From the NCBI GenBank assembly GCA_003569705.1, contig BGOU01000003.1:1-64000 (forward strand): a DNA stretch of 64,000 bases, given 5' to 3'. The DNA is from Nitrosarchaeum sp. (GTDB lineage: Archaea; Thermoproteota; Nitrososphaeria; Nitrososphaerales; Nitrosopumilaceae). The notes beneath the pieces are model-generated. The model made no database searches and was not told where the DNA came from. It saw only the letters and a list, made by a program, of their open reading frames with translations. Below, piece after piece: positions 1-64,000 of this stretch (its first letter is position 1; every line of letters starts with the position of its first letter). The position numbers and the translations under genes are program-made.

Positions 1-3000
1 CAATTTCATCAACTAAGTTAGTGTCAAAGTTGTGATCTGGGGCTACAATAGTAATGTAAACTTTATCAGTCCATGTGTAAACTTTTTGGTCAAGCTCTAC
101 AGTTGCTCCGAAGTTTGAAGTAAAGAGTGTCAAGTTGACATCTTCATCTTCATCACCTACAAAGTCAGATCCTGATGGACCCCAGTCGCTATACTCGAGG
201 ACAATTTCTTCTCCTCTTTCTAATCGTTCTGTACCTTCTATGACACTAGGAATTTCGATGACAATCTGGAAGATACAGTGCTATCACCTGTTTCTCTAAA
301 GCTAGGATGGTTCTGGGTCGAATACGGAACCAACACCATCAGCGTCACCCATGGTGACGGTTGCGGCATCAGAATCCCATTCAATCAAGTCCAAGTCATA
401 TGTCTCAGCCTGATCATTGTCCAAATCGAAGTCTGGTTCAATGAGGGTCAAGATCATGTCGGATCCAATAATGTATACAGATTTGTCAGATTGCAATACA
501 CCGTTTCTTAGGTCAAATGTAGCAGAATCAGTAACAGTATTTGGATCACCTGATGCATCAGCTGGATCTGTGTATTCTACTTGGAGATATCTCCTTGTAA
601 GATACAGTGATCACCAGCGGTTGATGCTGCGGCAACGTCAAATCGTTTTGCTTCTCCTACACCTGTTGTCGTATCAAGTATGTTTGTCCATGTATCAGTT
701 GTACTTGGGCATGTGGTACTTGCTGGACCATCGGTATATCTAATGATTATGTCAGATTCAAATATTCCTGCATCTGGTGCGATTTCAGTCATTGGACCGA
801 ATTGTCTGGTAGAATTGACACTCGTATTATCGGTATCAATTGTTCCTTTCAATACTGCTGGACCACCGGCGTGACCTAGTATTACTGATGAAGAACCTCT
901 TATAACAGAGATCTTAACAGGTCCTACTATGTCGCTATGAGAATTGATGGTAGCGTTTTGTCCAATGGTATCTTCACCACTTGCGGATATGTTGAAGTCT
1001 GGGTCATTAACTCTGACGTGAATACTTAGATCTCCGTTTGCAAGGAATTCACCAGTTTGAAGGCCTGCAGTAGAACGAGTTGTTCCGGCTGTATCCATAC
1101 CACTTTGGTGGATTGGGAATAAGGCTCTTCCATTAGGTGTTGTTTTTGTTGTTTGTGCAACAAAGTTATTCTCGGTACCAAATGGTACTGGGTAAACGGT
1201 TCTATCGAGACTGACGGATCCAGTGTTTGCGCGAACGCCTGCACTGTCACCTACCTCAACGATTTCACCAGATGCATCTCTAAAGTCTTCATAATTGACT
1301 TCAATATCAAGACCGGTTGTAGTTTCTGGTGATGTTTTCACCTGCTCTACACCATTTAGAGGGAATTTGGAGTCACCAACGAATATACCGGTTGCAGGTC
1401 CAGTTTCAACTAGAGTAAATCCAGTTTCACCAAGACCGTTATCAGTAATACCTGCACTAGTTAATGCAGTTACACATGCGGTAGTTGCGGATGTCTTCCA
1501 TCTTTGATCATCAAATGTGACATCTAACAATAGTCCAAGATCACCCCAACTCAAAGTTGGTAACCAGCACTACCTACGGCATCGTAGGAAGTATCAGTTG
1601 TGCCTGAAACTGTTGTATAGATTTCGATAAGGTCAGTATCAACGTTTAGATCTAAGTCTTGCACTGTTACGGTAACTGTGTCAGCTATTTTGTATGAAGC
1701 AGTATTCAATGATACAATACCAGAATGGCTTGGAGCAGCTTGTTGATCAGCAACTTGTGTAGATACACCGTCTGAACCCAAGTCAAGATAATTGACTCTT
1801 GGGGAATCCTCATCGGTCAAATCTTCAATGACGACAAAGGTTGCTTCATCGTCAATTGGGCGTAGAGATGTATATGTTGCTGGTGTCAAGATGTTGAGCT
1901 GGTTAACCATCACGTATTCCAATGAACCTACAAATGTACTGGTGTTATCACCGGTTTCTTCTAATTCAAATCTAATGATTTGGTTAGCTACCCTTTCGGA
2001 TGCTTGTAACCATCATCATAAAATCCATATGAGAAGAAGTCTAATACAATTGGGTCATTGGCTGTATCCTCAGTAAATGTACTGTTTGCAACAATGATAA
2101 AGCTTATCGTCTTAGCAGCTGTTTGTTCATCAAACAAGTGTGTGTTAATTGCTGTAACGTTGAGACTGGTTAATGATTTTGCATTTACATCGTTAGCTAA
2201 TAGTATTGCAATATGATTTGGTGTTGCTACTGCTGTTGCTGGTGAAGAAATCTTCTTTAGTGAAGTAGCTGTAACTGTACTGTTTAACAGATATACATCT
2301 ACTTTACCAGAAGTGATGCTACTAACGTCTAGATTAAGGAGGTTTAGTCCGTGTAGACGATTGGTAGCAGCAGATCTAGAATCACCAATAGATAACTTCA
2401 ATTCATCAATAGTAGTTACATTTTGAATCAACAATGCGTTGAATGTTGATGTGGATGTAGTAGCATTAGTAAAGATTGCTCTTTGACTAAATGACTGAAC
2501 AGACCAATCGGTTGCTGTTCTGTTTGCTGCTCCAAATGTAAATATTGCATCTCTTGCACCTAATGATGTACCTGCAGAACTACCAATAAGACTAGAACCT
2601 GTGTTTGTAAACATTACATCGGTAGTTGAACCACCGTCACCTAATGTGAATGGATCACCAGTTTTTAAGGCTGGGATCAAACCAACACTAGGATTGTTTA
2701 CATCCAGGTCTTCATCAGCTCGGCTGTTTCTATTGGCATCAGAATCAACTAGAGTGAGTGGAATTTCTTCTCCAGAGTTCCATTCAACATCAGTTGGTGC
2801 TATGTCTATAGTTGCAAAGCCGAATCCTACTAGTACAGTAACTGGGTGTTCATTATAATCAAGAGTAGCGGATGTTCCTCTAGCTGCATTGCTTGTAATT
2901 ATGAGAGCAGACGTATCTGTTTCATCATAAGTTGCAAATATGCCGCTGTTTGGTCCGTACTCTGTGACTGTAACTGGAACTGATCCTTTATCGAGTTCAT

Positions 3001-4243
3001 TTCCAGCAACACTGTTTGCACCAGTCGTTAGACAAGTAGTAGCAGAGTTGACGGATGAACATGATAGATTGGAATCACCGTTATCCTGTAATGTAAGTAC
3101 TGGGTTTGTTGCACTTTGTGTGTTTGCATCGACACGTAGTAAACCATTGGTTTCAGTCATCATAGTCTGTAATGTAGACTTTGAAAGTTGATTTACACCA
3201 TTAGTTACTAAGTCACCATTACCTGCGCCATTCTCATCGAATACTTGGTAATAGGAACCAAATGAAGTACTGTTAGATTCTTGTGTTCCAAAAGTCCAAG
3301 AGTCTTCATCGGTTGGGTCAATGTTTAGCCACAAATCAGTAACTGTTAGATGAACTTGTGAAGAGGTTGTGTATACAGATCTATCCAAAGCTGCTTTTGC
3401 AAATTGTTCAGCAGTATCAAAGGTTAATGTGGTTGTTTGAGTGCCACCACCTTTGTTGTACTGAATTACAACGTTGCCAGATACAGTTAGTGAATATAGC
3501 TGGATAAATGGCCAAAATGCAGCAGTAGATGTTGAGACACCTTTGGTACCGTTAATACCAATTTGTCCAATGTTTATTGCACTACCTACTGCAGGAATAT
3601 TAAGTTGTTTTACTTCTCTTAATACTTCCATTGCATCTGTTCCATTTGCCATGCTTGTGACTGCATTACCTGTTGCTCCTATACTAACTCCCTTTGTGCT
3701 ACAAGATCCAGTGATCGTCTCAGTACCAGTTGCGGTACCGTTTTGACCAAATAATCCTGCTGCGCTTCCAGTTGTAGAGTTGTAGTGTGGAACTGCAACA
3801 CCAGATGTATCAGAAACTGATACACCAAGATAGGTTAGTGCTGAAGCTGCAGTACAGAATGTACCAAAGTCCAGACCGTTACCTCTTGCGTTACTACTAG
3901 TAGTTGAATCTGCAATCATTGCCATTGTCTTGTCTGCAAAGTAACCATACCAGTTACCATCTACAGCTTGAGCCATTCTAAGCTTTTTGCCGTTAATGGT
4001 AACGTCTGGTTCACCTTTTGCCTCATCAGTATCATTAACATCACTATCAATTACAACGACTTCAATTACTTGAGGTCCTGACATGTAGTTTGAAAACTGC
4101 GAGTTTTCTGCGGAGACAAATAAGTTAGCATTAGCTGCATGTGCTGCTGGTACCATTGAAGGTACAGCTGCGATCATACCGCCAGCTAACATTATTGTCA
4201 TTAATGTAAGACTAGTTATTTTACGTTTTATTTCGTTATTCAT
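1..4243 (-). CDS. S-layer protein, 5' part of gene, frame-broken
   Basis: Secreted lattice protein of the cell envelope, recognised as the thaumarchaeal S-layer type. It starts with ATG at 4243. Residues 1-36 form a signal peptide: a KRK stretch, a hydrophobic core, and a likely cut after AHA. The rest is Thr/Ser/Asp-rich and beta-like, with a recurring motif close to E-x-G-x-x-[ST]-G-I-F near 2940-2960, 1381-1407, 762-787 and 270-290. The frame breaks near 1991-1993, 1553-1555, 580-590, 302-310 and 270-280. Across the breaks the protein continues in another frame, for example HPKG then VANQI. These look like missing bases, not decay. The gene runs off the left edge, so more than 1,400 residues are present and the C terminus is missing. 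Confidence 0.9.
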
Positions 4244-4270
4244 GTTATTGACTTTTCTCTTAAAAATTTG

Positions 4271-4278
4271 TATATAAG
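4271..4278 (-). promoter_or_regulatory. TATA box of the S-layer gene
   Basis: On the minus strand CTTATATA lies 28 bases upstream of the S-layer ATG, which predicts a nearly leaderless mRNA. Just upstream, at 4283-4297, is an inverted repeat TGGAC-5 bases-GTCCA, a possible activator site for this abundant protein. The site is inferred from position only. Confidence 0.6.
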
Positions 4279-4446
4279 ACTAATGGACGAATTGTCCACA
4301 ATTAGATAGATTTTTGAGATTTCTTTATCATAATATAAGATTTTATAAAATTATTAGATAATTTAGATATAGAAATTATACTTTTATCTTTATTCTATAA
4401 TATGATCGTTAGATTTTATATATATTCATTATAATTTATGAAATTT

Positions 4447-5787
4447 TTACAGACTGGCTTTTGTAATTTCTCTACCAAGTAGACTTTTGTACAATGTTAT
4501 GGCATCATTTTCATCTTTTGACCCTACTATTACAGCAGAACCTTTTTTCATAAAGCTGACAGAAAGATCATTTGTTCTCATTGACAATCCCAAGTTACCA
4601 AGATTCTCTACAGTGAATCCTTGTTTTTTTGCAATAACAGTAACATTGTTTGCATCAAGATCAAATGTTTCAGTAGGAGTAATAGAATAAGTTCTCTTTC
4701 CACGATTTCTTCCACATAGTTCTTCCAAGATTAGTTCCTCTTTTGGTACAATTGCAGTTTTTCCTGTTCCGCAAATTGGACACTCTTCAGCTCTAAATGT
4801 TCTAGTGCTGGTAAAGTCAAGATTTTCTAAATCAATATGAAGAATTCTTTGAGATAGACTCGGTTTTTTTCCAATAATAATTTTGACAGCTTCGGATACT
4901 TCAATTCCTCCAACAATAGAAAGTATGGATGGATGAACTCCTTCAATGCTGCAAGTTGGCATGCTATCTTCATTTAGTTCAGGAAACATGCAATAGTAAC
5001 ATGCCGATTCTTTAGGTATGATTGTAAATGTCTGACCTGATACTCCAACTGCAGCACCAGTGACAAACGGAATTCCAAATTTAACACATGCTTTGTTTAG
5101 TGCATATCTTGCATTAACACTATCAAGTGCATCAACTACAACATCACATCCCTCAACTACTTCAAGTGCAGTGTAATCATTTATTGAAACAGCTAGTGCC
5201 TCTATTTTGCAATCAGGATTTAATTTTTGTAGTTTTTTTGCAGCAACTTCTACTTTTACTTGACCAACATCTGATTCATCAAACATTGTTTGACGGTGTA
5301 GATTAGATAATTCTATTACATCTCTATCAACAATTCGTAAAGTGCCAACACCCATTGCAGCTAATCTTGATGTTATAGGATTTCCAAGACCACCAACTCC
5401 AACTACACATACTTTGGAATTTTTGAGTTTTATCTGTCCTTGATAGCCAATTTCTTCTAGCATTACTTGTCTTGAGAATCTATCCAGTTCTTTTGAAGAT
5501 AATTCATCAGATCCGCCTGCGACTGCTGGTAAGATGTATACTTCGTCTCCATCTTTAAGAACAGTATTCATACCATCAGAAAACTTGGAGTTCTTTCCAT
5601 TAATGTAGATGTTAATTAAAGAACGTGGAGTTTCATCAACTTCTAAAACTCGTCTCTTAAAGTCATCACCCATGATTTGAGATATTTTTGAAAATGCATC
5701 AGTAAGTGAGTCAGCTGAAATATCAGTTTTTCTCTCTCCACCACCTTGATTTAGTACGGATGGAATTGTAAATGTGATATTTGCCAT
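4447..5787 (-). CDS. MoaD/ThiS-like sulfur carrier fused to a ThiF/MoeB-type E1 enzyme
   Basis: The 446-residue protein has two recognisable parts. Residues 1-92 are a ubiquitin-like sulfur-carrier domain ending in GG at 91-92. From about 95 to 345 it is a ThiF/MoeB/HesA adenylyltransferase with the nucleotide loop GVGGLG, the DRDVIELSNLHRQ motif, two CxxC zinc pairs (CYYC and CPIC) and the TC-x-x-x-GV region that carries the catalytic cysteine in MoeB. The last 100 residues are a separate unassigned domain. The GG would normally be C-terminal, so here it could act only in cis or after cleavage. Its ATG lies one base after the threonine synthase stop, so the two genes are coupled. Family role: activates a carrier C terminus with ATP for thiocarboxylate formation. 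Confidence 0.88.
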   Translation of the reverse strand: MANITFTIPSVLNQGGGERKTDISADSLTDAFSKISQIMGDDFKRRVLEVDETPRSLINIYINGKNSKFSDGMNTVLKDGDEVYILPAVAGGSDELSSKELDRFSRQVMLEEIGYQGQIKLKNSKVCVVGVGGLGNPITSRLAAMGVGTLRIVDRDVIELSNLHRQTMFDESDVGQVKVEVAAKKLQKLNPDCKIEALAVSINDYTALEVVEGCDVVVDALDSVNARYALNKACVKFGIPFVTGAAVGVSGQTFTIIPKESACYYCMFPELNEDSMPTCSIEGVHPSILSIVGGIEVSEAVKIIIGKKPSLSQRILHIDLENLDFTSTRTFRAEECPICGTGKTAIVPKEELILEELCGRNRGKRTYSITPTETFDLDANNVTVIAKKQGFTVENLGNLGLSMRTNDLSVSFMKKGSAVIVGSKDENDAITLYKSLLGREITKASL

Positions 5788-5788
5788 T

Positions 5789-7003
5789 CTAGTTTACTAC
5801 CGCCGATATTTCTGTGATATTTGCCTTCATTACTTTTGGTTTTGGCAAAACTTCCATTATCGCCTCAGTTGCTTTTAATCCATTTCCAGTAACATAACAC
5901 ACTACAGAGTCATTTTTGTCAATTTTTCCCTGCTCGACCATCTTTTGAAGTACAGCTACAGAGACGCCACCTGCAGGCTCTGTAAATATTCCTTCAGTTC
6001 TTGCCAAAAGAAGTATAGCATCTAGAATTTCTTTATTGTTGCATTCTTCTGCAAATCCGTTGTATTGTGCTAATCGTTTTAGTACATATCTACCATCTCC
6101 AGGATCACCTATTGCCAAACTCTTTGCAATGGTATCAGGATACTCTACTGGAATCACTTCTTTACTGTTTTTCTTAAATGCATCAACTATAGGGGCACAT
6201 CCATGTGGTTGCGCTGCAATCATGTGCATATCAGATACATCATTTAGTAATGAAACTTGTTCCAGTTCTTCAAATCCTTTGCAAATTGCATTAAGCATTG
6301 CACCACTTCCTACAGGAACTATGAGTTGATCAGGAACTTGCCAGTCAAGTTGTTCTGCAACTTCGTATGCAAGTGTTTTGGAACCTTCTACATAATGAGA
6401 ACGCATGTTAATATTTACAATTCCAATCCCCTTACTATCACCAATTTGTGCAGCTATTCTATTTGCATCATCATATGTTCCATCTACTGCAATGTAATTT
6501 GCACCATATGATAATGCCTGTGCAATTTTTGCCATCTCAATATTACTTGGTGCAAATACATGACAAGGTAATCCAGCTTTAGCTGCATGTGCTGCAGTTG
6601 CAGATGCTAAATTACCAGTAGATGCACAACCTACTGCAGATAATCCAAATTCTTTTGCCTTTGATATTGCAACTCCTGCGGGTCTGTCTTTAAATGAAAA
6701 TGTTGGATTTACAGAATCATTTTTGATGTAAAGATTGTTCAATCCTAATTTTTTTCCAAGATTATCAGCTTTGATAAGAGGAGTCATTCCTGCACCAATA
6801 CTGACAATATTTGATTTATTTTCTATTGGTAATAGTTCAAAATATCTCCAATAGGTGTGCTCACGATTTGTAAATGTATTCTTTGTAATTGTGGGAAAGT
6901 TATATTTTACATCAAGAGGTCCAAAACAGTCATCACAGATATACTTGAAAGCAGTATCATAATCTTTTTTACATTCTCTGCATTGTAATGATGTTCTAGT
7001 CAA
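5789..7003 (-). CDS. thrC: Threonine synthase
   Basis: PLP enzyme converting O-phosphohomoserine to threonine. The 404-residue protein opens with a small zinc-binding segment (C8, C11, C23, C26). The PLP lysine is K105 in the FSFKDRP motif, followed by the fold-type II phosphate-binding glycine region. The start is TTG at 7001-7003, chosen because a strong AAAGGAGGG lies 7 bases upstream. It is the first gene of a two-gene unit with the MoaD-ThiF fusion. PLP enzymes paired with MoaD/ThiF proteins make cysteine or homocysteine from protein thiocarboxylates in some bacteria, so a second role for this enzyme is possible but only inferred. Confidence 0.9.
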   Translation of the reverse strand: MTRTSLQCRECKKDYDTAFKYICDDCFGPLDVKYNFPTITKNTFTNREHTYWRYFELLPIENKSNIVSIGAGMTPLIKADNLGKKLGLNNLYIKNDSVNPTFSFKDRPAGVAISKAKEFGLSAVGCASTGNLASATAAHAAKAGLPCHVFAPSNIEMAKIAQALSYGANYIAVDGTYDDANRIAAQIGDSKGIGIVNINMRSHYVEGSKTLAYEVAEQLDWQVPDQLIVPVGSGAMLNAICKGFEELEQVSLLNDVSDMHMIAAQPHGCAPIVDAFKKNSKEVIPVEYPDTIAKSLAIGDPGDGRYVLKRLAQYNGFAEECNNKEILDAILLLARTEGIFTEPAGGVSVAVLQKMVEQGKIDKNDSVVCYVTGNGLKATEAIMEVLPKPKVMKANITEISAVVN

Positions 7004-7010
7004 GATCAGT

Positions 7011-7019
7011 CCCTCCTTT
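7011..7019 (-). promoter_or_regulatory. Strong ribosome-binding site for thrC
   Basis: Minus-strand AAAGGAGGG ends 7 bases before the TTG start of thrC. It is unusual here because many neighbouring genes look leaderless, and it decides the TTG start. Confidence 0.75.
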
Positions 7020-7047
7020 CAGATTATACATAAAAAATCCTAATATC

Positions 7048-7068
7048 AAGTTAAGTAATACTTAACTT
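7048..7068. promoter_or_regulatory. 21-bp perfect palindrome upstream of thrC
   Basis: AAGTTAAGTA and its exact reverse complement flank a single central A. The site lies between divergent thrC (start 7003) and the membrane protein gene at 7181. It sits just upstream of the TA-rich stretch that could be the thrC TATA element. It is a candidate operator; the binding protein is unknown. Confidence 0.5.
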
Positions 7069-7180
7069 TACTGAGTAAAAAATATAATGAAAGTTTACCA
7101 GTATTTATAAAAAATTTATATAATTAACACAATTTGAAGAAAAATTTAGGGAAAATCTATGTTTTAGAGATGTTCCAATC

Positions 7181-7792
7181 ATGAGAAAGGTTTTTAGAGA
7201 TTTTTGGAAAATAAAATACGTGAAAAAAGGACTGACAATAGGTATTGTAGCAGGAGTCAGTGTTTTTGTAATTATTTTAGCTATAGTTTTGATATCCAGT
7301 GAAAAATCAGATGTAATAGAAGTTGAAGACACATTAAATAAAGAAATAAAACCAGAACCTGAAACTCCAGAGATTCAAGAAAAATTAGATGAGATTGAAA
7401 AAATTAATTTAAAAAATGAATATTCACCAAAAGAAAGAGAGTGGATTACATCAGGGCCATTTCAAATTGATCGAAGCCAATATGCCATAGGTGAAAAGAT
7501 TTTCATAATAATTGGAGGATTGAATGTGAACGAAAAAGGTCAAATTGCAGTTATGAGACCACTAAATGATACACATTACACAGTGTATTTGACCATTCCA
7601 TTTGATGGAGCTGCAAAATCCGCATTCAATTACTATCTAGAACCTCAAATTTCAAAAGCTAGAGGAATTTGTTCAGTTGACGATATAATAGGAAAGTGGG
7701 TAATAATTTTCAGAGGAACAGATTATCCAAATCTAAATTTTGAGATAACAAAAGATGTTGTTCCATCAACAGATATAAAACCTGTATGTTAG
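7181..7792 (+). CDS. Membrane-anchored extracytoplasmic protein of unknown function
   Basis: I do not recognise a named family. The 203-residue protein has a basic N terminus (residues 1-17), one strong membrane segment at about 18-40, and an acidic Glu/Pro/Lys linker at about 42-75. A beta-rich outer domain of roughly 120 residues follows, with two cysteines near the end (in GICSVD and the final residue). The topology suggests an anchored domain outside the membrane. It is transcribed alone and ends one base before the stop of hisI on the other strand. Confidence 0.75.
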   Translation: MRKVFRDFWKIKYVKKGLTIGIVAGVSVFVIILAIVLISSEKSDVIEVEDTLNKEIKPEPETPEIQEKLDEIEKINLKNEYSPKEREWITSGPFQIDRSQYAIGEKIFIIIGGLNVNEKGQIAVMRPLNDTHYTVYLTIPFDGAAKSAFNYYLEPQISKARGICSVDDIIGKWVIIFRGTDYPNLNFEITKDVVPSTDIKPVC

Positions 7793-7793
7793 A

Positions 7794-8123
7794 TTATTTT
7801 TCCAAATTGTTGTGAAAACAAACTTTCTCACCTGTATGACAAGCTGGTCCTGATGGCTCTACAAAATAAATAATTGCATCAGAATCGCAATCAACAAGAA
7901 TTTCTTTTACTTTTTGCGTGTTACCAGATTCTTCGCCTTTCATCCAAAGTTTATTTCTAGAACGACTCCAAAACCAAGAGTTACCAGTTTTTTTAGTCAT
8001 CTCAAGTGATTCCTTGTTAGAGTAAGCTAGAGTCAATACATCTTTTGTATTTGCGTCTTGTACAATTACTGGAACTAGTCCGTTACTTTTTGCAAAATCA
8101 ATATCATTAATTGATTTTTTCAT
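7794..8123 (-). CDS. hisI: Phosphoribosyl-AMP cyclohydrolase
   Basis: Third step of histidine synthesis: opens the purine ring of phosphoribosyl-AMP. The 109-residue protein is the usual size of a stand-alone cyclohydrolase. It shows the metal-binding DCDSDA motif and the zinc cysteines in GPACHTGEKVCF. It is the last gene of the his operon, 31 bases after hisF. The C-terminal pyrophosphohydrolase domain (HisE) found fused in many bacteria is absent. Confidence 0.93.
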   Translation of the reverse strand: MKKSINDIDFAKSNGLVPVIVQDANTKDVLTLAYSNKESLEMTKKTGNSWFWSRSRNKLWMKGEESGNTQKVKEILVDCDSDAIIYFVEPSGPACHTGEKVCFHNNLEK

Positions 8124-8154
8124 TATTTTAAATCATAAAGTATCGCTTATAACC

Positions 8155-8948
8155 TTACGGGAATTTTTTCTCTTTAAGATACATCTTTACTCCATTTACA
8201 CCATGAGTTTGATAGTGAAATATAGAAGCTGCCAAAGCGGCATCAACATTTGATTTCTTAAAAACATCCACCATGTCATCTGGTTTACCACAGCCACCAG
8301 AAGCTATTACTGGAATAGACACAGAGTTGACAATCTCCCTAGTTAGCAAAATATCATATCCGTCTTTTGTACCATCTTTATCAATGCTAGTCAATAAAAT
8401 TTCTCCTGCACCAAGTTTTTCAGCTTTTTTTGCCCAATCAATGACATCAATTCCAGTTGCTTCCTTTCCACCATAAATGAAAACTTCAAACCAAAATTGT
8501 TTTCCATTCTCTGAAAAGATATTTTTATCTTTTTGAATATCAAAATTTTTTTAGCGTCAATTGCAATTACAACACATTGCCTTCCAAATAGTTCCATTAG
8601 TTCAGTGATTACTGGAGGATTTTTTATTGCACCTGTATTGATTCCTACTTTATCAGCACCATTAAGTAAAATATTTCTTGCATCTTCCAATGATTTTACA
8701 CCACCTCCAACTGTAAATGGAATATCAATTACTTTTGCAATTTTTCTAACCAAATCCTTGATTGTTTTTCTTTGTTCATCAGATGCAGTAATATCCAAGA
8801 AAACAAGTTCATCTGCACCATCATTACTATATTTTTCAGCCAATTCTACAGGGTCTCCTGCATCTTTAATTGATTCAAAATGAAGACCCTTTACTACTCG
8901 GCCATTTTTTACATCAAGACATGGAATTATTCTTTTTGTAAGAGTCAT
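8155..8948 (-). CDS. hisF: Imidazole glycerol phosphate synthase, cyclase subunit (frame-broken)
   Basis: TIM-barrel subunit that uses ammonia from HisH to form imidazole glycerol phosphate and AICAR. The N-terminal part carries [15 protein letters not shown] and the phosphate-binding FTVGGGV. The C-terminal part carries LLTSIDKDG and PVIASGGCG. The two parts are in different frames. The break is in a run of seven T at 8546-8552; one more base gives a continuous protein of 264 residues, the normal length. Its start overlaps the end of hisA by 4 bases. Confidence 0.92.
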
Positions 8949-9651
8949 GCTATTTGTTTTGCCTCTACAATTGAAATTTTATTCTCATAAAGTGCCTTAC
9001 CTAGTATTACACCAAACGCATTTTTTTGTTTTACATCTTGTATATCTTTTATATTTGAAATCCCTCCGCTTGCAATTACATGTGCGTTATCTAATTGACA
9101 TGCTTGCTCCAAAAATTCCAAATCAGGTCCTTGCAATGTCCCATCACGACTAACATTTGTTAACAAAAATTCAGAAAACCCCATTGCAAGAAATTCTTGC
9201 ATAGCGTCAATTAACTTAATACCTGTTTCTTTTTGCCATCCATGTATCACTATTTCACCATCAATATGATCAACAGAGATTACAATTTTTTCAGGTCCTA
9301 AATTTGACAATAATTTTTTAGTGTAGATTTGTCTTTGAATGCTAGTGTACCTAAAACAACTCTGTTAGAAATTTTTGAAATATCGGTTATTAGTGATTCA
9401 CCTCTTAGTCCACCAGCGACTTGAACTGGAATTGAAATCTGTTCAAGAATTTTTTTAATTATTATAAGATTTGAGCCCCTACCCAAAGTTGCATCAAGAT
9501 CTACTAAATGAAGCATATCAGCACCGTTTGCTTCCCATTTTTTTGCTACCTCAATTGGATTATCACTGTACACAGTTTTTTGGTTAGGATCACCTTTGTA
9601 AAGTCGTACTACTTGACCATTCATCAGATCAATTGCAGGAATAACTTTCAT
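8945..9651 (-). CDS. hisA: ProFAR isomerase (frame-broken)
   Basis: Isomerises ProFAR to PRFAR in histidine synthesis. It is a TIM barrel with [15 protein letters not shown] at the start, the catalytic Asp pair (AIDL and the later TNVSRDG), and phosphate-binding glycines in VAGGLR and IASGGIS. The frame breaks in a run of six T at 9314-9319. Adding one base joins DKSTLKK to LLSNLGPEK and gives 235 residues, the expected size. It overlaps hisH and hisF by 4 bases each. Confidence 0.92.
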
Positions 9652-10256
9652 TTTTTACACACGTCTAGAAAGTTTTGAATTATGATTTTTCCTATTTTGC
9701 CAGACTTTTCTGGATGAAACTGTGTTCCAAAAAAGTTATCTTGTTCAACAACTGCAGGTACCTTAATTCCATAATCAGATTCTGCCGTAATTACATCATT
9801 GTTTGTAGGCTTTACCCTATACGAGTGTACAAAATATACCCAAGCATCATCCTTTACTCCTTCAAGTATTTTACCAGATTTTTTAATTTCCAAATTATTC
9901 CATCCCATATGTGGAACTTTCATTAATGATGGAAGGATAATTACATCGCCCTTAATTACACCTAATCCTTTTTCATTTCCTTCTTCACTTTTTTCAAAAA
10001 ACATTTCCATACCAAGACAAATTCCTAAAACAGGAGTATTGTCTTTGACATAATCGTTAAAGTCAGTTTTTGATGATTTACATATGTTTTTGATTGCAGG
10101 ATCAAAATTCCCCACTCCTGGAAGTAGTAACCCAGAATAAATATTTGGCTTGTCAAAATTAGTAATAACATCTACTGTAGCTCCTGTTTTTTCAAGTGAA
10201 TTTTTTAGGCTAAAAATATTTCCAGCACCATAATCAAATATTGCAAGATTTACCAT
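9648..10256 (-). CDS. hisH: Imidazole glycerol phosphate synthase, glutaminase subunit
   Basis: Class I glutamine amidotransferase that feeds ammonia to HisF. The 202 residues are intact and of normal length. The nucleophile cysteine is in LGICLGMEMFF and the histidine-glutamate pair is in TQFHPEKS. YGAGN at the start and PGVGNFD match the family. The ATG at 10256 overlaps the end of hisB by one base, so translation is probably coupled. Confidence 0.95.
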   Translation of the reverse strand: MVNLAIFDYGAGNIFSLKNSLEKTGATVDVITNFDKPNIYSGLLLPGVGNFDPAIKNICKSSKTDFNDYVKDNTPVLGICLGMEMFFEKSEEGNEKGLGVIKGDVIILPSLMKVPHMGWNNLEIKKSGKILEGVKDDAWVYFVHSYRVKPTNNDVITAESDYGIKVPAVVEQDNFFGTQFHPEKSGKIGKIIIQNFLDVCKK

Positions 10257-10852
10257 TACATTGAACCTTTTGTACTTGGAATGCCTTTTTGTTTTTTGTC
10301 ATATGAAGATGCCTCTCTAAATGCAACAGCCAGTGATTTGATTGCAGCTTCTACTTTATGATGATCGTTATCTCCATACTTTACAGTGAGGTGAATACAG
10401 CTGTTTAGGTTTTGAAGAAGTGATTGGAAAAAGTGTTCCAAATCTTCTTTTGAGATATCTTCAATTGTGTTTCGTTTGAGTGACAAGACTAATTTCCAGA
10501 ATGGTCTTTTCACTAGATCAATTGAAGCCTCAGCTAGAGATTCATCCATCGGTACAGATGCATAGCTGAATCTAGTAATTCCACTTCTTGTCCCCAAAGC
10601 TTTGTCAATGGCCAAGCCTATAGTAATTGCAGTGTCTTCAATCAAGTGATGTTCAATTTTGTCATTGGACTTTGCATTAACCTTGAGATCCATCATCCCA
10701 TGTTTTCCAAATGAGGTGATTAGATGATCGAGAAAATTAATTCCAGTTTGAATTGTAGTTTTTCCTGCTCCATCCAAATTAACAGATACAGATACCGTAG
10801 TTTCTTTTGTACTACGATTTATGGAGCTTTTTCTCGGTATCATATTTTTCAC
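10256..10852 (-). CDS. hisB: Imidazoleglycerol-phosphate dehydratase
   Basis: Manganese enzyme converting imidazole glycerol phosphate to imidazole acetol phosphate. The 198 residues carry both metal-binding histidine clusters, [12 protein letters not shown] with [10 protein letters not shown], and [16 protein letters not shown]. It is the monofunctional form without the HAD phosphatase domain of enteric HisB, but a separate HAD gene lies immediately upstream. M4 is an alternative start. Confidence 0.95.
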
Positions 10853-10869
10853 TGAAGTTGTACTTTGTC

Positions 10870-11844
10870 TTATTCTAAATTTAATACCTTCGGCAATAAA
10901 TTAATAGATTCCAAGACTAATTTAGCCCCATTATGCTGAAATAATTCTAATTTCTCTTGTGGATTTTTACTGGTTCCTATAATTCCACAAAAAGTAGTTT
11001 TACAGCCTTGCTCTATAGCCTTTTTAGCCATGATAAAATCCTCCATCGAATCTCCAACGTAAATACAATGATTACAGTTCATCCCATTAATTGAACGAAC
11101 TAAAGATTCAGGATTTGGTTTTGCAAGTTCCCTTGGCTCATCTTCCAAGAATGCAGAATTTTTCAGATCAAATTTATCTAATAATGATTTGAGAGAATAT
11201 CTAATTGATTCTTTTCCTCGTCCAGATACAATTGAGAGTTTTGAAGAGAATCTTTTTTCTAGTTTTTCAATTAGAAAATTATTCACTATAATAATATCAT
11301 TTTCTATCAAGCCAGGTTCTGAAAATTGAGATTTATGTTTGAAGAGTTTACTGTAAAGTTCTGGTCCATAAAATATTTGATCAAATATTTTGTATAATAG
11401 ATTATCATGATGAGTTCCAGGATATGATAGTTTGTTTTTAATATCACTAATATCAACAAGTTTCTCAAGATATTTTTCTACGGATGAAATTCCAGAAGAA
11501 TCAGCATTAGATATTACATCAAAAATAAATTCATGTTGAGATTTGTCTAATTTTTTTGCAGCAACTAGAGAAAGAATTGATGCATATGTCAAATCAACCT
11601 CATCGTTAAACCCACCACTAGATTTGAATCCATCAATAATTTTTGAATTAATTTCAATACTATCAGTAATTTGAGAAAAATTTTCTAAAACATATTTTAC
11701 GGTTTTATCAATTGTAAGATCATACGACTTTGTAATATCAATTAAAACACCGTCGCAATCAAAGATTATTCCGTCTACAGAGATCAAATTATCTGAAATA
11801 GAATCATCCATGTATATTCCGGATTGTTTTTTTGTTAACATCAT
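10870..11844 (-). CDS. HAD-family phosphatase in the his operon, candidate histidinol-phosphatase
   Basis: A 324-residue HAD hydrolase with the nucleophile motif [13 protein letters not shown] near residue 28, motif II SGRGKE, a motif III lysine in LAKPNPE and motif IV GDSMEDF. An all-alpha cap lies between motifs I and II. It overlaps the end of hisC by 4 bases and is followed after 17 bases by hisB. Histidinol-phosphatase is otherwise missing from this operon, and a HAD enzyme supplies that step in many organisms, so the role is a good inference. The first residues (MMLTKKQSG) may not all be translated; M12 is an alternative start. Confidence 0.8.
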
Positions 11845-12910
11845 CCTAGCAAATCACGAATTGCAAGTAAAAATTTAGAATTCATTTCTTTAGTTCCAAC
11901 TGTAACTCTAAGGCAGCCGTCATGTTTTCCAATTTTTCCTAATTTTCTAATTGATATTCCTTGTTCTGCAAGGGCATCAAAGACTCTTTTGTGAGAGCCG
12001 TGGGCATCAAAGAGTACAAAATTAGCCTTGGAATCAAAGACTTCAAAGGTATCATATTTTCTAAGATTTTCAATTATTCTTTTTCTTTCTTCTTTGATTG
12101 TTTTTACTGCTTCTTTCATTTGTGCAGATTGTTCCAATGCTAAAATTGCAGATTCTATTGTAAGTGTACTAACTGGATATGGGTATTGTAAGACCTGATT
12201 AAACACATCTGTGAATTTTTTGTTTGCAATAAAATATCCCAACCTTAAACCAGCTAAACCAAATGACTTTGAGAGTGTTTGTACAACAACTAGATTTTCC
12301 TGGGATTTTACCATATTAGATAAAGAAAAATCACCAAATTCACCATACGCTTCATCGATTATTATTAATCCAGTAAAGGATTTCACTAATTTTTGTAAGT
12401 CATTTTTTGGAATTGAAATCCAGTTGGATTGTTTGGAGAATCGAGATATAATATATCGGCATTTTTGGATACTATGAGAAATTCTTTGATGTCTAGTGTC
12501 ATATCACTTGAAAAAGGAATCGCAAGTACAGGAATAGAATATAGTTTGCATCTTTCCTCAAAAAACCCAAATGTTGGATTTGATGTAAGGACTTGTGTTT
12601 GCTTTGATGCAAAATTTGAAAGTATCAAATCAAGTATTTGATCAGAACCATTTCCAACTCCGATCATAGAAGGATTTACTTTAAGAAATTTTGACAGGTG
12701 GTTAATCAAACGTTCTACTCCACCTAAAGGATATTCCCGTACATCACAATTTTTTTTGGCGTTGGTAATTAGATCTTGTTGAAATTGTTTAGAGATAACA
12801 TAGTTTTCATTAGAATCAAGTTTAAGTGCGTCATGAAGTAGCTCTGGTTTTTGATATCCTCCAATAGAAGAAAACTCTTTAATTTTTTTATCAAGCCAAT
12901 CTTTTTTCAT
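11841..12910 (-). CDS. hisC: Histidinol-phosphate aminotransferase (frame-broken)
   Basis: PLP aminotransferase forming histidinol phosphate from imidazole acetol phosphate. The N-terminal half has GNGSDQILD and the SPNNPTG motif. The C-terminal half has DEAYGEF and the PLP lysine in TLSKSFGLAGLRLGY. The frame breaks in a run of six T at 12403-12408; one more base joins FQKN to DLQKLVKS and gives 356 residues, the normal size. It overlaps hisD and the HAD gene by 4 bases each. Confidence 0.92.
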
Positions 12911-14180
12911 TGTATTCTACCTCGTACTGCTTCATAGTGGTTTGGGAGTCCTTCTGCTTCGGCAAATATTTCCATGTATTTTGAAATTTTGGATAGAACT
13001 GATTTTGAAGTAGATATCTGAGTGTCTATCTTGATAAAATCCAAAACTGAGAGAGAGCCCCTTATTTTACCAAATCCATTTGTGGGTAAAATGTGATTTG
13101 AGCCTAAAAGATAGTCACTTGCAGATGACGGAGTGTCATTTCCTAGTAGTATCAATCCAGATGAGGTGATTTTTGATGCAAAAATATTGGGGTTTTTTGT
13201 CATAATTTGTAAGTGTTCAGGGGCCAATTCATTTGCAAGTTTTATCATATCTGAATTATTTTTACATATTGCAATAAAGCCATTTTCCTTAAGACTAGTT
13301 TTTACAAATTATTTCTCTTAATTTTATTGGATAATTTAGTGATAATTTTATCTACTGATTTTGCAAGTTTTTCTGAATTTGTTATTAAATAACAAAAAGT
13401 ATCATTGCTATGTTCTGATTGAGAAATTAGATCTAGTGCAATATAACGTGGGTTTGCAGTTGCATCTGCAATAATTCCTAATTCAGTAGGACCTGCAAGC
13501 ATATCAATTGCTGTCCTCTCATTAACCATTGATTTGGCAATTGTTACAAATGTACCACCTGGTCCAACTATTTTGTCCACTTTAGATAATGATTTTGTGC
13601 CAAATGATAATGCAGCAATTGCTTGAGCCCCTCCAACTCTGTAAATTTCATTTGCACCACATAGATCTGCAGCTACAATAGTCAATGGATCAATTTTGCC
13701 ATCAAAATTAGGAGGAGATACAACTACTATTCTCTTGACTCCTGCAATTTTTGCAGGAATTACAGACATTATAACAGAGCTCGGATATTTTGCTAAACCA
13801 CCTGGAATATAGCATCCTACACTTTGTATCGGTACAAATTTCTTTGAAATTTTGATGCCGTCTATGTAGATAATTTTATTTTTCAAAATAGATTTTACAA
13901 TAGATTCAGTTTTCTCCAATCTTGATTTAGATAATTGTATTGCGGATATTTTATTTTTAGATACTTTAGAGAATGCATCTTTTATTTCATTTTGTGATAA
14001 ACGTAATGAAGTAATTTTAGCACCATTAAATTTTTTCTCATATTTTCTTATGGCTGAATCTCCATTTTTCTGTACGTCTTTTAAAATAGATTCCACTATA
14101 GATTTATTTTTTTGTGGCTGTTTTGGTAGTATTTGTGCTACAAATTTTTCAACATTAGTTACTTGAATTATTTTCATCAA
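12907..14180 (-). CDS. hisD: Histidinol dehydrogenase (frame-broken)
   Basis: Zinc enzyme that oxidises histidinol to histidine in two NAD-dependent steps. The N-terminal part includes YIPGG, GPGGTFVTIAK, DMLAGPTELGIIAD and SQSEHSNDT, which carries zinc and catalytic residues. The C-terminal part has NELAPEHLQI. The break is at about 13305-13310, where one missing base leaves RNNL followed by a stop; restoring it continues into VKTSLKENGFIA and gives 424 residues. It overlaps hisG and hisC by 4 bases. Confidence 0.92.
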
Positions 14181-15153
14181 TTTTCTTCATCACGTTTAAT
14201 CTCCTCTAATTCTAGAATTTGTCGTGGTTCATGAACTACCAATCCCTGTGCAATTTTCCTTAGTTTTGGAATTAGTTTGTGAAAGTCTTCTTTTTGAATA
14301 ACTGTGTTTATTCCATACCAACCTTCTTCACTAAGTGGACTTATTGTTGGTTTTTTAAGAGAAGGTATCTGTTCCAGTAATTTTTTGAGATTCTTTTTTT
14401 CGACATTAAGGTAAATGTGAAGATATTTTCTTCCATGTACAGCACCGCGCATTAAAGTTACAATATCAAATATTTTTTCACGTTTTTGCGGATCCCTTAG
14501 AGATTTTTTATTAACAATCAAATGTGCAGTAGATGTTAGAATCTCATCAACAATTTTTAATTTATTTTGTTTTAATGTTGTTCCAGTTTCAGTTACGTCT
14601 ATTATTGCATCAACATCTTCAGGAGGTTTTGCTTCAGTAGCACCAAATGATAAATGAATTTGAACACTCTTGTTTGTACCAAGTCTAACCCAAGGTGTCA
14701 CAATGAATGGATCTTTTGCACCATAATATTTTTTATAAGATTTACATTGTTTTAGAAATTTTGATGCCGTGGTGAGATATTCAGATGATATACGAAGTGT
14801 TTTTTTCTTTTTTGCATAATCTGCTATCATCTCATCAAGATTTTTGTAGTGATATTTATCAGGAAATGCAACAACTAGTCTAATTTTCCATATTCTAAAT
14901 CTAATATTGCCTCAACATCGGCGTTGGTTTCACCAACCCAGTCCTTACCAGTTATACCAACGTCATACAATCCTTCAGATACCAGTGTAGGAATTTCTTG
15001 TGGTCTGAGCATTTTTACAACAATGTTTGGATCATCCAAGTATACTCGATATGTTCTGCTTTCTCGGTTGACTTTGGTCCAAGATCTTTCAAGAATTTTG
15101 AAGGTTGCCTCTTCAAGACTGCCTTTTGGAATTGCAAAGCGAACTTGAGACAT
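14177..15153 (-). CDS. hisG: ATP phosphoribosyltransferase, long form (frame-broken)
   Basis: First and committed step of histidine synthesis: ATP plus PRPP. It is the first gene of the operon. The N-terminal part has FAIPKGSLEEATFKIL and DVGITGKDW. The distal part carries the substrate loop (VDVTETGTTL-like, read here as IDVTETGTTL) and a C-terminal regulatory ACT-like domain around YLNVEKKNLKKLL, so this is the long HisG form. The frame breaks in a run of four T at 14884-14887; one added base joins LEYGK to IRLVVAFPDK and gives 325 residues. Confidence 0.93.
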
Positions 15154-15177
15154 TTCTTCTATATATCTCTAAACTTA

Positions 15178-15185
15178 GTATATAA
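15178..15185 (-). promoter_or_regulatory. TATA box of the his operon
   Basis: Minus-strand TTATATAC lies about 26-30 bases upstream of the hisG ATG. This predicts a leaderless his operon transcript. All downstream his genes overlap or nearly abut, so this is probably the main promoter. Confidence 0.6.
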
Positions 15186-15216
15186 TAACTTCATTTATTT
15201 TTAAAAGTACGACACA

Positions 15217-16080
15217 ATGAAATTATTCAAAAAAATTATTCTAGGTTCAGCAATATTATTAGCTATTACGATAATCGTTTATTTTGTATACTTTAATCAA
15301 ATTCAAGATACAGATCCAAAAAATATGGAGAATTCAAAAAATACAGAATTAATAGAATGGAATAGTAAAGAATTATTTGCAGTTTTTGTAGATCCAAAGG
15401 ATATTGCAATAATCAACGGACAAAAGATACCTATGAAAGGCACTTTTCAATTAAAACCCGAATTAACAGACACATATGCAGATATTGGAGTTTATGATAG
15501 GAAAACAAAGCCGCTTTTCATCATACCACTTTTTACTGCAAGTGCATATTCAAAAAATGGATTTTATGATTTTTACAAGGGAAATTGCTATACTTGTCTA
15601 ACAACAAAAATCAGAACTGTTGATGAATTAGCAGAACAATCTAGTGCAAATGCAGTGAAAGTTTTAGAATTATTAGGTTATGATTCAATTACAGATATAG
15701 AGTTGGATAAAAATCCAGATATTTTATCAAAATATGATAAAGTGATTGTTCTACATAACGAGTATGTTACAAAAAATATGTTTGATGCAATTACATCTCA
15801 TCCTAATGTAATTTACCTTTATCCCAATGCACTCTATGCGGAAATATCAACTAATTATCAAGATGGTACAATCTCATTGATTAGAGGACATGGATATCCA
15901 GAATTAGAAATTGATAATGGTTTTGACTGGGAATTTGAAAATACAAATCCATATGAATATGATAAAAAGTGCAATAATTGGGAATTTTATGATATTCCAA
16001 ATGGTAAAATGCTTAATTGTTACCCAGAACAGAAAATTTGGAAAGATGAAAAATTTTTGAAGGCATTAAAAGAATTATAG
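15217..16080 (+). CDS. Membrane-anchored protein of unknown function
   Basis: Not recognised. The 287 residues start with a short basic stretch and one membrane helix (about residues 6-27), then a soluble domain. That domain contains CYTC near residue 130, a predicted alternating alpha/beta part (KVIVLHNEYVT, NVIYLYPNALYAEIS), and two further cysteines near the C terminus. The alpha/beta part recalls a flavodoxin or glutaminase-like fold, but I cannot assign it. It is divergent from the his operon and ends 6 bases inside the 3' end of the HMG-CoA reductase gene. Confidence 0.75.
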   Translation: MKLFKKIILGSAILLAITIIVYFVYFNQIQDTDPKNMENSKNTELIEWNSKELFAVFVDPKDIAIINGQKIPMKGTFQLKPELTDTYADIGVYDRKTKPLFIIPLFTASAYSKNGFYDFYKGNCYTCLTTKIRTVDELAEQSSANAVKVLELLGYDSITDIELDKNPDILSKYDKVIVLHNEYVTKNMFDAITSHPNVIYLYPNALYAEISTNYQDGTISLIRGHGYPELEIDNGFDWEFENTNPYEYDKKCNNWEFYDIPNGKMLNCYPEQKIWKDEKFLKALKEL

Positions 16081-17339
16081 ATTAAATAAATTAAACAATA
16101 TTTCTTTGGCTCTATCAAGTGAAATTTTCTTTTCCTCAATCATTTTCTGTACAATTTTATCTACTTGATCAGGTTTTGCTCCTGCTGCTGTAGCCAAGTT
16201 TCTTGCATGCAATCTCATGTGCCCTTGTTGAATTCCTTCAGTGGCTAATGCTCTAATGGCGCTATAATTTTGAGCCAGTCCAGTTGCAGTCATGATACAT
16301 GCAAGTTCTTGAGCCGAAGAAACTCGGAGAATCTTCATGCATATTTTAGCGATTGGATGAACATTGGCAATTCCTCCAATAATTCCAACGGATAGAGGCA
16401 ATTCCAAAGAACCGACCAAATTACCATTACTATCTTTAGTCCATTTACTAAGAGAACGGTATTGACCTGATCTTGCAGCATATGCATTTGCAGCAGCTTC
16501 AATTGCCCTACTATCCTGGCCTGTTGCATTGGCTACAGCTATAATGCCATTCATGATCCCTTTGTTATGAGTTACTGCTCTGTAAACATCGTTGTCTGCA
16601 AATTGATATGCCAAAATAATATCATCAACCACATCTTCTCCTCCAATTTCTTTTTTATCAAAAACTGCCGTTACCTTTGCAATTCTCCGTGTGGAATAAT
16701 TTGATAAGATACGAAGTAGTGCTCGTCCTCCAGTAATTTTTTCCAATAGTGGCGAAACAGCTTCGCACATTGTATTTGTAATATTTGCCCCCATTGCATT
16801 ACCTACATCAATTAATAATTCAACAATTAGCATCTTTCCCAATGGAGTATCAATTTCCTTACAAGATACTTCTTTTGCACCTTTATTCATTTTAGATAAT
16901 GTGTTGCTCTTTGAATTTGCAAGATTGATAATTTCTTTGGAAGACTCTAGTATTTTTTTATTCCCAAATTGATATCAACATCTAATACTTGAATTTGTCC
17001 AATACTGTAAGATTCATCAGCTGTTGCTTCAAATCCTCCTCTAATTCTTGCAATCTTTGCACCTTTTGATGCTGCAGCAATTACTGATGGCTCCTCAATG
17101 ACCATTGGAATTAGATAGTCTTTTCCATTAATCTTAAAACTGGTTGCTACTCCTAAAGGTAAGGAAAAAGTGCCGATTGTATTTTCTACCATGTTATCAG
17201 CTTTTGCAAAAGAGATGCCACCGTCATTACTTTGTAAAATTTCTAATTCTTCAGCAGATAAATTTGCAAAACTGCCAACAATGTCTAATCGCTCTTTTCT
17301 AGTTTTTTCAAAAAATTTTGAAATTGATGAATCACTCAT
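16075..17339 (-). CDS. hmgA: HMG-CoA reductase, class II type (frame-broken)
   Basis: Reduces HMG-CoA to mevalonate, the entry to archaeal lipid synthesis. The sequence matches the class II (Pseudomonas mevalonii-like) form: ENTIGTFSLPLGVA, VIEEPSVIAAAS, MGANITNTM, THNKGIMNGI and the C-terminal EGIQQGHMRLHARNLA with catalytic histidine. The class I signature around a DKK lysine is not seen. A run of seven T at 16953-16959 has lost a base; restoring it joins LGIKK to ILESSKEII and gives 421 residues, normal for class II. Its ATG overlaps the end of the sugar-dehydrogenase-like gene by 4 bases. Confidence 0.92.
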
Positions 17340-18427
17340 TTTAATATCCTCAATAGTTTATCATCCATGTTATCTGGAAAACCTTTGCCATCGGTATTTG
17401 AAGTAATTACATAAAGACTTCCATCTGGACCTTGCACTACATCTCGTATACGCCCAATCCCACTTAGAAGAGTTTTCTGAGATTTTAGACCATCAGCAAA
17501 ATCTAGTTGATATAGATCAGCCCTAAGTGAAGTAATAACAAAATCAGCCTCCAAGTTTATTTTATTACCAGAATAGTAGAGTATTCCACCAGGTTCAATA
17601 CTTGGATCATAGCACATTATTGCGTTTTCAAATTTTTCATCACCTGTACATTGTTGCTCAGGCCAACCATAATTTTTTCCTGGTTTAATGAGATTAATCT
17701 CATCGTTTTTTTCCGGTCCAAGTTCAGCCAGATACATCTGGCCCATATCATCCCAAGTCATTCCTTGTGGATTTCTATGCCCTAAAGAATACACGGGAGA
17801 ATTTGGGAAAGGATTGTCTTCAGGGATGGTACCATCATCGTTTAATCGTAAAATTTTTCCAGATAATGAATCAAGATCTTGTGACAGATGTGAAGAATCA
17901 GAAACAGTTCCAGTTCCTACGTATAATTTGTTATCAGGACCAAATTTTAAAAATCCACCATTAGTAAATACAGAGCCAGGTATTTTATCAAAAATGGTTT
18001 TTGCGTCTTTTAATTTATTTTCCGATTCAGTAATTTGCAGTATTTTATTCCAAAGTTTTCCATCCTCTTCATAGGTAAAAAAAACATACATGAGATGATT
18101 GTTAGAAAAATCAGGATGAAGTGCAATTCCCAATAATCCGCCATCAAATACGTTTGCAGGACGTAGCGTAGCTAATGGTTCATCTAGTAATGTATTATTT
18201 TGAATAACTCTAACTAGTCCATCTTTTTCAGTTACAAAAATTCTGTTATCTGAAACTGCGATGGATCTTGGTTCATCTAGATTTTTTGCTAAAATTTCTA
18301 CAGATTTATTTTCAGGTTTTGATGAAGGTGGTTCTGGAATTGGTAAAGGATTAGAAGGCGATATCAAAATAAATATCGAAAATGCCAATGCCGCAATAAT
18401 TCCGGCAATCCTTAGTTTTTTATCCAC
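17336..18427 (-). CDS. Membrane-anchored PQQ-type glucose/sorbosone dehydrogenase-like beta-propeller
   Basis: A 363-residue protein with an N-terminal membrane anchor (about residues 6-25), a Pro-rich spacer, and a six-bladed propeller of the glucose/sorbosone dehydrogenase family. Family marks are LGIALHPDF with the candidate catalytic histidine, SGKILRLNDDGTIPEDNPF, GHRNPQGMTWD and KNYGWP. The propeller would face outside the membrane. Family members oxidise sugars with PQQ, but substrate and cofactor are not proven here. It is transcribed ahead of HMG-CoA reductase with a 4-base overlap; the functional link is unclear. Confidence 0.85.
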   Translation of the reverse strand: MDKKLRIAGIIAALAFSIFILISPSNPLPIPEPPSSKPENKSVEILAKNLDEPRSIAVSDNRIFVTEKDGLVRVIQNNTLLDEPLATLRPANVFDGGLLGIALHPDFSNNHLMYVFFTYEEDGKLWNKILQITESENKLKDAKTIFDKIPGSVFTNGGFLKFGPDNKLYVGTGTVSDSSHLSQDLDSLSGKILRLNDDGTIPEDNPFPNSPVYSLGHRNPQGMTWDDMGQMYLAELGPEKNDEINLIKPGKNYGWPEQQCTGDEKFENAIMCYDPSIEPGGILYYSGNKINLEADFVITSLRADLYQLDFADGLKSQKTLLSGIGRIRDVVQGPDGSLYVITSNTDGKGFPDNMDDKLLRILK

Positions 18428-18481
18428 AAGAAATGAATCATTTCAAATCATATTAATTACTTTCAAGAATTTGATAAAGCG

Positions 18482-18487
18482 TATATA
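18482..18487 (+). promoter_or_regulatory. TATA box of the initiator tRNA gene
   Basis: TATATA lies about 25 bases before the first base of the tRNA at 18510, the spacing expected for archaeal TBP/TFB promoters. Confidence 0.65.
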
Positions 18488-18509
18488 GGCTCATGATCAT
18501 TTATGATTC

Positions 18510-18599
18510 AGCGGGGTGGGGAAGCCAGACTCTTTAGGGCTATGTCATCCCGGCGGGCTCATAACCCGCAGTTCAGTAGTTCAAATCTACTCCCCGCTA
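18510..18599 (+). tRNA. Initiator tRNA-Met (CAT) with a D-loop intron
   Basis: The acceptor stem AGCGGGG pairs exactly with CCCCGCT (18592-18598), with A at 18599 as discriminator; CCA is not encoded. The anticodon stem GCGGG/CCCGC (18553-18557, 18565-18569) holds the loop CTCATAA. The T arm is AGTAG-TTCAAAT-CTACT. The A1-T72 pair and three G-C pairs next to the anticodon loop are initiator marks. The D region is 15 bases too long; removing 18529-18543 restores a normal 21-base D region and the G18-G19 pair. Mature length is 75 bases. The stop codon of tiaS on the other strand overlaps its last three bases. Confidence 0.92.
18529..18543 (+). other. 15-base tRNA intron in the D loop
   Basis: A perfect bulge-helix-bulge can be drawn. 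The four-pair central helix is AGCC (18523-18526) with GGCT (18538-18541). It is flanked by three-base bulges AGA (18527-18529) and ATG (18542-18544), each cut after its second base. The intron end forms CT-CTTT-AG. Splicing joins G18 to G19 of the D loop. Non-canonical intron sites are known in thaumarchaeal tRNAs; this one is inferred from sequence. Confidence 0.85.
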
Positions 18600-19924
18600 C
18601 TTTTCATATACGCAAAACCATGAAGCGGATTCATCAAATTTGGATTCCCTGTTAATTCTTCCAATTCTTTGTAAGGGTCTGCTAAGATGTCTGTGTGCAG
18701 AAACACTGGGATTGTACAATTGTTTTTTGATCTTTCTAGGAATTTCCAAAATAACTTTGTTTGCTAATTTTTTGCCACATTTTGTACATTGATATCCTTG
18801 ATTCCTTCCTTTGGATTTCATTTTTTTGTCACATTTTTTACAGATTGGATTTGATTTTATCAGATTTTTTTCAAGATTAATGACATCAATAAACTCAAGA
18901 TTTAGAATCCTAGGATGGTTTTTTGAGGCTTTTCTAATACCGCCTCCAATGCAAACCTTGTCTCCTTTAATCAAACTTAATGCTACAAAAGACATCCCAG
19001 TTGGTTTGTAAACAGCGCATCGTAATTCATATCCATCTGAAATAATAGAGAAAAAAACATGTCCACCTTTTACAATTTTTGGTTCATCAGATATAATCCC
19101 AGTAATTTTTCCTGAAGCATAAGGTCTGATGTTTGTTATATTAAATTCATTTTTCAAGTGATCACCTGTACCTTGATTAGATTTGAATATCATGTAACCT
19201 GCTAATTTTTCATCAGTTTCCAAAATTTTTGTTGCACGTAATAATGAATTTACATTTTCTCCACGCACACCGTAAAAAACTGGATCAGGACCATGAGGAG
19301 TAATTAAGACTCTTTGTTTTTTGTTATCAAAGCTGTTAAATGTATAAGGTAATGTTTTTTCCTGCATTGTTTTTACACTTTTAGCAGAAAGTTTTCTCTC
19401 TTTTCCAAAGTTAGAATTTTTTCTATAACTTAATAGCTCCAATGTATGATCTTGAAAATCATAACCAATTGCACCTATTGCACCTACAAGGCCTTGACCA
19501 TTTCCTTGGTAAAAAAATTCAATGTTATTTTTTGTAGCAAATTTTTTTGCGACGTTTCTGTTTATTAGTTGCCATAAGGCTAATTTGCTGAATCGGTAAA
19601 TTGTTCTGGAATTTCTTTACTCTCATAAAAAACCAGACCTGGATTTGCACCATTTTTGATATCAGAGTATTTTTCAACAAGATTTTTAATTTGATTTTTG
19701 ATTTTTGATGGATTTTTTGTCCTTATTCGCAAAGAAACTGCCCCATTGCCTCGAGTTTTCCAAGGAATATTTGGATTGAATCTGATTAATTTGGGAAAGT
19801 CAAGAAATTCAGTCTCTTGTTTTTTTAACAGATCAACAATTTTGTAAGCAAGAAATGTTGTACACATTCCTTTTGGAGAATCTGTATCATCAAAACCAAT
19901 ATTCAATATGTGCGTATCAGTCAT
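18597..19924 (-). CDS. tiaS: tRNA-Ile2 agmatinylcytidine synthetase (frame-broken)
   Basis: Attaches agmatine to C34 of the CAU tRNA-Ile so that it reads AUA. The N-terminal part has NIGFDDTDSPKGMCTT, the TiaS kinase-like start. The middle carries the OB-fold segment (SGKITGIISDEPKI) and the C-terminal zinc ribbon has two CxxC pairs (CKKC, CTKC). The frame breaks in a run of three T at 19584-19586; one base joins FTDSA to KLALWQLINRN and gives about 442 residues. Its TAG overlaps the 3' end of the initiator tRNA gene on the opposite strand. Confidence 0.9.
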
Positions 19925-20007
19925 AAATGAATTATAGAATTTCAGACATTTTTAGTTGTTGTATCCACAGTTGATTTAAATTAATAACGCCATATTCTTA
20001 GCTGGAA

Positions 20008-21003
20008 TTGATAGTAATAGATGAAGAGCGCATCTTTAAAGAAATTGAATCTAGAAAACCTGTATCAGTATCTCTGAATGGTCCTGATGGAATTCTACCT
20101 CAAGTTCAAGAGACTGCTGTAAATATTACAAAAAAGTTTGGAATTCCCGCATACATTTTAGCTGATACCACTTGGGGAACATGCGATCTGAATTCAAACG
20201 GTTCCAAAGTATTGGGGGCAGACATACAATTCAACATAGGACATACAATTAACACTGAATCATTTGAGAAAAATCTAATTCTAATTAATGCTTATGACGA
20301 TGTAGAATTTGATAGTGTCGCCAAAAAGTGTGTCGATATTCTCAAGGGAAAGAAAATATCTCTAGTTACAGATAGTCAACATTTGCATCAGATGGATAAA
20401 GTAAATGAAATTTTAACTAATGGTGGAATTGAAGTAAAAATTGGCAAAGGAAAAGGGCAACTAAATGATGGTCAAGTGTTTGGTTGTGAGTTTTATCCAG
20501 CAACAGAGCTCAAAGACAAAGTTGATGCCTATGTCTTTTTAGGACAAAGTAATTTCCATGCAGCTGGAATTGCGCTCTCAACTAATATGCCAACATATGT
20601 TTTAGATCCTTATTTTAATGAGGTAAGAGAAGTTACAGAATTTGCTCAGAAATTAAAAAAGAAAGCCACTCTTGCAATTTACAAAGCAGTCGATGCACAG
20701 TCATTTGGAATAATTATCGGACTCAAAGAAGGGCAACTATCCAAAGTATTTGCTTTAAAATTTAAAAAAGAATTAGAAAAAGAAGGAAAGACAGTTCAAT
20801 TATTTGCCCTAACTGACATCACAAATGAGAGATTAAAAAATCTAAAAGGAATAGATGCATTTATTCAAGTAGCATGCCCTAGAATTTCTACAGACAATCA
20901 ATTTGACAAGCCTGTTCTTTCTACACCTCAGGCAAACGCACTTTTAAAAATATTAAGACATGAAAGCATAGAGGGATATCTAGAAATTCCTCACTGGCTT
21001 TAA
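20008..21003 (+). CDS. dph2: Diphthamide biosynthesis radical enzyme Dph2
   Basis: Transfers the aminocarboxypropyl group of SAM to a histidine of elongation factor 2, the first step to diphthamide. The 331 residues carry the three cluster cysteines at the expected places: C59 (TTWGTCD), C160 (VFGCEF) and C290 (VACPRIS). They bind the 4Fe-4S cluster in the archaeal homodimer. The start is TTG at 20008; a TA-rich element near 19974-19981 makes a leaderless message likely. Confidence 0.93.
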   Translation: MIVIDEERIFKEIESRKPVSVSLNGPDGILPQVQETAVNITKKFGIPAYILADTTWGTCDLNSNGSKVLGADIQFNIGHTINTESFEKNLILINAYDDVEFDSVAKKCVDILKGKKISLVTDSQHLHQMDKVNEILTNGGIEVKIGKGKGQLNDGQVFGCEFYPATELKDKVDAYVFLGQSNFHAAGIALSTNMPTYVLDPYFNEVREVTEFAQKLKKKATLAIYKAVDAQSFGIIIGLKEGQLSKVFALKFKKELEKEGKTVQLFALTDITNERLKNLKGIDAFIQVACPRISTDNQFDKPVLSTPQANALLKILRHESIEGYLEIPHWL

Positions 21004-21005
21004 AA

Positions 21006-21611
21006 TTAAGATACTAGGTTTTGAAATTTTTGATTCTCGGTTAGTTTTTCAAAAGATTTGGTTTTTTTTGCTTTGATTTTGTATTGAATTCCTTGCGAAA
21101 TTGCATTTTCAAGCGTATCAAGTGCATCATCTATTTTAGAAAGCATTGCAAGATTACAAGATTTGTCAAAAAGAACATCACCATTACGTGGATATTCCTC
21201 TAAAATTTTATTGCAACAAAGTAGAGATTCTTCAAATTGTTCCATTGAAAACAAGATTCTTTCTTTATGATACAGTACAATGTTGTATTTTGAATTATTC
21301 TCCAAAAGGGTATTGCAATAATTTAATGCCTCAATAAATTCACCTTTTTTTCTCAGAGAAGATATTTTGTTTACTAGAACAGAAAGATCTCCAGAATCTA
21401 ATTTTAAGGCACTATCATAACATTGTATGGCACCATCATAATCTTTCAATTTATTTAATGCGTATCCCTTGTTGTTAAGAGAGCCAATATGATCTGGATT
21501 TTCATGGAGAATTTCATCATAATAGATAATTGCTTCTCGTAGTTTGCCTTTTAAAAATAATCTATTTGCTTCATCAAGAATAGAATCAATTTTTGGATTT
21601 CCAGTCATCAT
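21006..21611 (-). CDS. TPR-repeat protein
   Basis: The 201 residues form about five tetratricopeptide repeats, for example HIGSLNNKGYALNKLKDYDGAIQ and the following helices. No signal peptide or catalytic domain is visible. Such proteins act as protein-interaction scaffolds; the partner is unknown. It is convergent with dph2 (gap of 2 bases) and lies 10 bases downstream of the dehydrogenase gene on the same strand. Confidence 0.85.
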   Translation of the reverse strand: MMTGNPKIDSILDEANRLFLKGKLREAIIYYDEILHENPDHIGSLNNKGYALNKLKDYDGAIQCYDSALKLDSGDLSVLVNKISSLRKKGEFIEALNYCNTLLENNSKYNIVLYHKERILFSMEQFEESLLCCNKILEEYPRNGDVLFDKSCNLAMLSKIDDALDTLENAISQGIQYKIKAKKTKSFEKLTENQKFQNLVS

Positions 21612-21621
21612 TAATTTTACA

Positions 21622-22692
21622 TCAAGGCTTCATTAAGATTTTTCCAAATAGTCCCTTTCCAGTTAACATCTTTGTATGAGCTTCTGCTGCTTGCTCAAAT
21701 GAATAAACAGAATCAATGACGGATTTAATTTTGCCTTGAGACATCCAGTACAGAGCTTGTTCTAATTCAGCCCTAGTTCCTTGAGTTGAGCCTAAAATAT
21801 TAATCCCTTTGAAAAAAATATGACGTAAATCGGTTTTAGCATCATATCCAGTTGTAGCTCCAGTTGTAACAATTGTTGCACCATACTTTAACAAAGTCAA
21901 TTCCTTATTCCAGTGAGAACCCCCAATGTGCTCAAAAATTACATCGACTCCAGTTACATCTCCAAAAGGCTTGATTATTTTTTTAGAGATATCACGAACT
22001 TCCTTATGCCAATCTTCTTTTCTATGATCTATCGCATAATCAGCTCCTAATTCCAATAATTTATCTAATTTATCTGGGCTAGCTGTGGCAATCACGGTGC
22101 ATCCAAATAATTTAGCTATTTGAATTCCATAATTTCCAACACCAGAGCCTCCGCCCATAATCAAAACTAGTTGTCCGGGTTGAATCTTTGCTCTTCCAAC
22201 TAGCATATGCCATGATGTCAACAAAGTCATTGAAGCAGCTGCTGCAGAATCAAATGTAACATTATCAGGAATTTTTACAACATTAACTTCTGGCAAATGT
22301 GTAACTTCACAGTATCCTCCCCAAAGTGGACCAGTTTCAAATCCCCAAATTTTTCTCTGTCTGCAATCATATTCTTTCCCACTAGTGCATGATTTGCAGA
22401 TTCGACATGACATGTTTCCATGAGAAACAACTCTATCACCAATTTTGATATTTTTTACATCTTCGCCTATTGCAATTACTTCACCTGCAGCATCTGTACC
22501 TGATATGTGAGGTAAAGGTACAGCCAGGGGTTTCCCCCTCATTCCCCAAATATCATCATAATTCAAAGATGCGCTTTTTACTTTGAAAATAACTTCATCG
22601 TGTTTTGGTTCAGGTTCAGGAATATCTTTAATTTTTAAAATTTTAGAAAAATCATCATCTGTAGTATATTTATCATATACTAGGGCTCTCAT
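21622..22692 (-). CDS. Zinc-type medium-chain dehydrogenase/reductase
   Basis: A 356-residue MDR enzyme. The GroES-like half carries the structural zinc cysteines in CRICKSCTSGKEYDC. The Rossmann half has the nucleotide loop GGGSGVG at about residue 180. SGTDAAGEV is present, and the usual catalytic-zinc cysteine near residue 40 is replaced (SLNYDDIWG), as in quinone oxidoreductase and enoyl-thioester reductase branches. A role as enoyl- or acryloyl-CoA reductase in the carbon-fixation cycle is possible but unproven. Start ATG at 22692. Confidence 0.82.
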   Translation of the reverse strand: MRALVYDKYTTDDDFSKILKIKDIPEPEPKHDEVIFKVKSASLNYDDIWGMRGKPLAVPLPHISGTDAAGEVIAIGEDVKNIKIGDRVVSHGNMSCRICKSCTSGKEYDCRQRKIWGFETGPLWGGYCEVTHLPEVNVVKIPDNVTFDSAAAASMTLLTSWHMLVGRAKIQPGQLVLIMGGGSGVGNYGIQIAKLFGCTVIATASPDKLDKLLELGADYAIDHRKEDWHKEVRDISKKIIKPFGDVTGVDVIFEHIGGSHWNKELTLLKYGATIVTTGATTGYDAKTDLRHIFFKGINILGSTQGTRAELEQALYWMSQGKIKSVIDSVYSFEQAAEAHTKMLTGKGLFGKILMKP

Positions 22693-22752
22693 GATTGTTT
22701 TGATCTTTTTCTGGTTATATGATTTGCCAAAAATACCTTAAACCACAAACAA

Positions 22753-22759
22753 TTATAAT
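22753..22759 (+). promoter_or_regulatory. TATA box of csl4
   Basis: TTATAAT lies 22-28 bases upstream of the csl4 ATG at 22781, the spacing for a leaderless transcript. Confidence 0.55.
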
Positions 22760-22780
22760 CATAACACCAAAAATCACAAC

Positions 22781-23332
22781 ATGTCTGAAATTGCTGCATT
22801 GCCTGGAGACAAAATAGCCTCAATTGAAGAATATGAAGCAGGTCACAATACTTTTGATGATGGAGACATGGTTCGTGCAGCAACAGTAGGTAAGACAGAT
22901 CTCAATAAAGAAACACGCGTTGCAAACGTAAAGCATCCAAAGATGATATCTATTCCAAAAGTGGGAGATATCATAATAGGAACTGTAGCTGCAGTTATGT
23001 CTTCTATGATAGCAGTGTCAATGGATTACATTAATGGCAAACCAACAACATCAAAAGTTGAATGCATTTGTTCAACAAGAAATCTTAGAAAAAAGAATGT
23101 GGCGTTGGTAAACGATATTGTTACATTAAAGATTCTAAATCATCTAAACGGTACAATTCATGCAGCAATTGAAGAACCACACTTGGGTGTATTATTTACA
23201 AAATGTAGAAAGTGTGGTGGAAAGGTAGTCCAAATGCGTGATGCCATAAAATGTACAGAATGTGCTTGGATTGATGAAAGAAAACTTTCAACAAATTTTG
23301 GCAACAGTGATTTCGTAAAGCTGAGAGAGTAA
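22781..23332 (+). CDS. csl4: Exosome RNA-binding subunit Csl4
   Basis: Cap subunit of the archaeal RNA exosome, recruiting RNA and DnaG. The 183 residues show the N-terminal beta domain (LPGDKIASIEEYEAG), a central S1 domain (VGDIIIGTVAAVMSSMIAVSM) and a C-terminal zinc ribbon (CRKC and CTEC). Length and domain order match archaeal Csl4. pheA follows after 3 bases, so the two are probably co-transcribed. Confidence 0.93.
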   Translation: MSEIAALPGDKIASIEEYEAGHNTFDDGDMVRAATVGKTDLNKETRVANVKHPKMISIPKVGDIIIGTVAAVMSSMIAVSMDYINGKPTTSKVECICSTRNLRKKNVALVNDIVTLKILNHLNGTIHAAIEEPHLGVLFTKCRKCGGKVVQMRDAIKCTECAWIDERKLSTNFGNSDFVKLRE

Positions 23333-23335
23333 GAA

Positions 23336-24150
23336 ATGATACGTGTTTCGTTCCAAGGTGAACGAGGGGCATATAGTGAGGCAGCAGCTAGAGCATTTTT
23401 CAACATAGATGTTCAAACAGTTCCTTTCCCAACCTTTGCAGAAGTTTTAGAAAATACCACACTAGACAAAACAGAGTATTCTATTTTACCGGTAGAAAAT
23501 TCATTGGAAGGTAGTGTTGGGGAGAGCTATGATTTGTTGTATTCAACATCACTTAATGCCATAGGTGAAATTTATCATAGAATTGAACATTGTTTGATAG
23601 GAAACGGAACTTTGGAAGAGGTAGATACGGTATATTCTCATCCACAAGCATTAGGACAGTGCAGGAATTTTATTGAAAAACACAACATGAAAACAGTTCC
23701 CACATATGACACAGCAGGAAGTGTGAAAATTATCAAAGAATTAAACAAAAAAATGTAGCGTGTATTGCCAGCAAGGATGCATCAGAGATTTACCATATGC
23801 CTGTAATATCAGAAGGTATTGCAAATAATTCAAACAATCATACTAGATTTTTGATATTATCAAAAAACAACAAGGAAGAAACTGGTAAGGATAAGACATC
23901 AATAATTTTTTCCATAAAGCACGAGCCTGGTTCTCTTCATAGAATCATAGAAAATTTTCATAATTACAATGTCAATTTAACCAAAATAGAGTCACGACCA
24001 ACCAAGGCAAATACTTGGGAGTATAATTTCTATGTAGATTTCGAAGGACATGCAAAAAATTCAAGAATCGCAGAGATGTTAGAGAAAATTAATCATGAAA
24101 CACTATTCATGAAAATCCTAGGATCTTATCCCTCAGCAAAACTAAACTAG
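23336..24150 (+). CDS. pheA: Prephenate dehydratase (frame-broken)
   Basis: Converts prephenate to phenylpyruvate for phenylalanine synthesis. The catalytic domain starts SFQGERGAYSEAAA, has PVENSLEGSV and the NHTRF motif with the catalytic threonine. A regulatory ACT domain follows with the phenylalanine-binding ESRP. The frame breaks in a run of seven A at 23747-23753; one more base joins ELNKK to NVACIASKDA and gives 271 residues, the usual length. Its TAG shares the palindromic CTAG with the stop of the convergent gene. Confidence 0.93.
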
Positions 24151-24614
24151 AATCCTTTTGGCTTTCTTAAAGTAAATCCCATACTAAATCCAATAATTAT
24201 CATACCTGAAGTAATGACCATTATATGATATGCAAACAAAATAGGATCAGGTGTTACTTCCAATGTTGCATCTACTTTTAATTCAGAAGAACCAGTATTT
24301 TGAAGATTGATTACAGTTATACCATCTTTTAGATGAGTCCAGTCTAAAGTGACTTCTTTAGTATGAGATGTTTTTGGTATTTGAAGACCATCACCAGGAC
24401 TAGACAATTTAAGATCAAATTTCTCTCCTGTAATCACCATATGCTGTTTTGCATGTTCACTCGCGGTAATTTGATATGAAGTAGATTCTCCTATTGCAAA
24501 TGTTTCATTTACTTGCATTGTATGCAACCCAATACCAGAAATTAAAGAATAAACTCCAATTGCAATAATAGCACTACCTACAATAATTCCAATAATAGTT
24601 CTTTTTGATAACAC
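24147..24614 (-). CDS. Two-helix membrane protein of unknown function
   Basis: Not recognised. The 155 residues have a membrane helix near each end (about 7-28 and 127-148) with an outer beta-rich domain of about 90 residues between them (KEVTLDWTHLKDGITVINLQ). The domain contains no cysteines. The arrangement resembles small thaumarchaeal envelope proteins. It lies 35 bases upstream of the guaB stop on the same strand's far side, and its own stop overlaps pheA by 4 bases. Confidence 0.75.
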   Translation of the reverse strand: MLSKRTIIGIIVGSAIIAIGVYSLISGIGLHTMQVNETFAIGESTSYQITASEHAKQHMVITGEKFDLKLSSPGDGLQIPKTSHTKEVTLDWTHLKDGITVINLQNTGSSELKVDATLEVTPDPILFAYHIMVITSGMIIIGFSMGFTLRKPKGF

Positions 24615-24649
24615 AAAAGAATGATTTATGATACTGCTTAAAAAATTAA

Positions 24650-26083
24650 CTACATCAAAGATACATCATGAGGTTGACTTTCAGCAAATCCAGCCCTAGA
24701 CATTTTAATAAATTCGGCATTTGCTTGCATTTGTAGAATTGTGTGTGCTCCACAATAACTCAATCCTGAACGTACACCGCCAGTTAATTGTTTTAAAATA
24801 TCAGTTACGGTTCCTTTGTATGGGACCATTGCTTCAACACCTTCTGCAACATAATCATTAAGATCTTCATCAAATGAAATAGAACCTGTTTCTTTTGATT
24901 TTCTTCCCAAAGATGCTCCAAGTGAGGCCATTCCACGATATATCTTGAAACGTTTACCATTTTTTGTCAATACCGTTCCTGGCGATTCATCAGTTCCTCC
25001 AAGCATACTGCCTATCATCACAGAAGATGCACCTGCAGCCAAGGCTTTGGTAGCATCACCAGAAGTTCTAGTTCCCCCATCAGAAATAATTGGAATGTCG
25101 TAATCTTTTCCAATCTTGGCACAATCCAATACTGCTGTTAATTGTGGTACACCAGAACCAGTAATTACTCTAGTAATACAAATAGAACCAGATCCTACAC
25201 CGACTTTAACTGCGTCTACTCCCGCTTTAATTAGATCTTCTGCACCTTGTGCAGTTGCAATATTTCCAGCAATTAATTCACATTTAGGAAACGCTTTTTT
25301 GATATTACGAATTGTACTAAGAGCATTTTCACTATGACCATGAGCAATATCAACAACTAGTACATCTGCACCTGCTTCTAACAAAGACTCGGTTCTTTCC
25401 ATAAAATCTCCCTTTACACCTACAGCAGCTCCAACAAGAGGTCTTCCTTTCTTATCTTTTGATGCAGAAGGATAGTCTTCAATATTTGTAATGTCTTTGC
25501 TTGTAATCAGACCTTTAATAAAACCAGATTCATCAATTATTGGTAGTTTTTCAATTCTATGTTTATGTAAAATTTTCTTGGCTTCATCCAAACTCACACC
25601 AAGTTTAGCAGTTACAACATCTTTTGTCATAACATCTTTGATAAGATGAGTAGCATCAGTTTCAAATAATAGATCTCTATCAGTAACTATTCCAACCAAT
25701 TTAGAATTAGAATCAATAACTAAAAGACCAGAAATTTCTTTTTCTTCAGCATAATTTTTTGCATCTTGAACAGTTTTATCAAGATTAATGGCATATGGAT
25801 TTTCAATCATTACACTGCCAGATCTTTTTACTTTGAGAACTTCATTTGATTGCTCTTTAATTGTCAGAAATCTGTGAATAATTCCTATTCCTCCAGCACG
25901 GGCCATAGCCACAGCCATTGCAGATTCAGTTACAGTATCCATGTTTGCACTAACAAATGGAATGTTAATTGAGATATTACGGGATAATTTTGTGCTTAGA
26001 TTGGTTTGAGATCTACTGGTGATATCAGAATATTTGGGTACAAGAAGAACATCATCAAAAGTTAATCCTTCTTTGAATTCCAA
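24650..26083 (-). CDS. guaB: IMP dehydrogenase
   Basis: Oxidises IMP to XMP, the first step to GMP; guaA lies 2 kb away. The 477 residues form a TIM barrel interrupted by two CBS domains (about residues 95-210). The catalytic cysteine is in GSGSICITR near residue 300, with the mobile flap around MASLGA and the VPYKG motif. The start is TTG at 26083, in [14 protein letters not shown], which fits the family N terminus. Confidence 0.95.
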
Positions 26084-26113
26084 TGAAACCTTGTAAAGAT
26101 GGTCAAAGATGGA

Positions 26114-26989
26114 TTATAAGCCTTTGTGTCTTTTAGACAGTTTCACTGCAATCATAATAGCATCTTTTGTTTCGGCTACATTATGAGTACGAATGATATC
26201 AGCACCATTAAGAACAGATACAACCTCTGCAGCAAGAGAACCAAATAACCTATCAGATACATTCTCCTTTCCCAAAAGTTTTCCAATAAAGGATTTGTTT
26301 GAAACAGAGATCAGAATTGGATATTGTTGTTTAATGGATTTCAAATTTTGAATAACTGATAGATCTCTTTCTAGCCAATCAGATTTAATTTTTGTAAAAA
26401 AAGATCCTTTTCCAGTTTTTCTAAAAAAGCCAATAGCAGGATCTAAAACAATCTTACTGGATGGAATTCCAGCAATTTTTGCAATTTTCAAACTGTCTTT
26501 TAGAAGATTTTTAGTTGATTGTATATCACCAACTACTGTCTTAGAATCAAATGCACACAAAATAAGTGACGGTCCATATTCTCTAATGACATCAATCATT
26601 TTATCATCATATTTTAGTCCAGAAATATCATTAATTATTTCAATTCCATGTTCTAAGGCAGATTTTGCAACATTTGCTCTACATGTATCAACAGATATTG
26701 GAAGATTGGATACATTTTGAATAATCTGAATTGCATTTAGAATTCTTTGTGATTCTATTTTTTCAGATACTGATGTTGATAAATATGGTGCAGTTGACAT
26801 TCCTCCAACATCAATAAAATCGGCTCCATCAATTTCCATTTGTTTTATTGTGTTTGTAATCTGTTGTTTTGTTATTTTGATTGATTTTTTGTAAAATGAC
26901 TCAGGACTGGTGTTTAAAATGCCCATTATTCGAACTGGGTTTTTCCCTCCCACGCCTACATTTCCAAGGTTAGTCACATGATTTATCAT
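26114..26989 (-). CDS. folP: Dihydropteroate synthase-like protein
   Basis: TIM-barrel pterin enzyme that joins hydroxymethylpterin diphosphate to an aminobenzoate-type acceptor in folate or methanopterin synthesis. Family marks are MGILNTSPESF, GADFIDVGGMST, SVDTCRANVA, INDISG and the C-terminal IIRTHNVAET. I chose ATG at 26989 (MINHVTN); a TTG at 27001 would place its start next to the divergent gene. It is divergent from the MptE gene, which makes its substrate. Confidence 0.88.
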   Translation of the reverse strand: MINHVTNLGNVGVGGKNPVRIMGILNTSPESFYKKSIKITKQQITNTIKQMEIDGADFIDVGGMSTAPYLSTSVSEKIESQRILNAIQIIQNVSNLPISVDTCRANVAKSALEHGIEIINDISGLKYDDKMIDVIREYGPSLILCAFDSKTVVGDIQSTKNLLKDSLKIAKIAGIPSSKIVLDPAIGFFRKTGKGSFFTKIKSDWLERDLSVIQNLKSIKQQYPILISVSNKSFIGKLLGKENVSDRLFGSLAAEVVSVLNGADIIRTHNVAETKDAIMIAVKLSKRHKGL

Positions 26990-27011
26990 AAACCATACCA
27001 ATTTGAGTCAT

Positions 27012-27749
27012 ATGATGATTTCAGGTTGGAATAAAAGATATTCAGAGATTTTACATGAATTCAAATACAGTGAAAAACAAGATACAGAATCAGCAATTAT
27101 TTTAGATTCAATTTTAAGAAAAACTGTTTCTATTAAAAAGATCAATGAACAGATAAAAGGAAAAACTGTTTTTGTGATAGGTGCAGGTCCATCATTATCT
27201 TTAGCCATACCAGTATTGAAAAATTTTAAAAAAGTGATAAAAATTGTGGCAGACAGTGCAGTAAAACCATTAGTTGAAAATGGAATTAAACCAGATATTG
27301 TTGTTACTGACTTGGATGGTGATGAAGATTCATTGGTAAAAGTTGGAAAAACAGATTCAATTTTTGTTGTTCATGCACATGGGGATAATATTGTAAAATT
27401 ATATCTTGTAGAAAATTTTAAAAATTGTATTGGTACTACTCAATCAAAACCATTTAAAAAGATACAAAATTTTGGAGGTTTCACAGATGGAGATAGAGCG
27501 GTTTTTCTTGCAAGTCATTTTGATGCAAAAAAAATTATTTTGTTTGGAATGGATTTTGGAAAAAAAATAGGAAAATATTCTCAAACAAAAGTAGTTGAGA
27601 GAAAAATAAAATTAAAGAAATTAAGAAAAGGCAAATCACTTTTAGAATGGTTATCAGGAAAAACAAGATCGCAGTTATTTACAACATCAAGTCCAATCAG
27701 AGGATTTGAAAAGATATCCTATAGTGAACTTGATATTATAATTACCTAG
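27012..27749 (+). CDS. mptE: 6-hydroxymethyl-7,8-dihydropterin pyrophosphokinase (MptE/DUF115)
   Basis: Archaeal replacement for FolK: adds diphosphate to 6-hydroxymethyldihydropterin. Recognised from the DUF115 core: VFVIGAGPSLS, IKIVADSAVKPLVENGIKPDIVVTDLDGD, VVHAHGDN and FTDGDRAV. Activity of this family was shown for the Methanocaldococcus homologue; here it is inferred. ATG at 27012 or 27015 is preferred over the TTG at 27003. A TA-rich element near 26982-26990 suits a leaderless start. Confidence 0.88.
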   Translation: MMISGWNKRYSEILHEFKYSEKQDTESAIILDSILRKTVSIKKINEQIKGKTVFVIGAGPSLSLAIPVLKNFKKVIKIVADSAVKPLVENGIKPDIVVTDLDGDEDSLVKVGKTDSIFVVHAHGDNIVKLYLVENFKNCIGTTQSKPFKKIQNFGGFTDGDRAVFLASHFDAKKIILFGMDFGKKIGKYSQTKVVERKIKLKKLRKGKSLLEWLSGKTRSQLFTTSSPIRGFEKISYSELDIIIT

Positions 27750-27773
27750 AATGCATTTAATACCCATATACAT

Positions 27774-28367
27774 ATGAAAGAAATTATGAAATTCTCAGAG
27801 GAACAAATACGAGATATTGTTGCTATGAGGGATAGTTTGGTTAAACAAATGGACAAGCATCAAAATGCTATAGGGTTATTAGAAAAAAACATAACAATTT
27901 TAGATTTGGTGTTAAAAGAATCCAGTTTTACAAAAGCTTCTGCACTAGGTATAGTAAAAACTCCAGAGGTATCTACAAAAAATCTAGTTGTATCTACTGA
28001 GAAATTAGAAGAAATCTCAATTCCAATAACAAGTGGAAGTGATGGTAAAATTATTGCAAATGCTTACGTTACACCTGATCAAGTTTCAATAGTTCTAGAA
28101 GACAATATGGAAATAAATGCAGATACACCACCATTCAAATCATTTTTCATTGATAGAATTATCGGAGAAATGAAGAGAAAAGACTCTACAGAAGCAGAAA
28201 ATGGCAAAATCCAAAAAGAGTCAGTGATTGATTACATAATTAACAAAAATGGTTCAGATATTAGAGAAATAATTATCAAAAATTACAGGCAAAAAGAGAG
28301 GGTAAATGAAATAATTAGCACCGCAGGATGGTCACTTACACGTATGCTTGAAAACATCAAAAAGTGA
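27774..28367 (+). CDS. Conserved-looking coiled-coil protein of unknown function
   Basis: Not recognised. The 197 residues begin with a long helix likely to form a coiled coil (about 6-55), then a Ser/Thr-rich linker. A compact alpha/beta domain follows (about 85-150: ANAYVTPDQVSIVLEDNMEINADTP in short segments), then a helical C terminus with a basic patch. It precedes guaA by 4 bases and is probably co-transcribed with it. The first ATG (MKEIMK) or the second at 27786 may be used. Confidence 0.75.
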   Translation: MKEIMKFSEEQIRDIVAMRDSLVKQMDKHQNAIGLLEKNITILDLVLKESSFTKASALGIVKTPEVSTKNLVVSTEKLEEISIPITSGSDGKIIANAYVTPDQVSIVLEDNMEINADTPPFKSFFIDRIIGEMKRKDSTEAENGKIQKESVIDYIINKNGSDIREIIIKNYRQKERVNEIISTAGWSLTRMLENIKK

Positions 28368-28371
28368 TTTT

Positions 28372-29895
28372 ATGGATAAGATAGTAGTTTTAGATTTTGG
28401 ATCGCAGTATAGTCATTTGATTTGTAGAAGAATTAGAGAATTTTCTGTATATGCAGAGCTTGTTCCATTTGACATTAGTTTTGAGGAATTACAAAAAATT
28501 AATCCTAAAGGAATAATTTTTTCTGGAGGTCCATCAAGTGTGTATAATTCAGATGCGCCTGTTCCAGAAAATAAAATTTTTGATATGAATTTACCACTAC
28601 TTGGAATTTGTTACGGACATCAATTAATTGTAAATAAATTCGGTGGTAAAGTAAAAAGAGCCAACAAAGAATATGGTTCATCAGTACTAACAATTGATAG
28701 TGATGAGGATCTCCTAAGTGGAATTGGTGAATCAGTTAGAGCATGGATGAGTCATGGCGATGAAGCAGAACAAATTCCACCAGGATTCAGAGTAATAGGA
28801 CATACTCAAAGTGCAAAGGCTGCGGCAATTGCATCAAAAGAAAAATCAATGTATGGAATTCAATTTCATCCAGAGGTTGTACATACAGAACAAGGAACAG
28901 AAATTCTCAAGAATTTTGTTTTAAAGGTTTGTGGGGCTAAGCAAGATTGGACTATGGAAGGATTTATCGATAGTACGGTAGAAAAAATTTCAAAAATTAA
29001 AGGAAATGTCTTGTGTGGTGTAAGTGGAGGAATAGATTCTACGGTAGCAGCTTTATTGATTCACAAAGCAATCGGTAACAGACAAAAGTGTGTTTTTGTA
29101 AATAATGGTCTTTTACGATTAAATGAAGAAATAGAAATTGAAGAGATGTTCAAAAATAACTTTAATGTAAATTTTTCAGTAGTGGATGCTGCTCAAGTTT
29201 TTTTGGCCGAATTAAAAGGCGTGGAAGACCCTGAGAGAAAAAGAATGATCATAGGTGAGGAGTTTGTTCGTGTTTTTACTGAATTTGCAAAAAAGAATGG
29301 ACCTTTCAAATGGCTTGCACAGGGTACGTTGTATCCAGATGTAATAGAGAGTGGAGTTTCAAAAGGTCCAGCTGCAGTAATAAAATCACATCATAATGTG
29401 GGTGGACTTCCAGATTGGCTTGATTTGGAGATATTAGAACCATTGCGCGATTTATACAAAGATGAAGTAAGGAAAATAGCTAAAATTTTAGGTGTTCCAG
29501 AAAAACTTTTCATGCGACATCCATTTCCAGGACCTGGGTTAGCTGTAAGAATTATTGGTGAAGTTACTCCAACAAAACTTCAGATATCAAAAGTAGCAAG
29601 TAAAATTGTAGAGGATGAGTTGATTGCAGCTGATCTTTATGGTAAAGTATGGCAAGCATATGCAGCAGTAGGTGATGATAAAGCAGTTGGGGTAGTAGGA
29701 GATGAAAGAAAATATGGAAATATTGTAATGATCAGAGTAGTAGATTCCATTGATGCAATGACAGCAGATTGGACTAGATTACCACATGAATTACTAGAAA
29801 AAATCAGTAATAGAATTACAAATGAGGTAGAAGATGTGACATGGGTAACTTATGCAATTTCAAGTAAACCTCCTGCAACAATTGAACCACAATAA
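28372..29895 (+). CDS. guaA: GMP synthase, single-chain glutamine-hydrolysing
   Basis: Aminates XMP to GMP. It has an N-terminal class I glutaminase domain (LGICYGHQ cysteine; QFHPE histidine-glutamate), then the ATP-pyrophosphatase domain with the P-loop SGGIDS, and a C-terminal dimerisation domain ending PPATIE. Many Euryarchaeota split these into two genes; here they are fused as in bacteria and other thaumarchaea. ATG at 28372 (MDKIVVLDFG) is preferred because the upstream in-frame ATG at 28348 lies inside the preceding gene. Confidence 0.95.
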   Translation: MDKIVVLDFGSQYSHLICRRIREFSVYAELVPFDISFEELQKINPKGIIFSGGPSSVYNSDAPVPENKIFDMNLPLLGICYGHQLIVNKFGGKVKRANKEYGSSVLTIDSDEDLLSGIGESVRAWMSHGDEAEQIPPGFRVIGHTQSAKAAAIASKEKSMYGIQFHPEVVHTEQGTEILKNFVLKVCGAKQDWTMEGFIDSTVEKISKIKGNVLCGVSGGIDSTVAALLIHKAIGNRQKCVFVNNGLLRLNEEIEIEEMFKNNFNVNFSVVDAAQVFLAELKGVEDPERKRMIIGEEFVRVFTEFAKKNGPFKWLAQGTLYPDVIESGVSKGPAAVIKSHHNVGGLPDWLDLEILEPLRDLYKDEVRKIAKILGVPEKLFMRHPFPGPGLAVRIIGEVTPTKLQISKVASKIVEDELIAADLYGKVWQAYAAVGDDKAVGVVGDERKYGNIVMIRVVDSIDAMTADWTRLPHELLEKISNRITNEVEDVTWVTYAISSKPPATIEPQ

Positions 29896-29946
29896 AAATA
29901 GAATACACAAAACAGAAAGCGATTATGGCTCTGTAAAATAATACAT

Positions 29947-30042
29947 CTATTGGAGCTGACAACCTTCACATTTCTTCATACTACGTTCAGAACGAGTTTC
30001 TAGTTCTTGACGACAGTCTTTACAGATTATTCTATTTCTCAT
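29947..30042 (-). CDS. 31-residue zinc-ribbon-like protein
   Basis: A very short open frame with ATG at 30042. It contains C7-x2-C10 and C25-x2-C28 in a basic and charged context (first residues MRNRIICKDC). The paired cysteines suggest a tiny zinc knuckle that could bind nucleic acid or a protein. A perfect palindrome lies between the probable TATA (minus strand TTAAAATAAAT, about 30064-30073) and the ATG. Function unknown. Confidence 0.6.
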   Translation of the reverse strand: MRNRIICKDCRQELETRSERSMKKCEGCQLQ

Positions 30043-30043
30043 G

Positions 30044-30062
30044 ATTTCTGTATTACAGAAAT
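30044..30062. promoter_or_regulatory. 19-bp perfect palindrome at the small zinc gene promoter
   Basis: ATTTCTGTA, a central T, then TACAGAAAT. It starts 2 bases upstream of the ATG at 30042 and covers the probable transcription start, downstream of the TATA-like element. The position is typical of an archaeal repressor operator. The regulator is unknown. Confidence 0.5.
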
Positions 30063-30271
30063 TTATTTTAATGATTTTATTCATTATTGATAGACCATTA
30101 CTTGACATGAAATCAATCTAAAGGAAATCCCCATTCTATGAGTAAAAATACGACATATTTTGATGATTTCTAAAGTCTGAAACAATTGATAGTAAGGGAA
30201 AGCAACATGGAAAAACTATTTCTAACTAAAAGCAAAATAATCTGAGATTTAAAAAAATTAGAGTCTTTAAA

Positions 30272-31423
30272 TTATGATAATTTTGTGTTACGAAGTGATT
30301 CCATTATTTTATTTTGTATTCTTGTATCACCTAATTCAGGGATAATGTTATTTATCGATAATTTATTTTTGTTGACAGTACTTGCTATTGCATGAGCCGT
30401 ATCATAAAGAATCTTCATTGTGATTCTCTTTATTTTTAAATCTAGAATTACTCGCATAAGATATGGAAAAACAATTGCATTGTTAACCTTGTTATTATAT
30501 TTGAAACTGCCTGTTGCAATAATCTTTACACCTGCCTTTTTTGCAATTGATGGAACTACTTCAGGTTCTGGATTTGTAAGGGCAAACACAATTGAATTTT
30601 TATTCATTTTTTTAATCATGGATACTTTTAAGAGATTTTTAACTCCAGATACTCCAATAAACACATCTGAATTAACAATGACTTTAGAAAGTAGACCTTT
30701 TTCTTTAGGATTTGTGAATCTTGTAATTTCTTTTTTGTATTTGTTCATATGTCCTTTGCGTCCTTTATGAATAGAACCTTTTGAATCTAACACAACTATA
30801 TTTTTACATCCAGAGTAATGAAGTAGTTTTGCTATACCGTAACCTGCTGAACCAGAACCAACTATTACAATTTTTATATTTTTGATTTCTTTGTTCACAA
30901 TTTTTAATGAATTGAGTAGAGCTGCTAATACAACAATTGCTGTTCCATGTTGATCATCATGAAATATTGGAATTTTTAAAATTTTTTCTAATTCGTTTGC
31001 TATGTCTAATACCTTTGGAGATTCTATATCTTCAAGATTTATTGCGCCAAATACTGGTTCTATCGCTTTTATCGTTTGAATGATTTCATTTTTATCTGTT
31101 GTATTAAGACAAATTGGAAATGCATTAATTTTTCCAAATTCACTATATATTGCAGATTTTCCTTCCATGACTGGCAAAGCAGCATCAGGACCAGTATTTC
31201 CCAATCCAAGATTTCTTGTTCCATCAGTTACTATTGCAACATTGTTTCCCTTTGATGTAAACGAGTATTTGAGAGAATTGTTATGTTGAATCTGTTTACA
31301 TACTTCAGCAACTCCAGGAGTATAGATTAATTTTATATCTCCTAATTTCAGTGGAGATATTTTACTAGTTATAGAAATTTTTCCTCTTAATTTTTTATGT
31401 AAGGATACTGAATTTTGTGCCAT
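30272..31423 (-). CDS. Malic enzyme-like oxidoreductase, divergent
   Basis: A 383-residue protein aligned with NAD(P)-dependent malic enzyme: YTPGVAEVC, TDGTRNLGLGNTGP, LPVMEGK, INLEDIESP, FHDDQHGTA and a Rossmann loop GSGSAG. It would decarboxylate malate to pyruvate. The usual GRSDxPNQVNN motif near the C terminus is changed to ATGSFKYNNKVNN, replacing the arginine and serine, so activity or substrate may differ. It stands alone between gene-free stretches. Confidence 0.82.
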   Translation of the reverse strand: MAQNSVSLHKKLRGKISITSKISPLKLGDIKLIYTPGVAEVCKQIQHNNSLKYSFTSKGNNVAIVTDGTRNLGLGNTGPDAALPVMEGKSAIYSEFGKINAFPICLNTTDKNEIIQTIKAIEPVFGAINLEDIESPKVLDIANELEKILKIPIFHDDQHGTAIVVLAALLNSLKIVNKEIKNIKIVIVGSGSAGYGIAKLLHYSGCKNIVVLDSKGSIHKGRKGHMNKYKKEITRFTNPKEKGLLSKVIVNSDVFIGVSGVKNLLKVSMIKKMNKNSIVFALTNPEPEVVPSIAKKAGVKIIATGSFKYNNKVNNAIVFPYLMRVILDLKIKRITMKILYDTAHAIASTVNKNKLSINNIIPELGDTRIQNKIMESLRNTKLS

Positions 31424-31636
31424 TCATCCATTTTTTCTATCAGCCAATTATAAAGTAATGAATTCAGCATCAAAAATAGGAAAGATCAATGTTTTTATTT
31501 TTAGATGTGCATTTTTCTGAATCAAAAATTAAATCTTTGATTAAACAAGTAAAGTTTAATGTTAAAAAATTAAAACAATAAAATACTGAATAATTGTTCT
31601 TTTTGAAAAAAATTCAAGAGTAGTTAAAGTGTTTAT

Positions 31637-33070
31637 CTATAAATCTGTAAATAATTGCTCTTTTAGTGACGGTGTATCTTCAATTGTTATTTCACATAAA
31701 TTTTTTGTTTTTGTTTCACCAATCAAAGTCAAATCAGTTCCAAAAAATAAATTAATTGCCCAACTACTTCCAATTCTTATTTTCTTTTCAAATGTTGGAA
31801 GATGCATTATGTAATAAGATCGCCAGATTAACCAAGCTAGTACTCCGGTTACACTATAACCCATCAAAGATGCAACACCTGCTCTATTTCCGATAGTTGC
31901 CATCATTCCCTTACTATGATATGAAAATTCTCTCAAATTTGTTTTACCAACAAGTATTTTTTTTATATTATGTGCAACAATTTTACTTTCACGCAATGCA
32001 TGTTGAGCTGTTGGTGGATAAAATTTTCCGGTATCAGCATCTGGAATTGCTGCACAGTCACCCAACGCAAAAACTTCAGGATGTTCATTCAATCTTAAAT
32101 ATTTATCAACTAAAATTTTTCCTCCTTCACCATGTTCACAAATTAATGATTCAATCATGGAATTTGTAGTCACACCTCCTGTCCAAATAAGTGTGGTACA
32201 TGGAATTATTTCTCCATCACTTAATTCCACATGGCTCTCGCCAGCATCAACCGCTTTTACATTTGTTATAATTCTAACTCCAACTTTTTTTAAATACGAT
32301 CTTGCAGATTCACCCAGTTTTTTATTAAGTTCTGGTAAAATTTCATTTCTAGATGATATTAAAATCATATTGATGTTGGTCTCGTCAATTGTAGGATATG
32401 CTTGTTTTACAGATTTTCTTACAAAATGATTTAGTTCTCCAATTATCTCAACTCCTGCAAAACCTGCACCGACTACGGTAAAGGTGAGAAATTTTTGTTG
32501 AAGTCCCATACTCCCTGTTTGTGCAGCAATTTCCATCATCAGAAGAACCTGATTACGTAATTCTATTGCATCTTCGATAGTTTTTATTGTAAAAGAATTT
32601 TCTTCTAGTTTTTTATTTCCAAAAAAGTTATTGATACTTCCTACTGCCAATATCAAATAATCATATTCTAAAGCATGATCCTTTCCATCAAATTTTCTTG
32701 TAATTGTCACTAATTTTTGTGCTAAATCTACTGAAAAAACAGTAGCCTGATAAAATTTTGCGCGCGTACAGAAATGTCTAATTGGTATTGTGATGTCTCT
32801 AGGATTAAGCATTCCTGAAGCTACTTCGGGCAACATCGGAGTAAACAAAAAATAATTGTTCTCACTTACAATAGTTATACTAATATTTTTAACATCTAGT
32901 TTTTTTTGGAGATCTTTTAAGACATACATTCCACCAAAACCACCTCCTAAAATCAGAATTTTTTTCTTTGAAATAGCATCTGTTTTGTGAGAAAAGATCA
33001 CATGTGCCTCAAATTCTTTTTTAGAATCAAATGCCGCATCACAGTGTACACAGTTGTATATTTGAGACAC
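31637..33070 (-). CDS. Type II NADH dehydrogenase-like flavoprotein with N-terminal C2H2 zinc finger
   Basis: A 477-residue protein. Residues 5-28 form a C2H2 finger: C7-x2-C10-x12-H23-x4-H28. From about residue 37 it is an NDH-2-type two-dinucleotide flavoprotein: GGGFGGMY binds FAD, VVGAGFAGVE binds NAD(P)H, then WTGGV and ALGDCAAI. The C-terminal part, with aromatic and hydrophobic stretches, could attach to the membrane. It would transfer electrons from NADH to quinone. The finger is in the same uninterrupted frame, and no later Met precedes the FAD loop. Confidence 0.87.
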   Translation of the reverse strand: MSQIYNCVHCDAAFDSKKEFEAHVIFSHKTDAISKKKILILGGGFGGMYVLKDLQKKLDVKNISITIVSENNYFLFTPMLPEVASGMLNPRDITIPIRHFCTRAKFYQATVFSVDLAQKLVTITRKFDGKDHALEYDYLILAVGSINNFFGNKKLEENSFTIKTIEDAIELRNQVLLMMEIAAQTGSMGLQQKFLTFTVVGAGFAGVEIIGELNHFVRKSVKQAYPTIDETNINMILISSRNEILPELNKKLGESARSYLKKVGVRIITNVKAVDAGESHVELSDGEIIPCTTLIWTGGVTTNSMIESLICEHGEGGKILVDKYLRLNEHPEVFALGDCAAIPDADTGKFYPPTAQHALRESKIVAHNIKKILVGKTNLREFSYHSKGMMATIGNRAGVASLMGYSVTGVLAWLIWRSYYIMHLPTFEKKIRIGSSWAINLFFGTDLTLIGETKTKNLCEITIEDTPSLKEQLFTDL

Positions 33071-33285
33071 ATGTGGTAATCAAGGAAAATAGATAAAAAC
33101 CTAATGCCAAAATTAAACAAGATAATTTTTTCTAGTTTTAACACTAAATTCCAAATTTGGAATCTGCATGATTAGAAGCTTAAATGAGTATCTTGCGACA
33201 GAAAATACTCAAATAATTCATAAAAACTATTCTCAAGTTTGATGTTTAAAAGACTACTTTAATACAAATTAATCATAATAAATTC

Positions 33286-33756
33286 ATGGTAAAAATTCCA
33301 AATGAGATCAAAGAATTCATTGAGAGTCAGGGGATTTTTGCAGTAGGAACTATAGGGGCAAATAATTTAGCAAATGTATCACCTAGAATTTTCTTTAGAG
33401 TTGATGAAGATGTGATATATTGGCTAGATTTTTTCAAACATAAATCTTACAAGAACATTCAAGCAAATCCTTGGGTCACCATTTCTGTTTTTAACAAAGA
33501 TGATTTGAAAGGATTTCAATTTCGAGGAATTGTAAGTTTTATAACAGATGAGCCCACAAAATCAAAAATCAAAGAATCAATTATTAAAAAAATATTAGAA
33601 AAAAATTCATCAGAGAAAGTAAAAAAACTTAGTGAGAAAACAGAAGTCCAAGTCATACAATTTGAACCAAGAGTATCCTATTCACTAAATCCCGAAGAAT
33701 TTAGTGATATGTGTATAGGATCAGATATTGATTCTACACAGTTATTTCAAAAGTAA
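33286..33756 (+). CDS. FMN-binding split-barrel protein (pyridoxamine oxidase-like)
   Basis: The 156 residues match the pyridoxamine 5'-phosphate oxidase-related split barrel: FAVGTIGANNLANVSPRIFF, then VIYWLDFFKHKSYKNIQANPWVTISVF. Such proteins bind FMN, F420 or heme and often act as small reductases. The true substrate cannot be told. It starts with ATG after a TA-rich promoter-like stretch (TTTAATAC around 33258). Confidence 0.82.
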   Translation: MVKIPNEIKEFIESQGIFAVGTIGANNLANVSPRIFFRVDEDVIYWLDFFKHKSYKNIQANPWVTISVFNKDDLKGFQFRGIVSFITDEPTKSKIKESIIKKILEKNSSEKVKKLSEKTEVQVIQFEPRVSYSLNPEEFSDMCIGSDIDSTQLFQK

Positions 33757-33782
33757 TCCATTAATAATCAAATTTTTTTGAG

Positions 33783-34049
33783 ATGGTTATGGGTTTTCAC
33801 GTATTTGATACATATGTCAAATCAAAGAATGGACACGTCATGCATTTTGATGTAATAACTGACAAAAATGATACAGAAAAAGCGATTACATTTGCAAAAG
33901 AATGGTTAAAAAGTATTGGAGAGAACAATGCCAAAGTCACTACAGAAGAATGTAGATTTTGTCACACGCAATCAGTATCAGAAGAAATTGAAATTGAGAT
34001 AATGACAAATGGCTACTTTATTGCAAAAATGGAAGGCTGTCCTGAATAA
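33783..34049 (+). CDS. DUF2024-family small protein
   Basis: The 88 residues match the DUF2024 pattern: HVFDTYVKSKNGHVMHFDV, AITFAKEWLKSIGE and an ECRFCHTQ cysteine pair near the middle. Function is unknown. It lies 26 bases after the FMN protein gene and 13 bases before the phosphoesterase gene, so the three may be co-transcribed. M3 (33789) is an alternative start. Confidence 0.8.
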   Translation: MVMGFHVFDTYVKSKNGHVMHFDVITDKNDTEKAITFAKEWLKSIGENNAKVTTEECRFCHTQSVSEEIEIEIMTNGYFIAKMEGCPE

Positions 34050-34062
34050 AATTTGAATAATC

Positions 34063-34557
34063 ATGCATGCAATTTGGCTTACATTTTCTAAAAGCGATAG
34101 AGATTATCTAAAGAAGATCAGTGATGTAATTTCAGAAAAATATCAGGCTCCAAAATTCGAACCACATATTACAATTTACGGATTGGTAGACTCAGAAATT
34201 AGCTTAATTGACAGTATTGCTAAAGAAGTGATACTGAATTGTAATTCATTTTTGGTTAAAAAATCAGAAATTTTACAATCTGAAGAATTGTGGAAAACAG
34301 TGTACATAGAATTAAAAATGAATACACAGTTAGAATTAATTCATAAAAATCTTAAAAAACATTTTGAAAAAATTTTAAAATATGAATTTAACCCACACAT
34401 TAGTCTAATTTACAAAATCTTACCAATACAAGAAAAAATCAAAATAATAAATGAATTAGACATTAAAAATGAATTTATGATAAACAAACTTGTTGTACAA
34501 AAATTTTTTCCAGATATAGAAAAATGGAAAATTGTAAAAGAATACAATTTAATTTAA
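34063..34557 (+). CDS. 2H-family phosphoesterase (cyclic phosphodiesterase/2'-5' ligase-like)
   Basis: The 164 residues carry the two H-x-[ST] motifs that define the family: PHITIYG near residue 47 and PHISLIY near residue 113. The fold cleaves or joins 2',3'-cyclic or 2'-5' RNA ends; which reaction applies here is unknown. It is the last of three small genes in the same direction. Confidence 0.83.
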   Translation: MHAIWLTFSKSDRDYLKKISDVISEKYQAPKFEPHITIYGLVDSEISLIDSIAKEVILNCNSFLVKKSEILQSEELWKTVYIELKMNTQLELIHKNLKKHFEKILKYEFNPHISLIYKILPIQEKIKIINELDIKNEFMINKLVVQKFFPDIEKWKIVKEYNLI

Positions 34558-34623
34558 AAATCAGTATACCAAACGATTTTACATATTTATAAAATTCTGA
34601 ATTTAGATAGCACAAATTAAATT

Positions 34624-35490
34624 TTATAGTAATGCTGCACCAAAAACTCCAGCAGAATCACCTAATTTGTTTTTTAGAATTGGAGTATCAACTAAATCTG
34701 AAAAGACCTTCTGATATACTGAATCTTTTCCTTCGGTGTATAAAAAATCAATATTAGATAAACCACCTCCCAAAACTATTACATCAGGATCTAAAATATC
34801 AATTACATTTGCCAACCCAGATCCAAAGTTTTCCAAAAATTCATCCTTCCATTGTTTTGCCTTGAAATTCTCAAGATTTCGTATAATTTCAGGCATGTTT
34901 TGTGATTTTCCAGTTAGTTCTTTCCATCGTTTTTCTAATGCGGGACCACTGATGTATGTCTCAACACAACCTTGTTTTCCACAATAACAATTATGTCCAT
35001 TTTGATGTAATGTATGATGTCCCCATTCGCCAGCAATGTTGGTTCTACCTTGATGAATTTTTCCATCAATAACTATACCTCCACCTACACCAGTACCCAT
35101 TATGACTCCAAAAACAACATCGAACTCTTTTGCAACACCCATTGTAGATTCAGCTATTGCAAAACAATTTGCATCATTTTCCATAGAAATTTTTTTATCT
35201 AGTTTATTTTCTAAATCCTCTTTGAGTGATTTTCCTATAAGACATTGAGTATTACTGTTTTTTATTAAACCGGTCTTTTTTGAAATTGCACCTGGAGTAC
35301 AAATCCCTATAGAATAATCTTTAATGTTTTTTAAAAGATCCATAGCCAAAGAAGTAATTGTGTTTAGTATTTGCTGATAATCATTTTGTGGAGTTGGAAC
35401 TCTTTTTCTTTGAATTGTGTCAAGATTTTCATCAAGTAGAATTGCTTCTATTTTAGTTCCACCAAGATCTATTCCTAGTTTGTACAACAA
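34624..35490 (-). CDS. ROK-family sugar kinase
   Basis: The 288 residues have the ATP-binding start GIDLGGTKIEA, MENDANCFA with the catalytic aspartate, GTGVGGGIV, the EWGHHTL motif and the ROK zinc site GHNCYCGKQGCVE. It probably phosphorylates glucose or an N-acetyl hexosamine. The substrate cannot be assigned. It lies 51 bases downstream of the thermosome gene region boundary, with its own start at ATG 35490. Confidence 0.88.
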   Translation of the reverse strand: MLYKLGIDLGGTKIEAILLDENLDTIQRKRVPTPQNDYQQILNTITSLAMDLLKNIKDYSIGICTPGAISKKTGLIKNSNTQCLIGKSLKEDLENKLDKKISMENDANCFAIAESTMGVAKEFDVVFGVIMGTGVGGGIVIDGKIHQGRTNIAGEWGHHTLHQNGHNCYCGKQGCVETYISGPALEKRWKELTGKSQNMPEIIRNLENFKAKQWKDEFLENFGSGLANVIDILDPDVIVLGGGLSNIDFLYTEGKDSVYQKVFSDLVDTPILKNKLGDSAGVFGAALL

Positions 35491-35541
35491 TAATTTAATG
35501 AAAATGGGATTGCTTAAGTTTAGCTAATATATTGAAGATGT

Positions 35542-37137
35542 TTATCGGGCACCAGAAACAGAAATCACATCATCAATTCTAAGAATCATGCAGGCAGCTT
35601 CGGTTGCAGATTTGATTATCTGTTCTTTTACTGCAAGTGGTTCTACAACATCAATAGCCAACATGTCTGCAATCTTTGTATTTCTTGCATCGATTCCTGT
35701 CCATTTACGACCTTGATTTTGTTTTGCTCTAAGTGTAGCCATTGTATCGATAGGATCCATTCCTGCATTTTCGGCTATTGTTAGAGGAATAATCTCCAAT
35801 GCCTCAGCATATTTTTTAATTGCAAGTTGTTCTCTACCGTCAAAGCTATCTGCCCAGTCTTTGAGTTTAGATGCGGCATATGATTCTGGTGCTCCGCCTC
35901 CTGCAACAATTTCTGGTTTCTCAATTACATCTTTTACTACCATTAGAGAATCATGAATTGAACGATCAACTTCATCGATAAGTCTTTGTGAACCACCTCG
36001 AATAAGCAAAGTTACAGATTGTGGATTTTTACATCCTTCAATAAACACCCATTTATCAGATTCGACTTTCTTTTGATGAGCCAAATCTGCAGTACCAAGA
36101 TCTTTTTCTGTAAGTTCATCAAGATTAGAGATAACACGTCCTCCAGTAGCTTTGCCAAGTTTTATCATGTCACTTTCTTTAACACGTCTAACTGCCATAA
36201 TACCATATTTTGCTAAATAATGTTGTGCAATATCATCAATTCCTTTTTGACAAATTAATACATTAACTCCAACATTGTGAAGTTTGTCAACCATTGTTTT
36301 GATCATTCTGTTTTCTTCCTCCAAAAACATTTGCATTTGTGTAGGATCAGTAATTCTTATTTCTGAACTCATCTCAGTCTTTTCAATTTCTAGTGCAGAA
36401 TTTACAAGTGCAATCTTTGCTTTCTCAATTTTAGTTGGCATGCCACTATGAACAACTTCTTTATCTAAAACAATACCTTTGATAATTTGAGTATCTGTAA
36501 TAGAACCACCAGCTTTCTTTTCAACTTTAATATTTTCAAGGTCAACAGAATATGTCTCTGCCTTTTTTGTTGCAACTCTTAAGATTGCATCAACTACAAT
36601 TTTGGAAAGTACATCACTATCTTCAGAGATTAATTTTGATTGCATACTGGTTGTGGCAATTTTGAGAAGTGTTTCTCTATCATCAGGCTTGATTTTTTTT
36701 GCCATTTCAGCGTAAATTTCTAGTGTCTTTTCAGCTGCTGCTTGATAACCCTCGATAATTACTGATGGATGAACATCTTTTTTGAGAAGATCTTCCGCTC
36801 TAGCTAAAAGAGCTCCTCCAAAAACTACTGATGATGTAGTACCGTCACCTACTTCATTATCAACGGTTTTTGCAATTTCGACCATCATTTTGGCAGCAGG
36901 GTGTTGAACGTCAATTTCTTTTAAGATGGTTGCACCATCGTTTGTAATAGTAACATCGCCTAAGGAATCAACTAGCATTTTATCTAAACCTCTTGGACCC
37001 AGACTGCTTCTAACTAATTCAGCGACTAGTTTAGCAGCAGCTATGTTGTTGTGTTGAGCATCTTTACCTTTTTGTTGTAATGCGCTCTCTCTTAGAACTA
37101 AAACTGGGCCATTAGGTGTTTGTTGAATTGATGCCAT
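35542..37137 (-). CDS. Thermosome (group II chaperonin) subunit
   Basis: Cytosolic folding chamber subunit. The 531 residues include the equatorial start [15 protein letters not shown], the ATP site [16 protein letters not shown], the catalytic [12 protein letters not shown] and GGGAPE. The lid and apical domains are complete. It ends with VISVSGAR and lacks the Gly-Met-rich tail seen in some thermosomes. A single thermosome gene occurs in this window. Confidence 0.95.
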
Positions 37138-37180
37138 TGAGATAAGCTACAATCCTTTGTATCCCCCTTTTTAACATTAC

Positions 37181-38944
37181 TTAGTTAATTGGATTAATGT
37201 AAGATCGTCTCTTAACATCTACAATTCCTCCTGATAAGATACGAACTGATGGAAGAGCAAGGAATGGTAAGAAAAGTGGAATCAGATGTGGTCTTGAAAA
37301 CTTACATCCAGAATCTACAATTGAATTATTGATTTGTTCAAAATTAGATAAAACTTTTTCAAATGAATCAGTAGAAACAATTCCTGCTAGCTGTAACGGT
37401 AGTGATGCAATAATTTTACCAGATTTTACTACAACTAGACCTCCCTGATTTTTTATAAGAATATTTGCAGCAATTGACATATCAAAATCATTAGAGCCAA
37501 TTACAATCATATCATTTTCATGAAAACTCCAAGTTGATGCAAACGCACCAATATTTGCTCCAAAATTTTCAAGAAATCCTATAGCATGTTTGTTAGTTCC
37601 ATGAATTCTATCAAAAGCTGCTACTTTCCATACATCCTTATCTAAAGAAGTCAAAACATTTCCTTCTTTAGTAAATAGTTCTGTTGAGCCCAATTTTGTG
37701 ATAATTTCAGTTTGCATAAAAATGGTATTTGCAAGAATGCTTTTCTTTTTTGATATAATACCAAAGTCTTTGGGAGAGAGTTCTTTTAGTTTGACTGTTT
37801 TTTTTATCCATGAAGGAATTATTTTTTTCTTTATTGAGGTAACAATACTTCCATTTGAAACAACCAATTTTCCACCTACAAAGACTTTATTGGGTTTAAT
37901 TGATTTCAAGTCATCAAAAATTAAAATATCTGCAAGTTTTCCTGGTGCAATACCACCCAAATCTTTACTCATGTTGTAATAATCAAAGCAGTTTTTTGAA
38001 GCCATTGAAATAGCATCAATAGGTTTTAGACCAAGTTTAATAGATTCTCTAATACAATGATCAATATGACCATACTTTACAATATCTGTAGGATCAAGTC
38101 CATCAGAACAAAACATCAATCTGTCAAAACTTGTTCCATGAGATAATACATGTGGGATAATTTCTTTCAAGTCACGCCTAATTGATCCTTCTCTCATCAT
38201 AATCCACATACCTAGACGTAATCTTTCTAAGACTTGATCAAAATTGATAGGTTCATGACATGACAAGATTCCAGATGCGACATATGCATTGAGTTTTTTT
38301 TCACTTGCTCCAGCAGTATGTCCATTAATTATGCAGTCTCCTTCTAACATGGCAGATAGAGATTTCATTGTGTTAGGATCTCGAAGCGTCACTTTGGTCC
38401 ATGAAAAAACTTCACCCAGTCCTAGAACATGAGGATGTTTAATTGCTAATTTTTCTTGTAATAATGATAAAGTTTTGCTATGACTAAATTTTTCATCAAC
38501 AGGAAGACCACCCGGAACAACTTGAAATATTCGAATTGGTAAATCTTCACCGAGTTTTAGAAACTCTTGAAATCCTTTGTAACCAGATACGCTGACAATA
38601 TCTATCGGATCTGAGAAAAGTGATGTTACTCCACATAAAAGAGATTTTTTTGCAAATTCGGAAGGTAAGACAAATTGATCAATGTGTAAATGAGGATCAG
38701 CAAAACCAGGTCCTACATATTTTTCCTTAACATCAATGACAGTTGTTTTTGTTCCAATTGTATGTCCTGCATCTGGACCAACATATGCAATTCTATCACT
38801 AACTATTGCGATCTGAATTTTTGGAATAATCTCTCGAGTGTAAACTGATAGTAAGGAGCAATTTTTTAGGACGAGATCTGCTTTTTTGTCGCCCATTGCC
38901 ACTGAATTTAACAAAGAAATCGAATTCGCTAGGCTCGAAGTCAC
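37181..38944 (-). CDS. ade: Adenine deaminase
   Basis: Converts adenine to hypoxanthine. The 587 residues have the amidohydrolase metal motif HLHID in PGFADPHLHID, later ligands in GLGEVFSW, INGHTAG and FCSDGLDP, and the AdeC-type C-terminal domain. The start is uncertain: GTG at 38944 gives the short N-terminal helix usual in the family before KADLVLKN, while ATG at 38896 would drop it. It is divergent from the ribosomal gene rpl44e. Confidence 0.9.
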   Translation of the reverse strand: MTSSLANSISLLNSVAMGDKKADLVLKNCSLLSVYTREIIPKIQIAIVSDRIAYVGPDAGHTIGTKTTVIDVKEKYVGPGFADPHLHIDQFVLPSEFAKKSLLCGVTSLFSDPIDIVSVSGYKGFQEFLKLGEDLPIRIFQVVPGGLPVDEKFSHSKTLSLLQEKLAIKHPHVLGLGEVFSWTKVTLRDPNTMKSLSAMLEGDCIINGHTAGASEKKLNAYVASGILSCHEPINFDQVLERLRLGMWIMMREGSIRRDLKEIIPHVLSHGTSFDRLMFCSDGLDPTDIVKYGHIDHCIRESIKLGLKPIDAISMASKNCFDYYNMSKDLGGIAPGKLADILIFDDLKSIKPNKVFVGGKLVVSNGSIVTSIKKKIIPSWIKKTVKLKELSPKDFGIISKKKSILANTIFMQTEIITKLGSTELFTKEGNVLTSLDKDVWKVAAFDRIHGTNKHAIGFLENFGANIGAFASTWSFHENDMIVIGSNDFDMSIAANILIKNQGGLVVVKSGKIIASLPLQLAGIVSTDSFEKVLSNFEQINNSIVDSGCKFSRPHLIPLFLPFLALPSVRILSGGIVDVKRRSYINPIN

Positions 38945-39015
38945 GAATTTTCTTGTACTTTGAACCTATTATAGATTCAATGCTTAAATTACCGTTGAAG
39001 CGATTTTTTTTTAAT

Positions 39016-39297
39016 ATGAACATACCCAAGGTCATCCGTAAGTATTGTGCTAAATGTAAGACACATACTGAACAGAAGGTCTCCATATACAAGGCTGGGA
39101 AAAGAAGAGGTTCTGCACGAGGAGAACGCAGACATGCGGAACGTAAACGAGGGTATGGTGGACAAAAATTCCCAAAACTTGCAAAGCCTGCAAAAGTTAC
39201 AAAGAAAGTTACTCCAATTATGACATGTACAGTATGCAAAAAGAAATACAATAAACCAGGCATTAGAATTAAGAAATTTGAGTTGGTGGCAGCATGA
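39016..39297 (+). CDS. rpl44e: Ribosomal protein L44e (eL42)
   Basis: Large-subunit protein of archaea and eukaryotes. The 93 residues have the zinc pairs CAKC near the start and CTVC near the end, with the basic RRGSARGERRHAERKRGYGG region between. ATG at 39016 (MNIPKVIRKYC) is the family start; a longer upstream reading is not needed. A TA-rich element near 38981-38991 fits a leaderless message. It overlaps rps27e by 4 bases. Confidence 0.95.
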   Translation: MNIPKVIRKYCAKCKTHTEQKVSIYKAGKRRGSARGERRHAERKRGYGGQKFPKLAKPAKVTKKVTPIMTCTVCKKKYNKPGIRIKKFELVAA

Positions 39298-39491
39298 AAA
39301 AAGATCATATTGAAATTCCAAAACCATCAAGTAAGTTCCAGAAAGTTAATTGTAATGAATGTGGTGAGTTACAAGTAGTGTATTCTCATGCATCACAGGT
39401 TGTCGTATGCAATTCTTGTGGCAACAATATTGCTGAACCAACTGGTTCTAAAGCAAAAATTAATGGAAAAATCTCAGGTAGTGCTGAGTAA
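39294..39491 (+). CDS. rps27e: Ribosomal protein S27e (eS27)
   Basis: Small-subunit zinc-ribbon protein of 65 residues with CNECG and CNSCG. The rpl44e-rps27e order with a 4-base overlap is typical of archaea. Its last 18 bases overlap the 3' end of cobY on the other strand. Confidence 0.95.
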   Translation: MKKDHIEIPKPSSKFQKVNCNECGELQVVYSHASQVVVCNSCGNNIAEPTGSKAKINGKISGSAE

Positions 39492-40058
39492 ATCATAGTC
39501 TTGTTTTGTATTTAGATTAAAAGCGATTCGTTTATCGTCGATTATTATAAATTTTTCAGATATGTTTTCCAGTATTGAAATATTTTTTGCGTTTACTAGT
39601 GAAATTCCAGTATAGCAGCACTGTTGATTCTCAAAATTGAGCCAATAATTAGAAGAAAGATGTAATGATTCCATGAATTTTTTCGTAACAAGAATTGTAG
39701 TCCAGATATTTTCTGAATTACATTGATTTACAATATTTTTGATAATATCTCCATCTAAAAATGGCAAATCAGCAGAGGTAATCAAAACAAAATCATTTAG
39801 TGATTTAAGAACTAAATTAAGATCTTCAACATAACCACCACCTGGAGTATTAAAGAGATCAATATTATTTTCTTCTAGCAATTTTTTTGTTTTTGGCGAA
39901 TTAGAACTTGTAATTGCCAATATTTTTGAAAAGCATTTAGAATTTACTAGTGCATCAATTACATGAAGAACTATCGGTTTTTTATATTTTAAAAGTAGTT
40001 TTTCTCCAGTCAAACTCATTCGGCTTCCTTTGCCACCAGCCATAACAATACCAATCAT
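39474..40058 (-). CDS. cobY: Adenosylcobinamide-phosphate guanylyltransferase
   Basis: Archaeal nucleotidyltransferase that activates adenosylcobinamide phosphate with GTP. The 194 residues begin with the NTP loop IVMAGGKGSRM and have a metal-binding SADLPF motif. CobY replaces bacterial CobU in archaea; the cobS gene just upstream uses its product. It overlaps cobS by 4 bases and ends inside the 3' end of rps27e. Confidence 0.9.
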   Translation of the reverse strand: MIGIVMAGGKGSRMSLTGEKLLLKYKKPIVLHVIDALVNSKCFSKILAITSSNSPKTKKLLEENNIDLFNTPGGGYVEDLNLVLKSLNDFVLITSADLPFLDGDIIKNIVNQCNSENIWTTILVTKKFMESLHLSSNYWLNFENQQCCYTGISLVNAKNISILENISEKFIIIDDKRIAFNLNTKQDYDLLSTT

Positions 40059-40780
40059 ACTGAAACAAAGATTAGAAGAGAGGCTAATCGAGTCAATTCG
40101 TTTGTAGCACCCAATACATCTCCTGTAATTCCTCCAAAGCTACGAGCAGTCAAGACAACTAGAAATATTGTCAATGTTACACCTGCTCCAAATAAGAGCA
40201 ATCCTGTCGTACCACCAAGAACAAACAATGGGATTAGAGTAATCACAGTTGCAAATATCAATTTCTTTTTGTTTTTCATCATCTCAACAAATGGTGAATT
40301 TGAGCCTAAAGATGCAGATTTTCCAACACTTGCCATCAAAACCATTGAAAATTTTGCAAATATTTCACTAAGTAAAATTGCCAAGAATAACTGATAACCA
40401 GTGGATAATGAGATTGCTATTATCAATCCTACAATATACAATACTATTGCAACTATTCCTGCAGAACCGGTAGAGAGATCTTTCATTGCTGCAAGTTTTT
40501 TTTCTTTTGTTCCATTTACCATCAAGCCATCAGCAAAATCGGCTAGACCATCAGTATGATGTACACCAGTAAGTATTACAAATGAAGCAACAACTAACAA
40601 ACTTACTATTAATGGATCTAAAAATAATGAAAGTCCAAATCCTATTGAACCAACGATTAAACCAATTGCAATTCCTACAATTGGAAAAATATACATGTAT
40701 TTTGCAATTGTTTCAAGATTTGAATTGCTAGTTGGGATAATGGTTAGAAATGAAAAGACAGAACCAATTTCTTTAAGCAT
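40055..40780 (-). CDS. cobS: Adenosylcobinamide-GDP ribazoletransferase
   Basis: Membrane enzyme joining the lower ligand riboside to adenosylcobinamide-GDP, the last assembly step of cobalamin. The 241 residues form about six membrane helices and contain the conserved HHTDGLADFADGLM metal-binding motif. It starts within the cbiB gene end (8-base overlap) and overlaps cobY by 4 bases. Confidence 0.92.
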   Translation of the reverse strand: MLKEIGSVFSFLTIIPTSNSNLETIAKYMYIFPIVGIAIGLIVGSIGFGLSLFLDPLIVSLLVVASFVILTGVHHTDGLADFADGLMVNGTKEKKLAAMKDLSTGSAGIVAIVLYIVGLIIAISLSTGYQLFLAILLSEIFAKFSMVLMASVGKSASLGSNSPFVEMMKNKKKLIFATVITLIPLFVLGGTTGLLLFGAGVTLTIFLVVLTARSFGGITGDVLGATNELTRLASLLIFVSV

Positions 40781-41744
40781 GAATCCACCATCCTAAATAA
40801 GATAAAAGTAAAAGAATTGGAACAACTACAATTACACAAAACAATATTGAGGTAACTTTCATTATTGAAATAGCTGATTTCACATGATCTTTGGTAAATG
40901 AAATGTTTCCATCACCAAGTGAATAGTGATCAATCTTTTCAAATTTTGCTTCCAATGCTCCTGCAATAGCTGCCATAGGATATCCAGCATTAGGACTTTT
41001 AGTTTTTCTTCCATCACGAATCATTATTTCATAAGATTTTCTCCAATTATTTCTAAGAACCATAGCACTAAGTATCATGATAAATCCTGTTAGCCTGGAT
41101 GGAATGTAATTCAAAATTTTATCACAGTTTGCTCCAAACCACCCAACATTTTTGAAAATATCTGTCTTGTATCCAATCATAGAATCTGCTGTATTGATTA
41201 CGCGATAAACAAATGCTCCAGGTAAACCAAAAAGTGCAAAGTAGAAAAGAGGTCCTGTTATACCATCTACAGTATTTTCACTAATGCTCTCTAGCACGCC
41301 TGAAAATACGTGGTTTTTGTCAAGATTTTTGGTATTTCGCTTTACAATCATGGATAAATTGTCTCTGGCAGAAGAGATATTGTTTTGTTCTAGGGCAGTT
41401 ACAACAGCAAGGGCATGTTTTTCCATTCCTTTTATTGCTATAGTTGTTTTTAGTAATACACCACCTACAATTACTGAAATTATAATGTATATGTAATTCA
41501 CAGTGATTAATTTAATTCCAATATCCAAAAATATTATCAAAGATGCAACAATTCCACTAGAAATTAAAATGATGAAAATACCCCCAAGTTTTTCTAGGTT
41601 TTCTGATGAATTTTTTGTATGTGGAGTTAATTTTGCAATCAGAGAACCTAACCAAGCAGTTGGATGAAATTTGTTTCTAGGATCTCCTACTGCAAAATCT
41701 AACACTAGTGCAAAAAATACTACTAGTATTGATTCAGCTATCAA
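40773..41744 (-). CDS. cbiB: Adenosylcobinamide-phosphate synthase
   Basis: Membrane protein that attaches aminopropanol phosphate to adenosylcobyric acid. The 323 residues carry DFAVGDPRNKFHPTAWLG, the ENTVDGITGPLFY motif, RVINTADSMIGY and NAGYPMAAIAGAL. The start is TTG at 41744, which overlaps the TGA of cbiP as TTGA, so the two are coupled. Confidence 0.92.
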   Translation of the reverse strand: MIAESILVVFFALVLDFAVGDPRNKFHPTAWLGSLIAKLTPHTKNSSENLEKLGGIFIILISSGIVASLIIFLDIGIKLITVNYIYIIISVIVGGVLLKTTIAIKGMEKHALAVVTALEQNNISSARDNLSMIVKRNTKNLDKNHVFSGVLESISENTVDGITGPLFYFALFGLPGAFVYRVINTADSMIGYKTDIFKNVGWFGANCDKILNYIPSRLTGFIMILSAMVLRNNWRKSYEIMIRDGRKTKSPNAGYPMAAIAGALEAKFEKIDHYSLGDGNISFTKDHVKSAISIMKVTSILFCVIVVVPILLLLSYLGWWIHA

Positions 41745-42579
41745 CTTATCATCCTCTCTATTTCTGCAATATTCAAATTTGAATTTACTAATTTACTAAT
41801 CTTGTCAATCTCATTTTCTATTTTATCTAGGTTTTTTTTATTCCAAGTGATATTCTTTGCTTTACCACTTAACGAATCTTCTTCAGGTAGATCTATGTCA
41901 ATCATTGGTATTACACCTAATACTGAACGTTTTGTTATCTCTTTAATTTTTTTGAAACCTGGTTTAAGAATATTGATATCACCTCGAAATTTATTGATAA
42001 CAAAACCTTTGATTAATTTTTGATATCTTTTATCTAAAAGTGACATAGTGCCCACAATACTAGCAAATGAACCTCCTCTATCAATATCCGTAATTAGTAA
42101 TACTGAAGAATTAGATATTTCTGCCATTTTCATATTTGCTATGTCATATTTTTCCAAATTAATTTCGGCTGGTGATCCAGCTCCTTCTAAAATAACAAGA
42201 TCATAATTTTTTTGAAGATATTTGAGTGATTTTGTAGCAATGCTTAGTCCTTGAGTTTGTACAAATTTTTTATAGTATTCAGTAGCATGCATTTTTTTGA
42301 ACATTTTTCCATTGAGGTATACATCACTATAGTAATTACCAAGAGGTTTTAGAAGAATTGGATTTAGATGAGGAGTGATTTCACATCGTGCAGCTATTGC
42401 CTGTATAGCCTGGGCTCTAGATATTTCAAATCTTTTGTTTTATAGGCGTAATTTGACATATTTTGAGATTTAAACGGTGCTACAGAAAATCCCTTATCTG
42501 CAAAAATTCTACATAGTGATGCAACTAGAGTTGTTTTACCAGATCCTGATGACGTACCTTGAATCATTAATGATTTCAT
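41741..42579 (-). CDS. cbiP: Cobyric acid synthase-like protein lacking the glutaminase domain (frame-broken)
   Basis: The N-terminal CbiP/CobQ domain is clear: [29 protein letters not shown], then [35 protein letters not shown] and PEEDSL. One base is missing in AAA at 42428-42430. With it restored the protein is only about 279 residues, against roughly 480-500 for the family. The class I glutaminase domain that should follow PEEDSL is absent, yet the last 30 residues resemble the normal CbiP C terminus. The gene ends by overlapping cbiB, so the stop looks genuine. It would amidate side chains of adenosylcobyrinate; the ammonia source is unclear. Confidence 0.83.
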
Positions 42580-43649
42580 AATCTCTCCAAAGCTTTGATT
42601 AATTTTTCATTTTCTTTTCTTGTCTTTACAGCAATCCTAATGTAATTATCATTCAAGCCACGAATTGTACTACAGTCGCGAATTAGAATTTTCTTTTCAA
42701 GTAATTTTTTTTGCACTGTTTTTGATTTCATTTTTGTTTTTATTAAAATAAAATTTGTTGAAGTGGCAGTACATTGAAAATTTTTTAGTTTAGAAATATG
42801 ATTAATTAGATAAAATGATTCTTTTCTAATTATTTTCTTTACTTTAGATAAATAAAATGAATGTGAAAGAGCAGCAGATGCTGCTTGTTGTGCTAATCCT
42901 GAAACATTCCAAGGAATTTTAATATTGTTTAAAATAGAAATCATTTGTTTTGATCCTATACCGTAACCAATGCGTAAACCGGCTAAAGCAAATGATTTTG
43001 TCAGAGATCGTAAAACAAACAAATTGTTGTATTTTTTGATGAGTTTAATAATTGATTCATCGTGATCTGGGACTAGTTCAATAAAACATTCATCAATGAA
43101 CACCAAAGTTTTCTTTTTATTTGCCGATATGATTATCTTTTGCAAAGTTTTTTTTGAGATTAGATTTCCTGTCGGATTATTTGGATTACAAATGAAGATA
43201 CAACCATTACTTGGTAACTTGGGAATAAAATTATCTAGATCTTTTTCTAAATTCATTGTTTTAAAAAACAAAACTTTGGCACCAGTGAGTTTTGCTGCGG
43301 ATTCATATTCACCAAAGGTCGGAATTGGAATCAAAACAGATGTTTTATTTGATAAAAAGGCCTGACAGAAATTATAGATAATTTCAGTGGCACCGTTTCC
43401 TACCACAATTTGAGAATGCGGTATTTTGGTATAGTGTTGAAGATTTTTTCTAAGTTGAGTAGATTCTGAATCAGGATAGATTTGTATTGTATCTAACTGA
43501 TTTTTTATGGTTTTACGCACCAGAGAAGAAGTACCCATAGGACTAATGTTTGAGCTAAAATCCAAAATATCAGAGCTTGGATGTGCGATTGAAAAAGGCC
43601 CTCCATGATGAATTCGCTTATGTATAGAGATATTGGGATTTATCCTCAT
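42576..43649 (-). CDS. cobD: Threonine-phosphate decarboxylase-like aminotransferase (CobD/CobC)
   Basis: PLP enzyme expected to make aminopropanol phosphate for cobalamin. The 357 residues show [49 protein letters not shown] and the PLP lysine in [16 protein letters not shown]. It resembles HisC, but HisC lies elsewhere in this window and the cob context favours CobD. It is the first gene of the cob unit and overlaps cbiP by 4 bases. Confidence 0.86.
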
Positions 43650-43732
43650 AATTTGAAATAATCTGTGCTGATATAGTATGTTTTGGTCAAATTCAGAAAA
43701 CGATTATTAATTGAATAAAAGATTTTTAGATC

Positions 43733-44815
43733 GTGGACAAAAAACGAGTGGCGATTGTAGGGGTTACAGGTTCTGTAGGACAGGAATTTGTACAGTCATT
43801 AAATAATCATCCTTGGTTTGAAGTTACACAGATTGCAGCATCTGAACGCTCTGCCGGAAAAAAATATCTTGATGCCATTAAAGATCCCGATAGTGGAATA
43901 ATACATTGGGAAGTAGATGGTCAAATTCCAGAGTACATTAAAGAAATGACTGTAAAAAATATTGATGAATTGAATTTATCACAATTAGATTTAGTATTCT
44001 CTGCAGTTGAATCAAACGCAGCTAGAGATATTGAGACCAAAATTGCAGCAGAACTACCAGTAATTTCAACTAGTTCTGCTTATCGTTACGAAGAAGATGT
44101 ACCTATTCTAATTCCTGGAATTAATGATGAACACTCAGAATTATTAGAAACACAAAAGAAAAATAGAAATTGGAAGGGTTGGGTTGCACCACTCCCAAAT
44201 TGTACTACTACAGGATTGGCAATTACTTTGAAACCACTTTATGAAAAATATGGTGCAAAAAAGGTGATGATGACTTCAATGCAAGCAATATCTGGTGCAG
44301 GTCGTACTCCGGGTGTTTCTGCAATGAACATTACTGATAATATTATACCATATATTGCAAAAGAAGAAGAAAAAGTAAGAATTGAAACTAGAAAAATTCT
44401 TGGCAAATTAAAGAATGGAAAAATTGAAGATGCCAATATTAAAGTAAGTTGTACATGTACCAGAGTTCCGGTAATTGACGGTCATACAGAATCAGTTTTT
44501 GTAGAAACTGAAAAAGATATAGACACGCAAATTGCAAAACAAGTCTATGATGATGCCAATAAAGAAAGTACTGTATCGGGTTTACCATCATCTCCTGAGA
44601 AATATTATGCATTTCATGAAGATCCAACACGACCTCAACCAAGAATGGAACGTAGTGTTGGTGATGGCATGACGACAACTATTGGAAGAGTTGAGAAAGA
44701 AGAATTATTCGATCATGGTTTAAAGTATGTGTTATTCTCACATAATAAAAAAATGGGATCTGCAAAAGGCGCTGTTTTGTTAGCAGAGATGCTTTACAAA
44801 AAAGGTAAAATCTAG
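43733..44815 (+). CDS. asd: Aspartate-semialdehyde dehydrogenase family (possible malonyl-/succinyl-CoA reductase)
   Basis: The 360 residues have a nucleotide loop GVTGSVGQEF, the catalytic cysteine in PLPNCTTTGLA, and ISGAGRTPGVSAM. The classical role is reducing aspartyl phosphate for Thr/Met/Lys synthesis. In Sulfolobales and proposed for thaumarchaea, relatives reduce malonyl-CoA or succinyl-CoA in the 3-hydroxypropionate/4-hydroxybutyrate cycle, so the substrate is open. The start is GTG at 43733, directly at the beginning of the family sequence. Confidence 0.88.
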   Translation: MDKKRVAIVGVTGSVGQEFVQSLNNHPWFEVTQIAASERSAGKKYLDAIKDPDSGIIHWEVDGQIPEYIKEMTVKNIDELNLSQLDLVFSAVESNAARDIETKIAAELPVISTSSAYRYEEDVPILIPGINDEHSELLETQKKNRNWKGWVAPLPNCTTTGLAITLKPLYEKYGAKKVMMTSMQAISGAGRTPGVSAMNITDNIIPYIAKEEEKVRIETRKILGKLKNGKIEDANIKVSCTCTRVPVIDGHTESVFVETEKDIDTQIAKQVYDDANKESTVSGLPSSPEKYYAFHEDPTRPQPRMERSVGDGMTTTIGRVEKEELFDHGLKYVLFSHNKKMGSAKGAVLLAEMLYKKGKI

Positions 44816-44889
44816 ACTATTTTTTGTAATTTTTACAATAATAACTTTATAAGATCCAGAAATCTAGATTGTTTTGGGTGTTTTAAACG

Positions 44890-45354
44890 GTAAAAGTTGA
44901 TGAATTAGATTTACAAATTTTATCAGAATTAGCTAATGATGCATCAATTTCAGTTCCAAGATTATCAAAAAAAATTAATGTTAATTCATCAGTGGTATAC
45001 TCGAGAATTAAACGTCTAGTGAAACGGAAATTAATTGAACGTTTTACAATTGTTGTAAATGATGCAGAACTTGGTTATAATGTAAAGGCATTAACAGGAA
45101 TAAACATGGATACAAAACAACGAGATCACATAATTGAAGAATTATTCAAAATAGATGGAGTGAGAGAAATTGCAGAGGTTACAGGAAGATTTGACATTTT
45201 AGTAACTGTATATGCAAAATCATTGGATCAGATGCACAAAATGGTATCTGAAAAAATTGGACGAATTGAAGGAATACAGTCATCAGAGTCATTTATCGAA
45301 ATGAAGTCTCGCACAAAAGCAATGCCATATAAGTCATTAAAGGATAGTGACTAG
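44890..45354 (+). CDS. Lrp/AsnC-family regulator with no clear start codon
   Basis: The frame from about 44890 encodes a full Lrp protein. It has the helix-turn-helix (VDELDLQILSELANDASISV, then RLSKKINVNSSVVYSRIKRL) and the RAM ligand domain ending in a Lys-rich tail. No ATG, GTG or TTG occurs in frame between the TAA at 44884-44886 and a GTG at 44992 in the middle of the DNA-binding domain. Either GTA or ACG is used, or a base is wrong near 44880-44895. A TATA-like CTTTATAAG lies at 44845-44853. ctaB follows after 2 bases. Confidence 0.8.
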   Translation, partial: VKVDELDLQILSELANDASISVPRLSKKINVNSSVVYSRIKRLVKRKLIERFTIVVNDAELGYNVKALTGINMDTKQRDHIIEELFKIDGVREIAEVTGRFDILVTVYAKSLDQMHKMVSEKIGRIEGIQSSESFIEMKSRTKAMPYKSLKDSD

Positions 45355-45356
45355 AA

Positions 45357-46286
45357 TTGCAAAAACAAAAATCTGAATCTCGTGTTGCAGTATATTATGA
45401 GTTAACAAAACCAAAAATTTGGTATTTACTAGTTTTTACTGCGTTTGGAGCAACTTTAACTGCATCAAATATTTATCATATTGAAATTTCTCCTGCCACA
45501 TGGTTGTTGATGCTATTTTCTGTTGCTGCTGGATCGGCTGCAGCTAATACTCTAACCAATTATCATGACAGAGATATAGATGCAATAATGGAGAGAACAA
45601 AAAATAGACCACTTCCATCAAAAAGAATTCATCCTGCTGAAAAAGCTAGAAATTTTGGGCTTGTATTAGCTGGAATTTCTCTAGTGTTAGCATTTGGAAT
45701 CTCATTTACAACTACTTTAGAACAGGGTATTTGGGCAACAGCCTTTATTGCATTTGGTTTACTAAACAACATTATTGTTTATTCATATATGTTAAAACGA
45801 AAATCTAGAACTAATATAATTTTAGGTGGGTTATGTGGAGGTTCTCCTCCAATGATAGGATGGGTAGCTGTTACCATGACAGATGTATGGACGATGGGTT
45901 TAGCGATGGCAGGACTCGTGTTTATTTGGATTCCAATGCACATTTGGGCTTTAACTTTACATTTCAAAGAAGATTACAACAAAGTTAATGTTCCAATGTT
46001 AACAGCTGTACAATCTGAGAAAACATCAGCTAGAGCAATCGCTGGTTCAACTTTTGTAATGGTATTATTTTCTATTGCACCGTTCTTTTTAACAACTCAA
46101 AGTGGAGAACCAATGGTGGGTTCGGTTTATTTATGGACTGCAATAGCATCAGGTGCTTTAATGATCATACTATCAGCTTGGGTAATTGTGAAACCCATGG
46201 AGAAAGCAGCATGGACTTTGTTTAAGTTTTCCAGTCCTTATTTGGCAGTGTTGTTTATAGCATTAATGATAGATTCTGCATTATAA
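45357..46286 (+). CDS. ctaB: Heme o synthase (protoheme IX farnesyltransferase)
   Basis: UbiA-family membrane enzyme that adds farnesyl to heme b for terminal oxidases. The 309 residues form about eight or nine helices. The first Asp-rich motif is NYHDRDIDAIMERT with NRPLPS, and the second is in the loop HFKEDYNKVNVPML. Start TTG at 45357, two bases after the Lrp gene, suggesting joint regulation. Confidence 0.92.
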   Translation: MQKQKSESRVAVYYELTKPKIWYLLVFTAFGATLTASNIYHIEISPATWLLMLFSVAAGSAAANTLTNYHDRDIDAIMERTKNRPLPSKRIHPAEKARNFGLVLAGISLVLAFGISFTTTLEQGIWATAFIAFGLLNNIIVYSYMLKRKSRTNIILGGLCGGSPPMIGWVAVTMTDVWTMGLAMAGLVFIWIPMHIWALTLHFKEDYNKVNVPMLTAVQSEKTSARAIAGSTFVMVLFSIAPFFLTTQSGEPMVGSVYLWTAIASGALMIILSAWVIVKPMEKAAWTLFKFSSPYLAVLFIALMIDSAL

Positions 46287-46490
46287 AATACCGTTATTTT
46301 CATCTAGGCTGTTTATCTCTTTTGTAATTTTAGAATGTGTTTCAATAAGTGATTCGATCTCAAGTTGTAATTGAGAAGAATTCCATTTAGAGTTAACTAA
46401 CAAAGTTAATTTCATAATAATACTCCATTGAATATTATTTTGTTGATCAATTAATTCAAGGAATCGTTTTCCCTTTTCATCTTCGGACAT
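46281..46490 (-). CDS. Small helical protein of unknown function
   Basis: A 69-residue acidic protein, mostly helical and probably coiled-coil (LQLEIESLIETHSKITKEIN). No cysteines or membrane segment. It starts with ATG after an AT-rich stretch and overlaps the ctaB 3' end by 6 bases. Coding is likely from composition and clean boundaries, but homology is not known to me. Confidence 0.5.
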   Translation of the reverse strand: MSEDEKGKRFLELIDQQNNIQWSIIMKLTLLVNSKWNSSQLQLEIESLIETHSKITKEINSLDENNGIL

Positions 46491-46560
46491 AATTTTTTAA
46501 TATGTTACAATCATAAAAAGATAACATGAATATGCATATCCAAGTTTAATTCAAATAAAA

Positions 46561-46587
46561 TTGATTTATCATTTAATAATAAATCAA
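46561..46587. repeat. Inverted repeat, 9-bp arms
   Basis: TTGATTTAT at 46561-46569 and ATAAATCAA at 46579-46587 with a 9-base loop. It lies between the start of the 69-residue gene and the promoter of the small zinc-finger gene. It is AT-rich, so chance is possible; it may be an operator for either gene. Confidence 0.35.
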
Positions 46588-46646
46588 AATCGCTTTTTCA
46601 TTGTTGATAATCATATAATTTTATTAGTAGATAAAATTCATAGAGA

Positions 46647-46814
46647 ATGTTGAAATGCAGCATATCAGAGTGTAAGATTAAAGCCAATCAGTCAGTGAAA
46701 ATAGGATTTAAAGAAACTAGAAATTTATGTGAATATCATTACAATTTATTTAAAAATAAGGAGGAAAAACACGCACCAAATTTTAGCAAGGCATCAAAAT
46801 TTAAAGAAAAATAG
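46647..46814 (+). CDS. 55-residue zinc-finger-like protein
   Basis: A short open frame starting ATG at 46647. It has a C4-x4-C9-x18-C28-x2-H31 pattern, reading CSISECK and later NLCEYHYNLFK, then a Lys-rich tail. A TATA-like TATAATTTTA lies near 46613-46622, about 30 bases upstream. The spaced Cys/His pairs suggest a single zinc finger. Function unknown; it may be a nucleic-acid-binding small regulator. Confidence 0.6.
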   Translation: MLKCSISECKIKANQSVKIGFKETRNLCEYHYNLFKNKEEKHAPNFSKASKFKEK

Positions 46815-46881
46815 ATAATTAGTAATTTTCACATTCTGAAATAATTGAAAACTTTAACATCTACTATTTTCAATATATTTT

Positions 46882-47355
46882 ATGGCTACAAAGAAGAAAA
46901 CAAGTCCAAAAAAGAATCAGGTAAAGAAAATAGTTCCTAAACCAATAAAACAGACAAAATCTTCATCAAACAAGCCAGAATTTGAAAAAGCATGGAAAGA
47001 ATACAATTCTGCTTTAGGGGTATGGAAAGAATCACTTGCACAATGGCAAAAAGCGACAAATGATACATTGATGACATATCATGACGCATGTCAAAGAGCA
47101 TTAGAATCAGATACAGAACTCTTGAAAAAAGTTAGTTCAAGTTGGGAAAATACCTGGCAAGAAATAGGTCCAGAATACATAAAACAGCAAACAAAGATGA
47201 TTGAAAATATCTTTAAAGAAACTAACATAGATTCTATCAAAAAATTCAATGAACAGTGGGAAAAATTTCTAAAAACTTCAGGTGATGATTCAATTACAGC
47301 ATATCAAGAAGCTATAAAACAATTCAATCAAACTTGGCAAACAACTCACGTATAA
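46882..47355 (+). CDS. Phasin-like helical protein with a Lys-rich N terminus
   Basis: The 157 residues begin with a Lys/Ser/Pro tail (1-31), then long amphipathic helices rich in Trp and Gln. EFEKAWKEYNSALGVWKESL matches EWDSIWQEYSKSLGNWKTVF in the gene at 49044, so the two are paralogues. The pattern resembles phasins, which coat polyhydroxyalkanoate granules. The granule role is inferred; no synthase gene is in this window. Confidence 0.68.
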   Translation: MATKKKTSPKKNQVKKIVPKPIKQTKSSSNKPEFEKAWKEYNSALGVWKESLAQWQKATNDTLMTYHDACQRALESDTELLKKVSSSWENTWQEIGPEYIKQQTKMIENIFKETNIDSIKKFNEQWEKFLKTSGDDSITAYQEAIKQFNQTWQTTHV

Positions 47356-47407
47356 CTTCAATATTTTATAAAATAAAACTAAAAATTCAATAATTGTATT
47401 TTTAAGA

Positions 47408-47782
47408 TCATTTCACAACAGTCATTTCATTTGAAAAAGAAATAGCAGATAAAACATCAGTGAAATCAAATGGTTTTGTAAGAAATGCAAGAACGCCCAA
47501 ACGGGTACATTCTTCAAAAATTTTTATATCATCATTACCAGTTATCACTATAATTTTAGATGTATGATCTTGAAATCTAATTTTTCTTAAAACGCTTAAT
47601 CCATCAAGTTTAGACATTGCTAAATCTAAGAATATAAGATCAGGTTTTTCAGAATGATATTTTTCAATTGCTTCAATACCATCACTTGCCTCAGCTACAA
47701 CATTATGATTATGTGCCAAAAGAAAATCCTTCATTAGCAAACGTGATTCTTTAGAAGCATCTACAATCATCATTCTAGTCAT
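47408..47782 (-). CDS. Stand-alone response-regulator receiver domain
   Basis: CheY-like single domain of 124 residues with the phosphoacceptor aspartate in LIFLDLAM (about residue 53), VITGND and the conserved lysine in LTKPFDF. The N-terminal acidic pair is reduced: VDAS has alanine where the second Asp usually stands, so metal binding may be weaker. There is no output domain and no histidine kinase nearby. Confidence 0.88.
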   Translation of the reverse strand: MTRMMIVDASKESRLLMKDFLLAHNHNVVAEASDGIEAIEKYHSEKPDLIFLDLAMSKLDGLSVLRKIRFQDHTSKIIVITGNDDIKIFEECTRLGVLAFLTKPFDFTDVLSAISFSNEMTVVK

Positions 47783-47896
47783 ACATTATAGTACACATCG
47801 ATGAATTTAGAAGCATGAGTGTATAAAAGAATGACTTACACTTAAGCGAGCCATAAAAAATAGGATTATAATTGGTTTTATCAAATTCATTTTCAA

Positions 47897-48274
47897 ATGG
47901 AAATATCAATTGAACCATGGAAGAAACTAGTAATTCACGAAGTTATAGAATATAAATTCGATGATTGGGTAAAACAAATAGCATTCAGCACTAGATCATC
48001 AGGAGGCGCCATTCCAACTATGCAATGGACAAATGGGATTGTTTTCTCACCTTCTAATTTTCCAACAACAAATGTCACAGTAGAAGAGCAATTAAAGGGA
48101 ATACTCCATTGGTCATCAGTATCATTTGCAATAAAAGAGAAATTTGAAAAGCAAATAGTGATTGAAAATGCTACAATAAATCTTATGGATGTGAGTGTAA
48201 ATGAAATTTTCAAAGAGCTTGCACAAAAATTAAAGAAGCAATCAAAATTTGTAATAAATTCTGGAAAAGAATAA
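47897..48274 (+). CDS. Protein of unknown function
   Basis: Not recognised. The 125 residues are mixed alpha/beta with a Trp-containing start (EISIEPWKKLVIHEVIEYKF) and a helical Lys-rich end. No cysteines or membrane segments. Its TAA overlaps the next gene's ATG as TAATG, so the pair is translationally coupled. Confidence 0.7.
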   Translation: MEISIEPWKKLVIHEVIEYKFDDWVKQIAFSTRSSGGAIPTMQWTNGIVFSPSNFPTTNVTVEEQLKGILHWSSVSFAIKEKFEKQIVIENATINLMDVSVNEIFKELAQKLKKQSKFVINSGKE

Positions 48275-48960
48275 TGAATATTGAAGAGAAAATTGAAGAA
48301 TGTGAGTCTATTCTAAAACAGATCAAACAATTTGATCCTGATCCATATTATGTAAATTATTTTTTTAATTTATATCTTTTTTCTGTAAATAAAATATATG
48401 TTGGAATTTTTGAAGAAGCAAATAGGGATTTTGGATTATTTATATCTGGAAAATATAATAGAGAAACATTTTTAGAAAAAGCAAAAGAAAAAAATGATCA
48501 AAAAGCCATAGATTTTGTCTCATGGTTTGACAAAAAATATGATGAAGAACATGAAAATATTTATCCGAATTTTATTAAAAAAAGTTGTAAATTTCAAAAC
48601 GACCATAAAAAACTACCAAAAATCAAAATTATGATTACAGTACAGGAGAAATACGTAGGAGATCCTAATCAAGAAATAATAGCTAATTTGAGAAATGAAA
48701 AATTAAGATCAAAAGAAGAATTACAAATTGAAATTAAAAGACAGATGCCTGTATTTGTAGAAGTAATCAATTACAAAAGAAGTAACAATAAGGAACCAAA
48801 AATTAATGAAAAACAAGTTATCGTTTCAACATTTTTAGATATTGAAGGAAATGATGAAGATGTAGAAATTGTTTATGCTGCTAAAATTTACATTTCTGTA
48901 ATGAAGAGGTTTTTGGTTGAGGCAAGAGAGAAAATCAAAGAATTAACGACGTGGGCATGA
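48274..48960 (+). CDS. Protein of unknown function
   Basis: Not recognised. The 228 residues start with a helical part (about 1-110, rich in Phe/Tyr and Asp/Asn), followed by a beta-alpha part with IMITVQEKYVGDPNQ and VIVSTFLDIEG. Soluble, lysine-rich, one or two cysteines. It is coupled to the preceding unknown gene, so the two products may form a complex. Confidence 0.7.
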   Translation: MNIEEKIEECESILKQIKQFDPDPYYVNYFFNLYLFSVNKIYVGIFEEANRDFGLFISGKYNRETFLEKAKEKNDQKAIDFVSWFDKKYDEEHENIYPNFIKKSCKFQNDHKKLPKIKIMITVQEKYVGDPNQEIIANLRNEKLRSKEELQIEIKRQMPVFVEVINYKRSNNKEPKINEKQVIVSTFLDIEGNDEDVEIVYAAKIYISVMKRFLVEAREKIKELTTWA

Positions 48961-49043
48961 TTTTGGAAATAAACATTCTAGATTTTGGTAAACAGCACAT
49001 ACTTAGAAATAAAGAAAGAAAAGTTTTCTCATAATTCATCATA

Positions 49044-49457
49044 TTATTTGAGTTTAGGCCACATGTTATTCCATGTTTCTGCAAAGGTTTTCATCATTTC
49101 ACCATAAGCTTTCATGTGTTCCATCCCAGATGAGTTTAGAGACTTTTGCCAATTTTCTGCAAACTGTTTAAAGGTTGACGCATTAGTTTCATTGAGAGAT
49201 TTTTGCCAAGCCTCTCCGAATTCTTTGAATGATTTCATTCCAGCATCACTAAGCGACTTTTGCCAATTTTCACCAAATAGTTTCATAGTATCTACACTAG
49301 ATTCCTTAGATGCTTTTTCCCATACCTCATTAAATTTGGTTTGCATGTCATTAGTTGCATTTTGGATTTGCTCAAATACAGTTTTCCAGTTTCCAAGAGA
49401 TTTTGAATATTCTTGCCAAATGGAATCCCATTCATTTGATTTTTCTTCAGAAGTCAT
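49044..49457 (-). CDS. Phasin-like protein with 19-residue repeats
   Basis: Amphipathic helical protein of 137 residues from ATG 49457; a GTG at 49481 is also in frame but lies at the TATA-like GTTTAAGTG. The C-terminal half holds three 19-residue units starting FGENWQKSL, FGEAWQKSL and FAENWQKSL, then a degenerate YGEMMKTF unit. The N-terminal part is a paralogue of the protein at 46882. Phasin-like coating of polyhydroxyalkanoate or another surface is inferred. Confidence 0.75.
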   Translation of the reverse strand: MTSEEKSNEWDSIWQEYSKSLGNWKTVFEQIQNATNDMQTKFNEVWEKASKESSVDTMKLFGENWQKSLSDAGMKSFKEFGEAWQKSLNETNASTFKQFAENWQKSLNSSGMEHMKAYGEMMKTFAETWNNMWPKLK

Positions 49458-49500
49458 AAGTAACATTAGTTTTTGAGACACTTAAACTGTTCCATAAAAA

Positions 49501-50004
49501 TCAGATATTAGATTTTTTACGATGCTTTAATCTCTCTTCCATTCTGATTTTTCCCTCAGCAAATTTTGCTCGATCTTCATCAGTTTGAAGTAATAATTTT
49601 GGTGCATGTTTAGGTTTTCCATTTTTATCTAACGTAACAAAAGTTACAAAAGCGGTTCCGGTTATAGTCTTAATTCCAGTTACAATATCTTCTGCTTCAG
49701 CTCTTACTTCAATTTCCATAGAAGAGTTATGAACATAATTTATTCTTGCATTTAGTTTTAGAACATTACCAACAAAAACAGGTTTTATGAAATTTACACT
49801 ATCCATGCTAACAGTTACTGCATTTGATTGAGAATGTCTCTGAGCAACAATGCCTGCAACCATGTCAATATGTTTTAGAATTTCTCCTCCAAATACATTT
49901 CCAGCTGGATTTGCGTCAGATGGAAACATTCTAACAATTACATCAGCGCTTGATTCTCCTGGACTTTTTTCTCTAATGGAAGAATTTTCTGAGTTATTTT
50001 GCAT
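49501..50004 (-). CDS. Acyl-CoA thioesterase, hotdog fold
   Basis: The 167 residues match the YciA/BFIT-type acyl-CoA thioesterase: RMFPSDANPAGNVFGGEILKHIDMVAG, then VTVSMDSVNFIKPVFVGNVLKLNARI. It would hydrolyse acyl-CoA to acid and CoA in the cytosol. It lies 19 bases beyond the GTG of the phasin-like gene on the same strand, so a link with acyl storage is possible. Confidence 0.87.
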   Translation of the reverse strand: MQNNSENSSIREKSPGESSADVIVRMFPSDANPAGNVFGGEILKHIDMVAGIVAQRHSQSNAVTVSMDSVNFIKPVFVGNVLKLNARINYVHNSSMEIEVRAEAEDIVTGIKTITGTAFVTFVTLDKNGKPKHAPKLLLQTDEDRAKFAEGKIRMEERLKHRKKSNI

Positions 50005-50059
50005 TAAGATATTTTAGATTTTCATCCAATTTAATTTAAGCAGTTAGAGATAAAAGTCG

Positions 50060-51391
50060 TTATTTAAAATAATTTTCTAGTTTAATTTTGTTTATTTTTG
50101 GTATTTTTGCTAATTCAAATCCTTCTGGGCGTTTTAAAAGAGATCTTGTTGCATCTATACCCATTTTTGCAGTCTTCAATTTCTTTTGATCACTAGAAGG
50201 ATCGAGGCTAGAACCTCGTACATTTTTTATTATTATCAAATCTTTATCAGCTTGAAATCTTGTTGCCATTGCATATTCAACAGATTCTGCATTATTAGGA
50301 TCAATGTCTTCATCTACAACAGTAACTTGTTTTAATGAACGATGTGATTCAAATGTTTTTTTAATTATTTTTTTTGGATCAGAGTCAGTTTTCTTTTTTA
50401 TCTGTACTACTGCGTGTAACCAATTAGATCCACCATTTGTCATTGATACCTGTTTAGTTTGAGGAAATGCTTTTTTTAATTCTCCATTTAATTTTGATTC
50501 AATTGGCATTCCCATTAATAATCGGTGTTCAGAAAAACCAGAAAGAACATCATGAAAAATCGGATTATTTCTATAATACAAAGATTCTAACTCAAAAATT
50601 GGTTGTGATCTATGATGATCATAAGTTTGAAGCATTTCGACCATCCATTCAGGATGAGTTTTATCTTGTAGAATTTTTCCTTCCATTACAATTTCAGCTC
50701 CAGAAGGAACATGTAATCCGGTGTAAGGAAGTTTGGCCAAAGTGAGTTTCCATCCTAAAAGAGAATTGGCAATAGCCATTTCGTCTTTGCCCCATTCAGC
50801 TTGATATGCACCTGCAATTGATATTGCAGGATGAACACCTATAGTCACTGCAATTTTAAGATCTTCATGATGTTCTTTGGCATCAATAAAACATCGATGT
50901 AGATGTCTTCCTTCAACCATTCTAATTGAAAAATGAGTTTTATCAATTGGCATCATCCTATGAAATGAGGAGTTTTGTTCTCCAGTTTCAGGATTCTTAA
51001 CATATACAATTGAAGAAGTTATGAAAGGTCCAGATTCTTTTTCAAAATGGGTAACAATAGGCATGATGGATATGTTTTTTGATTTATTTTCCATGAATTT
51101 CCCAGAAGAGACAATTTTGGGTTTTTTTGCTTTTTTAATAGCAAAGATCATATTTTCATGAATTTTTTCTTCTGTACTTCCAATTGCCTGAGCAAATCGT
51201 TTCCTAGTACCAACAAGATTAGCGACTAAATTAAAATCACTTTCTGCAATATTTTCAAATAAAACGGCATTAGAACCATCAACTTTTGCAGTGATTCCTG
51301 CAATTTCATATTTTGTTGAAACCTTTGTTTTAATAATTTTAAGATCACCACTCTTTTTTATCAGTGAAAGATAATTTCGTAAATCAGTCAA
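50060..51391 (-). CDS. UbiD-family decarboxylase, candidate anhydromevalonate phosphate decarboxylase
   Basis: The 443 residues match prenyl-FMN-dependent UbiD enzymes: SSFHRMMPIDKTHFSIRM, GVHPAISIAGAYQAEWGKDEMAIA, AEIVMEG and the DEDIDPNN segment. In the archaeal modified mevalonate pathway a UbiD enzyme decarboxylates anhydromevalonate phosphate to isopentenyl phosphate; the HMG-CoA reductase in this window fits that route. Other UbiD substrates cannot be excluded. Start TTG at 51391, overlapping the TGA of the upstream gene as TTGA. Confidence 0.85.
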   Translation of the reverse strand: MTDLRNYLSLIKKSGDLKIIKTKVSTKYEIAGITAKVDGSNAVLFENIAESDFNLVANLVGTRKRFAQAIGSTEEKIHENMIFAIKKAKKPKIVSSGKFMENKSKNISIMPIVTHFEKESGPFITSSIVYVKNPETGEQNSSFHRMMPIDKTHFSIRMVEGRHLHRCFIDAKEHHEDLKIAVTIGVHPAISIAGAYQAEWGKDEMAIANSLLGWKLTLAKLPYTGLHVPSGAEIVMEGKILQDKTHPEWMVEMLQTYDHHRSQPIFELESLYYRNNPIFHDVLSGFSEHRLLMGMPIESKLNGELKKAFPQTKQVSMTNGGSNWLHAVVQIKKKTDSDPKKIIKKTFESHRSLKQVTVVDEDIDPNNAESVEYAMATRFQADKDLIIIKNVRGSSLDPSSDQKKLKTAKMGIDATRSLLKRPEGFELAKIPKINKIKLENYFK

Positions 51392-51725
51392 TTCTGAATC
51401 ATCTCCATAATTTCTGTCATTATAGTTTTTGCAGTATCAGGTTCTAATTTTTTTGAATAAATGCTGAAACAACTGCAATACCTTTCATTCTAGTACTAAT
51501 TCTTTCTGCAATTAATTTTAGAAATAGAGATTCAGATTTAGATGGGATTATAGTTGTAGTAACAGCGGTTGGTCCAGTAGCCAATGAAACTACCATTGAA
51601 CCTAGTTTGTCAGTTCCTTCTGTTACAGAAACAAAATATCCATTCTCAAATTTAATAATTTGTAAAGAAAAACTACGACTCTCCAAATTAACGGTTTTTT
51701 GTGAAAACCCATTTGGAGAGTTCAA
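51388..51725 (-). CDS. Small conserved-looking protein, frame-broken near its C terminus
   Basis: A protein with alternating beta and helical segments (SFSLQIIKFENGYFVSV, GPTAVTTTIIP). The visible frame stops after FIQKN. One missing base in the run of seven T at 51448-51454 would extend it through KKLEPDTAKT and a further helix to a TGA that overlaps the UbiD start, giving about 112 residues. The fold faintly recalls proteasome-assembly chaperones; I do not assign it. Second gene of a three-gene unit. Confidence 0.7.
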
Positions 51726-51742
51726 TGAGCTATGAACAAGTC

Positions 51743-52288
51743 TTATGCTTTTATTGCTATTGATTCAGTTTCTGGGATAGACTCTACTTTTATTTTTGTA
51801 GCTTTAGCAACTTTTGGTGCTTTAGCAACTTTTGGTGCTTTAGCAACTTTTGGTGCTTTAGCAACTTTTGGTGCTTTAGCAACTTTTGGTGCTTTAGCAA
51901 CTTTTGGTGCTTTAGCAACTTTTGGTGCTTTAGCAACTTTTGGTGCTTTAGCAACTTTTGGTGCTTTAGCAACTTTTGGTGCTTTAGCAACTTTTGGTGC
52001 TTTAGCAACTTTTGGTGCTTTAACTACTATAACATCTTCAACTTCTGATTGTGTTTCAGCAATTGCTTTTGCTTCGATAGAATCAGCCTCTACTCTTGCA
52101 CGAAGTTTTGCTTTGTACTTTAGATTTCGTGGTTTTGTTCTTAATCTGTATCCACAACATGGACACCAAAGACCTTCCCATTTGATGAATATTTCGCAAA
52201 TTTGGCATCGACGTTGTCCAGAAGCATACCTTCCGGTTCCAACAGGCTTTTGAGCCTTGTATCTAACGCAAATTCCTTTACAAGTCAT
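51743..52288 (-). CDS. Zinc-domain protein with an (APKVAK)n tail
   Basis: The N-terminal domain of about 65 residues has seven cysteines (C3, C7, C28, C31, C42, C44, C45) and many basic residues, a likely zinc-bound nucleic-acid-binding fold. After an acidic spacer comes a tail of about 13 six-residue units of the APKVAK type, like histone H1 or bacterial HU-like tails. It ends in a short acidic segment. ATG at 52288 is chosen because the TATA at 52316 is too close to the ATG at 52312. DNA or RNA binding is inferred. Confidence 0.8.
   Translation of the reverse strand: MTCKGICVRYKAQKPVGTGRYASGQRRCQICEIFIKWEGLWCPCCGYRLRTKPRNLKYKAKLRARVEADSIEAKAIAETQSEVEDVIVVKAPKVAKAPKVAKAPKVAKAPKVAKAPKVAKAPKVAKAPKVAKAPKVAKAPKVAKAPKVAKAPKVAKAPKVAKATKIKVESIPETESIAIKA
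51801..52016. repeat. 18-bp tandem repeat, 12 perfect copies
   Basis: The unit GCTTTAGCAACTTTTGGT is repeated 12 times without a single mismatch, followed by a partial GCTTTA. It encodes the APKVAK tail on the minus strand. Identical codons in every unit point to recent expansion and likely length variation. There are no spacers, so it is not a CRISPR array. Confidence 0.97.
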
Positions 52289-52315
52289 CTTAGTAATTAA
52301 TATAGAATTCATAAC

Positions 52316-52321
52316 TATATA
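52316..52321 (-). promoter_or_regulatory. TATA box of the zinc/APKVAK operon
   Basis: Minus-strand TATATA about 28-33 bases upstream of ATG 52288. It supports that start and a leaderless three-gene transcript. Confidence 0.6.
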
Positions 52322-53156
52322 AGCATGGATCGATAAAATATTGAAAATATCAATAAAAATAGTGAAATAATTTCATGTTATAGTACGATCATTGTTAATT
52401 GTTTGCAAGAAAAATACAAAATCTTCAATAAATATGTATAGCTAATTTCAGATGAATTTTTTTGAAAAAATATAGACGCTATAATTATTTGATTAAAACT
52501 TTCATAATTTAATTAAAAATTTATTGAAAATAGACAGCACTTATTTTATCACAACATATAAGAAAATTAATTCGGGTTATACGAATTTTGATTAATTATA
52601 AAATTAGAAAAAATCATCTAGTTATAGAAAATGATAAAATAAAATATCCATAACATTCTCTTTATGAGATATATTTTACTGAAAGCATATCATATTTTCC
52701 TCTCTGATTAAAATTTTCAATTTTAAGATTAGTTTTATATTCATCAACAAATTCCAACTCAAAATAAAAACAAATTCTCAGATTAAACATTATAACTATT
52801 TCTTTTACGATGTTAATTTACTATTTCCAACTTTGATTATCTTATATTTGACTCTCAAACTACCTAAAACTCTGATAATGTATAATATTAATTTTTTAAC
52901 AAATGAATTAGATGATCTTTTAATCACTCATTCAAAATAAAATATAGAGATTCATTCTTTGTCCAGGATCTCATATTTGTTAAAACCAAATATACATCAT
53001 AATTTGGAATGTATTCAGAAAGTATGGAAATCAAAAGATAATTTCAGAGTCTTTAGTGAAGTTGGAAATCTATAGTATGGTTTGTTACATGTGGTTGTAA
53101 TTTCAATACGAGTATTAAGTAATGGAATGATATTAAAGTAAAATATATGATTAGGT
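52322..53156. other. Gene-free AT-rich stretch
   Basis: About 830 bases with no convincing gene on either strand. The longest open frames are about 20 codons. It holds scattered short inverted repeats, for example AATTCG-GGTTATA-CGAATT in 52571-52595. I see no tRNA or clear structured RNA. It separates the operon of the repeat protein from the coiled-coil gene at 53157. Confidence 0.6.
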
Positions 53157-53516
53157 TTATGCTTTCAAAACAGTTGATATGACATGTTTTACTGCTTCAT
53201 CAAAATGTGCATCAATATTTGATTGAATTTCAGATAGTTTCACTTGTCCTTCTTTGGTAATTTTTACAGACTCTGTAGTTGCTTTTGCTTTAGAGGCATT
53301 TATGATTATTTCAGCTTCTTTTGTAGCCATTTCTCGTGTTTTTTCTAAAAGTTTGTCAATTTCATTTAATGCCTTTACAGATAGTTGTTTTTTCATGTCT
53401 GCAACTTTACTGTTAAGGGAATCTAGATCATCTTCTAATCCATTTAAAGATTGAATAATTCCAGTTACTTTTGATTCAGGCATACTGCTCATGATACCCA
53501 ATTTCTTCAAATCCAT
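53157..53516 (-). CDS. Coiled-coil protein resembling ATPase stalk subunits
   Basis: The 119 residues are almost entirely helical with heptad-like spacing (LNGLEDDLDSLNSKVADMKKQL) and an alanine/lysine-rich central part. The C terminus, FDEAVKHVISTVLK, resembles the end of A-type ATPase subunit H. No other ATPase genes are here, so that identity is weak. It may be a general scaffolding protein. The start is ATG at 53516. Confidence 0.62.
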   Translation of the reverse strand: MDLKKLGIMSSMPESKVTGIIQSLNGLEDDLDSLNSKVADMKKQLSVKALNEIDKLLEKTREMATKEAEIIINASKAKATTESVKITKEGQVKLSEIQSNIDAHFDEAVKHVISTVLKA

Positions 53517-53569
53517 TACTTAAATCATTCAATTTGGATGTATTTTTAGGCACAAATGAGAACAAAAAA

Positions 53570-53911
53570 TTATCCAGAAGTCAAAAGTAGAATTGCTCTT
53601 GCTAGATCGCCTTTGGCCTCTTCCAGTGCATTTTTGGCCTTTTCTTCATCTACACCAGCTTGTTGACTAACTAACTGAATATCCTCATCAGAGAATATTG
53701 GAACATCTAGTTCTCGTTCCTCATAGCTATCTGCAGTAACTGTGAAAATAGAATTGTCCTTTGCCTTCATCTCTGTAACAGATGGTTTTGATACAATGAT
53801 CTCTTTTTTGTCAGTCTTGATGATTACCTGTTGTACATTTGGAATCTCTTTCATATCAAGTCCCATCTTATCCATCATTCTTCGCATTTCACGATTACCA
53901 CCGCGCATCAT
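53570..53911 (-). CDS. nac: Nascent polypeptide-associated complex protein
   Basis: Ribosome-bound chaperone. The 113 residues carry a NAC domain (IPNVQQVIIKTDKKEIIVSKP) and a C-terminal UBA domain (EEKAKNALEEAKGDLARAILLL), the archaeal homodimer form. Its ATG overlaps the end of the PUA gene by 4 bases. Confidence 0.94.
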   Translation of the reverse strand: MMRGGNREMRRMMDKMGLDMKEIPNVQQVIIKTDKKEIIVSKPSVTEMKAKDNSIFTVTADSYEERELDVPIFSDEDIQLVSQQAGVDEEKAKNALEEAKGDLARAILLLTSG

Positions 53912-54387
53912 GATGATAGTTCTCCGCTATGACTTTTTAAACTATCTCTAACTCTAATGGCCATTCCCCTATTAAAGTCAGAAATCATCTCAGAAGACAA
54001 AACTGCTTTTCCTACTGCAATTACCTTGTCTTTATACAATACTGGAGTATCAGATGCAATTCGTATATTTTTACCACACCATACAACGTGTTTACAAAAT
54101 ACAGATTTTCCTTCTTTAACAAATGGTGCTGCATCTTGATTAATTTCTAAACAGTTTTCTTTGAATTTCTTACTTTTCAACAAAATCTGAGCAAAATAAG
54201 GACTAATAGCAAGACCACCATCAATTCTCAAGGTACACAATAATTTTCCTTGGTGTGTCACAGTTCTAATTCTACCAGTTTTTCTTGAGAAAATCATTTC
54301 AATATTTTTAGGCAAATACTTTGAAACACCTTCTCCAAATAATGCATCAAGCGTATACTTTAATTTTAGAACTTGGTCCATAGGCAT
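53908..54387 (-). CDS. PUA-domain RNA-binding protein
   Basis: The 159 residues hold an N-terminal pre-PUA-like half (about 1-75) and a C-terminal PUA domain (KSVFCKHVVWCG, VLYKDKVIAVGKAVLSS). Related archaeal proteins resemble MCT-1/Tma20 and lie next to NAC. A role in translation or RNA modification is likely but not assigned. M3 at 54381 is an alternative start. Confidence 0.82.
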   Translation of the reverse strand: MPMDQVLKLKYTLDALFGEGVSKYLPKNIEMIFSRKTGRIRTVTHQGKLLCTLRIDGGLAISPYFAQILLKSKKFKENCLEINQDAAPFVKEGKSVFCKHVVWCGKNIRIASDTPVLYKDKVIAVGKAVLSSEMISDFNRGMAIRVRDSLKSHSGELSS

Positions 54388-54471
54388 GTTACGATCTTTT
54401 CTAAATATTAGTTCAATGCTAGTATATATTATTAAAAATAACTATATAGATAGGATTTTTTAATGTAGTTT

Positions 54472-55515
54472 ATGGAAGAAAGAGAGGAAACAAGAAAAAT
54501 TCAGTTTACAGGCAAGTCATCATACATAGTTTCACTACCTAAACAATGGATTATGGATCTTGGATTAAAAAAAGGAGACCAGATTAGAATGATAAGAAAA
54601 GACTCATCAACATTAGAGATTTACCCACCAAAATTTGAAACAAGATCTCAAAAGAAAGAAGATGCTACAATTGAGATAGATGATGAGGAAACAGTATCAA
54701 TTGTAAGAAAATTAATTTCTTTGTATTTTTTAGGTTATAAAACAATCAATATCAAACCAAAAACTGGAAGATTAAGCCCAAATCAAAGAAATACTGTGAA
54801 AGAAGCTGTAAAAAGAATGCTAATGGGGTCTGAAATTATTTCAGATTCCAGTGGTGGAATTACAGTTCAGGTTCTTGTCAATCTATTGGAACTCTCTGTT
54901 GATGGTGCATTCAAGCGAATGATTCATCTGGCTAAATCAATGTCAAAGGATGCAATTTTAGCAATGAGAGAAAATAATTTGGAGCTTGCACAAGAGGTGA
55001 TTAACACAGATGATGAGGTAGATAGATTTGGATTTTATATTATTCGACAGTTAAAAATTGCAATTCAGAATGAACATATGTTAAAAGAGATGGGTTTTAG
55101 AAATGCCAGGGATTGTCTTGGATATAGATTAGTTGTAAAAAATATTGAAAGAACAGGGGATCATGCAGCATTTATTGCAAAAGACATATTGGAATTTAAA
55201 AAACCAGTAAAGGAAAACATAGTAGAAAAAATTGAAGAGATGAACGAATTTGCTTTATCTGTTTTAGATGATTCATGTTTAGCATTATTCAAAGAAGATT
55301 ATGTACAAGCTGAAAAAACAATTGAAAAGACAAATGAGATTGTAAAATATGAGAAAAGGGTAAGAGATGCATCAAAATCGCTCAAAGATGATGAGGAAAT
55401 CTATAGAATTAGAAGAATGACGGAAAATATCAGAAGAATTTCAGAATATGCTAGCGACATAGCAGAAATTGTTCTTAACATGAATATAGAAAAATCATTA
55501 AAGAAAACAGCATGA
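54472..55515 (+). CDS. PhoU-like regulator with N-terminal AbrB DNA-binding domain
   Basis: The first 50 residues form a SpoVT/AbrB swapped-hairpin domain (KIQFTGKSSYIVSLPKQWI). From about 95 to 340 there are two three-helix PhoU bundles, with the metal-binding E-x-x-x-D pattern in IERTGDHAA and a matching repeat near RRISEYASDIAE. It probably controls phosphate uptake. A TATA-like ATTATTAAAAA stretch lies around 54428-54440. Confidence 0.9.
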   Translation: MEEREETRKIQFTGKSSYIVSLPKQWIMDLGLKKGDQIRMIRKDSSTLEIYPPKFETRSQKKEDATIEIDDEETVSIVRKLISLYFLGYKTINIKPKTGRLSPNQRNTVKEAVKRMLMGSEIISDSSGGITVQVLVNLLELSVDGAFKRMIHLAKSMSKDAILAMRENNLELAQEVINTDDEVDRFGFYIIRQLKIAIQNEHMLKEMGFRNARDCLGYRLVVKNIERTGDHAAFIAKDILEFKKPVKENIVEKIEEMNEFALSVLDDSCLALFKEDYVQAEKTIEKTNEIVKYEKRVRDASKSLKDDEEIYRIRRMTENIRRISEYASDIAEIVLNMNIEKSLKKTA

Positions 55516-55536
55516 TTGTGCGTAAAAATAGGTACC

Positions 55537-56157
55537 ATGATGACATTATCAGATAATAAAAAAGAATTCCCAGATTGGGATGTATACTATAAGCAAAATA
55601 AAGTAGAAACAATGCCATGGTATGAAAAAAATCTAGATTTAGACATGGTTGATGAAATTAGGTTCTTGGAAAAAGGAATATTTTTAGATCTTGGGACAGG
55701 ACCGGGAACACAAGCAATAGAGTTAGCTAAAAATGGGTTTAAGGTAACTGGTTCTGATGTATCTTCATCTGCTATTGAAAAGGCCAAAATACCTACAAGT
55801 AATGTAAATTTTGTAATAGATAATATTCTCAATTCAAAGTTTGAAAGTGAATCTTTTGATTACATATTAGACAGAGGGTGTTTTCATGTGCTGTCATCTG
55901 ATGAGAGAATAACATATCTAAATCAAATAAAACGAATTTTAAAGAAAAATGGAATAATTTTTTTGAAATGTATGAGTAAAAATGAGAAAAACATGCCAGA
56001 TGATAAAGGACCTCATAAATTTTACAAAGAGGAAATAATAAATTATTTTAAGAATGATTTTGACATTAAGAAAAGTAAAGATACTGTTTACTATGGAACA
56101 CTTAATCCATTACCAAAAGCACTTTTTTTTGTAATGAAAAAATTAGTGAAGCTTTAA
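55537..56157 (+). CDS. SAM-dependent methyltransferase, class I
   Basis: The protein of about 206 residues has the SAM-binding [18 protein letters not shown], an acidic loop SDVSSSA, and DRGCFHVL. The substrate is unknown; the DRG-x-x-H pattern occurs in thiopurine- and tellurite-type methyltransferases. Start ATG at 55537 or 55540; a TTG at 55516 abutting the PhoU-like stop is less likely. Confidence 0.83.
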
Positions 56158-56188
56158 CTTGAGTAATAATGGGAATATTGTAAATAAA

Positions 56189-57310
56189 ATGAATACTGCG
56201 ATATTAATTACATATGATAAAGAAGATGCTGTGACTGAAGCTATGGGATTATGTGATGCTGCAGGAATACAAGTCATACATACAATAAAACAACATTTTC
56301 TAAAGAAACCAAAGTATGGAATTAGCGGTGGGGTTTTAGAGAAATTAGAAGAGATGGCAGGAAAACTCAAACCAGATGTTATTGTTTTTGATGAAATATT
56401 AAAGCCAAGTCAAAATTATAATCTAGCTTCTGTATTACATAGAGAAATTTTAGATAGAGAAGCACTAATTCTTGAAATTTTTGAAAGTAGAGCATCCAGT
56501 GCTGAATCTAAATTGCAAGTAAAGTTAGCCCAACTACGATATGAACTGGTCAGGGCTAAAGAAAAAGTGCGTCTATCTAACATGGGAGAACAACCAGGGT
56601 TTATGGGAATAGGAAAATTTGAGATTGATGTTTATCATGATGATATCAAACATAGAATGCAATCTATAAAATTAAAACTTGAAAAAGCTGGAAAACAAAG
56701 AGAGCTTCATCGACAGGGAAGAAAAAGACTTGGATTCAAAACCATATCTCTTGCAGGATATACTTCATCTGGAAAAACCACATTGTTTAATAAAATTACA
56801 GGAGAGTCTAAAGAACAAAGCAGTAGTCTGTTCACAACTCTATCTACAACTACAAGAAGATTTTCCATTGATCATGAACCGTTTTTAATTGCAGACACTG
56901 TTGGATTTATCAGCAAATTACCTGCATACATGATTGATGCATTCAAATCTACATTAGAGGAACTGATTCACACTGATGTAATAATAGTTGTAGTTGACAT
57001 TAGTGATTCATTATTTGATTTGAGAAAGAAATTTGCAAGTTGTATGCGAACTTTAGGTGAATTGGGAGTTGAAATGGATAAGATAATTTATGCTTTAAAT
57101 AAATCAGATTTATTGACAACTAATGAAATTGAAGAAAAAATAGAGATTCTTAATTTAAAAGGTTATAAAAAACAAATTGCAGTATCAGCTAAAACAGGAT
57201 ATAATGTTAATGAGTTAAAAGATCTAAGTAAAAATATTATTCAAAGTCAAAAATCACCAGAATTTAAAAAAGAGACTCCAAAAGGATTTGATAACACGTA
57301 TGGTAATTGA
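56189..57310 (+). CDS. hflX: Ribosome-associated GTPase HflX
   Basis: GTPase that binds the large ribosomal subunit. About 373 residues from ATG 56189: N-terminal HflX domain, a helical region with [15 protein letters not shown]-like spacing, then the G domain with GYTSSGKTT (G1), [10 protein letters not shown] (G3), NKSD (G4) and SAKTG (G5). It overlaps trm56 by 11 bases; TTG at 56159 is an unlikely start. Confidence 0.92.
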
Positions 57311-57829
57311 GGTTGTAAGGATCGGACAACGTCTTGTTAGAGATGACAGAGTAACTACACATGTAGCTTTAGTTGCAAGAGCTTTTGGTTGTTCCAAAAT
57401 ATTCATGACCGAAGTAAATCCAGAGATTAAAGGTACTTTAGAAAAAATCAACAATATATGGGGCGGAAATTTTGTTGTTGAATTTATTGATAATTGGAAG
57501 TCAATTGTAAAAAATAAAAAAAAGAATACAAAATAGTCCATCTCACTATGTATGGAGAAAGTATCAATGATGTAGATGAGCAACTTAGAAAAGAAGAAAA
57601 TTTACTAATAGTAGTAGGTGCAGAAAAAGTACCTAGAGAAATCTATGAACTTGCAGATTACAACGTAGGAATAGGGAATCAGCCTCATTCAGAGATTAGT
57701 GCTTTAGCTATACTTCTTGATCGTATTCAAAAAGGAGAGCAGTTTAAGAATAATTTTCCAGGGGCTAAAAGAAAGATCATACCCACAAGAAAAGGTAAAA
57801 ATGTCCTAGTAAGCGGAACAAGGGATTAA
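57300..57829 (+). CDS. trm56: tRNA C56 2'-O-methyltransferase (frame-broken)
   Basis: Archaeal SPOUT methyltransferase acting on C56 of the tRNA T loop. The protein has [72 protein letters not shown] and the closing GAKRKIIP. A base is missing in AAAA at 57530-57533; restoring it joins KNTK to IVHLTMYGE and gives about 176 residues. It starts inside the hflX end. Confidence 0.92.
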
Positions 57830-57855
57830 TAATAGAAAATCAGCAGTGACTAGAG

Positions 57856-58371
57856 TTGGTAGACAAATACGAAGATCCTTTTGTTAGAATCGCATCCATG
57901 ATAGGAGGAGACGAATATCTCAAGGTTGCAAGATCACTTTTGAAGGCAGAAGATGCTACAGATGAGGAAATTGCTAGTTCTACAGGTTTGAGGATCAACA
58001 TGGTTAGAAAAGTGTTGTATGATCTATTTGGAAAATCACTCATCACTGGAATTAGAGTCAAAGATGAACGTAAAGGATGGTTTGTTTACAGATGGAGAAC
58101 ACGTAGAGAGGAAGTAGAACATTTCATAGAGAGCCAAAAAAAGAAAATTACAGAAAGATTACAACAAAGATTTGATTATGAAAATTATTCAGATTTTTAT
58201 CATTGTGGAAATGAAGATTGTCACAGAGTTACATTTGAGGATGCATTAGAAGGAATGTTCAAGTGTCCATCATGTGGAAGTGTATTGAATTTAAAAAAGA
58301 ACGATAAATCAAAAAAGGCATATTCAAAAAAAATTGATGAAATTAAAAAAGATATGCAACAAACATTCTAG
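57856..58371 (+). CDS. tfe: Transcription initiation factor E, alpha subunit
   Basis: Stimulates open-complex formation by archaeal RNA polymerase. The 171 residues have the winged helix (DATDEEIASSTGLRINMVRKVL), a linker and a zinc ribbon (CGNEDCHR, CPSCG), ending in a Lys-rich tail. TTG at 57856 is the start that fits the family. It lies 26 bases after trm56. Confidence 0.93.
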   Translation: MVDKYEDPFVRIASMIGGDEYLKVARSLLKAEDATDEEIASSTGLRINMVRKVLYDLFGKSLITGIRVKDERKGWFVYRWRTRREEVEHFIESQKKKITERLQQRFDYENYSDFYHCGNEDCHRVTFEDALEGMFKCPSCGSVLNLKKNDKSKKAYSKKIDEIKKDMQQTF

Positions 58372-58512
58372 CAGTGTACAATATTTAGAAAAAATACCAA
58401 TTCAGAATGAGCATATGAAGAATTTACTCACATTATGATTAAATTATATATAAAAATACTTTCAAAGCATCTAAAAATTTGAGAAAAAAGTCACTGAATT
58501 AAATAGGAGAAT

Positions 58513-59918
58513 TTGGTGGTAAAAACCTGAATCAAATAACTACAACAAATCCAGCAACTGGCGAAGAGATTGCAAAATATACAGCAATGGATAAAGAGCA
58601 AGTATTCCAATTAGTTGGAAAGGCAAGAAGAGCCTTTCCAGAATGGAAAAAAGATTATGAAAAACGTAGGAGTTACATCTACGTATTAGTTGAATATTTA
58701 AAAAAGAACAAAATGGAATTGGCAAAAGTTGCAACATCTGAGATGGGAAAAACAATCAAAGAATCAATCGGTGAAGTTGAAAAATGTGCATGGGCATTGG
58801 AATTTTATGCAGATAATGGAGATAGTTTTCTTGCTGATGAAGTATTAAACACAGATGCAAGAAAAAGTTTTCTTACTTTTGAACCACTTGGTGTGATTGG
58901 TTCAATTATGCCTTGGAATTTTCCTTATTGGCAAGCTCTAAGATTTGCTGCACCATGTTTAATGGCAGGTAATGTCATAGTAATGAAACCATCTAGAGTG
59001 ACTATGCAAACAGGCATTGAGATTGAAAAAGCATTTACTGAATCAGGCATACCAGATGGAATATTTCAGACAGTAGTAGGAAGTGTAGAATCTGCTAATC
59101 ATCTTATAGATTCGGATGTTAATGCGGTGACATTTACAGGCAGCACAGATGCTGGTGCTAAGGTAGGACAAAGAGCTGCAATGAATTTAAAAAAATGTGT
59201 TTTGGAGCTTGGAGGAAGTGATCCCTTTATCGTACTAGATGATGCAATTATTGAAAAAGCTGCAGAAGGAGCAGTTAAAGGCAGATTCATTAATTGCGGT
59301 CAAAGTTGTGTTGCATCTAAAAGATTCTTTGTTAGTAAAAATATTGCTAAAGATTTTATTGAGTTATTTATCAAAAAAGCATCTCAATTAAAAGTTGGAG
59401 ATCCTACTTTAATTGAAACTGATATTGGACCTTTATCAAGTAAAGGAAGTTTAGAAACCATTTCAGGAATTGTAGAAGATGCAAAAGAGAAAGGTGCTGA
59501 AATTCTTTTAGGTGGTTCAAAAATTGATGGAAAGGGTTACTTCTATCAGCCCACAATTCTTACAAATGTTAAACCAAATATGAGAATTGCAAAAGAAGAG
59601 ACATTTGGTCCAGTTGCTCCTATAACAATAGTTGAAAATGAAAGTGAGGCTGTAAGGTTAGCAAATGATACAGAATTTGGATTAGGAGCAAGTATTTGGA
59701 CTAAAGATCTAGCAAAAGCTGAAAAAATATCAAGACGAATAGAATCTGGAATAGTTAGTGTCAATAATGTGGTAATTTCAGATCCAAGAATCCCATTTGG
59801 TGGAATAAAACACAGTGGATTTGGAAGAGAATTATCAAGATACGGAATGCTTGAATTTGTGAACATCAAATCAGTCAGATTCTATGATAATCTAAGTCAC
59901 CACCATTACGTGGAATAA
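58513..59918 (+). CDS. Aldehyde dehydrogenase, succinate-semialdehyde type (start frame-broken)
   Basis: NAD(P)-dependent dehydrogenase with PWNFPYWQALRFAAP, GSTDAGAKV, the active-site glutamate in LELGGSDP and the cysteine in NCGQSCVASKR. The sequence fits succinate-semialdehyde dehydrogenases, but the substrate is inferred. The conserved N terminus (QITTTNPATGEEIAKYT) lies upstream of the first in-frame ATG at 58587 and has no start in its own frame. A GGAG at 58506 followed by TTG 58513 or GTG 58516 fits if one A is restored in 58521-58525, giving about 468 residues. Confidence 0.88.
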
Positions 59919-59978
59919 GTTCTCTCAATCATGAAAATTAGAGTTTACCTTAAGTATGATTTTGACGTAGAGTATTAC

Positions 59979-60091
59979 GACGAGGACGCCCATTAACAAT
60001 ATGTTTTGGGTGAAGATCAGTGTGATCTTGGGAACGCCTTGAACTTTGGGGTATAATCAAAGTTCATGATTCCCGTTGAATAATCCTCGTC
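59979..60091 (+). ncRNA. Candidate structured RNA, closed four-way junction
   Basis: Not matched to any RNA I know. An 8-pair stem GACGAGGA (59979-59986)/TCCTCGTC (60084-60091) encloses three hairpins. The first is CGCCCA/TGGGTG (59987-60012) with an inner AACA/TGTT. The second is AAGATCA-GTG-TGATCTT (60013-60029). The third is GGGAA/TTCCC with TGAACTTTG/CAAAGTTCA (60030-60074). The segment is GC-richer than its surroundings and lies between two convergent genes. On the plus strand the closing stem is followed by TTTTCTTT, like a terminator. A weak TATA-like CCTTAAGTAT lies 59948-59957. Strand is inferred. Confidence 0.6.
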
Positions 60092-60365
60092 AGTTTTCTT
60101 TATCATCGGCTTCGTCATAATCACATTCTTCTAATTCAATATGAGTTGGACTACCATTTTCATTAAAGTAAATTTCAATACAGATATCAGATGTCAAAGT
60201 TGAGGCTAAAGTTTCAGCTAGTTCCTTAGGAAAATTATCTAATATGTTAGAATTTGAGGAATATTTGTATTCAGTAAGTTCATCGTCATGATAGAAATCT
60301 ATCTCAATATTCCCATTTGCATATTTTCTGACTCCAACAACTTGACCAAATATACTGTAAGACAA
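60090..60365 (-). CDS. Small acidic protein of unknown function
   Basis: Not recognised. The 91 residues are strongly acidic with a beta-rich first half (GQVVGVRKYANGNIEIDFYHDD in short) and an acidic C-terminal tail (ECDYDEADDKEN). It starts 2 bases after the hemerythrin gene stop, so they form one unit. Confidence 0.72.
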   Translation of the reverse strand: MSYSIFGQVVGVRKYANGNIEIDFYHDDELTEYKYSSNSNILDNFPKELAETLASTLTSDICIEIYFNENGSPTHIELEECDYDEADDKEN

Positions 60366-60367
60366 AT

Positions 60368-60925
60368 CTAATTTCCGTGTTGAGAAACATCTTTGGTTAG
60401 GGTTTCAGCTAATTGTTCATAATGTTCTCTGGTTTTTCCAATTTCTTTGAGTTTTAATTCCTCAATCTCATTTAGTTCATTATCAACCTTTTTTGAAACA
60501 TATTGTAAACGTGCTTCAGCCATCATAAACAATCTATTATTTTCTTTCCACAAATGTTCTGTTATATGCTCTACATATTGTTGCATATCACTAATCAATT
60601 TTGTAGAATTACCAGATGAAATGTAATCTTTAGCAGAACTTTCCATTTCTTTTCCAATTTCTCTTGAACGTTCGTGATCCATCAACATCATTGCAATTGG
60701 ACCCATATTACGTGGCATTCCTGCTTGTTCTAATGCAGGGAATAGTGAATTCTCTTCTTTACTATGATGACAAACATCAGTGAAATTTTTTGAAAAATCA
60801 ATAACAGGTAACAATATAGATTCAGGAATTTGTTTTCCATCATTTAGAAGTTGAATTGTAGATTCCATTGCTTTGATGACTTTTTCTATTAGATCATGAT
60901 CTCGTCTTAAAGATGCAGTTGACAT
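60368..60925 (-). CDS. Hemerythrin-like domain protein
   Basis: The 185 residues form a four-helix HHE bundle with the di-iron ligand pattern H10, H53/H54, E58, H84, H120 and H124. A C-terminal helical tail follows. Such proteins bind oxygen or iron, or sense redox and nitric oxide; which applies is unknown. It precedes the acidic unknown gene in the same transcript. Confidence 0.87.
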   Translation of the reverse strand: MSTASLRRDHDLIEKVIKAMESTIQLLNDGKQIPESILLPVIDFSKNFTDVCHHSKEENSLFPALEQAGMPRNMGPIAMMLMDHERSREIGKEMESSAKDYISSGNSTKLISDMQQYVEHITEHLWKENNRLFMMAEARLQYVSKKVDNELNEIEELKLKEIGKTREHYEQLAETLTKDVSQHGN

Positions 60926-60999
60926 AATATTTACAAATGAAATCCAATATCTATATCTTATTCAAATTTTCAGATAAATAATTAAAAGATGGGAAATTA

Positions 61000-61020
61000 G
61001 TTAACGAGTTATTCGTTAAC
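61000..61020. promoter_or_regulatory. Inverted repeat GTTAACGA/TCGTTAAC
   Basis: Eight-base arms at 61000-61007 and 61013-61020 with a 5-base centre. A third TTAACGA half-site follows near 61033-61039 inside the end of the Lys-rich protein gene. It could be a terminator for that gene or an operator for the hemerythrin unit. Confidence 0.4.
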
Positions 61021-61032
61021 AATTTTGTGTCT

Positions 61033-61284
61033 TTAACGATTAGAAAGGCTTTTTGCTTTAACAAATACCCAAATCTTTTTTGTCATTTCACTTGGTGCAA
61101 TAGGTTTGTTACCAAAAACTTGTTCTACAGTTTCTTGACGACCTGCAAAGTTAATTGCATAACCACCGAATGCTGGTTTTCCAGATTTTGATTTGGTTGA
61201 TGATTTTGCTTTAGTCTTTGATTTTGTACTAGTGCTTTTAGTTGTAGTTTTCTTTTTTGTTGTAGCTTTATTTTTTGCTGCCAA
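61033..61284 (-). CDS. Lys/Ser/Thr-tailed small protein, possible chromatin factor
   Basis: The first 36 of 83 residues are almost only Lys, Thr, Ser and Ala, like a histone H1 tail. The compact rest (QETVEQVFGNKPIAPSEM, then KKIWVFVKAKSLSN) resembles a small DNA- or RNA-binding helical domain, loosely like SWIB-type domains. Family not assigned. Nucleic-acid binding is inferred from charge. Confidence 0.7.
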   Translation of the reverse strand: MAAKNKATTKKKTTTKSTSTKSKTKAKSSTKSKSGKPAFGGYAINFAGRQETVEQVFGNKPIAPSEMTKKIWVFVKAKSLSNR

Positions 61285-61317
61285 TTTCTTATTATATTTT
61301 AAATTAAGTATAATAAC

Positions 61318-61974
61318 TTACACTTTTGTATAATGTAAAACAAGGTAATTTTCGAGTCTTTTTATTGTATTTAATCTGAGTCTAGGTGATTTTATGATTT
61401 TATCAAAACCTTTTCCTTGAACAAATGTTATTGCATCAGTACCTCCAATGATAAATGGAGCAACGGTTATCAAAATTTCATCAAACAAATTACTTTGGAT
61501 AAATTGCCAGTTAACTGTTCCACCGCCTTCAACCAGAATAGTATTAATTTTTCTTTTACTTAGATTATTCATTAGTGATTTTATGTTGACTGAATTTTCA
61601 CCAGTCATAATTATTTCAACAGGAAATTTTTTTAATTTTTGTAAATTTAGTTTACTGATTTTTTTACAAACTGCAATAATAGTTGGAATTGTATTACATG
61701 TTTGTAAAATTTTGGAATTAACAGATATAGTTCCTTGAGAATCTAAAATTATTCTTGTAGGATTTTTTCCTTTTGCATATCTTACAGTAAGTAATGGATC
61801 ATCTCTATGTACGGTATTTTTTCCTACCAGTATTGCATCAACCTTTGAACGAAGTTTATGAAGTCTAATTCTGTCTTTTTTAGAAGATAGTTTTGAATCA
61901 CCTAAACGTGTAGCGATTTTTCCATCTATTGAAATTGCTGCACTTAGAATTACATGTGGTCTAGATTTTTCCAC
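61318..61974 (-). CDS. Diaminohydroxyribosylaminopyrimidine reductase (RibD C-terminal/ArfC type)
   Basis: NADPH enzyme reducing the ribosyl side chain in archaeal riboflavin and F420 synthesis. The 218 residues have LSAAISIDGKIATRLGDSKLSSKKDR, VDAILVGKNTVHRDDPLLTVR, ILVEGGGTVNWQFI and APFIIGGTDA. It matches the single-domain archaeal reductase without the deaminase domain of bacterial RibD. It overlaps the amidohydrolase by 14 bases. Confidence 0.9.
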   Translation of the reverse strand: MEKSRPHVILSAAISIDGKIATRLGDSKLSSKKDRIRLHKLRSKVDAILVGKNTVHRDDPLLTVRYAKGKNPTRIILDSQGTISVNSKILQTCNTIPTIIAVCKKISKLNLQKLKKFPVEIIMTGENSVNIKSLMNNLSKRKINTILVEGGGTVNWQFIQSNLFDEILITVAPFIIGGTDAITFVQGKGFDKIIKSPRLRLNTIKRLENYLVLHYTKV

Positions 61975-63151
61975 GTACTATTTTACCTCCAATCATCACA
62001 GCTCGAATCGTAGATTCTGATGCTCTATGTACAATAGATGCATGTGGATTATGCATTGGCTCTAAATCCAATGCATGTTTATCCATGAAAATACAATCTG
62101 CAAATTTACCATTTTCAATTACTCCAATATCTTTTCTTAAAATTTTTCCACCGTTCACAGTTGCCATTTTTAGAATTTCTTTTGGATTGATTCTTTTCTT
62201 GTGAATACCCATGGTTACTTTCCACAAGTAATCCATTTCTCTAAACATATCTGGAGAATTTATCATTACATTATCAGTGCCTAATGCTATTGTACAACCA
62301 GCTTTTTTCATCAATTCAATGTTAGGAATTCCTTCAGCAAGTGCAGCGTTTGCTCTAGGACAAATCACAATTCCACGAGTTCTTTTTGTTGCAGCATGTA
62401 TATCGCCTGATGAAGCATGAGTCATGTGTACTAGAAAATGAGGTTTTATATTCAGGGCACGTATCGTTTCAGATTTTCCAGTAATCTTCTTTGATATAGA
62501 GACACTTTGTTTTGTCTCAGATGAATGAATAGCTCGAATTTTAGGTGTACCAGAATAATAATTTAACACAGAAGAACTATTTTCATTTGCTCCACTTATT
62601 CCAATACCATCGCATTTCTTTAGTAATTCTGTGAGTTCATCCATTTTATGTCTAGGTAAAGGAATGTTTTTTTTAATTTCAATTGGTCCTTGATAGAATT
62701 CTAGTCTTCCAAGAATAATTGAACGCAGTGGCAATTCAGACAGAACTTGTTTTAGTAGTAAAACACCTTCAATTCCACCCTCTCTAAAATCTACAAACGT
62801 TGTAATTCCTTTATTTAACATGGAATGACAAGAATTTTTCATAAAACTTGCAAGATATGTTTTATCGGTATTTTTCAGAATTATTGGTTTAGCACCAGAG
62901 ACAGGATGAATTCGTTTATCAACTGAGCTATTCAGAGTAACATCTTTTGCAATAGAATCACCAATATGCGTATGACAGTTCACAAATCCTGGAATTAATA
63001 ACAATCCTTCACAGTCTATTGATTCTTCTTTTGCACTAGCTCCTATATTGGGTTGGATTCGTTTGAATCTTTGATCTTGAATCTGTATATTAGTATTTGA
63101 AACAAAATCTAATTCTTTACCTAATAAGATACTTGCATTTTTGATTAGCAT
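61961..63151 (-). CDS. Deaminase-type amidohydrolase in the riboflavin/F420 operon
   Basis: A 396-residue amidohydrolase of the ATZ/TRZ (MtaD/SsnA/guanine-deaminase-like) branch. Metal ligands: H60 and H62 in GFVNCHTHIGDS, the HSSET motif near residue 210, a histidine in VHMTHAS, and the aspartate of LGTDNVM near residue 300. Members deaminate heterocyclic bases. It lies between GTP cyclohydrolase III (7-base overlap) and the ArfC-type reductase (14-base overlap), which suggests a step on the pyrimidine intermediate. The exact reaction is not known. Confidence 0.85.
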   Translation of the reverse strand: MLIKNASILLGKELDFVSNTNIQIQDQRFKRIQPNIGASAKEESIDCEGLLLIPGFVNCHTHIGDSIAKDVTLNSSVDKRIHPVSGAKPIILKNTDKTYLASFMKNSCHSMLNKGITTFVDFREGGIEGVLLLKQVLSELPLRSIILGRLEFYQGPIEIKKNIPLPRHKMDELTELLKKCDGIGISGANENSSSVLNYYSGTPKIRAIHSSETKQSVSISKKITGKSETIRALNIKPHFLVHMTHASSGDIHAATKRTRGIVICPRANAALAEGIPNIELMKKAGCTIALGTDNVMINSPDMFREMDYLWKVTMGIHKKRINPKEILKMATVNGGKILRKDIGVIENGKFADCIFMDKHALDLEPMHNPHASIVHRASESTIRAVMIGGKIVRGKI

Positions 63152-63897
63152 GATAATTCATAAACATCAGGTTTTTCTTTACCTGAATCTCTAATTTCTC
63201 TTATTGTATCAAGAGATTTAGTTGCAAGTTTTACAGCCTCTCTACCAGTTTTTGCATTACCTATTCCACAATTCAAAGTAATATCATCTTCATTTTCGAT
63301 TAATTCAATGAAGTCTTTTACAGAGTTTTTAGCATCATCATTTGCAACGACCATAAAATTATCTCCACCCATAAAAAATGTAAGAGAATTTTTTTTTAGA
63401 AAAAATTTCGACATTTTCGCATATAAATTAAAAATTGTTGAAGTAATCTCATAGGGAGAATTTATTTTTCGCCTAGAAGTAAGATTGTCTACATCAAAGT
63501 GCATTATTGAAACTTTTTGTTCAGATTTGCCATTAATAAAACCAAAAATAGCATATTCCTTACTTAGAAAAGTCTCATTTTTTTTCCCTTCATACGCTTT
63601 GAGATTTGCTTCAAATGGAGAATCAGCATAGCCAAGTGACATAGATAATCTGACATCAAAAGATTTTTCAAGATTTTTTTGAATCTCGATATGATCATCT
63701 AAAGTCAATCCATTAGAAACTACAAAAAATTCATCGGCTCTATTTAAGAAAACAAGGCAATTTTTTTCTGAGAATAATTTTTGAATCTCTTTGTATAGTG
63801 ATGCCTGAAGCATTTGAAGTGCATGTTCTCTGTCACTACCTAGGGTTAGAGTCCAAGGTCCATAGCCATTTATTTTCAATATGCTAAGTTGAATCAT
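63145..63897 (-). CDS. arfA: GTP cyclohydrolase III
   Basis: Archaeal enzyme opening GTP to a formylated pyrimidine (FAPy), the first step of riboflavin and F420 synthesis. The 250 residues have the two cyclase-like repeats of the family: ILKINGYGPWTLTLGSDRE, the VFLNRADEFFVVSNG start, and IMHFDVDNLTSRR with the second metal site. It overlaps the amidohydrolase at its end and its ATG overlaps the TGA of the gene at the right edge. Confidence 0.92.
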   Translation of the reverse strand: MIQLSILKINGYGPWTLTLGSDREHALQMLQASLYKEIQKLFSEKNCLVFLNRADEFFVVSNGLTLDDHIEIQKNLEKSFDVRLSMSLGYADSPFEANLKAYEGKKNETFLSKEYAIFGFINGKSEQKVSIMHFDVDNLTSRRKINSPYEITSTIFNLYAKMSKFFLKKNSLTFFMGGDNFMVVANDDAKNSVKDFIELIENEDDITLNCGIGNAKTGREAVKLATKSLDTIREIRDSGKEKPDVYELSC

Positions 63898-64000
63898 TTT
63901 TGAATCCTTTGTATTTCATCAAATATTTTTACAACTGCTTCGACTGCACGCTCTGCTACAGGTCGTATTCTAGCATATGCCTGTCTTTCCTGTATTCCAG
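63894..64000 (-). CDS. C-terminal end of an unidentified gene
   Basis: The last 34 codons of a gene entering from the right edge, ending in TGA that overlaps the GTP cyclohydrolase III ATG as ATGA. The visible residues are helical and basic/acidic (RIRPVAERAVEAVVKIFDEI). It is the upstream member of the riboflavin operon; identity cannot be told from this end. Confidence 0.6.
   Translation of the reverse strand, partial: GIQERQAYARIRPVAERAVEAVVKIFDEIQRIQK

Follow-up and report, generated by a model that had tools for sequence, protein, structure and literature searches.

A lineage-restricted small structured RNA with a conserved P1/P4 core in Nitrosopumilaceae

Introduction

Among ammonia oxidisers, Nitrosopumilaceae are some of the most abundant. 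Base-pairing in trans is a common mode of action of intergenic small RNAs. Free-standing intergenic sRNAs have been described in archaea (PMC3432209), and the RNA reported here resembles them in being intergenic, small, lineage-restricted and TATA-driven (here represented by a promoter-like box only); it differs from them in forming a family of its own, with strong covariation, a conserved P1/P4 core and no match to a described family. Comparative-structure evidence of the same kind underlies the 104 candidate structured RNAs of Weinberg et al. 2010 (PMC2864571), often likewise with an unassigned role in trans, but the main text of that paper names no Nitrosopumilus, Cenarchaeum or crenarchaeal motif. 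Y RNAs, which are bound by Ro60, are alike in having a conserved stem made from the 5' and 3' ends and variable inner hairpins, and unlike in that the RNA-bearing genomes have no TROVE protein above the cut-off and the present RNA has no Rfam match. The bacterial 6S RNA and CsrB are protein-titrating RNAs. They resemble the present RNA only in the mode proposed for it, a structured RNA that binds and sequesters a protein, and are compared by function alone, not by sequence or structure; archaea are not known to have sigma factors.

The N. limnia paper (PMC3043068) mentions a 'conserved noncoding RNA', given without a name, that is 93% identical to its N. maritimus counterpart. This is probably a different RNA, because genus g1 and genome G118 share only 70-75% identity in the present one. 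No description of it was found in Rfam or in the open-access papers searched, and an earlier notice elsewhere is possible. We file the RNA as a new family within a known kind, the free-standing small structured RNAs.

Results

The window analysed here is the whole stretch of 64,000 nucleotides (positions 1 to 64,000 of contig BGOU01000003.1 of Nitrosarchaeum sp.), and the RNA element lies near its end (Table 1). A first-pass annotation, made from the letters alone, had drawn an 8-pair stem closing three hairpins of 6, 7 and 5 + 9 pairs. Our folding recovered the same arrangement, with 8 pairs in P1, 6 outer pairs in P2, 7 in P3, and, in P4, 5 lower pairs (60030-60034 / 60070-60074) followed by the 3x1 internal loop and about 10 upper pairs; the T-rich tract noted on the plus strand is also there. 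The minimum free energy of the 131-nt stretch was -46.6 kcal/mol compared with -28.6 +/- 3.2 for dinucleotide shuffles (z -5.64), and 0 of 200 shuffles were as stable. With the 8-nt leader included, the RNA has a GC content of 42%. Since the reverse strand also folds stably (z -6.1), folding alone gives no strand. The location had been called convergent intergenic: the gene pair is convergent, but the minus-strand gene has a stop codon that reaches over the last two bases of P1. This gene, whose overlap with the RNA gene amounts to about 30 nt in genome G118, is syntenic with the hemerythrin-domain gene, and the acidic C-terminal tail of its product differs among relatives.

Table 1. Position of the RNA element, its parts and its neighbours in the window.
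Feature	Position	Strand	Basis or remark
Aldehyde dehydrogenase (PF00171), upstream neighbour	58587..59918	+	adjoins 19/24 RNA copies
TATA-like box CTTAAGTAT	59949..59957	+	starts 30 nt upstream of first paired RNA base
Structured RNA, four-way junction P1-P2-P3-P4, ~113 nt	59979..60091	+	stability z -5.6, 24 copies, covariation
P1, 5' strand GACGAGGA	59979..59986	+	8 pairs with 60084-60091; 99% of cells paired over 24 copies
Hairpin P2	59987..60012	+	6 outer pairs (59987-59992 / 60007-60012) and a short inner helix
Hairpin P3, 7 pairs in window copy (60013-60019 / 60023-60029)	60013..60029	+	folding and 24-copy pairing
Hairpin P4 with 3x1 internal loop (60035-60037 / 60069)	60030..60074	+	most conserved sequence GGGAACGCCTTGA...CATGATTCCC
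Joiner J4/1, variable, single-stranded	60075..60083	+	0.62 bits per column over 13 representatives
P1, 3' strand TCCTCGTC	60084..60091	+	partner of 59979-59986; pair counts over 24 copies
T-rich tract AGTTTTCTTTATC, candidate transcript end	60092..60104	+	sequence
91-aa protein, acidic tail, convergent neighbour	60090..60365	-	no Pfam match; stop codon 60090-60092 overlaps last 2 nt of P1
Hemerythrin-domain protein (PF01814)	60368..60925	-	Pfam domain

We compared the window copy and seven other copies, the majority of which are divergent, with Rfam 15 and found no family at the gathering threshold; at E <= 10 the window copy gave only a chance C/D match on the other strand. The first-pass annotation could not match the element to 5S, SRP, RNase P, tRNA, C/D or H/ACA RNAs; it had suggested an Rfam scan and named a match to a known family as a ground for dropping its candidate. 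In size and compact multi-branched fold, the element has a general likeness to housekeeping RNAs, and could be a diverged RNase P RNA, SRP RNA, C/D or H/ACA guide, or Y RNA. Besides the absence of an Rfam match, this reading is opposed by the true copies of archaeal RNase P RNA (RF00373; G000:C7:99913-100191, 192.7 bits) and archaeal SRP RNA (RF01857; G000:C4:65484-65795, 110.4 bits) encoded elsewhere in the genome. By inspection, an H/ACA pocket would need a larger loop than the 3x1 one of P4, no conserved ANA box follows P4, and the three-nucleotide side of the loop is followed by an invariant C-G pair, not by the tandem G-A pairs of a kink-turn (the L7Ae ligand). The Ro60/TROVE protein was over the cut-off in 0 of the 18 RNA-bearing genomes searched, with one sub-threshold match in G008, and the RNA has been lost in many species. 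A diverged housekeeping RNA is therefore very improbable.

Covariance models built from five, then 22 and 24 copies were used to search 250 family, 400 order and 400 class genomes. This search of thaumarchaeal genomes, which had been proposed as a check, yielded 24 near-intact copies in 23 of the 250 Nitrosopumilaceae genomes, belonging to 4 of 22 genera (g1, g3, g12 and g14). Among the 400 order and 400 class genomes, no match outside Nitrosopumilaceae held up on inspection. When 84,980 named species were scanned with a pattern, 14 contigs came up, all labelled Nitrosopumilus, Nitrosarchaeum, Nitrosopumilaceae, Marine Group I or Thaumarchaeota. Open reading frames overlap the weak class- or order-level matches in G374, G407 and G408 (family f8), which were not counted; nor were the matches in G429, G079, G082 and a second one in G019, which have no P4 core. 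The matches of G079 and G082 (L106 and L107, genus g18) have a short stretch in common, TTTTTGACGAGGATTTTTAATAACAAAATCCT, with a P1-like stem and no P4 core, and are either relatives or chance.

The alignment of the 24 copies showed changes on both sides in 24 of 40 pairs, compared with 8.9 +/- 1.9 in shuffles (0 of 500 as high), counts that come from alignments fitted to the covariance model, which somewhat favours pairing, and from copies of which 19 are orthologs at one site and so not independent, the spread resting mostly on the five copies elsewhere. All six outer pairs of P2 had such changes. Over the 24 copies, 94.1% of cells were paired, and sliding the partners by 1-3 columns reduced this to 36-50%. 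The P1 of L047, which is a second copy and lies at another site, has become TGCGAGG/CCTCGCA with its pairing retained. Read on the plus strand, the RNA copies contain 102 G-U or U-G pairs versus 5 A-C or C-A pairs; the plus strand is thus the functional RNA, because the 102 G-U pairs would be mismatches on the other strand. From P1 to P1 the copies measure 101-116 nt and differ by single bases, and since these differences are not multiples of three, the locus is not coding. Compensatory changes, whose absence from relatives the first-pass annotation had named as a ground for dropping its candidate, are abundant. Taken with the absence of an Rfam match, the G-U bias to the plus strand and the TATA-like box at a fixed distance, they support the proposed structured RNA, and we conclude that the window locus is almost certainly a genuine RNA gene.

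Conservation is unevenly distributed over the fold: P1 has 1.7-1.8 bits per column, the lower and middle P4 1.5-2.0, the P2/P3 region and the P4 tip 1.0-1.1, and the joiner 0.6. The constant core consists of P1 and P4, the latter with GGAA, the CKC/A internal loop and then CUU/AUG. The architecture with P2 and P3 is that of the g1 and g12 copies at the aldehyde dehydrogenase site. In L038, L039, L043 and, more diverged, L047, one hairpin replaces P2 and P3 (P2 is replaced in the g3 copies), and the tail TCCTATYTYA follows P1; the genes near these four encode multicopper oxidase and universal stress protein, or an acyl-CoA dehydrogenase. The loop of this P2' hairpin in L039 and L043 is C-rich and conserved (GCCTCCCC), is complementary in type to Shine-Dalgarno, and is absent from the window copy.

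In the near-intact copies, at unrelated sites as well, P1 is preceded by the box YTTAAGTAT (with variants in a few of them), which begins 29-30 nt upstream (in L038, the 29 nt were read by eye). In a crude best-match scan, many tRNA genes of the Nitrosarchaeum genome had A/T boxes about 29-32 nt upstream. Conservation is low in the leader just 5' of P1 (0.4 bits per column), and this, together with the box spacing, fits a predicted transcript start at P1. The TATA-like box at a fixed distance and the strand-specific G-U pairing support putative transcription of the plus strand, and the fixed spacing suggests a promoter of its own, as is looked for in a trans-acting ncRNA gene. An apparently shared palindromic operator upstream of the TATA box (TTYTC...GARAA) was considered and rejected; its inverted repeats did not exceed those of shuffled sequence, and a search with the pattern gave no regulon.

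Separately, the window carries a tRNA-like gene at 18510-18600 on the plus strand, to which ARAGORN gives no type (anticodon 'atgt'). In the genome search, it exceeded the Rfam threshold by a small margin (29.7 bits at 18535-18591). On visual inspection it resembles an elongator tRNA-Met (CAT) whose D-arm region carries an insertion, perhaps a non-canonical intron.

By DNA search, four further genomes of the genus (G006, G016, G005 and G008) carry the element at the same site. In another eight, of which seven belong to this genus and one to genus g4, the neighbour genes are the same and the site is empty. On the aldehyde dehydrogenase gene tree, bearers are interleaved with non-bearers; at least seven changes are needed, and the starred branches force three. 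In L013 and L014, the upstream flank remains together with half of the TATA box; the remainder is missing. Decayed relics occupy the same site in G182, G183 and G186 (z about -1, versus -1.8 to -5.6 in others), and L037 also looks partly decayed (z -1.9). Because related species lost the RNA gene cleanly or retain decayed relics, it is dispensable. The simplest reading is an RNA gene in the common ancestor of g1, g12 and g14, followed by repeated loss. Each RNA-bearing genome has one copy except G066, where two diverged copies lie at different sites (L053 6831-6948 and L052 4718-4838), each with promoter box and fold. The promoter box, the distribution over lineages, the decayed and empty sites and the second architecture of the distant copies are additions to the first-pass annotation.

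This scattered presence, the inverted repeat P1 at both ends and the two sites of G066 are also what a small mobile or selfish element of the MITE type would give, with P1 as its terminal inverted repeat. We disfavour this reading and hold it to be highly unlikely: apart from G066 there is one copy per genome (the weak second match in G019 having no P4 core), the promoter box lies outside the repeat and yet belongs to the conserved unit, L013 and L014 look as after a deletion, and viral contigs gave 0 matches to the RNA. Compensatory changes and a one-sided preference for G-U pairs moreover show selection on an RNA.

Concerning a role in cis, the element could belong to the 91-aa/hemerythrin operon, as an antisense regulator or a processed 3' end, or it could form a structured 3' end on the aldehyde dehydrogenase mRNA. 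Its overlap with the minus-strand gene, at the stop codon in the window and over about 30 nt in G118, and the 19 of 24 copies at the aldehyde dehydrogenase site would agree with this. Outside that site, however, the flanking genes differ, which argues against a cis role: five copies elsewhere keep the promoter box and fold core next to other neighbours, eight relatives have the same genes without the RNA, and the plus strand has its own TATA-like box. We therefore regard a cis element as unlikely. A riboswitch or mRNA leader was rejected, since the downstream gene is convergent or depends on the locus, with no consistent co-directional gene.

Discussion

What the RNA does in trans was considered from the position of its conserved letters. 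A trans-acting base-pairing sRNA would use an exposed stretch to pair with mRNAs and alter their translation or decay. The conserved C-rich loop in the single hairpin of two g3 copies, L039 and L043, and the 3' tail TCCTATYTYA common to the g3 copies and L038 would suit such a role. The family as a whole, however, has no conserved exposed stretch, as the joiner reaches only 0.62 bits per column and the P2/P3 loops are variable, and in its own genome the RNA has no long match on either strand, the best other one being 22 nt at 91% (E 0.07). A base-pairing sRNA is thus possible but rather doubtful. The conserved letters are found in helices and in the 3x1 loop of P4 instead of in exposed loops, which suggests protein recognition rather than a shared antisense seed.

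We give about an even chance to the reading that the RNA is a small structured non-coding RNA, a free-standing gene of Nitrosopumilaceae, that acts in trans through a bound protein. Transcription would run from about 30 nt after the start of the TATA-like box, at or near 59979, into the T-rich tract after 60091. The RNA forms a compact junction held by P1, as covariation shows. It would most likely act as a ribonucleoprotein, in which P1 and the lower and middle P4, including the 3x1 internal loop, form the recognition site of a protein, and the outer hairpins may serve as spacers or modulators. By binding or sequestering the protein, the RNA may tune an accessory, condition-dependent process. 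The conserved letters inside helices could instead reflect tertiary contacts or pairing with another RNA, and the UA step at the P4 tip, retained in most copies, may mark an RNA-RNA contact.

As a tentative proposal, which we would not yet favour over its negation, the RNA would belong to a new class of RNPs in archaea. It would be an accessory RNA of ammonia-oxidising Nitrosopumilaceae, with a P1/P4 core that binds and controls a dedicated protein and with two architectures, of two peripheral hairpins or of one, built on that conserved core. With its promoter-like box, its strong covariation and a list of species with and without it, the RNA offers a directly testable candidate regulator in Nitrosopumilaceae.
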